Part shown: in pieces, positions 1-64,000 of the stretch
Numbering within the stretch: the first letter of the stretch is position 1
Layout: every line of letters begins with the position of its first letter
Assembly (NCBI RefSeq): GCF_946479755.1
Contig: NZ_CAMLHC010000019.1
Location: forward strand, 92,695-156,694
DNA length: 64,000 nucleotides
Reading direction: 5' to 3'
Origin: an uncultured Chitinophaga sp.
GTDB taxonomy: Bacteria > Bacteroidota > Bacteroidia > Chitinophagales > Chitinophagaceae
Notes under the pieces: model-generated
The model's input: only the letters and a program-made list of their open reading frames with translations
The model's database searches: none
Told to the model about the DNA's origin: nothing
Program-made: the position numbers and the translations under genes

Positions 1-648
1 CTCGACGAGTCCTCCCTGAAAAAGATCGCCGCAGAATTAGGCCCACAGGCAGCTTATGTGGCTGCTGACGTAACAGTGGCCGCTGACGTGGAACGATATG
101 CTACAGAAGCCGTTAAACAATTCGGAAAGATCGACATTTTCTTTAACAATGCCGGTATCGAAGGCGCGGTAAAACCCATTACCGAATTCCCGGAAGACGT
201 ATTCGATAAGGTGATGGCCGTCAACGTAAAAGGCGTGTTCCTGGGCTGCAAATACGTACTACCCCGGATGAACGACGGCGCCAGCATGATCATCACCTCT
301 TCCGTGGCGGGATTGCACGGATCGGCTAACTTCATAGCCTATACGACAAGTAAACACGCTACGCTGGGTATTATGAAAACAGCTGCACTGGAAGCAGCTC
401 CCCGTAAGATACGGGTCAACAGCATACATCCATCACCGGTAGACAACCGTATGATGCGTTCTATCGAAGAAGGCTACGAACCCGGCAAAGGAGAAGATGT
501 ACAGAAACAGTTAGCTGCGGGCATTCCCCTGGGACGTTATGCCCAACCGCTGGAAATAGCCAAACTTGTCCTGTTCCTCGGATCAGATGACAGCCAGTTT
601 ATATCCGGGGCTCAATATGTGATTGATGGCGGTTCCTCCGCGAAATAA
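1..648 (+). CDS. SDR family NAD(P)-dependent oxidoreductase (5' partial)
   Basis: Short-chain dehydrogenase/reductase whose reading frame is open to the left edge, so the N-terminal cofactor glycine motif lies outside the window and the GTG at 58 is not the true start. Visible family marks are the NNAG motif (nt 145-156), the catalytic serine in TSS (about nt 295-303), and the YxxxK active site (YTTSK, about nt 340-354), followed by the usual C-terminal IPLGRYAQPLEIA and ISGAQYVIDGG segments that close the cofactor pocket. It should reduce a carbonyl or oxidise an alcohol with NAD(P)(H) in the cytoplasm; the substrate cannot be read. A strong hairpin terminator follows the stop. Confidence 0.93.
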   Translation, partial: LDESSLKKIAAELGPQAAYVAADVTVAADVERYATEAVKQFGKIDIFFNNAGIEGAVKPITEFPEDVFDKVMAVNVKGVFLGCKYVLPRMNDGASMIITSSVAGLHGSANFIAYTTSKHATLGIMKTAALEAAPRKIRVNSIHPSPVDNRMMRSIEEGYEPGKGEDVQKQLAAGIPLGRYAQPLEIAKLVLFLGSDDSQFISGAQYVIDGGSSAK

Positions 649-677
649 TGAAGAACGTACTAACCCACTAACATACT

Positions 678-707
678 GGCCTCCCTCAGACGGGGGAGGC
701 CTTTTTT
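678..707 (+). terminator. Rho-independent terminator after the SDR gene
   Basis: Perfect 8-bp stem GGCCTCCC (678-685) / GGGAGGCC (694-701) with an 8-nt loop, followed by six T at 702-707. It lies 29 nt after the SDR stop and just before the end of the convergent GNAT gene. Confidence 0.85.
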
Positions 708-717
708 ATTATTGGTT

Positions 718-1461
718 TTATAGAGTGTGTGCATAAGTGATCACCTCTTTCACCGGTTCAAAGCCCAGCCGGGTATATATCGGCAGACCTGCTTTGGAAG
801 CATGCAGTACGCAATACCGTTTACCATCTGCCACACATTCCTGTAACAACCGGGTGGTCATGGCCGCTGCCAGCCCCTGTCCTCTGAAATCCGGCAGCGT
901 GCCGATAAAATGCAGACCGGCATTACCTGCCTGATCATAAAATATCAGGCCGCAGCAGGCGTCTTTGCCGTCTACTGTACCGGTAAAAATCTTGATTTTG
1001 TCTTCCTGTCCGAGCAAGCGGGCTACCACGGCGCCGTCTACACGATAATTAAAAGAGCCTGCCGCAATGGTAGCGAAAGTGTAGGCATCCGCTTCACTGT
1101 CTGCCAACCGGAACCGGATATGCGCCGGACATTCGCCCGGAGGATTCTCCCGCAGGTAGATGATCATTCCCTGCAGACTCATTTTAGGCTGGAAACCAGC
1201 CGCCGCCAGCGGCGCTTCCAATGCTTCCGCCACCGACGCCGTAAAAGTGAGGGCATCGGGCAACAATCCCTCATGGATCTGCGCGGCAATTTCGGCCAGC
1301 GCCTCCGGCTGTTGTATGTCAAATACACGCCGGGGCCAGTCAGACCCTTCAGGCATGACTGCCTTATAAAAAGGCGCCGTAGTGAGCAGGCCAGCCCGCT
1401 CCCCTACGTACGCCCAGTGTTCAAACAGGTTCCCGATAATATGTTTTTCGTCTTGTTCCAT
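718..1461 (-). CDS. GNAT family N-acetyltransferase
   Basis: About 247 residues from the ATG at 1461; an in-frame GTG at 1479 would add six residues, but the ATG (MEQDEK) is preferred. The C-terminal half is a GNAT fold: a beta strand with HFIGTLPDF, the acetyl-CoA loop RGQGLA (the R/Q-x-x-G-x-G/A motif), then the helix and the late Y-T-R-L-G-F motif typical of the family. The N-terminal half is less conserved and may be a second, degenerate GNAT repeat. It should transfer acetyl from acetyl-CoA to an amine; the acceptor is unknown. Single gene, convergent with the upstream SDR. Confidence 0.88.
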   Translation of the reverse strand: MEQDEKHIIGNLFEHWAYVGERAGLLTTAPFYKAVMPEGSDWPRRVFDIQQPEALAEIAAQIHEGLLPDALTFTASVAEALEAPLAAAGFQPKMSLQGMIIYLRENPPGECPAHIRFRLADSEADAYTFATIAAGSFNYRVDGAVVARLLGQEDKIKIFTGTVDGKDACCGLIFYDQAGNAGLHFIGTLPDFRGQGLAAAMTTRLLQECVADGKRYCVLHASKAGLPIYTRLGFEPVKEVITYAHTL

Positions 1462-1545
1462 GTGTCTTGATAAGACCACAAAAATAACAGTCTCACCAAT
1501 GTATGTAGTAGTCCAGTATAAAACGGAGTGGTAGTCCAGTTTGCC

Positions 1546-2622
1546 CTACCGTTTCACCTTTACCAGTTGCATTTCCACGGTATCTTTACCCAGTATGCCC
1601 TTAAAGCGCCAGGTACCTTTCTTCCCGTCCGACTTCAATGTTCCGGCAAACGCTTCATGGACGCCGGCGGGGTATCGCCACCGGGCTGATATACGGCCAT
1701 CCCACGGATGATACTCGTAGGTGCCGATATATCGTCTCCGCCAATCATTGAATTCCAGCACAAAATCATTCTCCAGGTCCATAAACACCTTTGTCAGCAG
1801 GCTGTCTCCCGTCGCCGGCCGGCCACACGGAATATGATTGACCGTCAACTGCCTTACGATATACTTGCCCGTTAACTCAGGATGATGGTTGGGATAGTCG
1901 TAGGTCGCATTTAACATAAACGGAATCACTGCCACGCCTGCACGAAGCAACCACTTAACCGGGGCGCCCCAACCACTTCCTATCGGCAGCCAGTCGCGCC
2001 GGAGAAAAAATTCCACCAGCGGCCGGCGCAAAACCGCCAGTAAATAGGCGACACCGCTCATCAATATCAGTGCATGTAATAATACGCCCGGTGGCATCCG
2101 GTAGAAAGTATCCATCAGGATGATGTTCAGCAGTACCGGCACGATCATGATAAGCCCCAGCAAACGGGTACGCCGCCACAACAGCAACAGCGCACAGGTC
2201 ATTTGCATGATCGCAATGGCCACCATATACGGATACGACCACCCGAAATAAGCCCAGGTAAGCTCCTCCCCGCTCAGCGCACTGAAAGGAATATCCAGTT
2301 GCCCCAAAGGCACGACCATCTGCAAATGGTAGATTTTATTCCAGCCAAAAGTACACAGGTCAATAGCCAACGTATACAACAGGATGCCCTGTATCACCGG
2401 CAGCCAATGCAATGACAACGCCGGATGCCGTCGCTCCCGGTAGTGCCATACTACAGCTGTTAACAGAAACACCATCAGCAACAGGTAGGCTAATAACGAT
2501 ACTACCGGCAACGCCACCCCGTGCGCCACAAATCGGGAAGTCAGTCTCCTGAAAGACGCCCCCACCACTAAACCCGTGATCAGACAAACGACCAACTTCC
2601 GGGAAAATGCAATACGGTCCAT
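1546..2622 (-). CDS. multi-pass membrane protein with soluble C-terminal domain, function unknown
   Basis: 358 residues. The first ~240 hold about seven hydrophobic segments (near residues 9-24, 36-58, 76-92, 124-147, 153-170, 178-198, 224-238), some with a DoxX-like feel (a GWNK...H...P stretch around residue 93). The last ~115 residues are soluble, rich in beta-strand patterns and aromatic residues, perhaps a small beta-barrel facing one side of the inner membrane. No catalytic motif is recognised. It sits between a GNAT gene and a membrane-bound AraC regulator, all on the same strand, with 85 nt or more between them, so operon membership is uncertain. Confidence 0.8.
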   Translation of the reverse strand: MDRIAFSRKLVVCLITGLVVGASFRRLTSRFVAHGVALPVVSLLAYLLLMVFLLTAVVWHYRERRHPALSLHWLPVIQGILLYTLAIDLCTFGWNKIYHLQMVVPLGQLDIPFSALSGEELTWAYFGWSYPYMVAIAIMQMTCALLLLWRRTRLLGLIMIVPVLLNIILMDTFYRMPPGVLLHALILMSGVAYLLAVLRRPLVEFFLRRDWLPIGSGWGAPVKWLLRAGVAVIPFMLNATYDYPNHHPELTGKYIVRQLTVNHIPCGRPATGDSLLTKVFMDLENDFVLEFNDWRRRYIGTYEYHPWDGRISARWRYPAGVHEAFAGTLKSDGKKGTWRFKGILGKDTVEMQLVKVKR

Positions 2623-2724
2623 TTCCTAATTAAATTTGATGAACCGTAATACTAAGCAGTACAGCGGGTTCCAGCGCCCGGACGGATCCATCCGCACTAC
2701 AAGTTCCGGAATTCCAGCCGCCGT

Positions 2725-3810
2725 TCACGTGGCGGGTAACATACCAGCCGCCTGACGGAATGCGCTGGGCGACATGCCCGTTGTTTCCCGGAAAACGCTG
2801 TTGAAGGTGGTCTTTGAATTAAATCCCGCTTCGTAGGCAATCGACAAAATGTTCAGGTGCGCATGGCCGGGTGACAGCAATAATTTTTTTACGCAGGCTA
2901 CCCGGTAACCGTTGATGTACTGAAAGAAACTTTTCCCATATCCCTGATTCAGCAGAAAAGAAAGCTCATGCGTAGTGAGTCCCAGACGGTCCGCCAGTTG
3001 TTGAAGCCCCAGCTCCCCGTCTGTATATAAAGCCTCTTCCTCCATCAGCCTGTCCAGCTGTTTCATTAGTGGCGGTATCTGTGCTGCTGACAAACGGGGT
3101 TTTGCTATCACGGTCGACAATACCGGGATACCGATACTGTTACCCGTTACTTCCTGCTGACAGAGAGCACAATAACCAATGATGTATATGGTTAACAGAT
3201 AGCCCTGCGCTGTATAAGGCACCAGGTAGCTGACACTTTCAAAAAGGTGATTAAACCAGGTCAGTATCATGCCGGCCGTTCCCCAGAGGAGGTACTTCAG
3301 CCATCGCAGGTCAGCAGTTCCCCTGTAACGTATCAACAGCCGGTAAGATAGCAACCAATAGACCAGCAGCTGTATTTTTACCGACATGCCCACCAACAGA
3401 CCCAGGTAACGCGACAACACCGTTCCCGGCGGCACCAGCGGAGGCAAAGGCCACCGGATGCCTACCAGCGACAGCAAATAAGGCAGCATCATACCTGCAA
3501 ACAACAAAGCCGGTATCATATGGAGGCTGTCATACCCCGAAAGTTTTCTCTCCGGGAATAAAAAGAAGCTTACCGATAATAGCAACGCCGGCGCCATCAA
3601 CAGCCGGTTCAGTTCCAATACCGGTACCAACCATGGATATTGTTTTGCCAATCCCATATGTTCCGCTATAAATGCCAGCAGCGCAGACCCTACACAAAAG
3701 AGGAAAACAGCCAGCCAGCGGTTGCCCGCGCTGTTCGTCCGCCCCGGGTGGACCATCAGTAAAAAAGACAGCAAAAAAATACTGCCACAGGTGAGCGTAT
3801 AAAAAACCAT
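2725..3810 (-). CDS. membrane-anchored AraC family transcriptional regulator
   Basis: 361 residues: six or seven hydrophobic segments over residues 1-220, then an AraC/XylS two-helix-turn-helix DNA-binding domain at about 250-355, ending with the family signature of the second helix-turn-helix (N-S-K-T-T-F-N-S-V-F-R ... G-x-S-P-S-A-F-R). This layout, a 7TM-like sensor fused to an AraC domain, is common in Bacteroidota and suggests sensing at the inner membrane; the signal is unknown. The start codon lies only four nt after a strong hairpin (3815-3848), which may shape its translation or insulate it from the upstream glycosyltransferase operon. Confidence 0.9.
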   Translation of the reverse strand: MVFYTLTCGSIFLLSFLLMVHPGRTNSAGNRWLAVFLFCVGSALLAFIAEHMGLAKQYPWLVPVLELNRLLMAPALLLSVSFFLFPERKLSGYDSLHMIPALLFAGMMLPYLLSLVGIRWPLPPLVPPGTVLSRYLGLLVGMSVKIQLLVYWLLSYRLLIRYRGTADLRWLKYLLWGTAGMILTWFNHLFESVSYLVPYTAQGYLLTIYIIGYCALCQQEVTGNSIGIPVLSTVIAKPRLSAAQIPPLMKQLDRLMEEEALYTDGELGLQQLADRLGLTTHELSFLLNQGYGKSFFQYINGYRVACVKKLLLSPGHAHLNILSIAYEAGFNSKTTFNSVFRETTGMSPSAFRQAAGMLPAT

Positions 3811-3814
3811 ATAG

Positions 3815-3848
3815 AGCCGGTATTATCTCAGTAAGATAAATACCGGCT
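3815..3848 (-). terminator. hairpin between the GT39 operon and the AraC start codon
   Basis: Inverted repeat AGCCGGTATTATC (3815-3827) / GATAAATACCGGCT (3835-3848), 13 paired bases with one bulge. On the minus strand it starts 22 nt after the glycosyltransferase stop and ends four nt before the AraC ATG, whose first codons add a run of T. Read on the plus strand the stem is followed by GTTTTT. It probably terminates the GT39/flavoprotein operon; a role in AraC translation is possible. Confidence 0.6.
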
Positions 3849-3870
3849 GTTTTTCCATAAACGGATTACG

Positions 3871-5742
3871 TTATTTACAGTATGTCTTCAACAACTGCCC
3901 AGCCTGCTGCGCTCCCAGTACCGCCGCCTGCTGCAGGTCCGGACAGGCTTTGGCCCGGTCATTCATCATCAGCCAGCTTACCCCGCGGCCGAGGTACAGA
4001 TCCGGTTCAGAGGGCTTCAATGCCATCGCCGCCGTAAAATCAATCACGGATTGCTGCAGGTTTTTCTTACGGTCACGCTCGTACACTCCCTTAAAATACA
4101 GCAGCCGCTCATTTTTCGGGTATACCTGTACCAATGTCTGAAAGAAACGGTCATTGTCTCCCATCTGTGGCCAGAGCTTTACAAACAACACCGCCAGCGC
4201 TTCTCTTTTAGGGTTCTGGATGACATATACCGGTGAAAAAGTGCTGTCGTTCAGGAAGTGGGTGATCGGCATATTCGTATAGTTCTCCCCGGTATAGTGC
4301 GACTCCCATACGATCAGCTGCCCCGGCTGCATCAACGGCTTGCTACGGGCAGATATTTCCCCGGTAAGTACCGTATCATTAGAATGACGGCGGGCTGCCC
4401 AGAAGTACCACGGATGGTTGCAATACACTTTATGGTCACGTAGCGGCCCTTCGCCCAAAAAGGCGGTCATGCCGTTCATGCCCCACCGCTCTTCGTTTCC
4501 ATGGCTCGCAGGGTTTTCATAGTAGAGCGTGAAGGCCACCTGCCAGATCAACAACGCCACCGCCATGCCATACGGCGGCCGGCTTTTCTTTGCAAACACC
4601 GGCAGAACGGCCAGCAGGCAACAAACCAGCAAGGCGTTAAAAATCGTATAGTCTTTCTTGTCAGGATTGTATGTCTGCCTTAAATGCAGCTCATTCGTAA
4701 AACACAGCCACGCAATGAGCACCATGAAAGCAACGTATATCCACAGTTCCTGGCGGCCGGGAGGCTTCGGCGCTTTTTTACCTTTGGCAACAGGCACATC
4801 AAACATCGCCCACCAGTAATTGAAGCCATATACGCAGATCACCGCGGCAAATGGCGCCAGGGTGATCAGGTTACGCAGCGCCCCGCCGGATTGCCCAAGG
4901 TCCATGAACACGGCAAAGCCGACATAGATCAGAAATCCAACGGTGAACTGCAGGAGGATAAAGTAATCGGTGAACATCTTCTTTAAGTGCTCCAGGTATC
5001 CCCACACGAAAAAGAAAAAGGCCACCGGTCCCAGTACATACACGTACTTGCCGATGTGGTGCGTGAGACTGACGCGGTCATAGCGGTTTTTCTTCTCCCC
5101 GCTGGCCAATACTTCCTGCACCAATGCCAGCGGCTGACCGGTAAAAGCATACAGACCAAGCCACCATGCGGCCAGTCCCGCCCCCAGCAAAGGGATATAC
5201 CGGTACAAACGTTGCTGCACCAACGGAAATAACCAGAAAGGCATAAACAACACACCCTCCGGGCGGGCCAGCGGCAGCAGCCCTCCTACCAGTGCAAACC
5301 AGCCAAACTGTTTACGGTAGAAAAAATAGATGCCCAGGCAAATTAAAAAAGAGGCTAACGGCTCCGTCATGGCATCTCTCGAAATACCAAACAAAAATGT
5401 CTGGAACAACAGAAAAACCATGACCACGATCGCATGTGGCACTCCCTTATATTTCAGTGCTTTGTACAGCAGGATACCTGAAGCCGCTGTCAGCAACACC
5501 ATAGTTGCCACCGCGCCCATCCTGCCAAACAGCTGTACCGGCAGGTAAAACAGTACGACAAACAAGGGCCTGTTCCAGGAAGAAAAAAACTGTTTCGGAT
5601 GATAACGGGCATCCTGCACGTTGAGGAAACGGCTGATGGCATCGTCGTCCCACGTGTAGTTAGACGACTGCGACCAAATCAGGGAGACCAGCACAAACAC
5701 GAGCGCGCAGATCAGATAATCGTATTGTTGCCATTTTTTCAT
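3871..5742 (-). CDS. GT39/ArnT-like membrane glycosyltransferase with C-terminal TPR-like tail
   Basis: 623 residues, integral membrane protein. After the first membrane segment (about 12-26) comes an acidic DDD stretch (about residue 32) at the place where PMT/ArnT enzymes (GT-C fold) carry their catalytic aspartate in the first periplasmic loop. About ten further hydrophobic segments follow to residue ~410. The last ~110 residues are soluble and look like tetratricopeptide repeats ([11 protein letters not shown]..., [19 protein letters not shown]). Such enzymes move a sugar from a polyprenyl phosphate to lipid or protein in the periplasm. Its start overlaps the stop of the flavoprotein gene by four nt (ATGA), so the two are translationally coupled. 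Confidence 0.85.
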
Positions 5743-7298
5743 ACCGCCTGTTTTTCTTCGTGATATTCCTGTTCTGTATTGATGTCCCAGATATTGTCCC
5801 TGTCAGTGATCCCCCGGATGATGTTGTCTACCGCCGTCATAGCTGTCAGCATGGAGTGATCGGCGTTGTTGTATTTATGCATGCCGTTACGGCCCACGAG
5901 GAACAGGTTACTGATGGTATCTGTATAAGCCCGCAGCTCATCGAACTGCTGGTAGGTGCCAAAGTAAGCCGGGTAGGTTTTTTTCATGCGTACGAGGGTG
6001 CTGTCGCGCACATCCTCCCGCCGGATGATACCGATTTTCTCCATTTCATCGATGCCAAAGTTAATAAAGCGCTGATCATCCATACGCCAAAGTTCGTCGC
6101 CCTCGTTGCAGAAATACTCCAGTCCTATCCATACGCGGTTTGGGTCGCTCACCATAAAGGGGCTCCAGTTGTTGAAGATCTGCAAGCGGCCCACTTTTAC
6201 ATCGCTTTCCTGTATATAGATCCAGTTGTCTTTTATAAGGCCCTGTTCCTGTTCGATGACCAGTTTATCCAGCAGCAGGCCTACCGTTACAAAATCGCGG
6301 TATTCCAGGCCGGCGGCGATATCGCGCACCCGTTGCGGTACCGGCCCGTCCATGGCCGCCACCAGGTCTTTTACAGGCATAGTGGAGAAAAAGTAGTCGC
6401 CCTGAAAATGCTGCCCGGCGGTTTCCACGCCGGCTACGCGGCCTTCTTTCATGCGGATACCTTTCACTTCCTGGTGCAGGTGTATTTCCCCGCCCATTGC
6501 TTTAATCCGCTCCGCCACCTCCTCCCAGAGCTGTCCCGGTCCGAATTTAGGATACAGAAAACGCTCTATCAGGCTTGTTTCGGTTTGTTTCTGATGAATA
6601 TCCGACGGTGTTTTGGGCGCTGTCAGCTTCTGCAAGGCGTGCCGGATGGTTTTGGACACCGACAGCTTTTTGATCCGCTGATGTCCCCATGCGGCATCTA
6701 TTTCATGACAGGGCTTTCCCCATACTTTCTCTGTATAGTCTTTGAAGAAAGTTTTATACAGCACTTTTCCGAAACGTTTGATAAAAAAATCCTCCAGTGT
6801 TTTTTCCGCTTTCCGGTAGAAAATACGGGTATACCCGTACGAAAGCATGATCCTGCAGAGCCGGAACAGGCCCAGTTTTGAGATGGTGCTCATAGACATG
6901 GTGAGCGGGTACAGGAACAGCTTCCGCTGGTAATAGATCCTGGAGAGCCGGTCCCGGATCAGCATCACCAGGTCAGGATGTTGCGGGGAATGTTGTTTTG
7001 CCGCCACCTTTAGTGTTCGTTCTTTTTGCTGGTAGGCGATGCGTACCTGTTCGGCCGGGGCGCCGATCGGCATCACCTGTAGCCACCAGTCCATCACCCG
7101 GTCTGATTTGGAAAAGAAACGATGGCCGCCGATATCGATGCGGTTGCCTTTATAGCGGACGGTTTTTGAAATACCGCCGATATCGCCGGACATTTCAAGA
7201 ATGACAGGTTTAATGTCTGTACGGGTAAGCAGTTCGTAGGCCGCTGTCAGTCCTGCCGGACCTGCGCCGATAATAATCGCTGTTTTTTTGTCTGTCAT
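5739..7298 (-). CDS. NAD(P)/FAD-dependent oxidoreductase, UDP-galactopyranose-mutase-like
   Basis: 519 residues. The N terminus is a Rossmann FAD-binding motif, [13 protein letters not shown] at about residues 11-23, followed by the conserved GGISKT and GGHRFF segments of the amine-oxidase/UDP-galactopyranose mutase group. Near the C terminus a [15 protein letters not shown] stretch forms the second FAD contact seen in this group. Family members isomerise or oxidise sugars or polyisoprenoid-linked substrates. Coupling by ATGA overlap to a GT39-like glycosyltransferase suggests it makes or modifies the sugar used by that enzyme; this is inference. First clear gene of the operon. Confidence 0.87.
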
Positions 7299-7322
7299 GG
7301 CGGAAATAGCTAAGCGGAATCA

Positions 7323-7475
7323 TCACTTTCTCTCAGCACTATTTCTGTTGACAAACGGCAGGCATCTCCCTAAAAATTTAATGGTCACCACTAACAGGTA
7401 CCATGGTAAGAAAAGGAGCCTGACAGCAGCTTTCCAGCATAGTATAGCATAATAAAAAGCACGTTCCATCATCAT
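7323..7475 (-). CDS. small membrane peptide upstream of the flavoprotein, unverified
   Basis: Open frame of about 50 codons starting at one of three consecutive ATG codons (first at 7475); a TTG at 7508 would lengthen it to 61. One strongly hydrophobic stretch (AVRLLFLPWYLLVVTIKFL) would span the inner membrane, followed by a basic tail. It ends 24 nt before the flavoprotein start on the same strand, so it could lead that operon. No family is recognised. Position and composition favour a real small gene, but chance cannot be excluded. Confidence 0.35.
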   Translation of the reverse strand: MMMERAFYYAILCWKAAVRLLFLPWYLLVVTIKFLGRCLPFVNRNSAERK

Positions 7476-7566
7476 AAAATATTCGTGATACAGCCTGCGC
7501 GGGGCCAATAATGTTAACTAACTGCCACTAATACACGATGATGGAACGATACCCTTATGCAGGGGC

Positions 7567-7592
7567 AAAAAAATCCGGGAAATTTTCCCGGA
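7567..7592 (-). terminator. Rho-independent terminator of the DUF6882-like gene
   Basis: On the minus strand a TCCGGGAAA / TTTCCCGGA stem (7574-7592) is followed by seven T (A at 7567-7573 on the plus strand), just after the stop of the gene that ends at 7601. Confidence 0.85.
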
Positions 7593-7600
7593 CCCGTTTT

Positions 7601-8275
7601 TTAAGCGAGGGTGCCATTGAGGCTGGCAAGCCGGTTTAGGTCGTCGAACGTGGCAACGATCGTACTGCCGTTATAGGTGGCCGATAATTCCCTGTCTTTC
7701 GTTATCACCTGGAAAGCTTTGGCCTTGAGGTAGCTGGCCAGCGCCTGCTGATGGTCCATTTCAAACAGGGAGATCAGTTGCGGAAAAACGGTCAGCACCC
7801 GTTGTGGCGCGCCGGTACGCGTTTTGTCAATCACGTCGCTCTGGATGGTCACCAGTAAAGCGCCGCTGCCATAGTCGGCCACGTAATAAGCACTGGCGCC
7901 AAACATACCGGAAGCTATCAGTCCGATATAATGAACATCGTTTACAGAACCGTCGAACTGGCTGGTGGTGAATAAAGGCAGCTGGTGCGCCTCACCGTAG
8001 GCTTTCAGTTGTGCGGCCTGTTGCAACAGGTTTTCCGGGATGTTGGACTGGGTATTGGCCCAACCCCAGAGAAAGGTTTCAGACGAATGGGAGAAAGTGC
8101 CCAGTATCTGGATGGGGAACGTCAGCTGATCGCCGAAACTGATGATGCCTTCATTGAGATCGGCATTCCAGTTATTGTCGCCGATAAGGGCGGAGAGATC
8201 ATTCTGTTTATCCAGTGCTATACCGCCATATTGTGCGATCAGGTCCTTCGCGGACAGGGCTGTTGAATCGGACAT
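7601..8275 (-). CDS. DUF6882-like hypothetical protein
   Basis: 224 residues, no signal peptide or membrane segment. The pattern of an N-terminal short helix, a FSHSSETFLWGWANTQSNIPE segment with conserved tryptophans around residues 60-80, and a YYVADYGSG strand resembles the DUF6882 family of uncharacterised cytosolic proteins; I recognise it by these motifs only. Single gene with its own terminator. No function can be assigned. Confidence 0.75.
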   Translation of the reverse strand: MSDSTALSAKDLIAQYGGIALDKQNDLSALIGDNNWNADLNEGIISFGDQLTFPIQILGTFSHSSETFLWGWANTQSNIPENLLQQAAQLKAYGEAHQLPLFTTSQFDGSVNDVHYIGLIASGMFGASAYYVADYGSGALLVTIQSDVIDKTRTGAPQRVLTVFPQLISLFEMDHQQALASYLKAKAFQVITKDRELSATYNGSTIVATFDDLNRLASLNGTLA

Positions 8276-8428
8276 GTTATTGTTGTTTTACTATTTGCAG
8301 CCAAGATACGTTATTTGGTGGGATTGCTGTAAATTGTACCGGTATTTCCCCCGACTGGCATTAGGAAGTCATGTGATTATTCTTCCCGTTTTCCCATCAT
8401 TTTTCATTACCCTAAAAAATTGTAACAG

Positions 8429-9118
8429 ATGGCTAACAAAGTGAACATCGTCCTCGTACATGGCGCATGGGGCGAAGGTATGCATTGGAACAAAGTAATT
8501 CCTTTACTGGCGGCGGAAGGCCATACGGTGGTGGCGGTCCAATGCCCGCTAACGTCGCTGGCAGATGACGCCGAGGCGGTACGTCGTGCTGCCGGGCAGC
8601 TCGAAGGCAAAACATTACTGGCGGGCCACTCCTATGGCGGCGCCATTATCACCGAAGCCGCAGGCAAAATACCGGGTACCGCAGGCCTGGTGTATATCGC
8701 CGCCTTCGCCCCTGATGAAACAGAGAACCTGGGCATGCTGCTACAGAAAGGGCAACCGGCGCCCGGTGGTGCCAACATCTACCCTGACGAGTATGGTTTC
8801 CTGTGGATCAGGCGGGACAAGTTCAGGGAAAGTTTCTGCCAGGATGCTACCGCCGAAGAGGCGCTGGTGATGGCCTCTTCCCAACGTCCGATTGCAGGCC
8901 GTTGTTTTGAAGACAAGCCAACCAGTGCAGGCTGGAAAAATTTCCCGGTATGGTACCAGGTATCTTCCGATGACCGGATGATACCACCCGATGCCCAGCG
9001 GTTTATGGCAGAACGAATGAAGGCGGAGACCATCACCCTGGATGCGGGCCATGCTTCGCTGGCTACCCGGCCCGCTGAAATAGCAGGCTTTATCAGCAAG
9101 GCTGCACAGGCCATCTGA
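8429..9118 (+). CDS. alpha/beta hydrolase
   Basis: 229 residues. Oxyanion-hole motif VHGAW near residues 10-14, nucleophile elbow GHSYGG with Ser68, and a late histidine in DAGHAS (His208) complete most of the triad; the acid is probably in the SSDDRM stretch around residue 183. The VHGAWG start and the short cap are typical of the small esterase/salicylate-esterase-like hydrolases found widely in bacteria. Cytoplasmic. Substrate unknown. Stands alone, divergent from the DUF6882-like gene. Confidence 0.92.
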   Translation: MANKVNIVLVHGAWGEGMHWNKVIPLLAAEGHTVVAVQCPLTSLADDAEAVRRAAGQLEGKTLLAGHSYGGAIITEAAGKIPGTAGLVYIAAFAPDETENLGMLLQKGQPAPGGANIYPDEYGFLWIRRDKFRESFCQDATAEEALVMASSQRPIAGRCFEDKPTSAGWKNFPVWYQVSSDDRMIPPDAQRFMAERMKAETITLDAGHASLATRPAEIAGFISKAAQAI

Positions 9119-9203
9119 AATTATCCAGAGCTGGCCACACCGGTCAGCTCTGCTGCAACTTCCCTATCTTCGCGGCGTAGCATTTTTTAACAACGAGAAA
9201 ACC

Positions 9204-9698
9204 ATGCAACTGGAAGTAACCCTCCGCCGTATTACTGTAAACAACGTAGAAGACATCTGCGATTTAAGCAAAACCCTTAGTCCAGCACAACGTAACAAGG
9301 TAGCCGACAATGGCGAATCCATTGCCGTAGCGCATTATTCCGAAGACGCCTGGTTCAGGGCCGTCTATGCCGGTGAAGAACCCGTGGGTTTCATCATGCT
9401 GCATACCGGTGCTGACTGGAGCGACGGCCTCGATTTTCCCGGTATGTTCCTCTGGCGGTTCATGATCGCCGGTCCTGACCAGGGCAAAGGATATGGCAGA
9501 AAAGCCATCGGCCTCGTGCTGCGCAACCTCGCCGCCCGTAAGATTTACGAGCTGTATACCAGCTGTGGCGAAGGAGAAGGCGGTCCGCTGGGGTTCTACC
9601 TGCAGCTGGGCTTTGTAGCCACCGGCGTTTATTATGATGATGAAGCGGAGCTGAAGCTCACCTTTACCGACGCCACCGTGGAGCAGCTGTTAAGCTGA
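9204..9698 (+). CDS. GNAT acetyltransferase, spermine/spermidine-acetyltransferase-like
   Basis: 164 residues spanning a complete GNAT domain. The acetyl-CoA loop QGKGYGRKA lies around residues 94-102 and is followed by the helix ALGLVLRNLA-type and a late PLGFYLQLGF motif. The sequence pattern (L-W-R-F-M-I-A-x-x-x-Q-G-K-G-Y-G) is that of BltD/PaiA-type polyamine acetyltransferases. An imperfect -7 box TATCTTCG lies at 9165-9172. Substrate assignment to polyamines is an inference from the motif. The 3' end overlaps the convergent DinB gene by nine nt. Confidence 0.88.
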   Translation: MQLEVTLRRITVNNVEDICDLSKTLSPAQRNKVADNGESIAVAHYSEDAWFRAVYAGEEPVGFIMLHTGADWSDGLDFPGMFLWRFMIAGPDQGKGYGRKAIGLVLRNLAARKIYELYTSCGEGEGGPLGFYLQLGFVATGVYYDDEAELKLTFTDATVEQLLS

Positions 9699-10202
9699 TA
9701 ACAACTTCTCCCGGATACCCGCGAGGTGATGATCATCATGTTCCGCCACGAAATAAGCCAGGTCGATGACGCGCATCGGCGTTTTCAAACGGGGATGCAA
9801 CGCGGTGTTGTTCATCTGCGTATCGTCCAGCGCCTGTAACTTTTTCACCAGCAACGCCCGTTGCTCCCGGAATCGCAGCAACAGTTCAGGGAGCGCGGCC
9901 GCGTTGTGGTTCGCCTGGTGCGTGCGTTGGTTGGTGAGGTCAGCCACGCGCAGCTCCTGCTGCCCGTTGACAAAATCATCGAAACGCCCGGACCATAAAG
10001 GTTCCATATCCGAAAGATGTCCTGCCTCTTCCTGTGCCGACCATTGATCGCCGGATTTCCGGACCAGCGCAGCTTCCGCAGCACCACGGGTCAGTTCCTC
10101 CAGTCTCGCCGGTGTGCCGGCCAGGCGTTCAATGATATCGGGCATGACGCCGTTGTCTGTAATCACCGGAAATGACCGGTCAAACCATGCTGTCCTTTTC
10201 AT
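9690..10202 (-). CDS. DinB family protein
   Basis: 170 residues of four-helix-bundle DinB/YfiT type. Three metal-binding histidines are expected; one is visible near residue 62 ([10 protein letters not shown]) and two near the C terminus in [10 protein letters not shown]. Family members include metal-dependent thiol transferases and many uncharacterised proteins. Its start overlaps the stop of the CatB gene by four nt (10199-10202), so it is co-transcribed and probably coupled with it. Confidence 0.88.
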
Positions 10203-10831
10203 CGTGACTGTGATTTATAAAAATCATACAATGCTTTGATATCACTGCTGCAGAGCAACGGCATCGCGGCTTTCAGCATATCGTCCGGCCAGTTCCACCA
10301 TTCCATCTCCAGTAGCCGTGCAATGTCATCTTCCGGGAAACGTTTCCGGATCTCTTTGCCTGGGTTGCCGCCCATCACGCTGTACGGTGCCACATCTTTG
10401 GTGATCAGCGCCCTGCTGCCGATGATAGCGCCATGCCCTACTTTCACGCCCGGCATGATCACCGCTTCAGTTCCTATCCACACATCGTTGCCGATGACCG
10501 TATCGCCGGCCGGCCGGAACCCATCGATACTGCCTTCAAAGGCCGCCACTTCCGGCATATAAAAAAACGGGAAACTGGATACCCAGTCGTGGCGATGACC
10601 CTGATTGCCCGCCATGATAAACGCGGCGCCGCTGCCGATAGAACAATAACTGCCGATGATCAGCTTGTCCACGTCTGTTCTGTCGGGCATGAGGTATTTG
10701 GCACAATCATCAAAAGAATGCCCGTGATAATAACCCGAATAATAACTATAGGCGCCTGTGATAATATTAGGATTGGTAACCTGTTCTGATAATAACTTGC
10801 CCCTGAAAGGGCTTTCGAAATAATTTTCCAT
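10199..10831 (-). CDS. catB: CatB-related O-acetyltransferase (type B chloramphenicol acetyltransferase)
   Basis: 210 residues, left-handed beta-helix of hexapeptide repeats ([59 protein letters not shown]). The N-terminal ESPFRG...[19 protein letters not shown] block and His79 in NQGHRHD match type B (xenobiotic) chloramphenicol acetyltransferases, where that histidine is the catalytic base. The enzyme should acetylate chloramphenicol or a similar hydroxyl compound in the cytoplasm. Such genes are frequent in environmental Bacteroidota, so acquired resistance is not implied. First gene of a two-gene unit with DinB. Confidence 0.92.
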
Positions 10832-10911
10832 GCTGTTCTTTTTATACCAGGAACAGCAAGGTACGATTAGTTTACCGGCCGGCGCGTATTTTTGTAGGGA
10901 TTCCCTCGTTC

Positions 10912-10945
10912 AAAAAGCCGGCCCGGCAACGATGACCGGGCCGGC
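10912..10945 (-). terminator. Rho-independent terminator of the PEP-mutase/SnoaL unit
   Basis: Perfect 10-bp GC-rich stem, GCCGGCCCGG (10917-10926) / CCGGGCCGGC (10936-10945), followed on the minus strand by TTTTT (A at 10912-10916). It lies just after the stop of the gene ending at 10958. Confidence 0.88.
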
Positions 10946-10957
10946 TATGCGATGTGA

Positions 10958-11338
10958 TTACGCCTTCAGCGAGTCCAGTGCACCAAAAGCATGGTCTATC
11001 ACGATCTTCCAGTGGCCGTCTGCCTGCCGTTTCATCACCTCTATCCCTTTGGCACTGATCTTCACCTCATCGCCGTCGGTGATGCTCCATTCAGAGCGGC
11101 CTACGGCCACGTCGCCTGTCTGCAGGCAGTACACGGTTTTGATGGCCATCGTTCCTTTTACGGCGAGGATGGACTTAACGGCTTCTTCAAACTGCTCTTT
11201 ACCGGAAACTATCTTGCCCGGCTCCGGCACGATGATACCGTTATAATCGTAGATATTAAACACCGAATCGATATTGCCGGTGTTGAAAGCTGCCGCCAGC
11301 GCGGCATGTACTTCTTCCGCTTTTGTAGGTAAGTTCAT
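10958..11338 (-). CDS. SnoaL/NTF2-like protein (SgcJ/EcaC type)
   Basis: 127 residues from the ATG at 11338 (MNLPTKAEEVH); the longer frame to 11431 would run back into the upstream gene and is not preferred. The fold is a cone-shaped NTF2-like domain with the FNTGNIDSVFNIYD...NGIIVPEPGK pattern of the SgcJ/EcaC group. These often bind small hydrophobic ligands or act as isomerases; here no catalytic pair is certain. It begins 19 nt after the PEP-mutase-like gene, so the two form an operon with one terminator. Confidence 0.85.
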   Translation of the reverse strand: MNLPTKAEEVHAALAAAFNTGNIDSVFNIYDYNGIIVPEPGKIVSGKEQFEEAVKSILAVKGTMAIKTVYCLQTGDVAVGRSEWSITDGDEVKISAKGIEVMKRQADGHWKIVIDHAFGALDSLKA

Positions 11339-11357
11339 ATGTCGCTTTTTTGTGGAT

Positions 11358-12140
11358 TTAGATAAAAAGAGGTTCAAAACTGCCTGCAGTAGTGATAGCA
11401 TCTGACAGTTGCCCGATGCGGTCGTATACATTATTGTACAGGAAAGGTCCCATGCTGACGCGTTTCACGCCGAGCTTCTCCAGTGTGCCCAATGCCGGAA
11501 GGCCGGGTATGCACATCACGTTGAGCGGCAGGCGGGTGCCGCTGACAGCGGCGGCAATGGCGTTTTCTTCCGCGATGCAGGGCAGGAAGATACCGTCTGC
11601 ACCCGCTGCTTCGTATAACCGCAGCCGTTGCAGCGTTTCCGCTTCCTTATCCGGTACATTCAGTAAGTAGGTGTCACTGCGTACATTCACGAAGAGGTCC
11701 CCCCCGGCGGTTGTCAGCCTGTTGCGGACAGCGTCGAGCGTGGCAGCAAAAGATGCTGCCGGCTGTAACACGCGGCCTTCGCTGCCAATGATCGAATCTT
11801 CGATGTTGATGCCTGCCACACCCGCTTCGAGCAACCGGGAGATATTGGCGTAGATGGCTTCCGGCGAATCGCCATAGCCCATTTCAATGTCAACGGACAG
11901 GGGTATACGCAGTACCGCCGTCATGCGACGCACGAGGAACAGGTAGTCATCAAAAGGCATCCCTTCGCCGTCTTCATATCCCAGGCTGGCAGCCACTGCC
12001 GCGCTGGAGGTGCCTACCGCCGGAAAACCCTTCTCCTGGAAACGGCGGGCGCTTTCGGGGTTCCATACGTTGGGCAGCACAAACAATTGGCGTCCCTGAT
12101 GCAGTTCTTTAAATGTGTTAAATACGGATGACATGGTCAT
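11358..12140 (-). CDS. isocitrate lyase/PEP mutase family protein
   Basis: 260 residues, TIM-barrel of the PEP mutase/isocitrate lyase superfamily. Visible marks are LPNVWNPESAR at the first strand, the Mg-binding DIEMGYGDSP around residue 78, and the GINIEDS strand near residue 110. The long active-site loop with KKCGH of isocitrate lyase is absent, so a lyase acting on a small oxo-acid (oxaloacetate decarboxylase or 2-methylisocitrate-lyase-like) is more likely. Cytoplasmic. Followed after 19 nt by a SnoaL-like gene. Confidence 0.9.
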   Translation of the reverse strand: MTMSSVFNTFKELHQGRQLFVLPNVWNPESARRFQEKGFPAVGTSSAAVAASLGYEDGEGMPFDDYLFLVRRMTAVLRIPLSVDIEMGYGDSPEAIYANISRLLEAGVAGINIEDSIIGSEGRVLQPAASFAATLDAVRNRLTTAGGDLFVNVRSDTYLLNVPDKEAETLQRLRLYEAAGADGIFLPCIAEENAIAAAVSGTRLPLNVMCIPGLPALGTLEKLGVKRVSMGPFLYNNVYDRIGQLSDAITTAGSFEPLFI

Positions 12141-12227
12141 TCAGTTAAAAATGAGTAAATGTTGTTTGTTTGATAACACAAAACTACTGCAGCAGGAAAG
12201 CGTGAAATTGTACAGATCGGAACTGTT

Positions 12228-13043
12228 TTAACTATGGGAGGCTGCCAGGGTAACAGGTGACTGGTCAGGCATATAACCGGACGGGGTGATGCCGGTGAAG
12301 GATTTGAATTCGCGGATAAAGTGGGACTGATCGAAGTAGCCGCAGTCATAGGCGATGGCCGTCAGCGGCGCTTCGTTGCGGATCACCAGCTGCAGGCTGT
12401 TCTGGAAGCGGTGGATCTTGCTGTATAGTTTGGGGGTGAGACCGGTATACTGAACAAAGAGTTTCTGCAGGTAACGGGAAGTGATGCCATAACGGGCCGC
12501 TACATTCTCGATGTTATCGAAAAATCCCGGCTGACGGATCTCATGCATGACATGGTCCACCATAGTGACTTTCGTATGTCTTTTTTCAGACCATACGAGC
12601 TGACGCCAGAGGAAGTCTTCCACCAGCGACAGGCGCTCCGTCCAGGACGGTGTGTCCTGCAATCGTGCGTGCAGTGCGGTCACTGCCTTGCCGGACACAT
12701 CGCGGAAATCATTTACCTGGTCATTGAACAGGTCTACTTTTTCGGGGAAAAAGTAAGCAGCCGCATGTGGGAAGAACCGAACGCCCAGCATGGTGTTGCG
12801 GCCGACAGAACGCACGGGCAACGGTTTGGTGATCTGCCCCCACAGCTCTACCGGCGGTGTGGTCATAAACCCGGCACCGCTGTCTGTTTGCCAGGAACCG
12901 GCACCCAAATTGAAGATGATTTCCATGTTCCCGCTAGGGAAAACAGTATCCTCAAATGCCGTTGCAGCATCTGACTCATAAGTGTAATAACACTTTACAT
13001 ACTGTTTCAGCCTGTCGCCCGGCTTTATTTCTTTGTACTCCAT
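12228..13043 (-). CDS. AraC family transcriptional regulator (DUF6597 type)
   Basis: 271 residues. Residues 1-130 form the DUF6597-like sensor domain (MEYKEIKPGDRLKQYVKCYY, FPSGNMEIIFNLG), and residues about 165-265 carry the AraC helix-turn-helix pair with the signature A-Y-D-C-G-Y-F-D-Q-S-H-F-I-R-E-F and F-T-G-I-T-P-S. Divergent from the SnoaL-like gene at 13173 and upstream of the PEP-mutase unit on its own strand; either could be its target. The effector is unknown. Confidence 0.92.
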   Translation of the reverse strand: MEYKEIKPGDRLKQYVKCYYTYESDAATAFEDTVFPSGNMEIIFNLGAGSWQTDSGAGFMTTPPVELWGQITKPLPVRSVGRNTMLGVRFFPHAAAYFFPEKVDLFNDQVNDFRDVSGKAVTALHARLQDTPSWTERLSLVEDFLWRQLVWSEKRHTKVTMVDHVMHEIRQPGFFDNIENVAARYGITSRYLQKLFVQYTGLTPKLYSKIHRFQNSLQLVIRNEAPLTAIAYDCGYFDQSHFIREFKSFTGITPSGYMPDQSPVTLAASHS

Positions 13044-13172
13044 ATCCTTTGCAGGTACCGGAAGTTACAATAAATCCGGTCCGGGGCAAAAATAATCTCC
13101 CTGTACCGGCGGGAATTGTACAAAACGGAACAAAAAATTTCTATTTTCACTGCTCGACTTTAAAGACACACT

Positions 13173-13616
13173 ATGGAAACAGCTAACATTCTCCCGGTCA
13201 TACAGGCGGTATTTAAAGGCGCCGATGCCCGGGACTGGCACACGGTAGAACAGTCATTTGCGCCGGAAGTGGTGTATGACTACACTTCTATGGCCGGCGG
13301 CCAGCCACTCACCCTCACCCCCTCCGCCATTACAGACATGTGGAAACAGTTTCTGCCGGGATTCGACAAAACGGAACACCGTATATCCGACTTTATCTTC
13401 ACCCAGGAAGACAATACCGTGGTGGTACAGTTCAGCGGTCACGCCACCCATGTGATCGACACCGCTACCTGGACCGTGGAAGGGAACTATGAAACCAGGT
13501 TGTCCCGCAATGGGGACAAATGGCAGCTTACTTTTTTCAAATTTAACCTGCAACGCCAGGAGGGCGACCTGCAGCTGCCGGCACAGGCGCAGCAGCGTGC
13601 CGCGGCAAAATTATAA
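13173..13616 (+). CDS. SnoaL-like/nuclear transport factor 2 family protein
   Basis: 147 residues of NTF2 fold: AVFKGADARDWHTVEQSFAPEVVYDYTSM is the typical first helix and strand, and the ETRLSRNGDKWQLTFFKF end is the last strand pair. Such proteins often act as isomerases, dehydratases or ligand binders; no function can be fixed. Divergent from an AraC regulator 129 nt away, which is the likely controller. It ends at a bidirectional terminator shared with the S41 peptidase gene. Confidence 0.85.
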   Translation: METANILPVIQAVFKGADARDWHTVEQSFAPEVVYDYTSMAGGQPLTLTPSAITDMWKQFLPGFDKTEHRISDFIFTQEDNTVVVQFSGHATHVIDTATWTVEGNYETRLSRNGDKWQLTFFKFNLQRQEGDLQLPAQAQQRAAAKL

Positions 13617-13621
13617 ACAGT

Positions 13622-13647
13622 AAAGGCCCGCGTCAGTGCGGGCTTTT
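13622..13647 (+). terminator. bidirectional Rho-independent terminator
   Basis: GCCCGC (13626-13631) / GCGGGC (13638-13643) stem flanked by AAA on the left and TTTT on the right, between the convergent SnoaL-like and S41 peptidase genes. The T-run serves the plus-strand gene; the hairpin overlaps the 3' end of the peptidase gene. Confidence 0.75.
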
Positions 13648-15045
13648 ACTGGTCTGTTCCGATAACGGCACAGGGATCTTTTTCAGCAAATACTCCACCA
13701 CCGGGTCTTTCCCCCACACTTTATCCTCCAACGCCGGTTTAATCCACATGTCCGGTGTGACCGGCCCGTTTCGCGTGCGACTGCAATCAGCACCGTGACT
13801 CAGAGACGTGGTGGATTGAATTCTTATTTTACTGTTGGGCAGCACTATCCCGAACACCTCTCCGAAATCCTGTACGTTCTCACCGGCAGGCTCGCCAACA
13901 ATAGTCGCCAGTCTATAGGTTTTTACGACATCGGCGACGGCCATGGCGCTGGAAAAAGTAAAGGGGCCGGTGATAAAATATACTTTTCCGTCAAATACCG
14001 TATCCCTGCCAAAGCGGTTGCGCTGCGGATTACACTCGTTTTCACTTTCCCAGACGGTACCGTTGGTATGTTTGAGATAAGCGGCCGCACTGTCGCCGAC
14101 GGTTGTCCGAAGAAAGTCTTTATACGGCTGACTGATCTTCCAGCTTTTACGTCCCCAGGTATATTTTTTTGTCGTGATGTAACCGAACAGCAGATCGCCT
14201 AAATCTGTGTTTCCGCCGCTGTTCTGTCGGAGGTCGATGACAAGGTGATGAATACCAGCGACTTTCAGCGCATGGAAACAGCTGTCGAGGTAAATACGAA
14301 AGGTACTGACACTACCGCTCAGGCTTCTGACATTGATATAACCTAATTTCTGATCAATGATCCGGTAGTCGTAAGGCTGTACCAGGTGTGGCAGCGTAGC
14401 CGTCAGCGCCTGCCGGAAAGGGACGCCGGCGGCCAGCGTCTTTTTACCGGCAACGCCTTTCGCATCCTTATAATGCAGCACAAAAGGCGGTTGTATTCCT
14501 TTCAGAAAAAGGAAGTAGCTCAACAGGCGTGTGGACGCCTCCTGCCGGAAGGAAGGTAAACCAGCCATCCCCCCTGCTATCTCTTTAAAGAGCGCGGCCA
14601 TGTCACGGCCATTGATCGCGGTGACCTCTGCGCCTGCAGGAACACCCAGCTCTGTAGCCAGCCTGGCCGGGAAGTACAGCCTGCCGTTCTCCTGTACCAG
14701 CTTACAGGGGAAAAACAGGTCCTTCTTTATGTCTTCTTTCAGAAACGGCTGTCCCAGTTGCGGTGCGCTGTGCGCGTCTCCCAGGAGCGCCGTGATAGGG
14801 TAAAACAGCAACGTCAGGTCGCGGGTGCTGATCGAATCGGCGAGAGAGCGTTTGAATCTTTCGACGCCAGCGTAATAATTTCTTCGGGAAATGTACGTAA
14901 AAGGCGCATAATGCGAAGATTCCATGGTACGGGTGTAGTAATCGATGTCTGCTATCGCCTGCTGGCGGGACAGCATGGATTGGGCCATCCCGGCATTTGT
15001 TCCAGGCAGCAGCATTAACAGGAATATCCAGCTTTTAAGATTCAT
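13633..15045 (-). CDS. S41 family peptidase, exported
   Basis: 470 residues with a signal peptide (MNLKSWIFLLMLLPGTNAGMAQ). The C-terminal half is a tail-specific protease (S41) domain: HHLVIDLRQNSGGN, then the catalytic serine in TFSSAMAVAD, then GEPAGENVQDFGEV. A PDZ-like stretch (GVPAGAEVTAINGRDMAALF) precedes it around residues 135-155, and the first ~110 residues are a helical prodomain-like region. Expected to cleave peptides in the periplasm or at the surface. Single gene; its 3' end overlaps a shared terminator. Confidence 0.88.
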   Translation of the reverse strand: MNLKSWIFLLMLLPGTNAGMAQSMLSRQQAIADIDYYTRTMESSHYAPFTYISRRNYYAGVERFKRSLADSISTRDLTLLFYPITALLGDAHSAPQLGQPFLKEDIKKDLFFPCKLVQENGRLYFPARLATELGVPAGAEVTAINGRDMAALFKEIAGGMAGLPSFRQEASTRLLSYFLFLKGIQPPFVLHYKDAKGVAGKKTLAAGVPFRQALTATLPHLVQPYDYRIIDQKLGYINVRSLSGSVSTFRIYLDSCFHALKVAGIHHLVIDLRQNSGGNTDLGDLLFGYITTKKYTWGRKSWKISQPYKDFLRTTVGDSAAAYLKHTNGTVWESENECNPQRNRFGRDTVFDGKVYFITGPFTFSSAMAVADVVKTYRLATIVGEPAGENVQDFGEVFGIVLPNSKIRIQSTTSLSHGADCSRTRNGPVTPDMWIKPALEDKVWGKDPVVEYLLKKIPVPLSEQTSKSPH

Positions 15046-15134
15046 ATAGCCGTCGTTGTGAGGATTTCAGGCGGCCAATATAACCAAATTCTGATGGAGA
15101 TTCGTTAACTTGCCGCTCCCTGATACCTAACACC

Positions 15135-15623
15135 ATGGAGCAAAATAGCATCTTCGATGAAAACTTTGACAAACCGGAACTGCTCCGGCGGCTCGACCTC
15201 CTGCCGGCCTGGCTGAAAGTATATACCTGGATTACGCTTGGACTTTCCGTCTTCATGACCATCCTCATTTTCTTACAGATCCCGGACACCGCTGGCAATC
15301 TCGATGCCGAAGATGCGGCAGGTTTCTGGGCTGGCACCATGCTCGCGGCTACCTTCATTGCCGCTGTGTACTTGTCGCCGGTCTTGCTGGTCTTGTTTGA
15401 AATAAAATGGGCCATAGGATTTAACCTGGTAATAGGTGTTCTTTGGCTGGCCCTGATCTCGTCATTAGCCCTCTTACTTGACGTGACCTATCTGTACCTT
15501 GCCATCACAATGTGCTTCTATATTCCCCTCTGGGCGGGACTGCTTCCCCTCCGGCGAAGATGGACAAAGGAAGCCGTATCCGGCCGGGCGCTCCGTAAGA
15601 AAACCCGCGTTATTACTTCCTGA
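15135..15623 (+). CDS. four-helix membrane protein of unknown function
   Basis: 162 residues with four hydrophobic segments (about 33-52, 72-95, 99-118, 122-140) and a basic tail. No family is recognised. Divergent from the S41 peptidase. It overlaps the 3' end of the RibD-like reductase gene by 11 nt. Confidence 0.75.
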   Translation: MEQNSIFDENFDKPELLRRLDLLPAWLKVYTWITLGLSVFMTILIFLQIPDTAGNLDAEDAAGFWAGTMLAATFIAAVYLSPVLLVLFEIKWAIGFNLVIGVLWLALISSLALLLDVTYLYLAITMCFYIPLWAGLLPLRRRWTKEAVSGRALRKKTRVITS

Positions 15624-16188
15624 TGGTTTCGTAATGTGCAGCAATCACACCGGACTTCAGTTGTCTTGAGCTGAGTAGCTTCAGCTTTACCGGTTTTTTC
15701 AGGTCGTTAAAGAGCAGTGTGCCGGCGCCAATGGCCATCGGCTGGATGGTCAACCGGTATTCATCGATCAGGTCCAGTTCTATAAAAGTCTTTACCAGTC
15801 CGGGGCTGCCGAATATCATCAGGTCTTTTCCCGGTTCAGCTTTCAGCTTTGCTACTTCCTCTGCGATATTGCCTTTGATCAGCCTGGTATTGTTCCATTC
15901 GGCTTTTTCCATGGTCGTGGAGAACACCACTTTAGGGATATCCTGTACCCACCTGGCATGTTTCAGGCTATGCTCACTGGCAGTTTCCGGTCTTTCCAGC
16001 ACGGTGGGCCAGTAGCCGGCCATCATTCCGTAGGTGGTGCGGCCGTAGAGCGGCATGCCCACTGTCTGCATCAGTTCATCCGCATAGTCTTCCATTTCCT
16101 TGTCGTAGACCATCCAGTCCAGGCCGCCTTTTTCATCGCATACATAGTTATCCAGCGATACGTGCATCAGCAAAACTACTTTTCTCAT
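15613..16188 (-). CDS. dihydrofolate reductase family protein (RibD C-terminal type)
   Basis: 191 residues starting MRKVVLLMHVSLDNYVCDEKGGLDW, the standard opening of the YwjB/YyaP-like branch of the RibD C-terminal/DHFR family, with the Y-G-R-T-T-Y-G-M cofactor loop, DLMIFGSPGLVKTFIELDLIDEYRLTIQPMAIGAGTLLF at the end. Likely an NADPH-dependent reductase of unknown substrate. It lies 17 nt after the VOC-family gene on the same strand, forming a two-gene operon. A paralogue is at 44588-45151. Confidence 0.9.
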   Translation of the reverse strand: MRKVVLLMHVSLDNYVCDEKGGLDWMVYDKEMEDYADELMQTVGMPLYGRTTYGMMAGYWPTVLERPETASEHSLKHARWVQDIPKVVFSTTMEKAEWNNTRLIKGNIAEEVAKLKAEPGKDLMIFGSPGLVKTFIELDLIDEYRLTIQPMAIGAGTLLFNDLKKPVKLKLLSSRQLKSGVIAAHYETIRK

Positions 16189-16205
16189 TATTTCTGTTTT
16201 TATGG

Positions 16206-16631
16206 TTATTTAATTTTTTGATAGATGTCATTACAGCTTAGCAGCCAATGGTGGCCGTATTTGTCCGTCACCCCTCCAAACAGGCCTCCTTCGGCCGTTG
16301 GGCGGAGGGGGAAGGATGTTGCGCCGCCGGCGGCCAGTTTGCGGTAGTAGTTCCTCGTCTCTGTTTCGCTGTTGCATTGCAGCAACAGCGCGATGGTATT
16401 GCCAGTGACCAGCCCCTCCTCGCCTACCATATCCGAACCTGTCAGCACCAGGCCGCCGCTTACCAGCGTAGCCTGCAGCACTGCATTCCGCAGGCGCGCC
16501 GGCAATACTTCCGCGTCGGTGGTATCCCCGATGGTCCGGAAAGAAAGACGGCCTCCCAGGCATTCCCGGTAGAAGCCCATGGCCTCTCTGCAGTTGCCGG
16601 CGAAAGTAAGGTAAGCACTAATTTGTATCAT
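16206..16631 (-). CDS. VOC family protein (PhnB-like)
   Basis: 141 residues, one paired beta-alpha-beta-beta-beta unit of the vicinal-oxygen-chelate fold. ISAYLTFAGNCREAMGFYRECLGG at the start and GGVTDKYGHHWLLSC at the end match the PhnB/YjdN branch. Such proteins are often glyoxalase/dioxygenase relatives without proven activity. Followed after 17 nt by the RibD-like reductase; divergent from a GlxA-type regulator, which may control both. Confidence 0.88.
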   Translation of the reverse strand: MIQISAYLTFAGNCREAMGFYRECLGGRLSFRTIGDTTDAEVLPARLRNAVLQATLVSGGLVLTGSDMVGEEGLVTGNTIALLLQCNSETETRNYYRKLAAGGATSFPLRPTAEGGLFGGVTDKYGHHWLLSCNDIYQKIK

Positions 16632-16748
16632 TTTCCTATTTTTGATGACAACACAAAACTACCCCGCCGCCGGAAAACGAACGGCAGGGTTTAATGACAT
16701 TTGAGGATGGCGAATACGACATCGTCAAACACGATAACAGCTAGCCGT

Positions 16749-17735
16749 ATGAAACACATTTCTATTCTGATACCCAGAGGCCAGAGCAGCCTGGTAAACA
16801 TTGAAGGAAGCCTCCAAATCCTTTCTGAGGTCAATGGTATCCGGGCGTCCCGGGGAGAAGCCCCCCTGTTCAACATCCAGCTGGTAGGCCTCTCTCCTAA
16901 TACAAGTCAGCGGAACGGAAGGTTTACCATCAATCCTGATGCGCTGATCAGCGAGGTACATCAGACAGACCTGATCATTATACCGTCGTTACAAGGCGAC
17001 CAGCAGCGGGCGACAGCAATGAACCAGGAATTTATTCCGTGGATATTGCAGCAACGGCAGCAGGGCGCTGAAATCGCCTGCCTCTGTATCGGCGCTTTTT
17101 TCCTGGCGGCGACGGGCCTGCTCAATAACCGTCCCTGTACCACCCACTGGCAGCTGGCGGGCCAGTTCTCCGAAATGTACCCCGACGCCAAAATGGTGCC
17201 CTCACAGCTGATTACAGACGAAGACGGCATCTACACCAGCGGTGGCGCCTTCGCCTATCTCAACCTGCTGGTATACCTGATCGAAAAATATGCAGGACGG
17301 GAAATGGCCATTGACATCGCCAAAGGATTCCTCATCGATATAGACCGCAAGAGCCAGTCACCTTTTATTATTTTTGAGGGACAGAAAGCGCATGACGACG
17401 CCGAGATCAGGATGGCGCAGGAGTTCATCGAACAAAATTACCCGGAGAAAATCACCATCGATTTCCTGGCGAATAAATTCGCTATCGGACGGCGCAACTT
17501 CGAACGCCGGTTTCAGAAATCCACCAACAATACCGTCAATGAATACGTACAACGGGTAAAAGTAGAAGCCGCCAAACGCCGGCTGGAAACCACCCGTAAA
17601 AATGTCAGCGAAGTGATGTATGAAGTCGGCTATACCGATACCCAGAGTTTCCGGGAGGTATTTAAACGGCTGACGGGGCTGACACCCATAGAATACCGCA
17701 ATAAATACAGCGAAACAACGCTCCCGTTGAGCTGA
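16749..17735 (+). CDS. GlxA family transcriptional regulator (DJ-1/PfpI domain plus AraC HTH)
   Basis: 328 residues from the ATG at 16749 (MKHISILIPRGQ); a TTG 48 nt upstream is less likely. Residues 1-190 are a DJ-1/PfpI-like domain with a cysteine in the nucleophile elbow (IACLCIGAFFLA, near residue 115). Residues about 215-315 hold the AraC helix-turn-helix pair (FAIGRRNFERRF; YTDTQSFREVFKRLTGLTPIEYR). It starts 118 nt from the divergent VOC/reductase operon, the likely target. Ligand unknown. Confidence 0.92.
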   Translation: MKHISILIPRGQSSLVNIEGSLQILSEVNGIRASRGEAPLFNIQLVGLSPNTSQRNGRFTINPDALISEVHQTDLIIIPSLQGDQQRATAMNQEFIPWILQQRQQGAEIACLCIGAFFLAATGLLNNRPCTTHWQLAGQFSEMYPDAKMVPSQLITDEDGIYTSGGAFAYLNLLVYLIEKYAGREMAIDIAKGFLIDIDRKSQSPFIIFEGQKAHDDAEIRMAQEFIEQNYPEKITIDFLANKFAIGRRNFERRFQKSTNNTVNEYVQRVKVEAAKRRLETTRKNVSEVMYEVGYTDTQSFREVFKRLTGLTPIEYRNKYSETTLPLS

Positions 17736-17867
17736 TATGCCCATCTTTCCTGTACTGGCTGCGCTTTTATTCCCATCTTTCCCTTATTTTCGCGATTTGG
17801 CGGTGGCGGAGGGCTTTGTCCTTCGCCACCAGGCAGGAACCTATATCACGTACACCATCTAATCTAC

Positions 17868-19508
17868 ATGAAAAAGACAAGTAATCATCCGGCAGCATTG
17901 CCTTTTCTGTTCCTCTCCGAAATGTGGGAGCGTTTTGGTTTTTATCTGATCCTGGGCATTTTCCAGCTGTACCTGACCGACACTGCCAAAGGCGGCTGGG
18001 GTATGGACCGTGCCACTGCTGCGGATATCTTCGGTACTTTTATCGCTTTCGTATACCTGACACCGTTCCTCGGCGGACTGATAGCCGACCGTAAACTGGG
18101 TTACAGCAAGTCTATTATCATTGGCGGGATACTCATGGGTATTGGTTACATCGGGCTCGCTGTGCATAACCTCACCGTCTTTTACCTGTCCCTTGGCCTG
18201 ATCTGTATCGGCAACGGATTTTTCAAACCCAATATTTCCACCTTACTGGGGAACGTATACAGCGATGAAAAGTACCGCAGCCGGAAAGACACCGGGTACA
18301 ATATCTTCTACATGGGGATCAACATCGGCGCCTTTATCTGCAACTTTTTCGCAGCCTTCCTTCGGAATACCATCGGATGGGGAGCCGCCTTCATCGCCGC
18401 CGGTATCGGTATGTTCCTCGGCGTATTGATTTTCGTCATCGGCATGAAGCACTACCGCCATGCCGACGTCCGTAAACCGGAGCAGGAAGGTGATATGCCG
18501 CTGAGCAAAATTTTCTCTGTCGTATTCCTGCCGGCCATTGTGGTTGGACTGGGTGCCTGGTTTATCCCGGGCAATGTCTTCGGGTCTGACTCTACCGACG
18601 CTTTCATCTTTGCCTGCATCCCGATATTATTATTTTTCGTGTCGCTGCTGGTGAAGGCTGACGCCCGGGACCGCAAGCCACTGTCCGCGCTGCTGGCCAT
18701 ATTCGCAGTGTCTATTGTATTCTGGGCCGTATTTAAACAGAACGGCACCGCGCTCACCACCTGGGCGCAATATTATACTGACCGGGAAATCCCTGCAGCT
18801 ATCCAGCAGCCTGCACAGGGGCTCTACCTGGCAGAGACGGTGGTGAACAAAGCCGATTCCGTGACCGCGTACGATGACGAATTCAGGGTGATGCGGGACG
18901 CCGACGGTAAACCATTGAAAGTATGGGACAAAGTGCCCTATTTCAAAAATGTGGCCCCGGAGAAAATGCCGGCCGAAGGACAAAGCGTCAGTCTCTACAA
19001 CACTGAATTGTTCCAGTCCATCAACCCGTTCTTTGTGATCACGCTGACACCGCTGATCGTCCTGTTTTTCGCCATGCTGCGAAAAAGGGATAAAGAGCCT
19101 TCTACCCCGTCAAAAATAGCCTGGGGACTACTTATATCAGCCATTTCCACCCTGATGATGGTGGGAGCCGTCTATGTATGCAGCAACGGCGCCATCAAAG
19201 CGTCTCCGTGGTGGCTGATCGGCTGTTACGGCATTATTACGGTGGGTGAGCTGTTCCTGAGCCCAATGGGCTTGTCGCTCGTATCCAAACTGAGCCCTGC
19301 GCGCATCACCTCCCTGATGATGGGCGGCTGGTTCCTCGCCACTTCTATCGGAAACAAGCTTTCCGGTATCCTGGCCACGTTATGGGACACCTACGACAAC
19401 AAAGCGAATTATTTCCTTGTCAACTTCCTGCTGCTCGGCGGCGCTGCCGCGATCATCTTCCTGATGCTGCGCTGGCTGAACAGGATATTCAAAGAGTACG
19501 TGAAGTAA
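17868..19508 (+). CDS. POT/PTR2 family peptide MFS transporter
   Basis: 546 residues, about 14 membrane segments. EMWERFGFY at residues 18-26 is the E-x-x-E-R-F proton-coupling motif of proton-dependent oligopeptide transporters, and FFKPNISTLLGNVY (around 120) is the PTR2 signature. A hydrophilic insertion between segments 8 and 9 (about residues 300-375) is common in Bacteroidota members. Expected to import di- and tripeptides with protons. Single gene; followed by a GNAT gene on the same strand. Confidence 0.93.
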   Translation: MKKTSNHPAALPFLFLSEMWERFGFYLILGIFQLYLTDTAKGGWGMDRATAADIFGTFIAFVYLTPFLGGLIADRKLGYSKSIIIGGILMGIGYIGLAVHNLTVFYLSLGLICIGNGFFKPNISTLLGNVYSDEKYRSRKDTGYNIFYMGINIGAFICNFFAAFLRNTIGWGAAFIAAGIGMFLGVLIFVIGMKHYRHADVRKPEQEGDMPLSKIFSVVFLPAIVVGLGAWFIPGNVFGSDSTDAFIFACIPILLFFVSLLVKADARDRKPLSALLAIFAVSIVFWAVFKQNGTALTTWAQYYTDREIPAAIQQPAQGLYLAETVVNKADSVTAYDDEFRVMRDADGKPLKVWDKVPYFKNVAPEKMPAEGQSVSLYNTELFQSINPFFVITLTPLIVLFFAMLRKRDKEPSTPSKIAWGLLISAISTLMMVGAVYVCSNGAIKASPWWLIGCYGIITVGELFLSPMGLSLVSKLSPARITSLMMGGWFLATSIGNKLSGILATLWDTYDNKANYFLVNFLLLGGAAAIIFLMLRWLNRIFKEYVK

Positions 19509-19544
19509 ACTTCTTTCCTTGTGTCCGCGGAGAAAACCTTTTCG

Positions 19545-19552
19545 TATTTTTG
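19545..19552 (+). promoter_or_regulatory. possible -7 box (TATTTTTG) for the GNAT gene
   Basis: A perfect match to the Bacteroidota -7 element TAnnTTTG lies 22 nt before the ATG at 19575. A TTG at 19519-19521 is 23 nt upstream, at the wide end of the usual spacing. It would give the acetyltransferase its own promoter between it and the peptide transporter. Confidence 0.4.
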
Positions 19553-19574
19553 CTCCGGCAATAAAACCGGGATT

Positions 19575-20084
19575 ATGACATTGGAATTCAGAAAAGCAAC
19601 AACAGCAGATGCAGATCAGATCTGGCAGATACTGGAAAAAGCCATCGCCCGCAGAAAAGCGGAAGGAAGCGATCAATGGCAGGACGGATACCCGAATCCC
19701 GCTGTGGTAGCTCACGACATCGCTAACGATCACGGCTATGTGCTGACAGCCGGCGATAAAATAGCGGGATATGTCGCTTTGCTCATCAACGATGAACCCG
19801 CCTACACTGATATCAAAGGAAAATGGCTGACAGACGGCGATTTTGTGGTGTATCATCGCGTAGCCATTTCAGATGATTTCTTAGGTCAGGGACTGGCGCA
19901 AAAGATGCTGCAGCATATAGAAGATTATGCGCGGGACAATCACATCAGCAGCGTACGGGCCGATACCAACTTTGACAATGCCGGCATGCTGCGCATTTTT
20001 GAGAAACTGGGCTATGTATACTGCGGCGAAGTTTTCTTCCGTGACGCAGCACGTAAAGCCTTTGAGAAGGTGTTGGACAAATAG
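19575..20084 (+). CDS. GNAT family N-acetyltransferase
   Basis: 169 residues from the ATG at 19575 (MTLEFRKAT); the open frame to 19521 is not preferred. A full GNAT domain: FRKATTADADQIWQIL at the start, the acetyl-CoA loop LGQGLAQKM near residue 101, and the late segment NFDNAGMLRIFEKLGY. An SDQWQDGYPNP motif near residue 34 is typical of a subgroup found in Firmicutes and Bacteroidota. Acceptor unknown. A decayed relative of the same C-terminal segment is found 6 kb downstream at 26435-26503. Confidence 0.9.
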   Translation: MTLEFRKATTADADQIWQILEKAIARRKAEGSDQWQDGYPNPAVVAHDIANDHGYVLTAGDKIAGYVALLINDEPAYTDIKGKWLTDGDFVVYHRVAISDDFLGQGLAQKMLQHIEDYARDNHISSVRADTNFDNAGMLRIFEKLGYVYCGEVFFRDAARKAFEKVLDK

Positions 20085-20105
20085 TCTTCATCAGCAAAAA
20101 TAAAT

Positions 20106-20131
20106 CCTTCTCCACCAGATGGTGGAGAAGG
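20106..20131 (-). terminator. hairpin terminator between GNAT and ABC permease genes
   Basis: Perfect 11-bp stem CCTTCTCCACC (20106-20116) / GGTGGAGAAGG (20121-20131) with a four-base loop, between convergent genes. On the minus strand it is followed by ATTTATTTTTG, so it mainly suits the ABC permease gene. Confidence 0.7.
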
Positions 20132-20153
20132 AAATCATATAGCAGACGGGATA

Positions 20154-21152
20154 TCAGGTCCTGATCTCCCGCCGCATAAAAAGATAATACGCCCCTGCAA
20201 AACAGACCGTTGACGCGGCCACCAGGCCTGTAACCTGCGGCCATACGATCATGAGGCTTTCTTTGAAGGGCAAGGGCGCCGGAATAGCGCCTGCCATCTG
20301 CTCCATGGTCAACGGCCCCAGGCTTCTGACAGAAGGCATCAGTAAAGTGGTGGCAGCATCCGTATACAGCTGGCTGGGCGCCACCCTGAAAAACGACAAC
20401 AGGATGTTGTTATAGGCCATTACCTGATCAGGCTGCAAAGATGCCGGATCGGGCAATACAGCCCTCGCTACCATGTTCACCACAATCTGGTAAAAGACGG
20501 TAAAAAACAACCAAATGCCGATCGCACTGATCGCAGAAGTGGCCGCATGCCGGAACGCTACGGAGAGACCGATCGAAAGGCTCAGCCAGAACCCCACGTA
20601 TATAACGCTTAGCGCTACAAACGCCAGTATCCGGAACAGTTCTGCCGCTTCCACCGGAACGCCGGTCAGCATCAGCCCCGCGCCGACCATCAGCAATACC
20701 AGGCTGAGAAAAAGCACACCGATCATCAGCAAAGCCGCATAAAACTTCGCCAGCAAAAGATGATCGCGATAAACCGGTTGTGCCAGGAGGCGTACCAGCG
20801 TACCATTATTTTTTTCTGAGTTGACAGCATCGAAGCCCAGGGCTATGCCCAGCAGCGGCCCGAGGAAACTGATAAAGACATGAAAAGCCGGTAGTGCGTT
20901 ATCCGATGTCGTCAGTAATTTCAGATACACAAACACATGGTCCGGATCGTTGACATTCTGCACCGCTTTCGCCAGGTTCGTCAGTGATACATACATAGCG
21001 CCTGCGAAAGTAAAAAGGACCAGCAGCAACATTACTATAAAACGCCAGCTGCGGATATGATCACCTACTTCCTTGCGTACCATCACCTCAAAAGAGCTGT
21101 AGGTGCGTTCTTTCGACCAAAGACGATTAAAATAAACTAACGGACTTCCCAT
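20154..21152 (-). CDS. ABC-2 type transporter permease
   Basis: 332 residues. An N-terminal cytoplasmic start and first segment (WRFIVMLLLVLFTFAGAMYVS, about 36-56), a ~40-residue loop, then five further hydrophobic segments to the C terminus: the NosY/ABC-2 permease layout. FDAVNSEKNNGTLVRLLAQPVYRDHLLLAKF (about 122-150) is the conserved coupling region. The gene overlaps the ATPase stop by 16 nt and works with it as one transporter. Confidence 0.9.
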   Translation of the reverse strand: MGSPLVYFNRLWSKERTYSSFEVMVRKEVGDHIRSWRFIVMLLLVLFTFAGAMYVSLTNLAKAVQNVNDPDHVFVYLKLLTTSDNALPAFHVFISFLGPLLGIALGFDAVNSEKNNGTLVRLLAQPVYRDHLLLAKFYAALLMIGVLFLSLVLLMVGAGLMLTGVPVEAAELFRILAFVALSVIYVGFWLSLSIGLSVAFRHAATSAISAIGIWLFFTVFYQIVVNMVARAVLPDPASLQPDQVMAYNNILLSFFRVAPSQLYTDAATTLLMPSVRSLGPLTMEQMAGAIPAPLPFKESLMIVWPQVTGLVAASTVCFAGAYYLFMRREIRT

Positions 21153-22114
21153 TGGAAACTTTCTTTTTTAACCTTATTCTCAAAAAAACGATGATAGATC
21201 TCATCCAGGCCATATTCTTTTTTATGAACGCCGGTTACATTCGAGCCATATTGCACGAAGCGCCGCACAATATCAGGCGTAACGTCTGTATGGCACGACA
21301 GTTCCCAGGTGTTGGCTGTTATGCTAATGTTGCTGACACCGTCCAGGTCCCGCAGCTGCCGTTCCAGTGCTTCGGGGACCTGTACCGCCTCCCGCACTGA
21401 AACCTGCACCACTACTGAATCTTTTCCAAACAGATGTCCCGACAAGGTTTCGATATCTCCTTCCGCCAGTAGTTTTCCTTCCACGAAGATGCCCACGCGG
21501 TCGCAGATCTGCTGCATCTGGTGCAGATGGTGAGAGGACAGTATCACGGTAAGCGACTGTTCGCGGCTGAGCTGCCGTATGAGATGAAGAAACTCCCGGA
21601 CCCCTGCGGGGTCTATGCCTAATGTGGGTTCATCCAGTATCATCACAGCAGGCTGGCGGATCAGTAAGTCAGCCAGGCCAAGCCGTTGTTTCATGCCGCG
21701 TGAGTATGCGGCGGTCTTTTTATGCATCTCTGCTCCCAGCCCCACCATTTCCATCGTTCTTTGGGCGCGCGAAACGATTTCCCGTTCCGCAATGCCGTTT
21801 AGCCGGCCAATGTACACCAGGTTTTCCAGCGCGGTCATGTTGTCGTAAAACCCGGCGCTGTCCGGCAGGTAGCCGACTTTGCGCCGGACGGCGATGGGAT
21901 GGCGGGTTGCATCGGTACCGCATACGATGGCCCGGCCGGCGGACGGCTCTGCGAGTCCCAGCATCATTAGTATGGTGGTGGTTTTGCCTGCGCCATTAGG
22001 GCCCAGCAGCCCAAATATCTCCCCTTTACCGATTTTGAGGGAGAGCTGGTCTACCGCCTTTTTAGTGCCATAGTATTTTGTCAGTCCATCCAGTTCAATT
22101 ATGGGATTTTCCAT
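21137..22114 (-). CDS. ABC transporter ATP-binding protein
   Basis: 325 residues. Walker A GPNGAGKTT at 38-46, signature YSRGMKQRLGLA near 137, Walker B and catalytic glutamate in VMILDEPTLGIDP near 155, H-loop in SSHHLHQM near 190. The last ~110 residues are the accessory C-terminal domain typical of NosF/gliding-type ATPases. It energises the permease encoded next, possibly for export of a lipid, drug or protein. Six nt separate it from the NEW3 gene upstream; the three genes form one operon. Confidence 0.93.
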   Translation of the reverse strand: MENPIIELDGLTKYYGTKKAVDQLSLKIGKGEIFGLLGPNGAGKTTTILMMLGLAEPSAGRAIVCGTDATRHPIAVRRKVGYLPDSAGFYDNMTALENLVYIGRLNGIAEREIVSRAQRTMEMVGLGAEMHKKTAAYSRGMKQRLGLADLLIRQPAVMILDEPTLGIDPAGVREFLHLIRQLSREQSLTVILSSHHLHQMQQICDRVGIFVEGKLLAEGDIETLSGHLFGKDSVVVQVSVREAVQVPEALERQLRDLDGVSNISITANTWELSCHTDVTPDIVRRFVQYGSNVTGVHKKEYGLDEIYHRFFENKVKKESFQWEVR

Positions 22115-22120
22115 AGCGCT

Positions 22121-22954
22121 TTACCTCCTTCCGTATTTACGAACCAGGTAATACACAATACCCAAAGACAGCAGGATCACAAGCATGCCTATCCATCCTG
22201 CCAGCAGGGAAGTTTTCACTGTCATCCGAAAAGTGGCGTTACTGTTGACGTTATTATTCCGGGCCGTAAAATTGGTCACATAATCGCCTGCGATCGTTTT
22301 ATCAGGGACCTGCAGCGTAGCAGTAATATTTTGTTCTTTATCAGGTTCCAGCCGGTCTACCTTTGCCGGTTCAAATGTGGCATTCCATCCCACCGGCGCC
22401 TGCGCAGAGAGCTCCAGTCCTTCCAGTGGCAGCGTGCCCGTGTTTTTGACGGTCAGTTGAATCTGCCTGCTCCGGCCTTCGGTGATCTCGTCGCTCAGCC
22501 GGCCTGACGGCGTCGTGAGCTCAAGGCCATAGTTGCCCTTCACCACGGCTTCCAGTTCTGTACGGAGTGTATCCGTTGCTGTTATCGCTACCACCGGGAT
22601 CGTATATTTCCCTGGCTTTACCAGTGGTGCAGCAGTAATTTCCACGGAAATATCCTGTGTTCTGCCGGAATCCATTCTCAATCCCGCAATCTGGTTGCCT
22701 TCTGTGCGGAACGTAGTGTTCCAGCCTTCCGGGGCGTCAGCACGAAGTTCGTACAGCTGCGTGTGACCGCTGCCGTTATGCAGACTGGCATTGTAGCGAA
22801 AAGTCTCTTTAGCGGTAGCTTCAATATTCATCAGTCTAACCGTAAAGGCTGATCTGCTTTTACCGGCATTTTGCTGGGCCAGCGCCGGTGTTGTAAGTGC
22901 AGCAAAAGAAAAACAAAAAAGGGATACGCTCAGATAATTCGATAACGTTGACAT
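22121..22954 (-). CDS. NEW3 domain-containing exported protein
   Basis: 278 residues from the ATG at 22954; the longer frame to 23062 adds a non-signal tail and is not preferred. Signal peptide (LSVSLFCFSFAALTTPALAQQ), two NEW3/Ig-like beta-sandwich domains (about 40-135 and 145-235, each with the W-N-T/A-T-F motif), one C-terminal membrane helix (LLAGWIGMLVILLSLGIVYYLV) and a short basic tail. It would sit in the inner membrane with its domains in the periplasm, as the partner protein of the ABC pair that follows. Confidence 0.88.
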   Translation of the reverse strand: MSTLSNYLSVSLFCFSFAALTTPALAQQNAGKSRSAFTVRLMNIEATAKETFRYNASLHNGSGHTQLYELRADAPEGWNTTFRTEGNQIAGLRMDSGRTQDISVEITAAPLVKPGKYTIPVVAITATDTLRTELEAVVKGNYGLELTTPSGRLSDEITEGRSRQIQLTVKNTGTLPLEGLELSAQAPVGWNATFEPAKVDRLEPDKEQNITATLQVPDKTIAGDYVTNFTARNNNVNSNATFRMTVKTSLLAGWIGMLVILLSLGIVYYLVRKYGRR

Positions 22955-23095
22955 ACCACGAATGTTGACGATTAATATAATTGATGGTTGAAAATAAAAT
23001 ACGATGCTTTCCCCCGCTGCCGGCGGGAAGTTAAACAGGATAACAGACCGTGTTGTAAACACCGTCAGCTGGTCAGATAGATAATAAACAGGTAA

Positions 23096-23244
23096 TCAAT
23101 ATGGGCCGTCCTTACGGGACCTGGAGGCGTGCAGGGACTGAATAGTGATGGTATCAGCAGTGATGGTTCCGGTAGCGAGAGTGTCTCTTGTGAACGTTGG
23201 ATTTACCTTGTAATGTACTGTTTTGGCTTTTAAAATGTTCGTCA
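23096..23244 (-). CDS. short Thr-rich peptide, unverified
   Basis: Open frame of 49 codons from the ATG at 23244 (MTNILKAKTVHYK); an upstream in-frame start at 23305 would add a hydrophobic leader. The middle is rich in threonine (TLATGTITADTITIQSL) and the end is basic. It has no cysteine, so a lanthipeptide-type core is unlikely, and no maturation genes lie nearby. It lies 141 nt upstream of the NEW3 operon on the same strand. No family is recognised. Confidence 0.3.
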
Positions 23245-23675
23245 TGCTAGATGAAATTGAATTGATTAAAAACAAATTCAAATAGAAAATAACTGCTCCT
23301 GCCAACGGGGCGTAAGCGCCACGTTTGAAAGGATTAAAATTTACTGACAGTTGTTATGACCGAAAGTTAAATGATCAATTGTTAGAATAATGTTAAAACC
23401 GGTTTTCAGATGGCGGATATCCGCTGCCAACAAGACTATCAGCGCCCCTTTTTACCGCCAGGCTTCGAAACAATGCCGCACTGGCATACTCCGTTATACT
23501 GGTATCATACCTGTCACCTCTTTGTCTTTTTAATCCGAAAAGACAGAAAAAAAATTGCAAATATGTTCATATGTATATACATTTAATAAAAACAGACACC
23601 CCCGGTAGGAGAACAGCCGAACAATGAACCAGATGCTACCATCGGGAATATATCATCCGTTATGAAAATTGATAC
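23245..23675. other. intergenic region, 431 nt, no gene seen
   Basis: AT-rich stretch between the short Thr-rich frame and the GH38-like gene. It contains a perfect 12-base palindrome ATGTATATACAT (23571-23582), about 95 nt before the GH38-like start, which could be a regulator site or chance in AT-rich DNA. No coding frame, tRNA or terminator is supported. Confidence 0.5.
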
Positions 23676-26360
23676 ATGGTGAAACGTACTCAACTTGTAC
23701 TGCTGCTAATAGTAATATCGACAGCAACAGCGACAGCGCAGCAACCAAAAACAACTGCTGTCAACCCTAGGGTAACTGATATCTGGGTAGTATTTAAAAC
23801 ACATTTTGACCTTGGCTTTACCGACCTGCCGGAAAACGTGTTCAGGCGGTACCGGGAGGAAATGATGACCAACGCATTGACGGTCATCGAAAAAAATGCG
23901 CTGCTGCCAAAAGAAAAGCGGTTCGCCTGGACGGTTTCAGGCTGGCCCCTGCAAGCACAAATACTGGGTCCGCTGCAGACGCCTGAACGAAAAGCGAAAA
24001 TTGAGCAGGCGATAAAAACCGGCGCGCTGGTCGTACACGGCCTTCCTTTTACTACTCATACGGAATCACTGGACTATGAAGATTTGGTACGCGGCCTTAG
24101 CTATTCTTCCATGATTACGCGGAAATACGGGCTCCCCCTGACGATCAGTGCAAAGATGACAGACGTACCTGCGCATTCCTGGGTAATGCCCACCTTACTG
24201 CATCATGCCGGGATTAAATTCCTGCAGCTGGGCTGTAATCCCGCCAGCCAATATCCCCGGTTTCCAGAACTGTTCTGGTGGGAAGGACCAGATGGCTCAA
24301 AGGTGCTCTGTAATTACACCGCGCTCTATGGCTCTGACATCCGGCCCACCAAAAACTGGCCTTGCAAAAATTACCTGGCGATGCAAATGACCGGGGACAA
24401 TCACGGGCCACCCACATCACAGGAAATTGATAAACTCCTCGCCTACGCGGCAAAAGAGATGCCTGGCGTCCGGATACATTTTGGTACGCTGGACGATTTT
24501 GCCAAAGCTGTTCTCGCCGAACGTCCGACGTTACCCACGGTTAAGGGTGATTGTCCTGACACCTGGATCCATGGCATACAATCCAATCCGCAGGAAACCA
24601 AAACTGCCAGGAATATCCGCCCGCTCGAGTCCGCGCTGGACGGTCTGCATACACAGATGAGCAGCTGGGGGCTACCCACCACACCTATTTCGGGTGAACT
24701 GGCAAAAGCTTATGAACAAAGCCTGTTATATGGTGAGCATACCTGGGGAATGAACGCAGAGTACGGACCCCGCTACAGTTATGGCGACGACTGGAAAAAA
24801 TGGATGGCTGCTGCTGCAGCCGAACCGCTTCCTCCCAACGGTGATTACACCCCGTTGAAAAACAGCGATGCACACAACACCTCCATCGGCAGCAAGCGGA
24901 AATGGCTTCATTCCTACGATGAGAAGCACCGGTATATTCTCAACACCCGTGACATCGTGCGCAGCAAGCTTGACCAACATCTTCAGCTGCTGGCCGCTGC
25001 TGTAAACAAAGCTGGTAAACGCATGGTGGTCTACAATCCGCTGCCCTGGAAAAGGTCCGGTATGATTGAAAATCCATGGCAGAAAGGAAGCTATTACTTT
25101 GTTAAAGACGTTCCTCCATCCGGCTATACGACCGTTTCACCTGGTGAACCGGGAAACCAGGACGTTCGTCACGACAAGCAACCCGTATTCAATACTCCTG
25201 CCTTCCAGGTGACGTTTGACCTGAAGAGAGGCGGTATATCCTCGCTGATTGAAAAATCAACCGGCCGGGAACTGGTCGATACCACAGCAGCCTATGTCAT
25301 TGGCCAGTTTTTGCACGAACGATTCAGTACACATGAAGTGGACAACTGGTTTGATGCCTACAGCCGCATAAAAGACGGCTGGGGATTGAACGATCTGGGC
25401 AAGCCCGGAATGATCGATGCAACGAAAGCGCCTTACCTGGCGTTTACCCCCAAAACCTGGGACATTGATGTCGCCCATTCCACTGCTGCCGATATTGCCA
25501 CCCTCTCCGCTACTGACCCTGAAGGCCATGCAAAAAACTACACGCTGACATTTACTTTTCCGCGCGATGCAGCTTATGTAGATGTTACCTGGTCTGTTAC
25601 CGATAAAACGCCGGACAAACAACCGGAAGGTGGATGGCTCTGTTTTCCTTTCAACGTTCAGCAGCCCACCTTCACGATGGGGCGCCCGGGAGGGCCTGTC
25701 GATCCCTCCAAAGACATTATACCCGGTTGCAACAAATACCTGATGGCCATCAATTCCGGCGTCGCCGTTACCGGTCCGGATAAATCCGGTATGGTACTAT
25801 CCTCTGCAGATGCACCGTTAGTTAGTCCGGGTGAACCCGGACTCTGGAAATACTCGATGGACTATGTCCCCACCAAACCTGCTCTTTTTGTTAATCTCTA
25901 TAACAACATGTGGAACACCAATTTCCCGTTGTGGCAGGAAGGCTCCTGGACAGAAAGTGTCCGTATATGGCCTGTTACCCGGGGTTCTTCCATAACAGAC
26001 AACCTTGTGAAAAATGCATGGGAAACCCGCGTGCCGTTATTAACAGCAACAGCGGAAGGCGCCCCCGGAACATTACCGGCAACACAACAGGGGTTAGCTG
26101 TTTCCCGGCCGGGCGTGCTTGTCACAGCTTTTGGCGATAACCCCGATGGCAGCGGCACCATTTTACGTTTATGGGAACAGGCCGGGCATTCGGGAAGCTG
26201 TACCGTCAGTTTTAATGGTCAAAAAAAAGTAAAAGCTGTTGTTCCGATCGATTTGCGCGGCAACAAAAAAGGGGCTCCCATCGCGGTAAGGAATGGATCA
26301 TTTACCTTCAGACTGAATAAGTACGCCCCCGCATCCTTCCTGGTTATTGATCAGCGATAG
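23676..26360 (+). CDS. secreted GH38-like glycoside hydrolase (DUF5054 type)
   Basis: 894 residues with a signal peptide (LVLLLIVISTATATAQQ). The N-terminal half follows the alpha-mannosidase (GH38) plan: a zinc-binding H43-x-D45 in KTHFDLG, the catalytic-aspartate motif TDVPAHS with Asp163 and His166 (compare DPFGHS in GH38), and His355 in GEHTWG as the likely last zinc ligand. A beta-rich C-terminal half (about 500-890) matches the carbohydrate-side domains of that family. Substrate unknown; an alpha-linked sugar is inferred. It stands alone with no SusC/SusD pair nearby. Confidence 0.82.
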   Translation: MVKRTQLVLLLIVISTATATAQQPKTTAVNPRVTDIWVVFKTHFDLGFTDLPENVFRRYREEMMTNALTVIEKNALLPKEKRFAWTVSGWPLQAQILGPLQTPERKAKIEQAIKTGALVVHGLPFTTHTESLDYEDLVRGLSYSSMITRKYGLPLTISAKMTDVPAHSWVMPTLLHHAGIKFLQLGCNPASQYPRFPELFWWEGPDGSKVLCNYTALYGSDIRPTKNWPCKNYLAMQMTGDNHGPPTSQEIDKLLAYAAKEMPGVRIHFGTLDDFAKAVLAERPTLPTVKGDCPDTWIHGIQSNPQETKTARNIRPLESALDGLHTQMSSWGLPTTPISGELAKAYEQSLLYGEHTWGMNAEYGPRYSYGDDWKKWMAAAAAEPLPPNGDYTPLKNSDAHNTSIGSKRKWLHSYDEKHRYILNTRDIVRSKLDQHLQLLAAAVNKAGKRMVVYNPLPWKRSGMIENPWQKGSYYFVKDVPPSGYTTVSPGEPGNQDVRHDKQPVFNTPAFQVTFDLKRGGISSLIEKSTGRELVDTTAAYVIGQFLHERFSTHEVDNWFDAYSRIKDGWGLNDLGKPGMIDATKAPYLAFTPKTWDIDVAHSTAADIATLSATDPEGHAKNYTLTFTFPRDAAYVDVTWSVTDKTPDKQPEGGWLCFPFNVQQPTFTMGRPGGPVDPSKDIIPGCNKYLMAINSGVAVTGPDKSGMVLSSADAPLVSPGEPGLWKYSMDYVPTKPALFVNLYNNMWNTNFPLWQEGSWTESVRIWPVTRGSSITDNLVKNAWETRVPLLTATAEGAPGTLPATQQGLAVSRPGVLVTAFGDNPDGSGTILRLWEQAGHSGSCTVSFNGQKKVKAVVPIDLRGNKKGAPIAVRNGSFTFRLNKYAPASFLVIDQR

Positions 26361-26413
26361 CGCGGGGTCCGATGGCTATACTGTGCCTGTCCTTTGAACT
26401 TTTTCCCGGTTCA

Positions 26414-26515
26414 AAGGGCAGGTACGTTAAGCCCAATTTTGACAATAAAGAAGGGTTGTGTATTTTTGAAAGGTTGGGATATGTATCATGTGACAAGGTT
26501 TTTTCTCACTCACCT
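26414..26515 (+). pseudogene. C-terminal remnant of a GNAT acetyltransferase gene
   Basis: The open frame just before the serine hydrolase codes for a segment whose residues at 26435-26503 align without gaps to the last strand and helix of the GNAT at 19575-20084, with 15 of 23 positions identical (NFDN, L, IFE, LGYV, C, VF). Nothing upstream resembles the rest of an acetyltransferase; only the last quarter survives. The frame runs on into the hydrolase, which explains the apparent long N-terminal extension of that gene. Confidence 0.7.
26438..26468 (+). promoter_or_regulatory. promoter of the serine hydrolase, inside the GNAT remnant
   Basis: -33 TTTG (26438-26441), a 19-nt spacer and -7 TATTTTTG (26461-26468) match the Bacteroidota promoter consensus closely. 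The -33 box comes from the Phe-Asp codons and the -7 box from the Ile-Phe-Glu codons of the decayed acetyltransferase. The ATG at 26528 lies 59 nt downstream. Confidence 0.6.
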
Positions 26516-26527
26516 ATTCCTTATATC

Positions 26528-27604
26528 ATGAGAAAGGTATTATTTCCAATGCTCTTCCTGCTGGCTGTCCGCCCGGCTTCCGGCCAATCACCCAAGGCAG
26601 GCCTGTTTATCGATTCTTTTGTCATCAAAAACAATTTTAATGGCACCGTTCTTTTAGCCAAAAAGGATAAAGCCTGGTACCAGAAGAGCTTCGGGACAGC
26701 CAACTTCCGGCTGAATACGCCCAATACCGCCGACACCCGGTATAAAGTTGCTTCCATTACCAAAGCCTTTACGGCGGTGTTGATACTCCAGCTCTACGAG
26801 CAGGGGAAAATTGATTTAAACAAACCCATTAGCAGTTATTTGCCTGATTATAAAGGAGAAGGCGCCGATAAGGTAACGGTAACGCAGCTACTGAACATGA
26901 CATCGGGCATCCATAACATGGACGCTGGACTAACCCTTGAATCAGCATTAAAAAACGGGATGCCGCAGTACCAGGCGCCGCATACCAGCGATGAAATGCT
27001 GACGCTTTTCTGCAGCGGCAAACTGGTCAATGAACCCGGCAAAGTATGGGATTATAACAATGCCGATTATATTATCCTCGGAAAAATTATTGAACGTACT
27101 ACGGGAAAAACTTTCGAGCAAAATCTCCGCACCCGTATCCTGGAACCGCTGAAGATGACCAATACAGGCATCGCCTACCAGCAGGAGATTATTCCCCGCC
27201 TGGCCGATACTTATTTCTACCGTGATGACATCAAAGCGATGGTCAACGACCTCCCCGTGTACCCGGAGAATTGGTATGCCGCCGGCGCGATGTATTCCAC
27301 GGTGGATGATATCCTGAAATTCTCCAATGCGCTGTTTGGAAAAAAGCTGTTAAAGCAGGCAACACTCGATCAGATGTTCACCTCCGGAAAAGACGAATAT
27401 GGTTACGGTGTATGGGTGTACAAAGATTATGACATTCACGGCAAACACTATACGATCATCAAAAGGCCGGGTTCTATTATGGGCGCACAGGCCATGCTGT
27501 TCCATGTACTGGAGGAAGGGTCCACCATCATCATCCTGAGTAATACCGGCACGGCCAGCCTCGATGAATTTGCCGCCAAAATAGCCTCCCGTATTGTCAA
27601 ATAA
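26528..27604 (+). CDS. beta-lactamase family serine hydrolase (class C-like), exported
   Basis: 358 residues from the ATG at 26528, chosen because it begins a clean signal peptide (MRKVLFPMLFLLAVRPASGQ). Ser-x-x-Lys catalytic motif in SITKAFTAV (about residue 77), Tyr-x-Asn motif in YNNADYIILG (about 176), and a late RPGSIMGAQAM loop that takes the place of the KTG box. This is the penicillin-binding/esterase-type fold S12; members cleave D-amino peptides, esters or beta-lactams in the periplasm. Own promoter upstream; hairpin downstream. Confidence 0.9.
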   Translation: MRKVLFPMLFLLAVRPASGQSPKAGLFIDSFVIKNNFNGTVLLAKKDKAWYQKSFGTANFRLNTPNTADTRYKVASITKAFTAVLILQLYEQGKIDLNKPISSYLPDYKGEGADKVTVTQLLNMTSGIHNMDAGLTLESALKNGMPQYQAPHTSDEMLTLFCSGKLVNEPGKVWDYNNADYIILGKIIERTTGKTFEQNLRTRILEPLKMTNTGIAYQQEIIPRLADTYFYRDDIKAMVNDLPVYPENWYAAGAMYSTVDDILKFSNALFGKKLLKQATLDQMFTSGKDEYGYGVWVYKDYDIHGKHYTIIKRPGSIMGAQAMLFHVLEEGSTIIILSNTGTASLDEFAAKIASRIVK

Positions 27605-27609
27605 AGAAA

Positions 27610-27628
27610 CCCCGCGACCGGCGCGGGG
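27610..27628 (-). terminator. hairpin between serine hydrolase and the large T9SS gene
   Basis: Seven-bp GC stem CCCCGCG (27610-27616) / CGCGGGG (27622-27628) between convergent genes. On the minus strand it is followed by TTTCTTTAT, on the plus strand by CTTC, so it likely serves both, better on the minus strand. Confidence 0.55.
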
Positions 27629-27655
27629 CTTCAGTGATAAGGCGTGCAAATATTA

Positions 27656-30600
27656 TTAGTGAACGATGGTAATAAATCCTTTGAGCGTTGTTTCCCCCTG
27701 GTTGATCGTCAACACATAGTAGTAGGTACCCTCTGCCAGCGGCTGACCATTTACTTTTCCGTCCCAATCGTTGCTATAGTTCCAGCGGACATACACCATG
27801 CGCCCTGCGCGGTCAAATATCTTCAGTTCGTTGTCCGGGAAAAGGTGCAGGTCTTTCACCACCCACCTGTCGTTGAAGCCGTCGCCGTTAGGTGTCAGAA
27901 TATTATTGGCCGTAATGTTGATCATACCGGCTACCTTCAGCCCGAAGGTAGCGGTATTCGTACAGCCGTCGCTGTTGGTGACCGTGACCTTATAGGCTGC
28001 ATCCGCCACCGGCCTCACCTGTAATACCGGCGTAACGACGCCGCCGATCACTCCGGCTGTCTCATCCCACTTGAATGTATTGTTGCCGCCAGCTGCAGCT
28101 GTGAGCCGTACCAGCTCTCCTTTGGCGACAATAGCGCCTTTGTCGCTGCTGATGGTGATAACAGGCAGGCTGCTTACGTTGACCGTAAAGGTGCGCCGCA
28201 GCAGGTCGGCTCCTCCGTTGGCGGTACCGCCGTTATCCTGTATGGTAACGGTAACGGCAACACGCCCATCGCTAACGTCCGGCTTGAGTTTATAATGAAG
28301 TACGCCGGCGGCATCCACCGTCAGCAGGTCAAAGAAAGGCTGATCTGCTGCGGCGGTGATCGTGTAGGTCTGCCCCGCCTCTACGGCGGAAGCGCCTGTC
28401 AGTTGAACACGATGAGCCTCCACCGTGGCGCAGATGGTAGTATTGGCGACAGGGTCCAGCACAGGTGCTTTGTTGACCAGCAACACCGTGATGGTGACCG
28501 GTACCACACCGCTGGTATTCAATCCATCGCTGACGGTGATTCCCAGCGTGGTGGTATTGCCCGTCAGCCGGTTCAGCGCGGCGGTGTTCAGCACTTTCAC
28601 CACACCGGCGGCATCTATGGAAAAGGCGCCCGCGGCGCCATCGGCAGCGATGCTCCAGTTCAACAGCGGCGCAGGAGTTGCCTGTACAGTTCCCACCACA
28701 CTTCCAACGGCGCCGGTTTGCAGCACATTGAAATGCTGACCGGCGGCTATCTGCGGCGGTGTTTTATCATACGTCACCGTCAGCGTATTGGAAGCCGTAT
28801 TGCCGGTATTGGCGGGGTTGACGGCCATGCCGGCAGGCAGGGAAATGCTTACCGGTCCATCTCCCGCGGGCGTGACCAGCGCCGTATAAGTCACATTGTC
28901 TGTCGTTTGCAGGTTCGTAACCGTGGCATTGACGACATGCAGTTCTCCGGCTTCCAGGCCGGTGACCGGTTCTGTGAAAATCAGGCTGATGGTGAAGGGT
29001 GTATTGATCACGGCCGCAGCACTGGTGCTGAGCGTTACCCGGGGAACACCGGTATTGATGAATACCCCTCCGGTAGCCGCTACATTGTTTAACACTGGGG
29101 CAAGCGGATTCCTAAAGTAATCGATGAGCACATCCCCATTCAGCATCAATGCCGTACCCAGCCCAATCCCGTTCAGGTCCATCTCCCCATTCTTTACGAT
29201 ATACCGGAACGCCAGGGTGTCCGACTGGTCGCCACCCACATAGGCCGCTTCCACCTGGCTGCTACCGATCATGACCGGCAGTGTAACGTGGACGGGCGTA
29301 CGCAACAGCCGCACCCGTTCGCTGAGGCGCACCGTGAAGTCAAGCGCATCGCCGGTCTTATAGGTACCGTTGGGCGGTACTGTTACAGCGGTAACCACCG
29401 GAGGCGTGGCATCATACTGATAGCTAATACTCACCGGCGGATTACCATAACCTGCGCCGTTGAAGGCCACATTCCCAGGCACTTTTACCTGTACAGGGCC
29501 GTCGGCCGCCGGGGTGACCAGCACGCTGAATGTGCTGTCATTGACCGGCTGAAAGTTGCTGAAGGTAACGTTGGTGCCACCGATGTCGGTGACATCGAAA
29601 CCGGTGACAGGATCACTGAAGGTCAATATAGCTGTCCATGGCGAGTTTTGTGTTATAGCGCCCGTTATTTTCAGGGAGGGGGGTGTGGTTAATACATTCA
29701 CTGCACCGGTGTTCCCGATATTTTTCAGGCCGGGCACTGCATAGTTACCTGCCATATCCAGGATAGTCATTCCATTAGCCACGATAGCGCTACCCAGGTT
29801 GATGCCGTTCAGGCTCCTGTTTCCGTCTACCACCGTATACCGGAAAGTGACTGTGTTAGTGGTTTGCCGGAAGAAGGCAGCTTTCACCAGGTCAGATCCA
29901 ATGGTTACGTCTATGTAGGCCTGACCGCCAGCAGTATTCACAACGATATTTTCGTCAAACGTCACGGTAAAGTCCAGCACGTCGCCCGTTTTATAAAACC
30001 CCGGTGCGGGCACCCCGACAGCAGCCACTTGCGGCGCCGTTTTATCGTAGGTGAACGTCAGCGTATTGGAAGCGGTATTACCCGTATTGGCGGGGTTGAC
30101 AGCCATGCCGGCAGGCAGGGATATGTTTACCGGTCCGTCCATGGCAGGCGTCACCAACGCTGTATAAGTAACGTTGTCGGCTGTTTGCAGGTTAGTGACC
30201 GCAGCGTTGACGGCGCTGATCTCAGTCACATCCAGGCCTGTCACCGGCTCCGTGAATGTTAGCCTGATTGTAAACGGCGCGTTGACGAGGGCCGGAGCGC
30301 TGGCACTGAGCGTCACTGCCGGGGTGCCGGTATTGACGAATACGCTGCTGGTAGGCGCTATATTATGAAGGTCCGCAATGATGGTGTTGCCCGCAGGATC
30401 GGCAAGGATGTCTCCGTTCAGCTGCAGCGGCGCGCCTATGTAGATGCCGTCTGTATCCATTTGCCCGCTTCGCACGACGTAGCGGAACACCAGGGCGTCA
30501 GACCCGTCGCCGCTAACGTAGGCTGCCTGCACCGGCGTACTGCCAATCATCACAGGCAGCGTTACCCGGGCAGGGCTGCGCGTCAGCCGTACCGCTTCGC

Positions 30601-31477
30601 TCAGGTGGACAGTAAACACCAGTGGTTCGCCGGTTTTGTAAGTGCCGTTGAGCGGTACCGTCACGTGGGTCACTACCGGGCGTGTGGACAAAACATTGAT
30701 ACCGCTGGTATTGCCCACATTACGCAGGTCTGTCGTAGCGGGGTTGCCAGCGACATCCCTGATGTCGGTACCATTGAGTACAATGGCGTTGCCGATACTA
30801 ATGCCGGTAAGCGTCCTGTCGCCGCTGACAATCCGATACAGGAAGGTGAGGGATCTAGCCGTTTGCCTGTTTAGGTTAGCCTTCACGGTGGTGGTCCCAA
30901 TGTTCACAGGTATATAGGCCCTTCCGGTAACAACGCTGGATATCACGTTTTCATCAAAGTTCACGGTAAACTCCAGTGCATCGCCCGTTTTATAATACCC
31001 TGGTGCGGGAACAGCAACAGCGGTCACCTTTGGCAGAACAGCATCTACATAGGGTATCTGGGAATTCAGGTTTACCAGCACCACATCTGCATTGTTTCCG
31101 TCCACATCCTGTATGGTACCTCCATTCCGTTCCAATAAAGCGCCCAGTGTAACCCCGTCGGCATCGACATCACCCGCGACTATCCTATAAGAGAAAGACA
31201 ACGCCCTGGTCCCGCTGCCACCGGAATAAACAGCCCGGCGGGTTTGTGAGCCCACCAGGAGCTCAAGGTAGGGAACACCTCCGGCGGTATTCACCGTAAC
31301 AGGTTCACTGAAATATACGGTAAAGGCAAGTCCGTCACCTGCCTTGTAAAGGCCGGTCACAGGCTTCTCGACGGAAGTAACGGAGGGTGACTGCGCCCTT
31401 GCGGTTGCTGCACAGACCATACAGGTCAGCAATAGCATTGCCCTCAATGCGCATGCAAACGTAGAAAGTAGCTTCAT
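27656..31477 (-). CDS. giant Ig-like-repeat protein with T9SS type B C-terminal domain
   Basis: 1273 residues, signal peptide at the N terminus (about 1-28, ending ATARAQ). It is built from two alternating beta-sandwich units: one of ~115 residues that opens V-P-x-x-G-x-Y-K-T-G (five copies, near 35, 150, 270, 490, 700) and one of ~95 residues with FTEPVTG or FSDPVTG (three copies). A cadherin-like stretch (about 905-1005), two more Ig-like units and a type IX secretion type B domain (ILTPNGDGFNDRW near 1200, ending KGFITIV) complete it. It should be secreted and surface-bound or released, possibly as an adhesin; the target is unknown. Confidence 0.88.
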   Translation of the reverse strand: MKLLSTFACALRAMLLLTCMVCAATARAQSPSVTSVEKPVTGLYKAGDGLAFTVYFSEPVTVNTAGGVPYLELLVGSQTRRAVYSGGSGTRALSFSYRIVAGDVDADGVTLGALLERNGGTIQDVDGNNADVVLVNLNSQIPYVDAVLPKVTAVAVPAPGYYKTGDALEFTVNFDENVISSVVTGRAYIPVNIGTTTVKANLNRQTARSLTFLYRIVSGDRTLTGISIGNAIVLNGTDIRDVAGNPATTDLRNVGNTSGINVLSTRPVVTHVTVPLNGTYKTGEPLVFTVHLSEAVRLTRSPARVTLPVMIGSTPVQAAYVSGDGSDALVFRYVVRSGQMDTDGIYIGAPLQLNGDILADPAGNTIIADLHNIAPTSSVFVNTGTPAVTLSASAPALVNAPFTIRLTFTEPVTGLDVTEISAVNAAVTNLQTADNVTYTALVTPAMDGPVNISLPAGMAVNPANTGNTASNTLTFTYDKTAPQVAAVGVPAPGFYKTGDVLDFTVTFDENIVVNTAGGQAYIDVTIGSDLVKAAFFRQTTNTVTFRYTVVDGNRSLNGINLGSAIVANGMTILDMAGNYAVPGLKNIGNTGAVNVLTTPPSLKITGAITQNSPWTAILTFSDPVTGFDVTDIGGTNVTFSNFQPVNDSTFSVLVTPAADGPVQVKVPGNVAFNGAGYGNPPVSISYQYDATPPVVTAVTVPPNGTYKTGDALDFTVRLSERVRLLRTPVHVTLPVMIGSSQVEAAYVGGDQSDTLAFRYIVKNGEMDLNGIGLGTALMLNGDVLIDYFRNPLAPVLNNVAATGGVFINTGVPRVTLSTSAAAVINTPFTISLIFTEPVTGLEAGELHVVNATVTNLQTTDNVTYTALVTPAGDGPVSISLPAGMAVNPANTGNTASNTLTVTYDKTPPQIAAGQHFNVLQTGAVGSVVGTVQATPAPLLNWSIAADGAAGAFSIDAAGVVKVLNTAALNRLTGNTTTLGITVSDGLNTSGVVPVTITVLLVNKAPVLDPVANTTICATVEAHRVQLTGASAVEAGQTYTITAAADQPFFDLLTVDAAGVLHYKLKPDVSDGRVAVTVTIQDNGGTANGGADLLRRTFTVNVSSLPVITISSDKGAIVAKGELVRLTAAAGGNNTFKWDETAGVIGGVVTPVLQVRPVADAAYKVTVTNSDGCTNTATFGLKVAGMINITANNILTPNGDGFNDRWVVKDLHLFPDNELKIFDRAGRMVYVRWNYSNDWDGKVNGQPLAEGTYYYVLTINQGETTLKGFITIVH
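28755..30293 (-). repeat. two near-identical internal copies of an Ig-like module
   Basis: Within the giant gene the stretches at about 28755-29014 and 30033-30293 are clearly alike at nucleotide level (for example GTATTGGAAGC and ATGCCGGCAGGCAGGGA in both) and code for nearly the same Ig-like unit ending in NPANTGNTASNTLT. They lie ~1280 nt apart, so about 426 residues separate the copies. A recent duplication or gene conversion inside the gene explains this. Confidence 0.75.
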
Positions 31478-31663
31478 TTGGTGAAGAGATTATAAAGGCA
31501 TAGCGGTTGATGTCTATGCATAGGTAAATTGGTTTGGTACAGGTCAGGGTCTTCAGAAAAATGGTTAAAATCATTCTGCCGGGGGCGAAAATATAATATA
31601 TATACGAAATATTTTATGATAATTTCAGAAAGCCCTGACGCCCTGTTCTGCCGGAGGAGCGCT

Positions 31664-31693
31664 AAAAAACAAACCCCACGCTCAGCGTGAGGT
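31664..31693 (-). terminator. terminator after the lipoprotein gene
   Basis: Stem ACCCCACGCT (31673-31682) / AGCGTGAGGT (31684-31693), one mismatch; on the minus strand it is followed by TTGTTTTTT. It closes the two-gene unit of the 716-residue protein and the lipoprotein. Confidence 0.75.
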
Positions 31694-31736
31694 CTGTTAG
31701 TCTTCCAATTATCCTGATATAAAAAACAACCAATGT

Positions 31737-32321
31737 TTATTCCCCTCCGGCCAACAATCTGCCGGCAGCGTTGTACACCATTTTTTGCAGGGTTAGTTTG
31801 TCCGCGGTGACCGTACATTCCAAATAAGCGTAGATGGGCACTTCCTTGTTATTAGCCGGCTTCACCCTGAATGGCAAATAGTAACTGTTGCCAAAACGTA
31901 TTCCATTTGAATTGACATAGTTATAACTATTACCATTGACAGGCCGGGTAGTAAAATACAAGGAGCCGCCGGATGAGGGATTACTGAAGGCTGCCGCCGT
32001 AATTTCAACACCTGCTTCCGCGATCTGGATATTGGCCGTATTGGGGTTGAGATTGAACACCGCCTCACCATTTATCATGGCCACGGTGCAATGCTTAGTT
32101 TCAAACCCGTTACCGGTAACGCTGGAGTTATTAATTTCCAGGGTCAGGGTCCGCTTGTTGACCGTTAGGGTGATCGTTTTGCTGCCGCCCGCCGCTATTT
32201 CTGCATTGATGGGGACTACGGAAGACGCAGTGGATGAAAGGCCTTCTACAGGCGATTCTTTTGAGCAGGACGTGATCATCATCCCCGGTAAGGCGGCGAA
32301 AATATAAAGTAGCTTTTTCAT
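31737..32321 (-). CDS. lipoprotein of unknown function
   Basis: 194 residues with a lipobox (MMITSCSKE, lipid-bound Cys near residue 19). The mature part is a single beta-rich domain with an ITLTVNKRTLTLEINNSSVTG strand pattern. No family is recognised. It starts 23 nt after the 716-residue envelope protein, so both are made together and may interact at the outer membrane. A terminator follows. Confidence 0.8.
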   Translation of the reverse strand: MKKLLYIFAALPGMMITSCSKESPVEGLSSTASSVVPINAEIAAGGSKTITLTVNKRTLTLEINNSSVTGNGFETKHCTVAMINGEAVFNLNPNTANIQIAEAGVEITAAAFSNPSSGGSLYFTTRPVNGNSYNYVNSNGIRFGNSYYLPFRVKPANNKEVPIYAYLECTVTADKLTLQKMVYNAAGRLLAGGE

Positions 32322-32344
32322 TTTTTATGTTTTATGGGATGTGA

Positions 32345-34495
32345 TTAATTCAACCTGCCCTGCCTGATGATTTTAAAGCTATAGGCATTCACGTTTTTTC
32401 GTTCCAGCGTTACCGGGTGATGCAACTCACCGGCGACATACGTATTGGGAGTATAAGTGAAATCCAGCAGGATGGCGCTGTATATATACACCTGGAAGTT
32501 CATGCTCAGCACCGGTTTGGTAGCATCTGTGAAAAAGGACGGTTTTTCATAATAAACAGCCGGGCGCAGATAAGTTTCTTTGCCGTTCGATTTATCGATC
32601 CACCTCAGCATCATGCCGCCGCCATACAACAACCTGGAAAAACTCATATTGCCTTCTCTTACGTCATCGGTAGCGGTATTGTTACGGGCATCGGCATCGT
32701 ATTTAAAGGTCCCGCTGTGTTTAAACCAGCCGCCTTCTGCAAACACATTGAATTTGGAATGTTTCCTGGCAGCCAGTTGCAGTACGGCGGTGGCGCCGTA
32801 ACTGGCATAGCCGCCGCTGATACCGGCAGAGAAGGCGCTCATCCCTATATTGACCTGTGGTTTTATATAAAATGATACCGGCCGGTTGTTGAAAAAGCCA
32901 AGATTAAAACCTGTATGCAGCGTGAAGAGGTTCCGCTCTTCGATGTAAGACTTGTCTGTTCCGTTGCTCAGTATGGGCGAATGTTCGTATCCCAATCCCA
33001 GCAGGAACTTGGCTGCAAACGGCCGGCTACTGTACCCGTCTTTTAACAACGCCATGAAACCGGCAGCAGATGCGGCTGCTGTAGTGTAGAGCGCATTTTC
33101 CTCATTGTCTGTTTTGTGAAACTCCTCCACCCTCACCGCCCGGTCCGCAGTCTTCTTCGCCTCCAGGGCCGCGTTGTATCTTTCCCGTGCGGCATTCTGG
33201 TCGTTAATGTCGGTGGTGCTGCTCTCAGCCGCCTGATAGTTGCTCATGGCACGGGCATAATCCTTAGTGCTCATGGCCTCATTGCCTTTTTGCATCAAGC
33301 TGTTAAAAGCCGTCTTTTGTTTTTCTTTTACCGCCTTTTCCTGCGCTGCTTTTGTTTCCAGTTTACCAAGATAGTTCTCCAGGTAAGCCACGTTTTCCTT
33401 TTTCTTTTGCAGCATGAATTCGGCGTTGTCATTTCCGGTACTTTCCCATGCACGCACACTGGCATTGGGTTCTATCGTGCGGATATCGTTAATCAAATTG
33501 ACTTCTTTCTGCGACAGGTCGTTGATATCCGCTGACAGGTCAGGTTTATTGACTGCCTGGCTGCCTTGTTGGCGGGGCAGGTTTTTTAACCGGTTGATGG
33601 CGTCTTTCAGCACATTGATCTTATAATTGTCATCTTCTTTTCCCATCAGTACCGTGGCCGTATTGTTGAAGATGGTTGTTTTAGCCGGACTGTTCGGGGT
33701 CTGGGCGTTCAGGTTATCAAATTCAGCGATCAGTTGCTGCAGGGTTTCCTTGTTGTTATTATTGCCGGCAGTTTTGCCGCCGTCGGCATCATCACAGTTG
33801 ATGGCTTTATTATTTTTGGCGTTCTTCAGCTCTGTTATCCTTATACTTTTGATGATCTTTCCCTGCATTTTATGAACGAAATCTATTGTCTCCCCTGGCT
33901 GTACCTGGTGCAGATCGCCAAAATGCACCTTCCCGTTTTTATCCAGCAGCTGAAAAACAAAAGAGACAGGCATTTTGAACTTTGAGCGTACCTGGAAATA
34001 CGAGTGTACCTGGTAATTCCAATCGTACCCCTCCAGGGTCTTGATCCTGTATTCCAGGTAGGAACAGGCTTCCGAATGCCACGCTCCCCATTGAGGTTCT
34101 ATTTTAGGCGGCGGCTGAATACATCCGACAGCCAGCACAGTGAAGGAGTTCTCCACGGCCGCTCTGCTTCTGGCAGCGTTCTTCGCCCCGTTGATCGCTT
34201 CTGCTTCGCTGGCTGCTCCGGAAGCCCAGCCCCCTGTTCTGTGACCGCCGGTGTCTATTGCCGACACTACTGCATAACAGCCATAAACGCTCCTGCTATA
34301 CTCCAGCCGCGGATACTTACCTCCCCGTTGCAGGCAGTGCTGATAGGCCTCATTGTCCCTTACATTGCCATAGTTGTCATATCCGGCCGACCAGCCGACC
34401 TGCCGCGTTTCATAGCAAAAATATATGCTCAGCTGACCATGGCACACGGAGGTATTGATTGCAAGCAGTGCTGCAATGAGTAGAAATCTTATCAT
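32345..34495 (-). CDS. 716-residue envelope protein: DUF4189-like, coiled coil, beta-barrel-like C terminus
   Basis: Signal peptide (MIRFLLIAALLAINTSVCHG). Residues about 50-115 (YGCYAVVSAIDTGGHRTGGWASG... AAVENSFTVLAVGC) look like a DUF4189 fold with paired cysteines. A charged region rich in Lys/Glu/Asn (about 320-465) is likely coiled coil. The last ~230 residues alternate hydrophobic and polar residues, with aromatic girdles (GFFNNRPVSFYIKPQVNIGMSAF, YLRPAVYYEKP), as in an outer-membrane beta-barrel. A role as an envelope anchor or transport protein is inferred only. First gene of an operon with a lipoprotein. Confidence 0.72.
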   Translation of the reverse strand: MIRFLLIAALLAINTSVCHGQLSIYFCYETRQVGWSAGYDNYGNVRDNEAYQHCLQRGGKYPRLEYSRSVYGCYAVVSAIDTGGHRTGGWASGAASEAEAINGAKNAARSRAAVENSFTVLAVGCIQPPPKIEPQWGAWHSEACSYLEYRIKTLEGYDWNYQVHSYFQVRSKFKMPVSFVFQLLDKNGKVHFGDLHQVQPGETIDFVHKMQGKIIKSIRITELKNAKNNKAINCDDADGGKTAGNNNNKETLQQLIAEFDNLNAQTPNSPAKTTIFNNTATVLMGKEDDNYKINVLKDAINRLKNLPRQQGSQAVNKPDLSADINDLSQKEVNLINDIRTIEPNASVRAWESTGNDNAEFMLQKKKENVAYLENYLGKLETKAAQEKAVKEKQKTAFNSLMQKGNEAMSTKDYARAMSNYQAAESSTTDINDQNAARERYNAALEAKKTADRAVRVEEFHKTDNEENALYTTAAASAAGFMALLKDGYSSRPFAAKFLLGLGYEHSPILSNGTDKSYIEERNLFTLHTGFNLGFFNNRPVSFYIKPQVNIGMSAFSAGISGGYASYGATAVLQLAARKHSKFNVFAEGGWFKHSGTFKYDADARNNTATDDVREGNMSFSRLLYGGGMMLRWIDKSNGKETYLRPAVYYEKPSFFTDATKPVLSMNFQVYIYSAILLDFTYTPNTYVAGELHHPVTLERKNVNAYSFKIIRQGRLN

Positions 34496-34621
34496 TTTTG
34501 GAAATTTTGTCGTTAGTCGCTACAGGAAAGCTCCTGCCCATTGGGGCCTGAAAATGGTCTGTCCATAAGTATATGATCGTGGTTGATACATTCCCGAACT
34601 GTAGGTTGATTCGCTTCGGTA

Positions 34622-34629
34622 CAAAGTTA
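34622..34629 (-). promoter_or_regulatory. possible -7 box (TAACTTTG) of the envelope-protein operon
   Basis: On the minus strand TAACTTTG fits TAnnTTTG, about 125 nt upstream of the ATG at 34495. A TTTC lies at the -33 position, one base off TTTG. No other candidate is seen in the gap. Confidence 0.35.
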
Positions 34630-34648
34630 TCACGTAACGATATGCCGG

Positions 34649-34676
34649 AAAATAGCCAGGACTAGCTATTTTTTTT
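34649..34676 (-). terminator. bidirectional terminator after the PAS-LuxR gene
   Basis: Stem AAAATAGC (34649-34656) / GCTATTTT (34665-34672) with T to 34676 on the plus strand and TTTT followed by CC on the minus strand. It follows the stop of the LuxR-type gene on the minus strand. Confidence 0.6.
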
Positions 34677-34695
34677 ACAGCAAATAACGCCCCCG

Positions 34696-35469
34696 CTACA
34701 CCCAGCCTTCCCTTAAGGCCATTCTGACCAGTTCAACGGGTGTTTTGACAGCGGCTTTTGAAAGAAGGTTCTTCCGGTGCGCATTCACGGTATGCAGACT
34801 GATATATAGCTGGTCGGCAATTTCCTTGCTGCTTTTACCTTCAACAATGCACTTCAGGATCTCCCGTTCTCTTTTGGTAAAAAGGTCGAACGACTGGTGG
34901 ATGATATTGGCATCCTGGATATTGTAGTAAGACGGCTCATCGTCCAGTCCGATGAGTGAAAAGCTGGGAGTGCCTTCCGGCTTGATATGTGTGATGTCTG
35001 TGTGCAGGCTTAGCGTGCGGTAATAATTTTTTTCATCGTAGTCAAGTTGCACCGCCTGATGCAGCAGCCTTTGGTATTTATTGGATTTATTCCTGATGCG
35101 GATATCGTACTGGACTTTATACTTTATTACTTTTTCAAAGGGCAACGCTTTGAAAAATTCTACCACCCGGTATTCAAAGTTCAGGAAGTACGGTTTGTCT
35201 TCCGGGTGGATATTCTCCATAAGAAAAGCGATGTTAAATTCCTCCGGAGAATAGCCGAGCACACGGGTGATATTACTGTCAACAAAATCCAGCTCGCTTT
35301 TATACATGTTGAATATGATGTAATAAAAATTGCCGGCCTGGAAGATGTTAAACAAGCGTTTTTGTGCTTCCAGTTGAAGTTGCAGCTGCGATTCGGAAAC
35401 ATGTACATCTCTGTCAGTAACTGTTTGCCAGAATTTTCTGGCGGTAAGGTAATAGTCTGATTGCGCCAT
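34696..35469 (-). CDS. PAS domain LuxR-type transcriptional regulator
   Basis: 257 residues. A PAS-like domain at about 35-150 (YYIIFNMYKSELDFVDSNITRVLGYSPEEF, with MENIHPEDKPYF) precedes a LuxR helix-turn-helix at about 190-250 (FTKREREILKCIVEGKSSKEIADQLYISLHTVNAHRKNL). Bacteroidota use such PAS-LuxR proteins as cytosolic responders to small ligands or redox state. It lies between the envelope-protein operon and the chitinase gene, and could control either; no operator was identified. Confidence 0.92.
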   Translation of the reverse strand: MAQSDYYLTARKFWQTVTDRDVHVSESQLQLQLEAQKRLFNIFQAGNFYYIIFNMYKSELDFVDSNITRVLGYSPEEFNIAFLMENIHPEDKPYFLNFEYRVVEFFKALPFEKVIKYKVQYDIRIRNKSNKYQRLLHQAVQLDYDEKNYYRTLSLHTDITHIKPEGTPSFSLIGLDDEPSYYNIQDANIIHQSFDLFTKREREILKCIVEGKSSKEIADQLYISLHTVNAHRKNLLSKAAVKTPVELVRMALREGWV

Positions 35470-35600
35470 AGATATATGGTTGGTTTTCGGGGTATTTGTT
35501 GTAGGTATATGATACTACTGCAATAATACGGCATTCAGAGGAGTTAACGGGCAACAACGCATGTATTTTTTTTCACAGGCGGGCAATACGTAAAAGCGGG

Positions 35601-35650
35601 CAGCCCTGCATGTCCGCCGTACCGGAAGGTACTGGCGGAATGCAGGGCTG
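35601..35650 (-). terminator. long hairpin after the chitinase gene
   Basis: Outer stem CAGCCCTGCAT (35601-35611) / ATGCAGGGCTG (35640-35650), perfect 11 bp, with an inner TCCGCC-GTACC / GGTAC-GGCGGA stem and a GGAA loop. It begins 18 nt after the chitinase stop on the minus strand. The T-run is poor (CCCGCTTTTA), so it may be an mRNA 3'-end stabiliser as well as a terminator. Confidence 0.6.
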
Positions 35651-35667
35651 TCAGGGCTTCGCAGGAT

Positions 35668-37686
35668 TTAGTTTTTTATAAACGTAACGGCACTGCGGCT
35701 ATTGCTGCCGTCTCCATTGATCTGAAGTATCCAGGTGCCTGCAGGCAGGCGGCTGACATCCAGTTGAACGGTATGAACGCCATCATGTGCCGCTTCATAA
35801 TACACCTGCTTCATGCGCTGTAAGGTAGTGCTATGAAGGATGGACAGATAACACTTCCCTCCTGCCGGAGCGGAGAACTGCACATTGATGGTGTTGCCCG
35901 TTGCCGGGTTGGGATATACTGTGGCGCTGGTGACCGTCTTCATACTGGCGGTTGCACCACCGCAATCCCGAACGTAGGTCCAGGGTTTTCCTGCGCCGCT
36001 GTTCTGGTCGGGTGGATTATTTTGCGTCCACCAGTTGGCCTTATAGATTTTCTTTTTATAGACGGCCTGGTCACCCGCAGCATAAGCTTTGGAAGATATC
36101 CATTCGGCGATGCCTCCGCAACCGGTATCGGGCCGGGGCCCGTTGGAACAGGCGCCCAGCAGTTCCCAGGTATCGCTGCTGCCTGGCACGCTGGCGCTGC
36201 CTGCCCACCATTTGTTACGATAGATGTTATTGTTGTACAAAACGATATTTCCGGCGGTAGTGTAGTTCTGGGAGGCCTGCCATTGGGGGAGATTGGCGCA
36301 TCCTTCAAAGGTACGGCTGTTCCAGACGGCAAAACTGACGGTGGTGGAAACGGTGTCCATCCCGGTCCGTATCCCCCGTGCGGTGGCGGTGAATTTATTA
36401 TATGCCGGCGGTGTCCATTGTATCACGGAGTCATTGAAAAGCTGGCCGTTGACCACGATCTGGATTTTGCTGATCTCCTGGCGGGGATCATTTTTGGTGA
36501 CGGCCAGGGTGACAGGGCCCAGCGAGGTGGTAGAAAGGATGCCATTGGCGGGTTGCAGGAAACGAATGGATGTAAGGCTGGCGCACTCCCCGTTGTCGAC
36601 GGTGAACCGGGACATATTGGCGCATCCGCAGTTGGCGGTATTGTTGCCGCCGTTTAGCTCGATGCTTACCTGTTTGATAGTGGCATAACGCTGATAGTGC
36701 GCGATGCGGCTCAGCACTTTGGTATTTTCCTGTCCGCTGCCGCATTCTATACCACCGTTAATGATGTTGACGGTGGCGCCAAATCCCGGCCTGATGCCGG
36801 CCGCCTGCTGCGCCGGTGTGGGCGTCCACTTGCCGGGGATCATCACATCATGACAGGAGGGTTTGGGATACTGGGGCGCCATCCAGAACCAGAGACCGGT
36901 TTCGAAGGCGATAGCGCCGTCCTGTATCACTTTTTCCGGGTTGGCCAGCAAGATGTTTTTATCACCAAAGATCAGTTCGCTGGCCTGGCCATAGTTGTAA
37001 TTGTAACTGAGTTGGATGGGGCCTCTGCCATGATAAGACTTCCCCGGTGCCGGAGGATATATGGTATTGGTCTCGTCCCGGTAACCGATGTTGTTCGTCC
37101 CTTCGTAGCCCTGCTCCTCGCGGAAATATAATCCCCAGGCGTATTGACCGCCTGGCGCCGTGGGCCAGCCACCGGTCGTTTCCTGGGAGATGTTGGCCAG
37201 GAAGGCGACCAGCTCCCTTTTCCGGGCGTTGATGTCGCCTTCGGCAGCGAAGGTGCCATAGTCGAGCACCTGTGTGATAATGGCGAGCCCGCTCCAGGTG
37301 GGATCGTTGAAGCCGGGATCGGTCCTGATCACGGTGCTCACGCCGGTGGTCTTGTCGGTACGGGTGATCCGGTAATAATCAGTACCGCAGCGCCTTTCCA
37401 GCAGTACTTTGATGTTGGACATGCGCCGCACCGCTTCCACGAAGTTGGCGTACGAATAAAAATCCTTCGCCGGGCTCGTGGGTAAAGTTCCGGCGCCGGT
37501 GCGGTCATCCGGATTAAAACGATGAGGGAACAGCACATCCCATTCGGCACTGCTGATCAGTGTGGAAACAGAGGTGTCAGCGACAGACGGTGCGCTCCCG
37601 GGATTTGCGGCCTTGTGGCTGGCGGTAGTATACGACCAGCATAAAAGGCATAGGACTACAGTAGTAATCAGAGGGTGGATTTTCAT
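35668..37686 (-). CDS. GH19 chitinase with two CBM5/12-like modules and T9SS type A sorting domain
   Basis: 672 residues. Signal peptide (about 1-22). The GH19 catalytic domain (about 45-345) shows the SQETTGGW motif with catalytic Glu169, a second acidic pair Glu190/Glu191 and the HGRGPIQLSYNYNYG motif. An Ig-like stretch (about 370-460) follows, then two carbohydrate-binding modules of the W...Y..G..V.Y.N.IY..KWW type (about 463-513 and 523-575), each framed by cysteines. The C terminus (about 588-672, VYPNPATGNTINVQF...) is a type IX secretion type A domain. It should be exported to the surface and cut chitin. Confidence 0.94.
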   Translation of the reverse strand: MKIHPLITTVVLCLLCWSYTTASHKAANPGSAPSVADTSVSTLISSAEWDVLFPHRFNPDDRTGAGTLPTSPAKDFYSYANFVEAVRRMSNIKVLLERRCGTDYYRITRTDKTTGVSTVIRTDPGFNDPTWSGLAIITQVLDYGTFAAEGDINARKRELVAFLANISQETTGGWPTAPGGQYAWGLYFREEQGYEGTNNIGYRDETNTIYPPAPGKSYHGRGPIQLSYNYNYGQASELIFGDKNILLANPEKVIQDGAIAFETGLWFWMAPQYPKPSCHDVMIPGKWTPTPAQQAAGIRPGFGATVNIINGGIECGSGQENTKVLSRIAHYQRYATIKQVSIELNGGNNTANCGCANMSRFTVDNGECASLTSIRFLQPANGILSTTSLGPVTLAVTKNDPRQEISKIQIVVNGQLFNDSVIQWTPPAYNKFTATARGIRTGMDTVSTTVSFAVWNSRTFEGCANLPQWQASQNYTTAGNIVLYNNNIYRNKWWAGSASVPGSSDTWELLGACSNGPRPDTGCGGIAEWISSKAYAAGDQAVYKKKIYKANWWTQNNPPDQNSGAGKPWTYVRDCGGATASMKTVTSATVYPNPATGNTINVQFSAPAGGKCYLSILHSTTLQRMKQVYYEAAHDGVHTVQLDVSRLPAGTWILQINGDGSNSRSAVTFIKN

Positions 37687-37948
37687 AACCAGCTAAATTT
37701 GAAGAGTGGGAAAATGGCCGGCAAGCTACAACCCGTCATTGCTACCATATAGCAGAGCCCCCACCGTGGGCAACATATTGAAAATATACCCGTAACTGCA
37801 GCACAGCGGCTACTGCGCTGCTATGGTCTCAAAATGCAACCGATAATCATTTGCGACCGGCAATCTACTGTCATATCATTGCAGTGGCACATTTTAGTTT
37901 TATCGCGGAAAACCACGCCTCACCGGATAACCATAATAATTTTTTGCC

Positions 37949-38962
37949 ATGTCAAAGGAAAACACTGTAGCCCACCTGCACGCGCGGTGGCAGCATCTGC
38001 CGAAGCCACACTACCCTTTTCCCGATTTTATCCATCCTGGCTATCAGCAACAAAGGGAAGAATATTACGCTATGATTGACCGGGAATATACTTTTCACAG
38101 CGAAGCAGCACGCACAAAACACAAACAGCATCATTTCACTGACCTCGCCGCCCGCGGCCTGCCTTTCTTGAACTCGCTGGCAGAACTGCGTCCTGTGGCC
38201 AATTTCACAGCTAACGGTGCTATGATAGACGACTACCTGGACCGCTGTTCCCTCGGGGAAATGGAGGAGATTCAACAACGCATTACCGCGTTGCTGACCG
38301 GAGAGGATACGCGCGAACCCGTGGGTAATGACATTTACCGCCCGTGGTGGGCACTGCGGCAGGAAGCCCTTGCCTGCGACATGCCGGAACGGCACTATCG
38401 TAAATTCATCGCTTCTATACATGATATGCTGGTAGGGTACCGTGATGAAAGACCCTATAACAGGCCCGATACCCCTCCTCCATTTGAAGTCTATACGCTC
38501 ATCAGGGAACAAACAGCCGGGGGGCTGCCTTTTTGTAAATATGCCGCCATGCAAAAAACGTATCGCCGGTTACCGGACGATGTCCTGGAACATCCCCACA
38601 TCCTGCGGCTGCATACGCTCTGTTCCCGCATGATCGGTATTCACAATGATATTATTTCCCTGCCGAAAGAACTGGGCCGGGAAGGAGACGTTATGAACCT
38701 GGTAAAGGTAATGCAGCATGAACACAAGGTACCGCTGGAAGAGGCGTACACCATGGCGCTGGCCGTGCATGACAGCTACCTGAAAGAATTTATGCTGCTG
38801 CATCAGCAGCTTCCTTCTTTTGGCGGCTGGCAGGAAATGGCCTATAGCTATGTGCGCGACCTGGGCGTCATGGTGGCGGGCGTCTACGCCTGGCACACCC
38901 ACGACACCACCCGCTACGTACCGGGTGGTTATGTAGAAGGCGAATTTATCAGCCGGCACTGA
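37949..38962 (+). CDS. class I terpene synthase (TS1)
   Basis: 337 residues, all-alpha class I terpene cyclase. First metal-binding motif D94-D-Y-L-D98, pyrophosphate-sensing arginine Arg186 in LIREQTAGG, NSE motif N233-D-I-I-S-L-P-K-E241, and the closing Arg322-Tyr323 pair (TTRYVPGG). All key residues of an active cyclase are present. It would convert a prenyl diphosphate (FPP or GGPP) into a cyclic hydrocarbon or alcohol in the cytoplasm; the product cannot be predicted. Three related genes lie 8-11 kb downstream. Converges with the SulP gene, with three nt between stops. Confidence 0.93.
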   Translation: MSKENTVAHLHARWQHLPKPHYPFPDFIHPGYQQQREEYYAMIDREYTFHSEAARTKHKQHHFTDLAARGLPFLNSLAELRPVANFTANGAMIDDYLDRCSLGEMEEIQQRITALLTGEDTREPVGNDIYRPWWALRQEALACDMPERHYRKFIASIHDMLVGYRDERPYNRPDTPPPFEVYTLIREQTAGGLPFCKYAAMQKTYRRLPDDVLEHPHILRLHTLCSRMIGIHNDIISLPKELGREGDVMNLVKVMQHEHKVPLEEAYTMALAVHDSYLKEFMLLHQQLPSFGGWQEMAYSYVRDLGVMVAGVYAWHTHDTTRYVPGGYVEGEFISRH

Positions 38963-38965
38963 CGG

Positions 38966-40504
38966 CTAAACCTTGTCCGTAGCCACGCGGTAACTGGGGT
39001 CTTCCAGTACATTGACCTCTATCAGGGAAGAAGCGTTTTTGAGGAGCAGCTTGCAGTCTTCGCTCAGATGCAGGAGACGCAATGTTTTTCCGGCGCGCTT
39101 GTAACGTTCTGTCAGTTTATGAAGCGCATCGATGCCGCTCATATCTGCTACCCTGCTGTCTTTAAAGTCGATGACTACTTCAGCCGGGTCGTTGTTCACG
39201 TCGAATTTCTCGTTAAAGGCAGTCACGGAACCGAAAAAGAGCGGCCCGTATATTTCATAGTGTTTCACCCCTTTATCGTCTACATATTTCCGGGCGCGTA
39301 TTCTTTTGGCACTCTCCCAGGCGAATACCAGGGCAGAGATGATAACGCCGATCAGTACCGCCAGGGCCAGGTTGTGCAACCATACTGTAATAGCGGCGAC
39401 CAAAATGCCTACCACCACATCATGGCGCGGCATTTTGTTAATGACGCGCAGGCTGGTCCACTCAAATGTTCCGATCGCCACCATCATCATCACACCTACC
39501 AGTGCCGCCATGGGCACACGCTCGATGACAGGCGCGCCAAAGAGGATGATCAACAGAATGGTCAAAGCTGCAATGATGCCGGACAACCGCGCCCGGGACC
39601 CCGCTGACAGGTTAACGAAAGATTGCGCGATCATGGCACAGCCGCCCATACCGGTAAAGAACCCGTTGACGATGTTGGCAGTTCCCTGCGCCACCGCTTC
39701 TTTGTTACCTCTTCCTTTGGTACCGGTAATTTCATCTACCACGTTCATGGTAAGCAGGCTCTCTATAAGTCCAACACCAGCCATCACCAATGAATAAGGA
39801 AAAATTATTTTGATGGTGTCAATACTGAAAGGAACAGCCGGTACATGGAACGGCGGAAAGCCCCCACTTACAGAAGCAATGTCTTTGACCGTTTTGGTGT
39901 CTATGCCCAGTCCCAGCACAATCAGAAAAACCACGATGATCGCTACCAGTGAAGCCGGTATCGCTTTGGTGATCCGCGGAAAAGTGATCACAATCAATAT
40001 GGTCAAAGCTACCAGTCCCGCCATGATCCAAAGGGCCGAACCGCTCAGCCATTCAGCACCGTTGCTGCCGGGTACCTTAAACTGCTGCACCTGTGCCATG
40101 AAAATGATAATGGCCAGTCCGTTTACAAATCCGTACATCACCGGTTGAGGAACCAGGCGGATGAATTTACCCAGCCTGAATATGCCGACCGCTATCTGGA
40201 TAAGTCCTGCCAGCGCAACGGCCGCAAACACGTACTCTACGCCATGCGACTGCATCAGGGCAATCAAAACTACGACGGTCGCGCCTGCGCCACCGGACAC
40301 CATCCCGGGCCGGCCACCTAACACGGCCGTGATCAGGCCCATCAAAAATGCCGCATACAAGCCGGTCAAAGGCGACAGTCCCGCTAAAATGGCAAAGGAC
40401 AACGACTCAGGGATCATGGTCATGGCTACGGTAAGCCCTGCCAGGACTTCGGTCTTGTAATTAACTTTTTGCGAAAAGTCGAACAGGTTCAGGTAGGCCT
40501 TCAT
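38966..40504 (-). CDS. SulP family inorganic anion transporter with STAS domain
   Basis: 512 residues from the ATG at 40504 (MKAYLNLFDFSQ). The N-terminal signature LAGLTVAMTMIPESLSFAILAGLSPLTGLYAAF leads a 10-12-segment SulP membrane domain, followed by a STAS domain at about 400-510 (FKDSRVADMSGIDALHKLTERYKRAGK). Such proteins carry sulfate, bicarbonate or other anions across the inner membrane. Single gene, no link to its terpene synthase neighbour is evident. Confidence 0.94.
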   Translation of the reverse strand: MKAYLNLFDFSQKVNYKTEVLAGLTVAMTMIPESLSFAILAGLSPLTGLYAAFLMGLITAVLGGRPGMVSGGAGATVVVLIALMQSHGVEYVFAAVALAGLIQIAVGIFRLGKFIRLVPQPVMYGFVNGLAIIIFMAQVQQFKVPGSNGAEWLSGSALWIMAGLVALTILIVITFPRITKAIPASLVAIIVVFLIVLGLGIDTKTVKDIASVSGGFPPFHVPAVPFSIDTIKIIFPYSLVMAGVGLIESLLTMNVVDEITGTKGRGNKEAVAQGTANIVNGFFTGMGGCAMIAQSFVNLSAGSRARLSGIIAALTILLIILFGAPVIERVPMAALVGVMMMVAIGTFEWTSLRVINKMPRHDVVVGILVAAITVWLHNLALAVLIGVIISALVFAWESAKRIRARKYVDDKGVKHYEIYGPLFFGSVTAFNEKFDVNNDPAEVVIDFKDSRVADMSGIDALHKLTERYKRAGKTLRLLHLSEDCKLLLKNASSLIEVNVLEDPSYRVATDKV

Positions 40505-40554
40505 GTTAAAGTGATTAAAAGCGGGCAAAGGTAATAAAAAGGCTGTTAAAGATT

Positions 40555-40586
40555 AAAGCCGCATCATCGGATGATGATGCGGCTTT
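40555..40586 (-). terminator. hairpin terminator downstream of the coiled-coil protein
   Basis: Perfect 14-bp stem AAAGCCGCATCATC (40555-40568) / GATGATGCGGCTTT (40573-40586), GGAT loop, located 22 nt after the stop at 40608 on the minus strand. T-content after the stem is moderate. Confidence 0.7.
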
Positions 40587-40607
40587 AATAGTACTTCGCA
40601 CAAAATT

Positions 40608-41303
40608 TTACCGGGAATGTTGTTTCATTCGCTTTAATTCATTGGCCTGCGCTTCGAGTAACTGCTGCTGAACAGCGATCAGCTGTTGTTGAGTCTCCAC
40701 TTTTTTATTCAGATCTATCATATACAGGGTGAGCTCCTCTATCTTTTGCAAGAGTTTTGCCTGCATATCGCCTATATCCAGGCCGTTGGCCTTCACTTCC
40801 GCTTCAGACGGGATATCCGCCAGGTGCTTGTTATGTTTAATGAAGGTTTCCACCTCGGCCAGCGATGGTAATTGGTAGGCTGGCTGGAATACAAAATCTG
40901 CCCAGCCGGTCTGTGTGACTTTTACCCTGGTAGCGGTAATGGTGCCGTTTACCGCCAGCAGGGATTGCGGATTGACGGTACCAATACCGACGTTGCCTCC
41001 TTGTCTCACATACAACAGCGATTTGTTGGTACTGGAATTATAAAACTCCCAGCCGCCTGCGACATCCGTCGTAGCACAATCAAACCGGACTGTTCTGTAT
41101 TCATTGGGAGAAGGTTTCAAAAAATGGGTGCTGACGGTATAACCAACAGCGGCATCGACCCCGATATTAAGCCCTTGCGCGTTCCGGATGACGATACTTT
41201 TAGTGGTGGTATTTCCGGAATCCGTTACTTGTTGAAGTGTTTGGGCATTTGCCAATAAACGGGTGGTCAGCAGGACACAAAGAATGAATGATGTCTTTTT
41301 CAT
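40608..41303 (-). CDS. exported protein with tail-spike-like repeat motif and C-terminal coiled coil
   Basis: 231 residues from the ATG at 41303, which opens a signal peptide (MKKTSFILCVLLTTRLLANAQ). The middle has the GNVGIGTVNPQSLLAVNGTI motif that marks many Bacteroidota fibre-like proteins. A following ADIPSEAEVKANGLDIGDMQAKLLQKIEELTLYMIDLNKK block resembles the pre-peptidase-S74 region of tail spikes, and the last ~50 residues are a Gln/Leu-rich coiled coil, probably trimeric. Surface fibre role inferred; no enzyme motif seen. Confidence 0.78.
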   Translation of the reverse strand: MKKTSFILCVLLTTRLLANAQTLQQVTDSGNTTTKSIVIRNAQGLNIGVDAAVGYTVSTHFLKPSPNEYRTVRFDCATTDVAGGWEFYNSSTNKSLLYVRQGGNVGIGTVNPQSLLAVNGTITATRVKVTQTGWADFVFQPAYQLPSLAEVETFIKHNKHLADIPSEAEVKANGLDIGDMQAKLLQKIEELTLYMIDLNKKVETQQQLIAVQQQLLEAQANELKRMKQHSR

Positions 41304-41456
41304 AAGTATATAATTTGGGGCGTCAAGATCGGTAAAAAATTGCAATATGTAGTGCCAGGATACCCGCGAAAATTATCAGGTCAGTTAATTCTAAATAATA
41401 TCGCCCTGGTTACCTATATTTAAGGCATTATCAACATTCATCTGAAACAACCTCAT

Positions 41457-41939
41457 ATGCCTAAAATAGTGGTACTGTTTAGTTTTATCACCTGCTTATT
41501 TGTCTATGCCAGCTGTAAAACCAGTCACAACACGGGAAACGCCCCCATAAAAGAATCCGGGCTGATCAAAGAAAAATGGCACTGGAACAATCCCAAAAAA
41601 CAGGATGAAGTTGCCGGGTATGCCCAGGTAGTCAAAGTTGGCAATACCCTTTACATTTCAGGTATTCCAACGAAAGATGTAAGCCCCGAAGGCATTGCAC
41701 GGGTGTATAAAGCGCTGGAGAAATGCCTGAATGCGTTTGGCGCCTCCGCCCGGAACGTGGTGAAGGAAACGCTCTATACGACCGACATAGAAACCGTGAA
41801 AAAGAACGCGACGGTAAGAAAGGAATTTTATAAGGGAGACTACCCTGCCGCCACCTGGATGCAGGTGAGCCGGTTGTATGAGCCCGAGGCAACGTTAGAG
41901 ATAGATTTAATCGCAATACTTGCGGATAGCAATAATTAA
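41457..41939 (+). CDS. RidA/YjgF family lipoprotein with altered active site
   Basis: 160 residues. A lipobox (FVYASCK, Cys20) sends it to the envelope, unusual for a family that is nearly always cytosolic. The RidA domain follows from residue ~45 (YAQVVKVGNTLYISGIP, NVVKETLYTTDI, and PAATWMQVSRLYEPEATLEIDLIAIL). The catalytic arginine of RidA deaminases (PAR-S/T) is replaced by Ala132 here, so 2-aminoacrylate deamination is unlikely. It may bind a small ligand in the periplasm. Precedes a DUF4242 gene with its own promoter. Confidence 0.88.
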   Translation: MPKIVVLFSFITCLFVYASCKTSHNTGNAPIKESGLIKEKWHWNNPKKQDEVAGYAQVVKVGNTLYISGIPTKDVSPEGIARVYKALEKCLNAFGASARNVVKETLYTTDIETVKKNATVRKEFYKGDYPAATWMQVSRLYEPEATLEIDLIAILADSNN

Positions 41940-41965
41940 ATCAGTTACCATCCGGACAGCGATAT

Positions 41966-41998
41966 TTTGAAAAGACCCATAGAAATAACCTATCTTTG
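41966..41998 (+). promoter_or_regulatory. promoter of the DUF4242 gene
   Basis: -33 TTTG (41966-41969), 21-nt spacer and -7 TATCTTTG (41991-41998), a close match to the Bacteroidota consensus. The ATG at 42103 lies about 100 nt downstream, leaving a moderately long leader. Confidence 0.6.
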
Positions 41999-42102
41999 GG
42001 TATACCTCTTTTCCCACTCCTCCATTGCCTACCCATACCAGAGCCTACAAAAACCGGATTGCGAAGCAAACTTTTACAGGTAAAAATTAAAAACTTTATT
42101 TT

Positions 42103-42375
42103 ATGCCTAAGTATGTTATCGAACGCGAAATCCCAGGTGCAGGTAAATTATCAGGAGAACAACTAAAAGAAATTTCACAGGCTTCCTGCGGCGTCTTAAG
42201 TAATATGGGGCCTCAAATTCAATGGGTGCACAGCTATGTAACCGCCGACAAAATCTATTGTGTGTATATAGCCCCCAATGAAGACATGGTCCGGGAACAT
42301 GCAAAGCAGGGAGGATTTCCCGCTAACACGGTCAGTGAGGTCGCGACTATTATAGACCCCACCACCGCGGAGTAA
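42103..42375 (+). CDS. DUF4242 domain-containing protein
   Basis: 90 residues, a small ferredoxin-like alpha/beta domain opening MPKYVIEREIPGAG and containing VHSYVTADKIYCVYIAPN and EHAKQGGFPAN, the DUF4242 pattern. Family members are thought to bind metal; some are annotated as nickel-binding, but the role here is open. Own promoter upstream. Converges with the next gene with one nt between stops. Confidence 0.9.
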   Translation: MPKYVIEREIPGAGKLSGEQLKEISQASCGVLSNMGPQIQWVHSYVTADKIYCVYIAPNEDMVREHAKQGGFPANTVSEVATIIDPTTAE

Positions 42376-42376
42376 A

Positions 42377-42835
42377 CTATACTTCTTTTCTTTCTACCCC
42401 TTCAAACGGAACCCGGAAAGATTCCGCATAGGCCGCCATTTGTTCCGGTATGGACTCGCTGTCGTCCAGCCAATCCAGCTGTATCTCCAGTGGCGATCTG
42501 CCATCCGTAAAAGATAATATCAGGTAAACGCACAAACTGCTTTCACCCACTTCTCTCCGGATGGCATAACTACGTAAAGCCCCCCAGGGATAAGTATCTT
42601 TCCGGTACATAATGCCTTCCTGGTTCAGTTCCAGTACCAGGGAATTCCGGATGGCTGTCCAGCTACAGCTGACAAAGGCTATCAAACCGGCAATCAGAAA
42701 CAGCCAGCCAAAGAAAGAAGCGACACTTCCGGTCGCCAGCCAGTACCCGCCCTGGAAGGCGGCCAGAAAACCCATGACCGCCGCCACGGAGTAGGCGACG
42801 CGGTGTCTTCTGTGTTGTATGGTGGGTAAGGCCAT
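42377..42835 (-). CDS. membrane protein with a PH-like tail, function unknown
   Basis: 152 residues: two hydrophobic segments (about 14-32 and 37-57) followed by a beta-rich soluble part (about 65-150) with the pattern of a bacterial pleckstrin-like domain (LELNQEGIMYRKDTYPWGALRSY). No family is certain. It should sit in the inner membrane with the tail in the cytoplasm. Confidence 0.78.
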   Translation of the reverse strand: MALPTIQHRRHRVAYSVAAVMGFLAAFQGGYWLATGSVASFFGWLFLIAGLIAFVSCSWTAIRNSLVLELNQEGIMYRKDTYPWGALRSYAIRREVGESSLCVYLILSFTDGRSPLEIQLDWLDDSESIPEQMAAYAESFRVPFEGVERKEV

Positions 42836-42894
42836 AGGTGAGTTTTCAGCAATTTACATCATTTTAACAAGCCTGTCGCCAACGCCGGATTCCC

Positions 42895-42902
42895 TATATT
42901 TG
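42895..42902 (+). promoter_or_regulatory. possible -7 box (TATATTTG) of the GreA-like gene
   Basis: Perfect TAnnTTTG match 25 nt before the ATG at 42928. No clear -33 TTG at the right distance. Confidence 0.4.
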
Positions 42903-42927
42903 AACTTCAGAGATTAACCAATACTAT

Positions 42928-43386
42928 ATGGATGAAAGGATCGCCCACAAACAACTACTGAAACAACACGGAGAACAGGTCTTCCTGCAGCGTATCACCA
43001 CTACGCAGCAAGCGATGGAGGAAGCGCAGGCTGCGGCCAACCAGGAAAGTAAAAGTTCTGTCGGCGATAAATATGAGACCGCAAGAGCCATGAGCCATAT
43101 GGAAAAAGACATGCATGCCAGGCAGCTGCTCGCCCACCAGCAAGATCTCCATGCACTTCGTGCGGTTAATATCCAGTCCATATACGAAACTCCTGCTGCA
43201 GGCGCATTTGTACAGTCTACTACCGCCTGTTTTTTCATCGGCGCAGGTTTGGGCAAACAGCTCGTCAACGGGGAAACGGTTATTTTTCTTTCGCCTATAT
43301 CACCGCTGGCAAAGCAGCTAATGCAGAAAAAAACCGGTGACGAATTTGAGTTCAAAGGCAAAGACCGGATAACAGCGGTCTATTAA
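42928..43386 (+). CDS. GreA/GreB-like protein
   Basis: 152 residues. The N-terminal half (about 15-70) is helical and includes SSVGDKYETARAM, as in Bacteroidota proteins often mislabelled as 3-oxoacyl-ACP synthase. The C-terminal half has the GreA/GreB end pattern I-S-P-L-A-K-Q-L-M-Q-K-K-T-G-D. This suggests a transcript cleavage-factor fold that could bind RNA polymerase, but the long acidic coiled-coil tip of GreA is short here, so cleavage activity is doubtful. Single gene. Confidence 0.82.
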   Translation: MDERIAHKQLLKQHGEQVFLQRITTTQQAMEEAQAAANQESKSSVGDKYETARAMSHMEKDMHARQLLAHQQDLHALRAVNIQSIYETPAAGAFVQSTTACFFIGAGLGKQLVNGETVIFLSPISPLAKQLMQKKTGDEFEFKGKDRITAVY

Positions 43387-43435
43387 AAATACATGATTAC
43401 GACGGTGCAGGCCGCCAGAAAAGTAGTTTGTTTAT

Positions 43436-43443
43436 TACCTTTG
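43436..43443 (+). promoter_or_regulatory. possible -7 box (TACCTTTG) of the propeller gene
   Basis: TAnnTTTG match 19 nt before the ATG at 43463. The nearest TTTG is too close to be its -33 box. Confidence 0.35.
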
Positions 43444-43462
43444 CGACTTCTAAACAGAAAAC

Positions 43463-44524
43463 ATGAGTCAATTTCCGCATATAAACCTGCCGTTAAAGAG
43501 TAAACTGACATTCACTGCTAACCCGGTAAACGTAGTGCCATTGCCGAATGGCGAGATACTGATGAACTTCGCCAGTCAGCCGTTGATCACCAGGCTCAAT
43601 GCCAACCTGGAAATTGTATGGGAAAAAATCATGCAGGGACAGAATGCGAACTATGTCAGCAGCAAGCTGTCCGCCTCGTCTGACGGCCGCCTGATGGCTA
43701 TTGCAGGCATGGTAGACATGCGTATTCTTGACGCAGAAGGAACAAAAGTGTTGCATACGGTAGAGCACAGCTCCTGGGGCTGGTTCCTGGGTGCTGCCTG
43801 CTTTTTCGCCAGGGATAATAAAACTATCTGGTACGTGCTGCCGGGTGACGAAAACGCAACCGACGAGCTACAGGTGATGGATGCCGCTACTTTCGAAGTC
43901 ATCGCCTCCTACCCCCTGCTGGAGAGCCAGCGGCACGCCTATGCCTTTCATGCTACACCGGACAACGATATTATTTTGCTGGAAGCCGCAGCCGGCCAGG
44001 AAGAATCTATCCTGATGCAGCTACAGCTGACCAACGGTATCATCTCCCTGACAGAACTGACCCAATGTGAAAATGTGATCATGGGCAACTTCTCTCCTTC
44101 CGGAAAAGAGTTTATCATGGCCCCTCATTATGACGGGCCGCTGGAAATATACGCCTTCCCCGAAGTTGAGAAGATAGCCGCACAGGACCAGCAGGCTATT
44201 TTCGACGGCAGTAAAGACTTCCCCGCCGCCGAACCGGATAATATCAACTACAGCGTTTTCTTTATAGACGATAATAATATCCTCGTAGTGTCTCAATTCG
44301 GAAGGTTGTTGTTGCTGGACAGGAAAGATCTCCGGTGCAAAGCGGAAGTAATGCCGGAAGGTATTGAGTTTACGGCATATGACCTCGACGGTAATCCTAC
44401 TACCAACCCGGACTATATATTTGATTACAGCAGCAATATTATCAGCGTAATGATCGTACATGAAAAGCTGTTACTGACAACCGGCGACGGTCAGTTGCGC
44501 AGCTATGACCTTCCTGTTGCATAA
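43463..44524 (+). CDS. beta-propeller-like protein, function unknown
   Basis: 353 residues without signal peptide. Repeating strands of the type L-S-A-S-S-D-G-R-L-M-A-I-A, ...FHATPDNDIILLE..., FSPSGKEFIMAPH indicate a WD40/YVTN-like propeller of about six or seven blades. No active-site motif is visible; such proteins mostly bind partners. The stop codon lies in the loop of a perfect 11-bp hairpin. Confidence 0.8.
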   Translation: MSQFPHINLPLKSKLTFTANPVNVVPLPNGEILMNFASQPLITRLNANLEIVWEKIMQGQNANYVSSKLSASSDGRLMAIAGMVDMRILDAEGTKVLHTVEHSSWGWFLGAACFFARDNKTIWYVLPGDENATDELQVMDAATFEVIASYPLLESQRHAYAFHATPDNDIILLEAAAGQEESILMQLQLTNGIISLTELTQCENVIMGNFSPSGKEFIMAPHYDGPLEIYAFPEVEKIAAQDQQAIFDGSKDFPAAEPDNINYSVFFIDDNNILVVSQFGRLLLLDRKDLRCKAEVMPEGIEFTAYDLDGNPTTNPDYIFDYSSNIISVMIVHEKLLLTTGDGQLRSYDLPVA

Positions 44525-44535
44525 CAACAGGAAGG
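44509..44535 (+). terminator. hairpin over the stop codon of the propeller gene
   Basis: Perfect stem CCTTCCTGTTG (44509-44519) / CAACAGGAAGG (44525-44535) with a five-base loop containing the TAA stop. Only CGTTCTCT follows, so it is a weak intrinsic terminator or an mRNA end-protection hairpin. Confidence 0.55.
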
Positions 44536-44587
44536 CGTTCTCTGGTCTCATTGCCAATAAATTTTCTAATCCATAAAATTTTACACC

Positions 44588-45151
44588 ATGCGAAGTATCA
44601 TTCTAAACCTGGCCGTATCATTTGACGGCATGATAGAAGGACCCAACGGAGAACTGGACTGGCTTGTAAAAGAGGAAGGAACTGACTTCGGCGATATACT
44701 GAATGAAATATTGAGCGATAAAGACATTATCTTTTACGGGCGCGTGGCGTATAAAAAATTTGGCCAGCAGCAGGCCGATGAACAGGCAAGCCCGAAAATA
44801 CAGGAAGCGTTCCGTCTGCTGAACAGTAAGACCAAATATGTGTTCTCCCACACCATGAAGGACGATCCCACCGGCGCTATTGTTATTAATGCAGGTATCA
44901 AAGAAAAAGTACAGGAGATAAAACAACAGCCGGGTAAGAACATCTGGCTTTACGGCGGCGCAAAAATCGCTACCACTTTCTTCAACCTGGACCTGGTAGA
45001 CGAAATAAGACTGGCTATACATCCGGTTATACTGGGAAAAGGCAAACCGCTGTTTCAGGACATCGAACACAAGAAGCGGCTGACCTTATTAAGTTCACAG
45101 GATTATGCATCAGGTGTGACATTGGTGAAATATAAAGTAGCAAACAACTAA
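44588..45151 (+). CDS. dihydrofolate reductase family protein (RibD C-terminal type)
   Basis: 187 residues opening MRSIILNLAVSFDGMIEGPNGELDW, with FYGRVAYKKFG and NIWLYGGAKIATTFFNLDLVDEIRLAIHPVILGKGKPLF, the YwjB/YyaP-like branch of the RibD C-terminal family. Expected NAD(P)H-dependent reductase, substrate unknown. Paralogue of the gene at 15613. It is followed after 21 nt by a CPBP protease gene, so they form a two-gene unit. Confidence 0.9.
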   Translation: MRSIILNLAVSFDGMIEGPNGELDWLVKEEGTDFGDILNEILSDKDIIFYGRVAYKKFGQQQADEQASPKIQEAFRLLNSKTKYVFSHTMKDDPTGAIVINAGIKEKVQEIKQQPGKNIWLYGGAKIATTFFNLDLVDEIRLAIHPVILGKGKPLFQDIEHKKRLTLLSSQDYASGVTLVKYKVANN

Positions 45152-45172
45152 AAGCATCAACAGAGACCCTAT

Positions 45173-46033
45173 ATGTTTGACTTACAACTACTACCCGGAT
45201 ATCTTTTATTTATCGTTAGTCTGTCTGTCTGCTTCTTCCGCGCAGTAAAGACTGGATGGGTCCTCCTGGCCATTGCCTATATCCTGGCGTTTGTCAACGG
45301 GAGCATCAACATTACCGGTATCGCGCTGCTGGCATTGGAAGCCGCGCTTCTCCTGCTGGCTATCAAATATTCGTCGGGCTGGAAAGGCGTGATCACCCAC
45401 ATTGCCTTCTTCCTGTTAAGCGTTTTGCTTTTAACGCACCGGCTGCCGGGGTTTGACAATGTCCTTATCTTTGACCGGGTGAGGTTTACCCCGGACGCAG
45501 CTCCCTTTACCATGCACTTCAACCTGGACAAACCCTTTGCCGGCTTCGCCATTTTTACCTGCCTGCTGCAACTGGGCTTCATAGAAAGATATGATGTCAG
45601 GAAGATCGGCAAAGCGATCGTGATACCGCTGGCGGCGATCATCGCGATTTGCATACTGACGGCATGGGCATTACATTTTGTAGCATGGGAACCTAAATTG
45701 CTGCTTAACTACCTGTGGATATGGGCATTGCATAATCTGTTGATAGTGGCGGTGACAGAAGAAATAGTTTTCAGGGGATACCTGCAGGGTTATGTGGGCA
45801 ATGCGGTATTTAAGCAACAAAAGTACTATCTGCCACTGGTGCTATCAGCATTGATATTCGCCCTCATCCACACTACTGGCGGATGGCCTTTAATGGTGCT
45901 GGCATTCATCGCGGGCCTGGGATATGGCGTGGCGTATCACAAAGGAGGTATTATGGCAGCTATTTTCACGCACTTTGGGTTTAACCTCCTCCATTTCTTA
46001 CTGTTTACCTATCCTATGCTGGATAAATCGTAA
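45173..46033 (+). CDS. CPBP family intramembrane glutamic endopeptidase
   Basis: 286 residues, about eight membrane segments. The family motifs are complete: Glu196-Glu197-x-x-x-Arg201 (TEEIVFRGYL), His233 in IHTTGGW and His267-x-x-x-Asn271 in FTHFGFNLLH. This is the Rce1/abortive-infection (CAAX protease) fold, which cuts peptides inside the membrane; in bacteria often linked to peptide maturation or immunity. No precursor peptide is seen next to it, though it is the last gene before the terpene synthase operon. Confidence 0.93.
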   Translation: MFDLQLLPGYLLFIVSLSVCFFRAVKTGWVLLAIAYILAFVNGSINITGIALLALEAALLLLAIKYSSGWKGVITHIAFFLLSVLLLTHRLPGFDNVLIFDRVRFTPDAAPFTMHFNLDKPFAGFAIFTCLLQLGFIERYDVRKIGKAIVIPLAAIIAICILTAWALHFVAWEPKLLLNYLWIWALHNLLIVAVTEEIVFRGYLQGYVGNAVFKQQKYYLPLVLSALIFALIHTTGGWPLMVLAFIAGLGYGVAYHKGGIMAAIFTHFGFNLLHFLLFTYPMLDKS

Positions 46034-46590
46034 GCGCGGCGCAGCGGATCCCTGCAAAGTCACTACAGCTTAAAGGATGAGCCCGATTACTTTGCGTACT
46101 AAACAAAAAAAGTTTCTTTAAAAAAGCACTGATAATCTGTAATTTTTTGTAAAATTGATATTAATCCGAACCCTCCGGACAGATCATCAAAATAACCTTA
46201 AAAGTAACCAAAATGACTACAAACCCGATTTTGCATCAGACAGATGTATCACCGCCGATTAGCTGTACAACGAGGTAAACAGATCCTCCAAATCCAACAT
46301 TAAGGAAGCACCCTATCATTTCCCTCATTGGTCTAGTCTCCCTACCGATCCCTCACAGGAAACCCTGTCATGAACCGGCCCGTGCCCCCAAAACCGGCTA
46401 CCCTGAAAGACTGACCCTGGGCCGCTGATAGGCGCCCGTCAATGCCCGACATTATTCCGATACAGTAGTTTAAAAACAGACGATAGGAAAACAACAGACC
46501 GGTACGGTTGACTTTCATTTTTCGACATGGCGCGATCAGCACAACTAGTGTATTGAACATTATCATTCCCTCAACGTAACCCGAATTTCT
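46034..46590. other. long intergenic leader before the terpene synthase operon
   Basis: 557 nt without a supported gene. It holds a 21-codon frame starting at 46213 and a following 37-codon frame in another phase, neither with a recognisable family. No clear -33/-7 pair is seen near the terpene synthase start; a weak TTACTTTG occurs near 46089-46096. The region may carry the operon promoter with a long 5' leader. Confidence 0.5.
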
Positions 46591-47589
46591 ATGAATACGG
46601 TGATAACTTCTGTACTTTCCCAGTTCCACTACCCTTTTCCCATGCTTAAAAATCCATTTGCCGGCATAATGCAGGAGATGACCGAACAGCATTGGATAGA
46701 CGGCGAGTACCTGGCACTTTATCAAAACGACCCGCACACCAGGAAAAAATACAAAATGACCCGGACAGCGCATATCGCTTCCCAATGGTTTCCGACAGCC
46801 AGCGCAGAGCGACTGAAGCCGGTATGCAGACTGATGCTATGGACGCTTTATAACGATGACCGGTGCGAGGAATGTAACCTACAGGAACTATACCATGTCC
46901 GGGACCAGTCGCTGGCCATCCTGAAAGGAACAGCCACTCTCAACGATACCGACATCCCCCTCGCCGGCTTGTTGTTAACGCTCAGAGAAGAACTGCTGCA
47001 GTTTCTCCCTGAAGCATCTATGCAGCGGTTCATCGGCGGCCTTCAAAAGTATTTTGACGGCCTCCGGCAGGAGCTCTACTACAAAGCCCAAAAAGAGTTT
47101 CCTTCTGTAGAAGAATGCCTGGCGATCCGCGAAGATTCGCTTTGTCTCTACCCCTTCCTGGAACTGCTGGACCTTGAAACGGAAGTGATACTTCCTGAAT
47201 TCATCCATCAGCACGATACTATAAAACGCCTGAAAGCGCTGGCCGTCCGCATGATGATATGTTTCAACGAAGTCCAGTCAGTGCTGAAAGACGAAGCTAC
47301 CGGCGCTGTTTACTACAATGTAGTAAAAGCCATTCAGCACAGCCGGAACTGCTCACTGGAGGCCGCCTGTTTAGAGGCGCTGCATATCCATAATGAATAT
47401 CTGCGGGAGTTTCAATACCTGCAGGATTTTTTACCGGATTTCGGCACCTGGCAGGACGCCGTAACAAACAGGGTCCATTATATCAGTATGACATTAAACG
47501 GATGGAAGTCCATTTCCTCTACGCTCGACAGATATAATTCCCTGCAGGGATTTCCCGATGTGCAAACAGTAAAACAGTCTTTAGGCTGA
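46591..47589 (+). CDS. class I terpene synthase-like protein with altered NSE motif (TS2)
   Basis: 332 residues of the same family as its neighbours. First acidic motif N88-D-D-R-C-E-E94, pyrophosphate sensor Arg180 in LAIREDS, and Arg314-Tyr315 near the end. The second metal motif reads N226-E-V-Q-S-V-L-K-D234, so the usual Asp at position two is Glu and the final Glu is Asp. Size and overall pattern are intact. It may have changed metal binding, specificity or lost activity. First gene of a three-gene operon; next gene starts after 78 nt. Confidence 0.88.
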   Translation: MNTVITSVLSQFHYPFPMLKNPFAGIMQEMTEQHWIDGEYLALYQNDPHTRKKYKMTRTAHIASQWFPTASAERLKPVCRLMLWTLYNDDRCEECNLQELYHVRDQSLAILKGTATLNDTDIPLAGLLLTLREELLQFLPEASMQRFIGGLQKYFDGLRQELYYKAQKEFPSVEECLAIREDSLCLYPFLELLDLETEVILPEFIHQHDTIKRLKALAVRMMICFNEVQSVLKDEATGAVYYNVVKAIQHSRNCSLEAACLEALHIHNEYLREFQYLQDFLPDFGTWQDAVTNRVHYISMTLNGWKSISSTLDRYNSLQGFPDVQTVKQSLG

Positions 47590-47667
47590 GGAAATTCAGT
47601 CATTCCTCCAGCAAACCGGAACTACTTACCATAAAAACTTTCCATCACTTCAAACCCAACACCGTAT

Positions 47668-48684
47668 ATGAATAAAGAATTTAATGTGCCCAAGCCGGTA
47701 TATCCATGGACAACCCTCCAAAGCCCTTTCGCCGGTACCCTCAATGAAGAAGAAACCAATTGGTACGACCAGGACTACCAGTTCCTGTCAAAAGACGCGA
47801 TGGCCAGGTATAAAAAAATGCGTTTAATCGATGTAGGCCCCTATATGGTACCAGCTGCCACTGAAAAGAACAGGGTGCTCCACGCTACACGTTTCGCCAT
47901 TTATATGACAGTAACGGATGACTATGTGGAGCTTTTACCGGTAAAGGAAATAGCGGCCTTCAGAGACCGGATTTTTGAAGTCATGATGGGAGATGATCCC
48001 CGGCCGGAAGAAAAAGGAATACTACGGCAAATGCAAGCCAACAGGAAAGAATGGATCGCACTGGGCATGCCCGACTTCTGGCTGGAGCGGATCGCTAAAA
48101 ACTATAAGTATCGCTTTGTTACAGACGGCATCATGGAAGAATCGCCCTATAAAATCAGCAAGGACATTCCTCCCATACCGCTCTTTCACTTAATCCGCGC
48201 CAATTCCATCGGTATGATCCCATTTGTGGACCTTGTCTGTCCCACAACGGGTTTTGCCTTACCCGATCCTATTTATAAGCATACCGTCATCCAGCGTATC
48301 ATCATGCTGCAGTCCATCATCGTGGCGCTTCAAAACGATTTCGCTACTATCGGTAAAGAGCTGGCCATAGAATCAGAGATTTTCAATATCATCACATTAC
48401 TGCAGCATCACCACAAACTATCTTTTGATGAAGCCTGTGCCGAAGGCATGCGAATTCACGATGAGTTTGTACACGAATTTGTAACGCTATCGAACCACCT
48501 GCCGGATTTCAGTCCTTACCAAAAAGAGACGGAGGAATTTATTTACTACATCAAACAAATGATCAGCGGTCTGAATGACTGGTACTATAAAAGCGGGACA
48601 AAACGGTATGCACCTGATGGATTTGCGGTACCGCCTAACGGGAAAGGCGAGACGGCCGACAGGATAGAAATCAGGCACATCTAG
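47668..48684 (+). CDS. class I terpene synthase (TS3)
   Basis: 338 residues. N-terminal VYPWTTLQSPFAG, first metal motif D84-D-Y-V-E88, sensor Arg177 in FHLIRANS, NSE motif N223-D-F-A-T-I-G-K-E231 with the allowed Thr for Ser, and Arg313-Tyr314. All catalytic elements are present, so an active cyclase is expected, acting on FPP or GGPP in the cytoplasm. Middle gene of the operon; only seven nt lie between its stop and the first candidate start of TS4. Confidence 0.93.
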   Translation: MNKEFNVPKPVYPWTTLQSPFAGTLNEEETNWYDQDYQFLSKDAMARYKKMRLIDVGPYMVPAATEKNRVLHATRFAIYMTVTDDYVELLPVKEIAAFRDRIFEVMMGDDPRPEEKGILRQMQANRKEWIALGMPDFWLERIAKNYKYRFVTDGIMEESPYKISKDIPPIPLFHLIRANSIGMIPFVDLVCPTTGFALPDPIYKHTVIQRIIMLQSIIVALQNDFATIGKELAIESEIFNIITLLQHHHKLSFDEACAEGMRIHDEFVHEFVTLSNHLPDFSPYQKETEEFIYYIKQMISGLNDWYYKSGTKRYAPDGFAVPPNGKGETADRIEIRHI

Positions 48685-48691
48685 AGCCACC

Positions 48692-49726
48692 ATGTATATT
48701 CACCAATATTACTGTAAAACTATGATGATACAGGAAGCAATTAACCCAAGAGACTATCTGCCGTTAAACTACTATCCATGGCCCAACCTTGTCAATCCCC
48801 ATCTTGAACAAATGGGCAGGGACATGGAGTCGTGGATCGATAATGACTATCATTTCCTGACACCGGAACAAATAGCGAAGTACAAAAAAATGCGGCTACA
48901 TGCGTGTACTGCCTGTATGTGGCCTGACTTAACGTATGAACAAACGATTCCCTGCAACAGGTTCATGCTTCAGTATGTTGTGCTCGACGATCAGCTGGAA
49001 GATTTATCGCTGGAAGAAAAACAACAACAGCGTGCCCGCTGTATGGAAATTTTGAACGGCGCTCCCCCCTTGCCGGAAGAAAACGCCATCTATCAACACC
49101 TGGCGCTCATCAGGGACGAATTCCGCGCATTTATGCCTGAAATATGGATGAAACGTTTCATCCGGTACTTTTACCTGACGTTCAGATACGGGATTGAGGT
49201 AGAACACTCCTACAAGGCTGCCAATCAGCCCCCGCCCTCTTTTGCGGTATATAAGGCTATCCGTGAATATGCTGTCCTGATGTACCCATACCTGGTTTTG
49301 GGAGAGATTGAATCAGGCCTGGTTCTGCCCGATCATATTGTCGACCACTGCGTCATTCAACGTATGATGACACTGATGGTCAGAATTATAGTATGGCAGA
49401 ACGATATCCACTCCCTGCCCAAGGAGCTGGCCAAAGGGACTGAAGTTTTTAATGTCGTTTTTGTGCTTCAGCGACAATACGGCCTGTCACTGGAGGATGC
49501 CTGCAAGGAAACATTACGCATCCACAATGAGGACCTTGAAGAGCTGCTTACCATACACAGGGAGTACCGGGAGTTTGGAGAATACCAGGAGCATGTAGAC
49601 AAATTCGTCTACTATTTTGGACTTGGTGTCCAGGGAGTAAACACCTTCTATGTACAGGAAACCGAAAGGTATCTGCCCGGAGGAAAAGGTTTTGCCTGGC
49701 CAGAAAAGACGAATAGCGCCAGTTAG
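48692..49726 (+). CDS. class I terpene synthase (TS4)
   Basis: 344 residues from the first ATG; starts at 48722 or 48725 (MMIQEAIN) are equally possible and give an N terminus closer to TS3. First metal motif D99-D-Q-L-E-D104, sensor Arg191 in KAIREYA, a canonical NSE motif N237-D-I-H-S-L-P-K-E245, and Arg326-Tyr327. Expected active cyclase. Last gene of the tandem; a perfect hairpin follows 25 nt after the stop. No tailoring enzyme follows; the next gene is a metallophosphoesterase with no obvious link. Confidence 0.93.
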   Translation: MYIHQYYCKTMMIQEAINPRDYLPLNYYPWPNLVNPHLEQMGRDMESWIDNDYHFLTPEQIAKYKKMRLHACTACMWPDLTYEQTIPCNRFMLQYVVLDDQLEDLSLEEKQQQRARCMEILNGAPPLPEENAIYQHLALIRDEFRAFMPEIWMKRFIRYFYLTFRYGIEVEHSYKAANQPPPSFAVYKAIREYAVLMYPYLVLGEIESGLVLPDHIVDHCVIQRMMTLMVRIIVWQNDIHSLPKELAKGTEVFNVVFVLQRQYGLSLEDACKETLRIHNEDLEELLTIHREYREFGEYQEHVDKFVYYFGLGVQGVNTFYVQETERYLPGGKGFAWPEKTNSAS

Positions 49727-49751
49727 CAATAATTGGGGTACTACAAAAAAA

Positions 49752-49789
49752 ATCGGCGTCCTGATTGCTCCGGTAACCAGGACGCCGAT
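49752..49789 (-). terminator. hairpin after the terpene synthase operon
   Basis: Perfect 12-bp stem ATCGGCGTCCTG (49752-49763) / CAGGACGCCGAT (49778-49789). On the plus strand, the direction of the operon, no T-run follows; on the minus strand the stem is followed by eight T. It looks like a terminator for leftward transcription, yet no leftward gene lies to its right. Confidence 0.5.
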
Positions 49790-49852
49790 ACTATCGGTAG
49801 TGAATCGTGTAATTTTCGTACTTTCACTACTTATTTTTTGTTCATTTTTGCA

Positions 49853-50704
49853 ATGAGACTAGCCATATTCGCCGACGTTCACGGCAAACTGTTGTTACCC
49901 TTCAAACTGGTAGACCGTTACCAGCAACAAACCGGACAAACGATTGACTTCATCCTGCAATGCGGCGACATGGGCGCCTATCCGGATATACACCGGCTCG
50001 ACAAGGCCACAGTTAAACATGCGCGGCACAACCGCGATGAGTTGGGATTTCACGATGACTTTGTACAGGAAAACAAAGATATCAGGCGACTATTGGACCG
50101 GCTCAACATAGACATGATCTGTGTGCGGGGTAATCATGAGGACCATGACTTCCTGGACCGGCTTGAGCAGGCCAATACGATGTTGCCCCGTTTTCCGATA
50201 GATGTTTATAAGCGCGTATTCGTGTGCCGCTCCGGCATAAAACAGGAACTGCGAAAAGACGAGGAGGTCGTACACCTGGCGGGCATAGGCCGTATCGGCG
50301 ATGCCAAAGGCAGAACTGATCCGCGGTTCATCCAGGAATACGAACAACGTGAAGTAAGGAAGCTGCTCCGGAGTACCGGCTACATCGATGTACTGATTAC
50401 CCATGATAAAGACGACAGCAGTCAACGCGGCTATGGTATGAAGGCCATCCGCGATGTGCTGGACAACGTACCTGTGCGCTATCACTTTTACGGGCATACG
50501 GGAGAACCCTTCCGGCAGGAAACAGATATCAACGGTATTACACAATCGGTGAAGGTCAGTGAGCTGGAGTTTGGTCCCAGCGGTATCCTGCCGGAGGGGT
50601 GTATGCTGATCCTGGATCATCGCCCCGATGGAGACAGCCTGCTGGAAGTGGTGTCCCAGCGCTTCACCAACCAGTTGACGCAGTACAACTGGAAAGACGA
50701 ATGA
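49853..50704 (+). CDS. metallophosphoesterase
   Basis: 283 residues from the ATG at 49853 (MRLAIFADVHGK), preferred over the longer frame because the metallophosphoesterase fold begins there. Motifs: D-V-H-G (I), G-D-M-G (II), G-N-H-E-D (III), H-D-K-D (IV, near 180) and Y-G-H-T-G (V, near 205), i.e. a complete two-metal calcineurin-like site. Substrate unknown; phosphodiesters or nucleotides are usual. Stands alone. Confidence 0.9.
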   Translation: MRLAIFADVHGKLLLPFKLVDRYQQQTGQTIDFILQCGDMGAYPDIHRLDKATVKHARHNRDELGFHDDFVQENKDIRRLLDRLNIDMICVRGNHEDHDFLDRLEQANTMLPRFPIDVYKRVFVCRSGIKQELRKDEEVVHLAGIGRIGDAKGRTDPRFIQEYEQREVRKLLRSTGYIDVLITHDKDDSSQRGYGMKAIRDVLDNVPVRYHFYGHTGEPFRQETDINGITQSVKVSELEFGPSGILPEGCMLILDHRPDGDSLLEVVSQRFTNQLTQYNWKDE

Positions 50705-50855
50705 CAGCTACGGTCTTTTTTACCCCATAATACATCCATCATCAGCCCCGCTATTTGGAGGCTGTTATAAAATATTCAAAAAGAATGCGAAATTTGTATT
50801 AACCCGATTACCGGTCATTGTATAGCAACACTTTACAAAATTTTGAGCAAATAAT

Positions 50856-51728
50856 ATGCAACAACAAAAAGGGAAACATGAAGATTTACCGCATAATGAG
50901 CAGGGGATAAAGATCCGCTCAAACGACCATCCCTATGTGCCGGTTGATCCCCAAAAAAATTTGCTGCTACCCCGCAGATCGTCTTCTTATTTTATTATGT
51001 TAATTGAAAGTGGTTCAGTTACCTACAATTTAGAATCACAAGACTATACACTTACTGACGGACACCTGCTTTTTGCGATGCCCAACCAGATTTTTACCCC
51101 ACCAGCTAAACCAGACGATCTTAAATATTTTAAACTGCTGTTTGATGAAAACACTTTGGCCCTCCTGCCACAGCAATTTCCTTTTTTAGTCAACCCATTA
51201 AATACGCCGGTCATAGCGCTTGACAGTGCCGCAAAAGAAAGAGTGATAAAGGTTTTTGGCGTTTTAAACCAGATATTGTACCTGGATCAGGGTGAGACCG
51301 ACACCGAAATAATGTTGGCTTATTTGAACTCCCTGCTGACGGAACTAAACAGCGCCTATTTCAAAAATAAAGTACCTGCTAATATCTTAAATGCAAACCT
51401 TTCAAAGTTTATTGAGTTCAAATTAGCGGTGGAAACTTCCCTGACAGAGCAACCTTCTATCAATGCCCTTGCAGAAAAACTGGCTTTATCTACCAACAGT
51501 TTATACCGGATCGTAAAAGAATATGCCGGCACATCGCCGAAGGACTACTTTATTAGCCGCCTGATGGCCGAAGCGCAGCGAAAATTGCGCTATTCCGATA
51601 TTTCTGTCAAAGAACTGGCCTATGAACTGGGCTTCAACGACCCCGATTATTTTTCAAGGCTCTTTAAAAAAAGTACAGGAAAAAGCGCCAGTGAATTTTC
51701 ATCCCGGCAGGATTTGTCAGGAGAATAA
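50856..51728 (+). CDS. AraC family transcriptional regulator
   Basis: 290 residues: an N-terminal cupin-like sensor (about 30-145; FIMLIESGSVTYNLESQDYTL) and a C-terminal AraC DNA-binding domain (about 185-285; LALSTNSLYRIVKEYAGTSPKDY, ELAYELGFNDPDYFSRLFKKSTGKSASEF). Composition is somewhat AT-richer than its neighbours. It is followed by an SDR gene on the same strand after 63 nt, the likely target, an arrangement seen again at 61-63 kb in the opposite order. Confidence 0.92.
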   Translation: MQQQKGKHEDLPHNEQGIKIRSNDHPYVPVDPQKNLLLPRRSSSYFIMLIESGSVTYNLESQDYTLTDGHLLFAMPNQIFTPPAKPDDLKYFKLLFDENTLALLPQQFPFLVNPLNTPVIALDSAAKERVIKVFGVLNQILYLDQGETDTEIMLAYLNSLLTELNSAYFKNKVPANILNANLSKFIEFKLAVETSLTEQPSINALAEKLALSTNSLYRIVKEYAGTSPKDYFISRLMAEAQRKLRYSDISVKELAYELGFNDPDYFSRLFKKSTGKSASEFSSRQDLSGE

Positions 51729-51763
51729 ACAGATTTGTCCATTCCCGCTATTTTCAGCCCGGT

Positions 51764-51771
51764 TACTTTTG
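51764..51771 (+). promoter_or_regulatory. possible -7 box (TACTTTTG) of the SDR gene
   Basis: TAnnTTTG match 20 nt before the ATG at 51792. A TTTG at 51734-51737 is 26 nt upstream, further than usual, as may occur at activator-dependent promoters. Confidence 0.4.
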
Positions 51772-51791
51772 CTTTATAAAATTCATACTAC

Positions 51792-52529
51792 ATGAAATTT
51801 GCATTAGTAACAGGAGCCAACAAAAGCATTGGCTTTGAAGTAGCACAGCAGCTTGCACAGAAAGGAATGTATGTTTACCTGGGCAGCCGTAATCCGGAAA
51901 GCGGCGTTGCAGCCGTTGATAAACTAAAAGCACTGGGGTTAAACAACGTAGAGGTGATTCAGCTGGACATTACAAACGACGAATCCGTAACGAATGCCCG
52001 TAAGGAAATAGGCAAAAAGACAGACGTGCTGGACATACTTATTAATAATGCGGGTATTTTTGGCGGTCATCCGCAAACGGCGCTGGATGCAACGATTGAC
52101 CAGTTTAAGGCAGTTTATGACGCAAATGTCTACGGGGCAGTGCGGGTTACACAGGCATTTATCGATTTATTGAAGAAGTCACCGGCACCCCGTATTGTTA
52201 ATGTAAGTTCAAGCCAGGGCTCCATTACCCTCCACAGTGACCCAACGTATAAATACTACGACTACAAAGGCGCTGTATATCTTTCTTCCAAATCTGCCCT
52301 GAATATGTACACGGTGGTTTTAGCCTACGAGTTAAAAAACACGCCCTTCAAAATAAATGCCGTCTGCCCCGGATATACGAAAACAGATTTCAACGGACAT
52401 CGTGGGCCGGGAACGGTTAAAGATGCCGGGAAACGCATCGTAAAATATGCGCTGATTGGCAATGATGGCCCGACAGGAAAATTTTTCAGTGAGGAAAATA
52501 ATCCTGAAACAGGAGAAATACCCTGGTAA
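51792..52529 (+). CDS. SDR family NAD(P)-dependent oxidoreductase
   Basis: 245 residues. Cofactor motif TGANKSIG at 8-15, NNAG near 87, catalytic Ser in VSSSQG near 138, and Tyr-Leu-Ser-Ser-Lys near 165. The motif TGANKSIG is typical of carbonyl-reductase-like SDRs. Probably NADPH-dependent reduction of a ketone or quinone. Controlled by the AraC regulator upstream, by inference. The 3' end lies 63 nt from the convergent NadR-like gene. Confidence 0.93.
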   Translation: MKFALVTGANKSIGFEVAQQLAQKGMYVYLGSRNPESGVAAVDKLKALGLNNVEVIQLDITNDESVTNARKEIGKKTDVLDILINNAGIFGGHPQTALDATIDQFKAVYDANVYGAVRVTQAFIDLLKKSPAPRIVNVSSSQGSITLHSDPTYKYYDYKGAVYLSSKSALNMYTVVLAYELKNTPFKINAVCPGYTKTDFNGHRGPGTVKDAGKRIVKYALIGNDGPTGKFFSEENNPETGEIPW

Positions 52530-52592
52530 CGAAGATGAAAACGAACCGCTAACCCGGTATCCTGAACCGGCGATAGACCAGGGGACCTCCTA

Positions 52593-53102
52593 TCAGGAAA
52601 TTTTAGCGAGTACCTGGTCTCTGCGGTCCGATAAGGTGCCGTTCACTTCAAGCGCCTCTATACCCCCATCTCCTATCCAGTCATGCAGTAAATCATTCAC
52701 CGCGTCTCTGAGCTTTGGCTGATCTGCCTGATGGCCGGGTATCAGATCCGGATTTTCTATTGGAACAAACACGAGAAGGTCGATTGCTGCCATGACTGTT
52801 TGCGCTGTCTCAAACAGCGATTGAATATTTCTGCCCGGGTCGATAACGTGCAGATAAGCTAAAATATCAATGATGCATCTGTCAAATATCACATTGTCTT
52901 CGTATTGGGAAACCAGTCTGACCGAATAATTAAACTGTTCAATAAAATCCTCTGCAGTTGGCATCTCCGGGAAGTCATATCCTGATGTTTCCAGTTGATA
53001 ATACGGTTCCATTTCAAGCGTATATCCCGGAAGATGCTGCAGGAGCTCTTCCGCCAGCGTTGATTTACCCACGCGGTGGGCGCCGACTATTGCTATTCTC
53101 AT
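52593..53102 (-). CDS. P-loop ATPase/kinase, NadR-like
   Basis: 169 residues. Walker A GAHRVGKST at 7-15 close to the N terminus, an FDRCIIDILAYLH Walker-B-like strand near residue 75, and a late DRRDQ motif resemble the NadR ribosyl-nicotinamide kinase/thymidylate-kinase-like AAA group (AAA_28). It would phosphorylate a small molecule; the exact substrate is not known. Single gene. Confidence 0.82.
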   Translation of the reverse strand: MRIAIVGAHRVGKSTLAEELLQHLPGYTLEMEPYYQLETSGYDFPEMPTAEDFIEQFNYSVRLVSQYEDNVIFDRCIIDILAYLHVIDPGRNIQSLFETAQTVMAAIDLLVFVPIENPDLIPGHQADQPKLRDAVNDLLHDWIGDGGIEALEVNGTLSDRRDQVLAKIS

Positions 53103-53168
53103 CTTTTAGTTTGATTGACAGATTACCATAAAATAAAACAGCTTCTCCAATGTGAACCTGTTTCCCTG

Positions 53169-54566
53169 CTAATTTGCCGGCATGCGTAATGAATAGTAAT
53201 CTACCAGGCGATGTGCCGAAGGCGGATCTAAATTGCTCAAAACGACAACGACCCTGTTAAGCTCCGGAAAAATGCGTAATTCGCCATTCATGCCATCCGC
53301 GCCACCCTCGTGGCCAAAGCTGGTCAGCTGCCGGCTGCCATATAGTTCAAAGCCCAGCCCGTATCCATACCCCGACGGTATATCCCGGAAGTTTGGTTGC
53401 GTAGCCAGCTTTAGCATGGTTTTCGATATCAGTTTTCCGGTTTGCAGTGCATGGACAAATTTCAGCATGTCATCTACGGTGGAATAGCCACCACCGGCAG
53501 CCATACCTCTGTAGGGCAATGTGCTGTCATTCCGTTCCCATTGTCCCTTTACCCGCATATAGCCGGGAGCGCGCCCGGGAAGGTCCACGTTTTCCGGTAA
53601 CTCGCCGGTATGGTTCATATGAGCCGGCCCGAAGATGAACTTGTCGATGTAATCGTAGTAAGACAGGTGGCTGACAGCGCTGACAATTTCGCCCAGCAGC
53701 ACAAAACCGTAGTTGGAATAAGAGAACTTGTCAGCCGGGTCTGGTTCCCGGCCCCCATATAGTTTAAGATAATCAGCATTATCTTTAAGATTGGGCCGGT
53801 TAGCGTCGAACTCAGGTCCAAATATATCACCTGTACCACCGGTATGGTTTAACAATCTGCGGACGGTTACCTGCCCCATATTTTTGTTCGGGTAGTTGTT
53901 GATATAGTCGCTGACTTTTCCATCCAAAGAGACTTTACCCTTTTCTACCAGCTGTAAAACAGCCACTGCGGTGAACATTTTGTTCATAGATCCATTGCGG
54001 AACTGGGTCTCTGCAGTATTCAGTGTATGTTTTTCTTTGTCCTTTTCTCCCCAGGCCCGCTTTAACAGTATTTTGTTACGGGAAGAAATTAATACCGCGC
54101 CGGAGAACTTCCCGGCGGCTGTAAGCGAATCAGCGCGTTTGATGAGGGCCTGGACTGCTTCACCTTGTGTGAGTCTCCGGATGACCAGGTTTGCAGGCCG
54201 TTCAATATCCTCGATCATCATCTTAACATTGATATCGTTTCCGGTGGTGTCCACAGTTACACTTTCCCGGTGCAGCGCGTCCGACTCCTTTTCCTGTATC
54301 AATACAATAAAGTTCAGAGGATCATTTTTTTCTACACGGACTACCTGGTATCCCCCTGTTCGTTCCCAAATATCGATCATCTGCTGTACCGCCCATTTCT
54401 TGTGGTAGGCAGCCTTATAAGCCTCCAGCTGTTCAGTCTTACCCGAATTCATGGCGCTTAACCACTCATAAAATACCTTTTCCGCAGGATGCTGTTGGGT
54501 TGATTGGCCGTAAGCCACTGCTGTCAACATCCATGTCATAAGTAACAGGACTACTATTAAGCGCAT
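53169..54566 (-). CDS. beta-lactamase family serine hydrolase, exported
   Basis: 465 residues from the ATG at 54566 (MRLIVVLLLMTW), which opens a signal peptide; a start at 54593 would add nine residues. An NTF2-like or regulatory segment fills about 30-135, then the S12 domain: Ser-x-x-Lys in GSMNKMFTAV, Tyr-x-Asn in YSNYGFVLLGE, and GHEGGADGMNG in place of KTG. Members hydrolyse D-peptides, esters or lactams in the periplasm. It lies 40 nt after the molybdenum hydroxylase gene on the same strand and may be co-transcribed with it. Confidence 0.9.
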   Translation of the reverse strand: MRLIVVLLLMTWMLTAVAYGQSTQQHPAEKVFYEWLSAMNSGKTEQLEAYKAAYHKKWAVQQMIDIWERTGGYQVVRVEKNDPLNFIVLIQEKESDALHRESVTVDTTGNDINVKMMIEDIERPANLVIRRLTQGEAVQALIKRADSLTAAGKFSGAVLISSRNKILLKRAWGEKDKEKHTLNTAETQFRNGSMNKMFTAVAVLQLVEKGKVSLDGKVSDYINNYPNKNMGQVTVRRLLNHTGGTGDIFGPEFDANRPNLKDNADYLKLYGGREPDPADKFSYSNYGFVLLGEIVSAVSHLSYYDYIDKFIFGPAHMNHTGELPENVDLPGRAPGYMRVKGQWERNDSTLPYRGMAAGGGYSTVDDMLKFVHALQTGKLISKTMLKLATQPNFRDIPSGYGYGLGFELYGSRQLTSFGHEGGADGMNGELRIFPELNRVVVVLSNLDPPSAHRLVDYYSLRMPAN

Positions 54567-54606
54567 AGGGCGGTAAATATTGCTTGAAGACATATCCGGA
54601 AAATGA

Positions 54607-56898
54607 TCAGGCTTTCATATCTATAGGAAGCGTGTAAATGCGTTTCCCCGTTGCCTTATAAATCGCATTGCACAGCGCCGGCGTAAAGGGCGGCACGGGC
54701 GGTTCTCCTATGCCTGTTGGTTTTTCAGCGCTTTCTACAATGTGCACATGGATCTGCCCGGGCGATTCCGGCATCCGGATGATCTGGTAGCCATCGAAGT
54801 TGTTCTGCTCTACCTGCCCGTTTTTCACGGTGATCATGCTTTTGAGGGCGAGACTCGCAGAGAACTGGGCGCCACCTTCAAACTGTGACCTGATGCGGTC
54901 CGCATTTACTGCCAGGCCACAATCCACGGCATAGTACACATTGGGAATGGTAATTTTATTATTTGCATCTACCTGTACTTCTACTACGCAAGCCACGTAG
55001 GTAAGGAAGCTCCTGTGCGCAGCAAACCCGAGCCCGGAACCTTCAGGCATGGCTTTCCCCCAGCCGGATTCCTTAGCCACATGGCGGATGACCGCTTTCA
55101 TCCGGGCAATTTCCCAGGGATAGTTAGCAATATCCTCCCCATAATTAGGGTAGGTTGTTTTCACCAATTCGCCGTTGAAAGTGATATTGCGGTCTTCTCC
55201 AAGAAGTTCCAGCGCATTGGCTACGGGGTCTACGCCCCTGGCTTCCGCTACCTCGTCCATCATGGTGGCGGCGGCAAAAGCCTGTGGGATATTGCGTACA
55301 GACCTCAGCCAGCCTATGCGCAGGTGCGCTTTGGCATCGTGCGTTTCCACGTTGATAGCAGGAACATCGTACGGGAAATCAGTGGCGCCCAGCCCCAGTT
55401 CGCCATCGCTGGGCTGCACTACGGCGATATCTTCCGTCGCAGAAATGGAGGGATAGGCGATGTGATGCTCCCAGCCGCTCAGCTTATTTTGATTATCGAT
55501 GGTGGCAACAATCCGTTGCACACTCAACGCATGAAAATAATCGTGATGAATGTCGTCTTCCCTGGTCCACTGTACCTTTACGGGGAGCCCGGATTCTTTG
55601 GCCAGCAGGGCCGCTTCCACGATAAAATCCGGCTTGGACTTCCGGCCGAATGCACCGCCCAGCAAAGTGACATTTACCTTTATTTTGTCTACCTGGAATC
55701 CCAGTGCTTCTGCTACCGCTTCCCGCGCCCCCTGCGGATTTTGGGTGCAGGCCCAAATTTCACAGCTGCCATCTTTCACAACGGCGAGGGCTGTAGGCGG
55801 CTCGAGGGTTGCGTGTGCAAGATAGGGCGCCACATAAGTATGATCAATAATTTTTTTCGCAGTGGCTTTTGCAGCCTGGAAGTTGCCCCGTTTTCTGCGC
55901 ACCGTCCCGTTTTTCGTCACCTCCTGTCTTAGTGCTTCGATCTGTTGGGCCGAATCGTAGACGGCATTGGGACCCAGGTCCCATTCCACTTCCAGCAGAT
56001 CACGGGCTTTGATGGCCGCCCAGGTATTTTCCGCGATAACGGCCACTCCGCTCAGGGGCTTGCTCAGGGTGGCCGGCAGGCCGGGGCCTTTGATAGCGAT
56101 CACTTTGATGACACCAGGGATGGCGCGGGCTTTGGTATCATCGAACGACTTCACGGCGCCTCCCACAACGGGACATCTTTTAATAACGGCTATCTTCATC
56201 CCGTCAGTCACAGCATCGATGCCGAAAACGGCTTTGCCGGTCACAATATCGTGCAGGTCCACAATAGGTGTTTCCTTCCCTATCATGTTGAACCTGCTGT
56301 TGTCCTTTAGTTTTATTTCGCTGACCGCGGGAACGGGCAATGATTGAGCCGCTTCTACCAGCGCTCCGAAATCCAGCTTTTTGCCCGAGCCCTTGTGGAC
56401 CACCTGTCCTTTTTCGGTATCACATTCTTCAGCGGGAACTTTCCATTGCAGTGCGGCGGCCCTGATCAGCAGCAGCCTGGCGATGGCGCCGGCTTCGCGC
56501 ATGGGTTTGTAGAATTGCCTGATGGAAAATGAGCCATCGGTATTCTGATTGCCATATTTCTTTTCATCTCCTTCCGCCTGAACGATGCGGACATTATTCC
56601 AGTCGGCCCCCAGCTCGTCCGCCACAATCAGCGGCAGAGAAGTCCGGATCCCCTGCCCCATCTCGGAACGGTGTGCAACAATCGTCACTTTACCATCCGA
56701 ACCAATCTGCAGGTAAACGTTGGGCGCAATGGTCACTATCTTCTTACCTTTTTCATTACAGCTAAAGAAACTTACGCCTAGTACGAGCCCACCGGTAAGC
56801 AGACCGCCCACTTTCAGGAAATCCCTCCTGGAAGCGCTGAAAATTTCAGTAGCAATTTTCTCGTTTTTCTTCTTTTGAAAAGGAGCAAATATTTTCAT
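54607..56898 (-). CDS. xanthine dehydrogenase family molybdopterin-binding subunit (IorB-like), Tat lipoprotein
   Basis: 763 residues. Tat motif SRRDFLK (23-29) with a lipobox FFSC (Cys47), so it is exported folded and lipid-anchored. The rest is the large molybdopterin subunit of the isoquinoline-1-oxidoreductase/aldehyde oxidase branch: GQGIRTSLP and QAEGDEKKYGNQNTDGSFSIR bind the cofactor, the AFGRKSKPDF loop and the late GIGEPPVPP with the catalytic glutamate are present. With the 2Fe-2S subunit upstream it should hydroxylate an N-heterocycle or aldehyde in the periplasm. No FAD subunit is present, so electrons likely leave to a cytochrome. Confidence 0.93.
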   Translation of the reverse strand: MKIFAPFQKKKNEKIATEIFSASRRDFLKVGGLLTGGLVLGVSFFSCNEKGKKIVTIAPNVYLQIGSDGKVTIVAHRSEMGQGIRTSLPLIVADELGADWNNVRIVQAEGDEKKYGNQNTDGSFSIRQFYKPMREAGAIARLLLIRAAALQWKVPAEECDTEKGQVVHKGSGKKLDFGALVEAAQSLPVPAVSEIKLKDNSRFNMIGKETPIVDLHDIVTGKAVFGIDAVTDGMKIAVIKRCPVVGGAVKSFDDTKARAIPGVIKVIAIKGPGLPATLSKPLSGVAVIAENTWAAIKARDLLEVEWDLGPNAVYDSAQQIEALRQEVTKNGTVRRKRGNFQAAKATAKKIIDHTYVAPYLAHATLEPPTALAVVKDGSCEIWACTQNPQGAREAVAEALGFQVDKIKVNVTLLGGAFGRKSKPDFIVEAALLAKESGLPVKVQWTREDDIHHDYFHALSVQRIVATIDNQNKLSGWEHHIAYPSISATEDIAVVQPSDGELGLGATDFPYDVPAINVETHDAKAHLRIGWLRSVRNIPQAFAAATMMDEVAEARGVDPVANALELLGEDRNITFNGELVKTTYPNYGEDIANYPWEIARMKAVIRHVAKESGWGKAMPEGSGLGFAAHRSFLTYVACVVEVQVDANNKITIPNVYYAVDCGLAVNADRIRSQFEGGAQFSASLALKSMITVKNGQVEQNNFDGYQIIRMPESPGQIHVHIVESAEKPTGIGEPPVPPFTPALCNAIYKATGKRIYTLPIDMKA

Positions 56899-56927
56899 GA
56901 TTTGTACGCTGGTTAAGGATCAGGAAA

Positions 56928-57401
56928 TTATTTGGACGTCGCAGGCGGGATGCCGGCTGCCGCTGAAATGGCCGCCTTGATCCTGTTATAGGTTCCGCAT
57001 CTGCACAGATTGCCCTGCATCGCCTGCTCGATCTCCTGGCCGGAAGGGTGTGCGTTCCTTTTCAGCAACGCCGCCGCATTCATGATCTGGCCGGTCTGGC
57101 AATAGCCGCATTGGGGCACCACAAATTTTCCCCAGGCTTGCTGCAAAGGGTGGTCCCCCTCTTCCGACAACCCTTCTATCGTGGTTATTTTGGCATCGCC
57201 GACACCGGAAATGGGATAGCTGCAGGACCGGATGGCATCATCGTTAAGATGTACCGTACAGGCGCCACAGAGGGCCTTGCCGCAGCCAAACTTAGTGCCT
57301 TTCAGGCCGATGATATCGCGGAGAACCCATAACAACGGCATGTCTTCCAGCACATCCACTTCGTGCTTTTTGCCATTTACCTGAATTGAATATTTAGCCA
57401 T
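56928..57401 (-). CDS. (2Fe-2S)-binding subunit of the molybdenum hydroxylase (IorA-like)
   Basis: 157 residues from the ATG at 57401 ([12 protein letters not shown]); the longer frame to 57515 has no sensible N terminus. Two iron-sulfur clusters: plant-type Cys40, Cys45, Cys48, Cys60 and helical Cys98, Cys101, Cys133, Cys135. It carries electrons from the molybdenum cofactor. It has no signal peptide, so it is probably exported by riding on the Tat signal of the large subunit. First gene of the operon, 29 nt before that subunit. Confidence 0.95.
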
Positions 57402-57605
57402 AATGTTCCGTTTAAAAAGCAGAGCAGTATAAGGTTGAATTGCACAGTGAAGCAAAACTAAATTTAATTTAAGGTATTCAGTGAAGAAAAAGAAATGGAA
57501 AATTAAGAAATTCAAACCGGGACGGCTATTTAATGCCCACTGAAAGGCTAACGGAGAGGGATATGTGAAGTATGATCGAAGGGAGGCCCGGTAAAATAAA
57601 ATGCA

Positions 57606-57641
57606 GACGCCTGCCGGGAGGTTATCTCCATGGCAGGCGTC
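57606..57641 (-). terminator. terminator after the MFS gene
   Basis: Perfect 10-bp stem GACGCCTGCC (57606-57615) / GGCAGGCGTC (57632-57641), 16-nt loop; on the minus strand it is followed by TGCATTTTATTTTA. It closes the ArsR/MFS unit. Confidence 0.75.
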
Positions 57642-57685
57642 CTGAAATTAATTACCTGATATTTTCCGTTTATGGCGCAAAGGGC

Positions 57686-58876
57686 TTATGCATGCATCAT
57701 GCTGGCCATCTGCTCCTGCGCTGCTGCCGAAGCAGGAACCGGCTGCTGGTGTTTTTTACCGAATGTAACGAAGCTCAGGCCCAGGTTTACCGCCAGCAAT
57801 CCCACGCTCATCCAGACAACATAATGTACGCCGTACCGGGCGATGATCAGACCTCCCAGCATAGTACCCAGGGAGATACCGATATTGTAACAGGACGTCA
57901 GCAGGCTATTCACAAATTCCAGTGCACTGTGGGGAACGGAGCGCGTTGTCCGGATATTCCCGATCAGGAAGCCGCCGGTGTGAATAGCGCCCCACAGGGA
58001 AAGAAGGATAACCATGGGAACAAAGAGGCCGCCGAAAACATAAGCCAGGACCTGCACGACTATCAACGCCGTAAAGAATACGCGGGTCGTAAGCATGACG
58101 TTTTTATTCAGGGCCTTACCTGTAAGCCAGTTACCCACTACACCCATGCCGCCAAATAAGAGCAGCATAACGCTGATCTGAACGCCGTTCATGTGCGTGA
58201 TCTTTTCCATATAGGCTGCGAGGTAACCGTAACTGGAAAACATTCCCGCCAGCATCAGGATGGTGGAAACGAGGTTCAACCACAGCAGGGGGCTTTTCAG
58301 GACGTACAACTGGCTATCGCCTGCCGCCTTCCGGGTGGCCGGCATGGATGGCACATACAGCACCAGTCCGACGAATGCGATCAGGCTGACAAAGCTCGCC
58401 AGGAAAAAGGAGGCCTGCCAATTGCTGAAAAACTCAGCCGCATAAGTGGTGATCGGTACGCCCATCACCGTAGCAATGCTGACGCCTGACATCACTATGG
58501 AAACAGCCTTGCTGCCTGACTCTTTAAACGCTGCGGCCAGCGATATATTCCAGAATAGCGGGTGCAGGAAGGCAGGTAAAATCCGGGCAATCATCAATAC
58601 GGTGAAATTGGGAGCAAATGCCGAAAGGATGTTGGAGACCACAAATACCGCCAACACCGTAGACATCAGCAGCTTGCGGTTGACATTGGTAGTCAGTGCG
58701 GTTATAAACGGAGATGATACCGCCACCGTCAGTGCAAATGCACTCAGGAGCCAACCTGCTGTTTCCAGGGAAACATGAAACACCTGAGCCAGGTTAGGCA
58801 ATACACCTATAACGCCGAATTCTGTTGTAATAATGCCGAAAGCTCCCAGAGCCATTGCGTATATCGACTTTTTCAT
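57686..58876 (-). CDS. MFS transporter (AraJ/YdhP-like)
   Basis: 396 residues, twelve membrane segments, opening MKKSIYAMALGAFGIITTEFGVIGVLP as in the AraJ/arabinose-efflux-like branch of drug:proton antiporters. An ILPAFLHPLFWNISLAAAF stretch near residue 100 is the conserved fourth segment. Expected to export a sugar, drug or small organic compound. The ArsR-type gene upstream on the same strand (78 nt away from this start) is its likely regulator. Confidence 0.9.
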   Translation of the reverse strand: MKKSIYAMALGAFGIITTEFGVIGVLPNLAQVFHVSLETAGWLLSAFALTVAVSSPFITALTTNVNRKLLMSTVLAVFVVSNILSAFAPNFTVLMIARILPAFLHPLFWNISLAAAFKESGSKAVSIVMSGVSIATVMGVPITTYAAEFFSNWQASFFLASFVSLIAFVGLVLYVPSMPATRKAAGDSQLYVLKSPLLWLNLVSTILMLAGMFSSYGYLAAYMEKITHMNGVQISVMLLLFGGMGVVGNWLTGKALNKNVMLTTRVFFTALIVVQVLAYVFGGLFVPMVILLSLWGAIHTGGFLIGNIRTTRSVPHSALEFVNSLLTSCYNIGISLGTMLGGLIIARYGVHYVVWMSVGLLAVNLGLSFVTFGKKHQQPVPASAAAQEQMASMMHA

Positions 58877-58954
58877 ACGTTGTCTGTTTGAAACATTTAA
58901 ATATATCTATATAATAGAGAACACGAGATAGTATGGTCCGGCGTTTTAAGAAAA

Positions 58955-59230
58955 TCAGCCTCTCAGCAAATTCAGGCTGGCGATATAATCGGCCAGCACT
59001 TCCTGGTTTAAAATGTATTTGATATTCCTTCCTTCTTTTTCGGGTATAAGCAGGTCTGCCTCTACCAGCTGTTTCAGGTGGTGCGAAACGGAAGGTTGGG
59101 TAAGGTCAAGCATGTCGGTTATCTCTGCACAGTACAAACATCCCTGCTTCTTCCTGATCTCCTGCAGAATGGTGATCCTGCTGGCGTCACTTAATGCACG
59201 GGATATTTTCTCAAATTTCCTATTGTCCAT
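58955..59230 (-). CDS. ArsR family winged-helix transcriptional regulator
   Basis: 91 residues from the ATG at 59230 (MDNRKFEK); a TTG nine codons upstream is less likely. Winged helix with the recognition helix in TQPSVSHHLKQLVEA. Cys31 and Cys34 (KQGCLYCAEI) could form a metal or thiol-sensing site. Such repressors leave DNA when they bind metal or when cysteines react. It precedes the MFS gene, so an efflux pump controlled by its own repressor is the simplest reading. A palindrome lies just upstream of its promoter. Confidence 0.92.
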   Translation of the reverse strand: MDNRKFEKISRALSDASRITILQEIRKKQGCLYCAEITDMLDLTQPSVSHHLKQLVEADLLIPEKEGRNIKYILNQEVLADYIASLNLLRG

Positions 59231-59254
59231 CCGGAAAATAAATTGATTCCGGAG

Positions 59255-59295
59255 CAAAGATAAGCGGAAATATAGAAAGATGTAAATATTTCTAT
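59255..59295 (-). promoter_or_regulatory. promoter and possible ArsR operator
   Basis: On the minus strand a -7 box TATCTTTG (59262-59255) lies 24 nt before the ArsR ATG. Ten bp further upstream an inverted repeat ATAGAAA (59272-59278) / TTTCTAT (59289-59295) sits over the -33 region, where a repressor would block polymerase. A similar AT-rich TATAGATATAT stretch precedes the MFS gene near 58900-58912. Confidence 0.5.
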
Positions 59296-59362
59296 GTAAA
59301 GAAATGAAATGATAATAGGGTGACAGACGGTCTCATACAGAAGAGCTTCCTAAAGCCCGCCG

Positions 59363-59740
59363 TTATTTTGAATTATTCATAAAAGTCTGCGTATCAAAAA
59401 AGATTGCCAGGGAGCTGAGTTTGCCATGATCAATGGTCCAGTATTCGGCCACATTCCCATTGATCCTGGCGCCATTCGGAAAAACAAAATCGTAATTGGC
59501 AATGACGCTGGCCTTATCTCCTTCCACGATCACCTGCTGCACCCTCATGCTTTCAAAACGTTGTGAGAAACGCCTGATAATGTCAATATAGGCCTGCTTC
59601 CCCACAACAGGGTCCGGCTTTGTCATATCCCCACCAACGAACCGGAAGTCATCCGATAAGGTATGCTCCCAATCCCTTTTCTTTGAGAACCCGTCATAAT
59701 AGGCCGCCAATAGTTTTTTTACTTCAGAAGGATTTTCCAT
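59363..59740 (-). CDS. SnoaL-like/NTF2 family protein controlled by HxlR operators
   Basis: 125 residues of NTF2 fold (LAAYYDGFSKKRDWEHTLSDDFRFVGGD..., NYDFVFPNGARINGNVAEYWTIDHGK). Small polyketide-cyclase-like or ligand-binding protein; function unknown. It is divergent from the HxlR regulator. Its -33 and -7 boxes both lie inside the two palindromes at 59765-59818, so repression by HxlR is strongly suggested. Confidence 0.85.
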   Translation of the reverse strand: MENPSEVKKLLAAYYDGFSKKRDWEHTLSDDFRFVGGDMTKPDPVVGKQAYIDIIRRFSQRFESMRVQQVIVEGDKASVIANYDFVFPNGARINGNVAEYWTIDHGKLSSLAIFFDTQTFMNNSK

Positions 59741-59761
59741 GATAAGTTAGTTTCAAATGGA

Positions 59762-59818
59762 TAAATTTGTTATTGCAAAATACAATAACAAATATAAAAA
59801 GAAATTGCAAAATGCAAT
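59762..59818. promoter_or_regulatory. divergent promoter with twin HxlR operators
   Basis: Operator 1 is a perfect 11-bp inverted repeat ATTTGTTATTG / CAATAACAAAT (59765-59793, 7-nt spacer). Operator 2 is ATTGCA-AAA-TGCAAT (59804-59818). The 18-mer ATTGCAAAATACAATAAC (59772-59789) recurs at 59804-59821 with one change, 32 bp away, about three helix turns. On the minus strand TTG (59817-59815), an 18-nt spacer and TATATTTG (59796-59789) form the SnoaL-like gene promoter; on the plus strand TAAATTTG (59762-59769) may be the HxlR gene -7 box. All overlap the operators. Confidence 0.75.
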
Positions 59819-59832
59819 AACTTACTTTATTT

Positions 59833-60240
59833 ATGGAAAACAAAAGGTCCGATTGCCCCATCAGTTGTTCCCTGGAGGTATTTGGCGACAAATGGTCTTT
59901 ATTGATCATTCGCGATATCATGTTAAGGGAAAAGGTGTCCTTCAGCGAATTTCTGGCGTCAGAAGAAAAGATAGCGACCAATATTCTCGTCAACAGGCTG
60001 CATCTTTTAGAATCGGAGAAGATCCTGGTAAAAGAAGTTTCGCCCTTAAACAAGTCGAAATTCGTATACAGTCTCACGCAGAAAGGAGCCGATTTACTAC
60101 CGATTGTCATTGAGATAATGGATTGGGGCGCCAAATACAATAAAAATTGCCCGAGGAAAGAACTGGGCAAACGAATCAAGAGCGATAAACCGGCGGTTAT
60201 TAAGGAGTTGAGCCAGGAGCTGAAAAAGAAAATAAAATAG
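59833..60240 (+). CDS. HxlR family winged-helix transcriptional regulator
   Basis: 135 residues of the MarR/HxlR type: CPISCSLEVFGDKWSLLIIRDIML is the family signature, followed by NRLHLLESEKILVKE and the wing strands SKFVYSLTQKGADLLPI. Cys9 and Cys13 are the cysteines often used to sense reactive electrophiles in this family. It should repress itself and the divergent SnoaL-like gene through the twin palindromes. The 3' end meets a convergent DUF1080 gene at a hairpin. Confidence 0.93.
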   Translation: MENKRSDCPISCSLEVFGDKWSLLIIRDIMLREKVSFSEFLASEEKIATNILVNRLHLLESEKILVKEVSPLNKSKFVYSLTQKGADLLPIVIEIMDWGAKYNKNCPRKELGKRIKSDKPAVIKELSQELKKKIK

Positions 60241-60281
60241 CGGCTGTCCGTGCATCGCCTGCTATCACCGGAAAGCCTAAA

Positions 60282-60311
60282 CGGCAAGGCGGCCTTTCCG
60301 CCGCCCTGCCG
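60282..60311 (+). terminator. hairpin between HxlR and DUF1080 genes
   Basis: GC-rich stem CGGCAAGGCGG (60282-60292) / CCGCCCTGCCG (60301-60311), one G-T-type mismatch, eight-base loop, between convergent genes. T-content after it is low; it may still act as a two-way stop. Confidence 0.5.
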
Positions 60312-60335
60312 TGATTAAGATAAAATACGGACCTC

Positions 60336-61136
60336 CTATTTACGAACAGGACGCAGATCCAGTATCCGGATATTCCTGAAGTCCACCGGCTGCCCTTCAC
60401 TTTGTAAAGCGATATAACCTTCGGACAGCAGCTTTCCGTCTATTTTCACTGCCGGGTCATAGTTATTTACCACACCGCCGCCAATCTGGGGTTGTGAATA
60501 TTGCAGCACGGTATCGCCATTAATGATATGCGTAATGAGTGAGTCACCCAATACAATCAGCTCCCCTCTTACCCATTGCTCGCCTTCATATGTCTTGGAG
60601 GAAGACTCAATACAATGCTGCGGGTCCAGTTTTCCTTTATATACCACGTTGGTCCCCGGAGAGCACATGTTGCCGGTAGGACGTGCATTGCCATCCCCCA
60701 AGCCTGCGAGCAGCTGCATTTCCACGGAAATCGGCCAGTCCTGCTCCTTTGGCATGGAGCGCGGGTCCTGGGAGTGAAACATTACACCGCTGTTTAGCAG
60801 CGTATACTCCGGCGCAGAAGGATACCATTTCCCTACAAAGCGATATTCAAATTTCAGGTGATAATGCGAGAACGGCTGTTTATAATAGAGATGTCCGAAC
60901 TGGTCGTTAAAATCGCCGTACTGATCATAACGCACCTTAATGATGCTATCCTCCACCCGGAAGGTATTGCCAAAATTATCGCCCACATCGTGATGGTGGA
61001 TTTTCACGATCCAGTCGTTCATGTCTTTGCCGTTGAATAGGCTTACCCATTGCGGACTGTTTTCTTTTGTGGCTTGCCGGCAAGCCATGCAATACAGCAG
61101 CGGCAGTAGGAGGAGGTACGATAGTCTGTTTTTCAT
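60336..61136 (-). CDS. DUF1080 (3-keto-disaccharide hydrolase-type) lipoprotein
   Basis: 266 residues from the ATG at 61136, which opens a lipoprotein signal (LLLLPLLYCMACRQ, lipid-bound Cys near 19). The mature part is a concanavalin-like beta-sandwich of the DUF1080 family: WVSLFNGKDMNDWIVK, RVEDSIIKVRY, FKYRFVGKWYP-type and the C-terminal EGYIALQSEGQPVDFRNIRILDL. Members include 3-keto-disaccharide hydrolases and carbohydrate-binding proteins. Surface or periplasmic. Single gene. Confidence 0.92.
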   Translation of the reverse strand: MKNRLSYLLLLPLLYCMACRQATKENSPQWVSLFNGKDMNDWIVKIHHHDVGDNFGNTFRVEDSIIKVRYDQYGDFNDQFGHLYYKQPFSHYHLKFEYRFVGKWYPSAPEYTLLNSGVMFHSQDPRSMPKEQDWPISVEMQLLAGLGDGNARPTGNMCSPGTNVVYKGKLDPQHCIESSSKTYEGEQWVRGELIVLGDSLITHIINGDTVLQYSQPQIGGGVVNNYDPAVKIDGKLLSEGYIALQSEGQPVDFRNIRILDLRPVRK

Positions 61137-61355
61137 ATGGGTGATGTACATGTTCACTTTTACGGGTAAGGCCTTAAGATAGGGCAAAAACCTCGTAAAT
61201 AAAATATAGCAGCGATTGGCATCAACTTCCAAGGCCCTGTGCGAAACTGCCGTCAACCGCTATTACCATACACCCTAAACATCACCAAGCGTCCAAAAAA
61301 AGACATCACCAGCCTGGAGCGCATCATCACCCTTTGATTTGCTTCCTCAAAAACC

Positions 61356-61394
61356 GGACTTTTAAACAAAGTATATTTGGACTTTTGAACAAAG
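61356..61394 (+). promoter_or_regulatory. direct repeats and -7 box before the SDR gene
   Basis: Direct repeat GGACTTTTAAACAAAG (61356-61371) and GGACTTTTGAACAAAG (61379-61394), one mismatch, 23 bp apart. Between them is a perfect -7 box TATATTTG (61372-61379), with no -33 TTG at normal distance, as expected at an activator-dependent promoter. Direct repeats of this spacing fit an AraC-type protein, and an AraC gene lies at 62682. The SDR ATG is 59 nt downstream of the second repeat. Apart from this, nothing is seen in the 317-nt gap from 61137 to 61453. Confidence 0.6.
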
Positions 61395-61453
61395 CCGCTT
61401 GTTCCACAGCAAAGTAATTTTGTTTCATCATCAACGATTAAAAAATCAATGTC

Positions 61454-62446
61454 ATGAAACAAAACAATTACCAGGGCGCATTGCAAACCCCTTTACATTC
61501 AGGCTTCAATGCCGCATCCACAACGGCAGACGTTATTGAGGGCATCGACCTTACCGGAAAAATCGCCATCGTAACGGGCGGCAATACCGGCATCGGGCTG
61601 GAAACCACACACACTTTGGCGGCAGCCGGAGCTACCGTGATCGTTCCGGCGAGAGACGTCGAAAAGGCGAAACGGAATCTGCAGGGCATTCCGAATGTGG
61701 AAATCGCGGCGATGGACCTCATGGATCCCGCTTCCATCGACAAATTCGCCGACAGCTTCCTGGCATCGGGCCGGCCGCTGCACCTGCTCATCAACAACGC
61801 CGGTATTATGTGGGTGCCCCTGCGTAGGGATAGCCGGGGCATCGAGTCCCAACTGGCTACCAATTACCTGGCGCAATTCCAGCTCACAGCCAGGCTGTGG
61901 CCTGCCCTCAAAAAGGCAAATGGCGCGCGGGTGGTCAACGTTTCGTCGCAAGGCCACCAGTTTGCGCCGTTCGATTTTGAAGATCCCAACTTCCTATTCC
62001 GCAACTATGAAACACTACAAAGCTACGGCCAATCGAAAACCGCAGTAAACCTCTTCACGATGGAACTCGACAACCGGGCCAAAGCCAGTAATGTAAGAGC
62101 TTATTCCCTCCACCCCGGATCCATCGGCGGCACAGAGCTTGGCCGGGAAGCACCCCTTGAGCTTTTTCAAAAAATGGGTTTCTGCGATGCCGATGGGAAC
62201 ATGCTTCCGGAAGTGCTAGCCTCCCTGAAAACCATTCCCCAGGGCGCCGCCACCACGGTTTGGTGCGCCACCTCACCTCTGCTCAACCAAACCGGCGGCG
62301 TGTATTGTGAGGATGCCGACGTTGCCGCACTGGCAACCGGCGAATCCGCCTCCGGAGGCGTGAAGTCTTACTCGCTCAACGAATCCAGCGCCAAACGCTT
62401 ATGGACGCTCACCGAAGAAATGATCGGCCACAAATTCAATTGCTAG
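61454..62446 (+). CDS. SDR family oxidoreductase (retinol-dehydrogenase-like)
   Basis: 330 residues. Cofactor motif TGGNTGIG at about 41-48, NNAG near 113, catalytic Ser in NVSSQGH near 163 and Tyr-Gly-Gln-Ser-Lys near 194, then a YSLHPGSIGGTELGR loop. The long C-terminal arm and PARDVEKAKRNLQ stretch fit the WWOX/retinol-dehydrogenase-like branch. Likely NADP-dependent. It has a direct-repeat promoter and is followed by a decayed SDR fragment and an AraC regulator. Confidence 0.92.
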   Translation: MKQNNYQGALQTPLHSGFNAASTTADVIEGIDLTGKIAIVTGGNTGIGLETTHTLAAAGATVIVPARDVEKAKRNLQGIPNVEIAAMDLMDPASIDKFADSFLASGRPLHLLINNAGIMWVPLRRDSRGIESQLATNYLAQFQLTARLWPALKKANGARVVNVSSQGHQFAPFDFEDPNFLFRNYETLQSYGQSKTAVNLFTMELDNRAKASNVRAYSLHPGSIGGTELGREAPLELFQKMGFCDADGNMLPEVLASLKTIPQGAATTVWCATSPLLNQTGGVYCEDADVAALATGESASGGVKSYSLNESSAKRLWTLTEEMIGHKFNC

Positions 62447-62463
62447 CCTTCAATCCCATAAAA

Positions 62464-62623
62464 ATGAAATCATCAACATCAAAAATAGCCGTTGTCACCG
62501 GCGGAAGAAAAGAAGCGGTGGAGAATGCTGCGGTGGAACTGCTCCATCCCATTATCCCGCTTAGGAAAGCCCGGCGAGGTGGCGGATATGATCTTCCTGG
62601 TAGGCGGTGGCCAATCGGTCTGA
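62464..62623 (+). pseudogene. decayed SDR gene fragment
   Basis: From the ATG at 62464 a normal SDR start appears (KIAVVTGG), but the next codons jump directly to the C-terminal part of the family (HPIIPL), and after a one-base shift at about 62563 the frame reads GKPGEVADMIFLVGGGQSV and stops at 62621-62623. So about 150-180 residues, including the whole active site, are deleted and the rest is frameshifted. It lies between an intact SDR and its likely AraC regulator. Confidence 0.7.
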
Positions 62624-62681
62624 CGAAAAAACAACCGATTCTTGTTATTTTTAGATGAGCAGATCTGCAAAACCCATAAAC

Positions 62682-63485
62682 ATGGAATACAAGGCAAAAT
62701 ACATCACAGAAGATATAAAATTGTCATGCTACGAAGACAAGTTCTTCAAATCTGACATCATGTTCGAGCACCACATGCTGGTCTGGTTCATTTCGGGCGA
62801 AACCAAGATCGTTCAGGCGGATGCCACCTACTTTTTCGGGAAGGGAGACATTTTCCTCATACCCCGTAATCAACTGGCAACCATAATGAATTATCCTAAA
62901 GACCGGCAGCCGCATAAAACGGTGGTCATGCATTTAACGGTGGAGAGATTGCGGCGCTTTTATGCATCGCATCCCTCCAAACCACAAACCATGCGACCAC
63001 AGCAGATCTACAGCTTCAGTAATCACCCCTTGCTGGAAAGCTGCCTGGCATCCCTTATTCCTTATTTCGATATGAAAGACCTACCGGAGGATATCGCGTC
63101 TTTGAAAATCGCGGAAGCTATTAGCATTTTACGGACGATCGATAAAAGCGTAGACAATGTGCTGGCCAATTTCGAAGAACCTGGAAAGATCGACCTCGCA
63201 GATTTCATGGAGAAGAACTTCATGTTCAACCTGCCCCTTGAGAAATTTGGTTACCTGACAGGCAGAAGCCTCACTACTTTCAAACGGGATTTCAGCAAAA
63301 CGTTCAACAACACACCGCAACGTTGGCTAACGCAAAAGAGACTGGAGCTGGCGCATTACCATCTCAGCGAGAAGAAAAAGAAGCCGGTAGACGTATGCTA
63401 CGAAGCAGGATTCGAGAATCTGTCCCATTTTTCATTTGCGTTTAAGAAGCACTTCGGGTATGCGCCTACGAAGTTATTGGAATAA
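62682..63485 (+). CDS. AraC family transcriptional regulator
   Basis: 267 residues from the ATG at 62682 (MEYKAKYITEDIKLSC); the frame to 62655 is not preferred. A cupin-like sensor with the ADATYFFGKGDIFLIPRN strand (about 50-70) and a C-terminal AraC domain (about 170-265; KFGYLTGRSLTTFKRDFSKTFNNTPQRWL, YEAGFENLSHFSFAFKKHFGYAPTK). Likely activator of the SDR gene at 61454 through the direct repeats there. Confidence 0.92.
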   Translation: MEYKAKYITEDIKLSCYEDKFFKSDIMFEHHMLVWFISGETKIVQADATYFFGKGDIFLIPRNQLATIMNYPKDRQPHKTVVMHLTVERLRRFYASHPSKPQTMRPQQIYSFSNHPLLESCLASLIPYFDMKDLPEDIASLKIAEAISILRTIDKSVDNVLANFEEPGKIDLADFMEKNFMFNLPLEKFGYLTGRSLTTFKRDFSKTFNNTPQRWLTQKRLELAHYHLSEKKKKPVDVCYEAGFENLSHFSFAFKKHFGYAPTKLLE

Positions 63486-63592
63486 TCACAGCCATTAGTT
63501 TACAACTTTAAAGACACAGTATTTATGACATTATTAGAGCAACGGACATAAAAAACAGAATTTTACAAGCATTAAAAGAGGAAACAGATGAC

Positions 63593-63844
63593 ATGGTTAA
63601 AGAATATGGTTTCAATGCCCTGACTTGGAATTTTAGCAGCTTTCCTGATGTTATTGACTATTGTATGGACACCGTTGCAAACGAAGAGGAAGATGAAAAC
63701 ATCAGACATTGTGCATTTGGTGTCTTGACAAAATCTAAAGATCTTCAAAAAATAAATTCTCTACGTGATACGCTTTTACAAATAAAAGGCTTTGCAAAAT
63801 ATGCTACAACTTTTTTCAAAGATCGAGACAACGGTATCCGTTAA
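63593..63844 (+). CDS. small AT-rich hypothetical protein, possibly frameshifted at the 5' end
   Basis: 83 residues from the ATG at 63593, helical and acidic (MDTVANEEEDENIRHC). The frame is open upstream to 63512 without an ATG and would continue the helix (KNRILQALKEETDD). In another phase an ATG at 63525 reads MTLLEQRT and stops just before the AAAAAA run at 63550-63555, so a one-base shift could have split the gene. No family is recognised. Base composition is clearly AT-richer than the rest of the window. Confidence 0.5.
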   Translation: MVKEYGFNALTWNFSSFPDVIDYCMDTVANEEEDENIRHCAFGVLTKSKDLQKINSLRDTLLQIKGFAKYATTFFKDRDNGIR

Positions 63845-64000
63845 TCCGATTGGCAGAAGAGTGTAAGCTTTCCCGGAATTAGTCAATCCATACATAATAA
63901 ACTCAACTAAACACTCAACTAAAAAACAAAACCCCGTGACTAGCGGAGACTGTAAAATAAACTGTGTCAAAGGCTAAAAAATCAAGACCTTTAACACAGT
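63845..64000. repeat. AT-rich right end with truncated inverted repeat
   Basis: After the small gene the last 156 nt hold no frame of interest. ACTCAACTAAA occurs twice (63899-63933 region). The last 40 nt form an inverted repeat ACTGTGTCAAAGG (63961-63973) / CCTTTAACACAGT (63988-64000), 12 of 13 pairs, that stops exactly at the window edge. It may be an insertion-sequence end or a large palindrome continued outside. Confidence 0.55.

Follow-up and report, generated by a model that had tools for sequence, protein, structure and literature searches.

Bacterial terpene synthases are usually assayed gene by gene, and we know of no dependence of the (+)-T-muurolol synthase of Roseiflexus castenholzii on a companion synthase. 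That enzyme (PDB 9hqd) has the same Pfam family, fold and motifs as the three tandem synthases considered here (TS1, TS2 and TS3, in gene order), and it is the best solved match of both the profile and the model of TS1, and of TS3 by sequence, with only ~25% identity to TS1. The wanjudiene, chryseodiene and polytrichastrene synthases are class I enzymes from Chryseobacterium, a genus that bears the arrays described below, and were assayed singly according to the excerpts of PMC7383580 and PMC8518897, which make no mention of arrays. Some Chryseobacterium synthases likewise yield diterpenes when expressed singly (excerpts of PMC7383580 and PMC7192455), which would count against a need for TS1 in any that belong to arrays. 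Among the proteins of PMC7192455 are EJL71407.1 (Chryseobacterium sp. CF314), KFE96946.1 (C. luteum) and KFF23441.1 (C. vrystaatense), the last giving no product. For Chitinophaga japonensis, at least 11 class I synthases were assayed one by one, of which two were inactive and two not expressed (PMC12723471, 2025). We found TS1 relatives (P0034/P0035) and a TS2 relative (P0125) in this species, and a divergent TS1-TS2 pair at locus L112, in a genome that is probably C. japonensis. Heteromeric prenyl diphosphate synthases are enzymes of class I-type fold. In the plant heteromers, as excerpted from PMC11974751, the product is set by the partner subunit, which makes them a works-like analogy; they are prenyltransferases, not cyclases, and their small subunit is non-catalytic, whereas TS1 keeps its motifs. 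An analogy for a relay is given by the prekantenol pyrophosphate pathway (PMC12929941, in excerpt), in which a diphosphate is prepared by a methyltransferase and then finished by a terpene synthase; unlike this pre-processing methyltransferase, TS1 is itself a synthase homologue.

The trio lies in a window of 64,000 nucleotides (the whole stretch of DNA that was analysed) from an uncultured Chitinophaga sp., a host that has been called soil-type. The ORFs and Pfam matches confirm the original prediction of three tandem class I synthases between 46591 and 49726; all are full-length, carry all motifs and are encoded head to tail (Table 1). The gaps of 78 and 7 nt that it gave hold for the ORFs as listed; the second is likely ~40 nt, because M12 of TS3 is invariant in a 14-row family alignment and the loci nearest to this one (L175 and L178) have match-to-match gaps of 39 and 44 nt between TS2 and TS3, so that the ATG at 48725 is the probable start of TS3, giving ~333 aa. 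TS1, TS2 and TS3 all evolve under purifying selection (dN/dS of ~0.063, ~0.026 and ~0.017, respectively, each against C. eiseniae L178). The neighbouring genes scanned with Pfam in the window were unrelated. A Bacteroidetes promoter consensus had three matches in the window (1.7 expected), none by the array, and was found upstream of 0/73 TS1 genes and in 0/64 TS1-partner gaps of related loci, neither of these two counts being informative.

Table 1. Coordinates of the synthase genes and associated features in the window
Feature	Coordinates	Strand	Basis
TS1, class I terpene synthase, constant array leader	46591..47589	+	332 aa ORF; PF19086 92 bits
TS1-TS2 intergenic gap, 78 nt	47590..47667	+	ORF boundaries
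TS2, exchangeable partner, family f5, class I	47668..48684	+	338 aa ORF; PF19086 86.2 bits
TS3, exchangeable partner, family f2, class I	48692..49726	+	344 aa ORF as listed; PF19086 109.9 bits
TS0, class I, 7.6 kb upstream of the trio, outside the tandem array	37949..38962	+	337 aa; PF19086 99 bits
15-pair hairpin, 25 nt past the TS3 stop	49752..49789	.	hairpin scan; T-run on - strand

The three proteins and TS0 all score well above the curated cut-off of Pfam Terpene_syn_C_2 (PF19086; 23.7 bits), and TS1, TS2 and TS3 each carry the full set of class I motifs: the Asp-rich motif (DDRCE, DDYVE and DDQLE, respectively), the sensor Arg (positions 180, 177 and 191), the NSE triad (NEVQSVLKD, NDFATIGKE and NDIHSLPKE) and the RY pair (314-315, 313-314 and 326-327). 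The predicted common order of these motifs is found in all three, with the qualification that the NSE motif of TS1 ends in Asp, not Glu. The general NSE pattern is (N/D)xxx(S/T)xxx(E/D), of which the Asp-ending triad of TS1 is a variant. This last ligand (Asp234 in the window) is Asp in 121/121 aligned rows and in 73/73 array TS1s, window included, and is part of a family signature, F-N-E-V-Q-S-x-x-K-D-E-A-T (the alignments were made with sequences >300 aa only and had 121, 16 and 54 rows, window included). The AlphaFold2 model of TS1 (pLDDT 90.2) has the class I alpha-helical fold (TM 0.82/0.93 to 9hqd_B, with T-muurolol synthase 9hqd as best Foldseek match); the model of TS3 has a pLDDT of 83.7. 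The idea that TS1 is a catalytically dead subunit was rejected, as none of the aligned rows has lost the motifs; with the complete catalytic set, and with Asp throughout the family at the third metal site, TS1 is probably active as an enzyme. Assignment of TS0-TS3 to the NCBIfam equivalogs (isoafricanol synthase, epi-isozizaene synthase etc.) or to the family 2 encapsulin cargo cyclases was rejected, the best scores being 45-74 bits against cut-offs of ≥ 400.

Synteny was then compared in other Chitinophaga genomes, as had been proposed, and this placed the trio in a wider family of TS1-led arrays. We collected 72 TS1 loci from Chitinophaga, Chryseobacterium and one Sinomicrobium genome (the TS1 paralogues at L110 and L111, 362-364 bits, were left out, and a 49th Chryseobacterium match, shortened and with two stops, lies inside L124 and is no separate locus; 120 of 161 relatives were listed), and assigned partner families from matches ≥ 280 aa and >250 bits (184 rows, including the four of the window). 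Another synthase or a remnant lies ≤ 400 nt from TS1 in 67 of these 72 loci, the remaining five (L108, L109, L169, L170 and L181) having no synthase neighbour. The three genes had been described as diverged copies; they are better described as a constant companion, TS1, with exchangeable TS2 and TS3, the trio being one of 28 array compositions with up to seven full-length synthases ('none' and 'fragment' were scored as partner states, here and on the TS1 tree), and recurring at 3/72 loci besides the window. Comparison of the loci shows swaps, changes of order and inversions among the partners, with TS1 retained throughout: TS1 leads the co-directional arrays (exceptions L128 and L180), its orientation to the partner is divergent in L112 and L116 and convergent in L113, the next partner is shared in only 236/985 comparisons of TS1 pairs that are ≥ 80% identical, and the identity of the next partner shifts 32 times over the TS1 tree, where the possible minimum is 10. 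Relatives of TS2 are 72-93% identical at 14 loci, and near-identical TS2 or TS3 genes are found behind very different TS1s across two genera, such as a TS2 of 86-90% identity behind TS1s only 57-58% identical to that of the window (L118, L124, L138, L153, L154 and L162). The distances of TS1 and partner nevertheless correlate (Mantel r 0.36-0.86), and therefore arrays also travel as units. A terpene cluster with a tailoring or prenyltransferase gene was rejected as an explanation: the largest cluster of recurring non-synthase neighbours within 6 kb occurs at 9/72 loci, all in Chryseobacterium.

TS1 is present in 19/79 Chitinophaga and 35/118 Chryseobacterium genomes, so that the refuting case of a common known cluster holds by half: the array is common in two genera, but none of the papers seen on terpene synthases gives a description of these TS1 arrays. 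A phylum-wide survey recovered TS1 in at least 3/395 genomes (the source genome and two Chryseobacterium genomes already in the set), a lower bound because at most five candidates were scored per genome. Matches on contigs of equal length hint at a possible TS1-TS3 linkage in Belliella, Parapedobacter and Taibaiella. Genes of the TS2/TS3 class (thresholds of E 1e-90 to 1e-130, set by us) occur in 19/19 TS1-positive versus 0/60 TS1-negative Chitinophaga genomes and in 33/35 versus 0/83 Chryseobacterium genomes, in counts that treat related genomes as independent and with the 118 Chryseobacterium genomes as a sample of a larger group. One TS1-positive genome (G107) has no such gene at the threshold. 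This co-occurrence is partly due to linkage, as a TS1 is close by for 86 of the 100 partner genes; the other 14 lie >8 kb from TS1, all in TS1-positive genomes, and for 12 of them the genome has a linked array as well. Just two genomes, G063 and G081, lack such an array beside the unlinked gene, and the gene of G081, a TS3, has a distant TS1 paralogue 1.9 kb away. At the genome level the genes behave as co-inherited and dependent, as members of a heteromeric pair would, with the same caveat of linkage. A control on PF19086 genes (E ≤ 1e-15) of 30 Chitinophaga genomes bore out the expectation that terpene synthase genes are usually single: 0/84 genes start ≤ 2.6 kb from another in the 23 genomes without TS1, versus 17/56 in the seven genomes with TS1, all within eight TS1-containing arrays, and the tandem trio is therefore beyond chance.

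Linkage, partner exchange and co-occurrence together suggest a joint function of the array members, and as the exchangeable synthases vary while TS1 is nearly always present, a dependence of the partners on TS1 is suggested. Our main reading, to which we give a probability of about 0.55, is that the trio is an instance of a recombining Bacteroidota array, in which a leader, TS1, would be the shared companion of swappable partners that depend on it functionally. A single TS1 may serve several partners, since extra TS1 copies in some arrays are reduced to fragments (C-terminal fragments lie within L134, L146 and L151). Class I synthases homodimerise through a defined surface. The most likely mechanism would be a physical partnership, in which TS1 binds the partner that happens to be there, perhaps via this same surface, and supports the activity of the partner or steers its product; alternatively, TS1 might act in a relay, supplying a pre-processed prenyl diphosphate or intermediate. 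A stricter proposal, which we advance only tentatively, is that TS1 is an obligate shared partner and that proper function of TS2, TS3 and the related array cyclases requires it, in a heteromer or through a relay. Within the confidence given to the main reading, the balance tips slightly towards physical partnership over relay.

The main rival to this dependence is that the synthases are independent and are held together for mixed products, e.g. a volatile blend, with TS1 making a core compound, the partners adding variety and no enzyme needing another. Such an arrangement would suit the retention of class I motifs by all array members in most families, the co-transfer of arrays as units and the emission of wanjudiene as a major volatile by C. 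wanjuense (PMC7383580, in excerpt), but it predicts neither the absence of TS2/TS3-class genes from all 143 TS1-negative genomes nor the near-total lack of tandem arrangement among the other synthases of the same genera, and we consider it doubtful. TS1 might also have no biochemical link to its neighbours and merely carry the promoter, or provide shared recombination DNA, while the genes downstream change. Its leading position in co-directional arrays and the similarity of the DNA upstream of many Chryseobacterium arrays to one another speak for this; the persistence of divergent and convergent pairs, the restriction of unlinked partners to TS1-positive genomes and the purifying selection on the TS1 protein make it unlikely. 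That the arrays are mere remnants of an ancient tandem duplication, from which members were lost differentially and which has no joint function today, is very improbable: gene orders are permuted, there are at least 28 compositions, the same TS2 and TS3 occur in two genera behind TS1s that differ deeply, and purifying selection is strong. All array members are indeed homologous, and in L114 a TS2 remnant of 44 aa survives between TS1 and TS3 (a 39-bit match, hidden from the locus survey, which ignored matches <60 bits), so that loss from a trio does occur.

If the dependence on TS1 is true, assays of single genes can score a functional synthase as negative or miss part of its products. On the stricter proposal, some synthases that showed no activity singly would be partners that lacked TS1 in the assay, and the arrays would represent a combinatorial bacterial terpene system of one constant synthase with exchangeable ones. 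As natural experiments in which varied cyclases are combined with one that stays the same, the arrays are also of use for genome mining and combinatorial biosynthesis.

The hairpin past TS3 possibly marks the end of the transcription unit; it has the longest stem among eight terminator-like sites in 4.1 kb, a class that is weak as such because shuffled sequences gave 4.9 ± 2.6. Residues were also compared with the published ones (CpPS I66, A87, G90, A91, A192 and M308; CwWS T86 and V191). The C. wanjuense proteins P0085 (TS1-like) and P0154 (TS3-like) are not supported as the wanjudiene synthase, as their residues differ around the published positions. At the wanjudiene/polytrichastrene synthase positions, TS0 has T87, G90, A91 and M308 but L66 and G192, and a TS0 homologue (family f9) sits 531 nt after TS3 in L114.

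The original prediction had placed three class I terpene synthases head to tail at 46591-49726, and they were recovered with lengths, gaps and motifs as described; a fourth synthase (TS0) was found in the same window. Identity between the window proteins is 34% for TS1-TS3, 35% for TS2-TS3 and 27% for TS0-TS2, and the top relative of TS1 among the matches listed by a protein search was a Chitinophaga oryzae protein (92%), which suggests Chitinophaga or a near relative as the source of the window. The scanned window neighbours encode a Rce1-like CAAX protease, a RibD_C protein, RidA-like and SCO4226-like proteins, a metallophosphatase and one protein without a family, and no terpene tailoring gene occurs among these scanned neighbours.

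Terpene synthase genes of the window and of compared loci
Feature	Sequence	Position	Strand	Description
TS0	window	37949-38962		Fourth class I terpene synthase, PF19086 match
TS1	window	46591-47589	+	PF19086 synthase, constant leader
TS2	window	47668-48684	+	PF19086 synthase, partner (family f5)
TS3	window	48692-49726	+	PF19086 synthase, partner (family f2)
Distant TS1 paralogue	locus L110	9468-10427		
Distant TS1 paralogue	locus L111	9726-10685		
Adjacent synthase pair	genome G003, contig C41	40572-42149		Outside the TS1 array

The proposed synteny comparison by family search recovered the identical trio arrangement, together with a TS0 homologue, in Chitinophaga eiseniae DSM 22224 (L001; L178) and the trio in a second genome (L175), and it disclosed a wider pattern: a constant synthase (TS1) accompanied by exchangeable partner synthases. 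Since dN/dS between the window and L178 is ~0.063 for TS1, 0.026 for TS2 and 0.017 for TS3, purifying selection acts on all three. The genomic pattern is real and well supported and goes beyond the original trio observation; the synthases belong to a known family and are organised in arrays by a logic that seems to be a novel variation, the function of which we infer.

A TS2 scan of genome contigs yielded 14 loci (72-93% identical) in Chitinophaga, Chryseobacterium and Sinomicrobium, at eight of which a TS1 homologue adjoins TS2, the two genes being tandem, divergent or in the opposite order, and at six of which TS2 is the sole synthase inside the 10-kb flanks. Sequence profiles were made for TS1 (A2), TS3 (A3) and TS2 (A4), and TS1 was found in 19/79 Chitinophaga genomes (21 genes; E < 1e-170) and in 35/118 Chryseobacterium genomes (49 matches; E <= 1e-120). 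The resulting 72 TS1 loci comprise all 21 Chitinophaga, 48 Chryseobacterium (the 49th match falls inside another of these loci) and 3 Sinomicrobium genes. A further synthase or synthase remnant lies within 400 nt at 67 of them, and the 72 loci represent 28 array compositions of 1 to 8 units, remnants included, with seven full-length synthases in one row at L128. The longest terpene synthase gene runs in this analysis, each of five to seven consecutive units that are either full-length or pieces, are those of Chryseobacterium L128 (G155), L133, L134 and L146.

Clustering of 184 array and window proteins (0.47 distance) gave 15 groups, with TS1 as one group. TS1 heads the co-directional arrays (exceptions: L128, L180), and TS1-partner pairs are kept in divergent (L112, L116) and convergent (L113) layouts; C-terminal or internal TS1 fragments within the arrays of L134, L146 and L151 are read as eroded surplus copies. 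The third metal ligand of the NSE motif is Asp in 121/121 aligned TS1 rows and in 73/73 array copies, and Glu in 106/111 partner proteins; because 3 of 29 other synthases also carry Asp (Glu 25, Lys 1), this residue is a mark of TS1, though not exclusive to it. A confident AlphaFold2 model of TS1 (pLDDT 90.2) matches class I synthases, T-muurolol synthase best, and together with the Asp pattern this shows TS1 to be a well-formed synthase carrying a family-specific change.

The partners are exchanged. Among TS1 pairs at least 80% identical, the next partner was the same in only 236 of 985 comparisons. Mapped onto a maximum-likelihood tree built from 73 TS1 proteins, the identity of the next partner requires at least 32 changes, against a possible minimum of 10 and a mean of 42.6 for shuffled labels (as low as observed in 0/200), so the labels cluster on the tree, yet change often. 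The window TS2 is 86-90% identical to TS2s whose TS1s are only 57-58% identical to the window TS1 (L118 in Chitinophaga; L124, L138, L153, L154 and L162 in Chryseobacterium), and identity is 89-91% between the L114 TS3 and Chryseobacterium TS3s whose TS1s are 59-61% identical to the L114 TS1. TS1 and partner distances are correlated (Mantel r 0.61 for f5, 0.86 for f2, 0.65 for f3 and 0.36 for f4), and arrays thus also move as whole units.

In 30 control Chitinophaga genomes, with PF19086 genes starting within 2.6 kb of each other counted as tandem, none of the 84 genes in the 23 genomes without TS1 qualified (four pairs lie 4-9 kb apart), while 17 of the 56 genes in the seven genomes with TS1 were tandem, all within eight TS1-containing arrays. 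An earlier check of eight genomes, which came from TS2 loci and is not independent of the finding, had 11/13 TS1 genes adjoining a synthase and non-TS1 synthases adjacent in 17/60; its single adjacent pair outside a TS1 array lies ~32 kb from that array on the same contig.

At the thresholds used, a TS2- or TS3-class gene occurs in 19/19 TS1-positive and 0/60 TS1-negative Chitinophaga genomes, and in 33/35 and 0/83 Chryseobacterium genomes, respectively (exceptions G107 and G147, the latter holding a more distant f4 partner below the cut); these counts are descriptive, related genomes being counted separately. All five genomes reached via TS2 loci, two of which the survey had not included before, carry TS1, the locus TS2 being solitary in four. 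A TS1 is present within 8 kb for 86 of the 100 partner genes; the 14 farther away all sit in TS1-positive genomes. As 12 of these share their genome with a linked array, just two genomes, G063 and G081, escape this linkage confounder: both have a solitary TS1 with TS3 on a different contig or 0.68 Mb off, and in G081 TS3 adjoins a distant TS1 paralogue.

At the thresholds used, the exchangeable partners occurred solely in genomes with TS1, whereas other synthases of these genera stand alone; this pattern would be explained most simply if the partners need TS1. TS1 could associate physically with a partner, as a heteromer or by activation, or could act in a relay, making a diphosphate or intermediate ready for the partner; by either route one TS1 might serve several partners, action in trans would be possible and surplus TS1 copies would be redundant. 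We slightly prefer physical partnership. The main rival is a blend, in which the products of independent synthases are kept as a mixture. A purely positional role for TS1 is less likely, since inverted and unlinked TS1-partner cases persist.

In the accessible parts of published work, the characterised enzymes of these genera were each assayed on their own: chryseodiene and wanjudiene synthases (PMC7383580), polytrichastrene synthase (PMC8518897), gamma-cadinene synthase of C. pinensis (PMC5082573), 18-hydroxydolabelladiene synthase (PMC5588592), chryseojoostene synthase, stated to lie outside any biosynthetic gene cluster (PMC12535395), and at least eleven synthases of C. japonensis, two inactive and two unexpressed (PMC12723471). 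Single assays were also used for three Chryseobacterium enzymes in a 22-enzyme survey, of which one had no product and the other two made diterpenes that were left unidentified (PMC7192455). A term search of the accessible text of a review on terpene synthase catalysis (PMC10563020) returned no 'heterodimer' and one 'tandem', of two residues. No paper in the literature searched was recognised as describing these arrays; most subscription papers fell outside its scope, leaving absence unproven.

Several partners depart from the canonical metal-binding motifs: the Asp-rich motif has Gly at its final acidic position in f3 (19 members) and f8 (4), the NSE Ser is Gly in f6 (5 members), and changes of ED, NS and K are seen in four f4 members. 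Such partners, conserved yet possibly impaired, would be in line with a role as subunits or else with decay. As a TS0 homologue (f9) comes after TS3 in the L114 array, TS0 may have been displaced from an array; it has T87, G90, A91 and M308, positions published for wanjudiene/polytrichastrene synthases, and is without I66 and A/V192. The distant TS1 paralogue (362-364 bits) is solitary in L111; in L110 it has a convergent TS3 at a distance of 1.9 kb. A divergent TS1 subgroup (529-538 bits; L169, L170 and L192 (G588:C16)) may work alone, since no synthase neighbour was present at the two loci examined with wide flanks.
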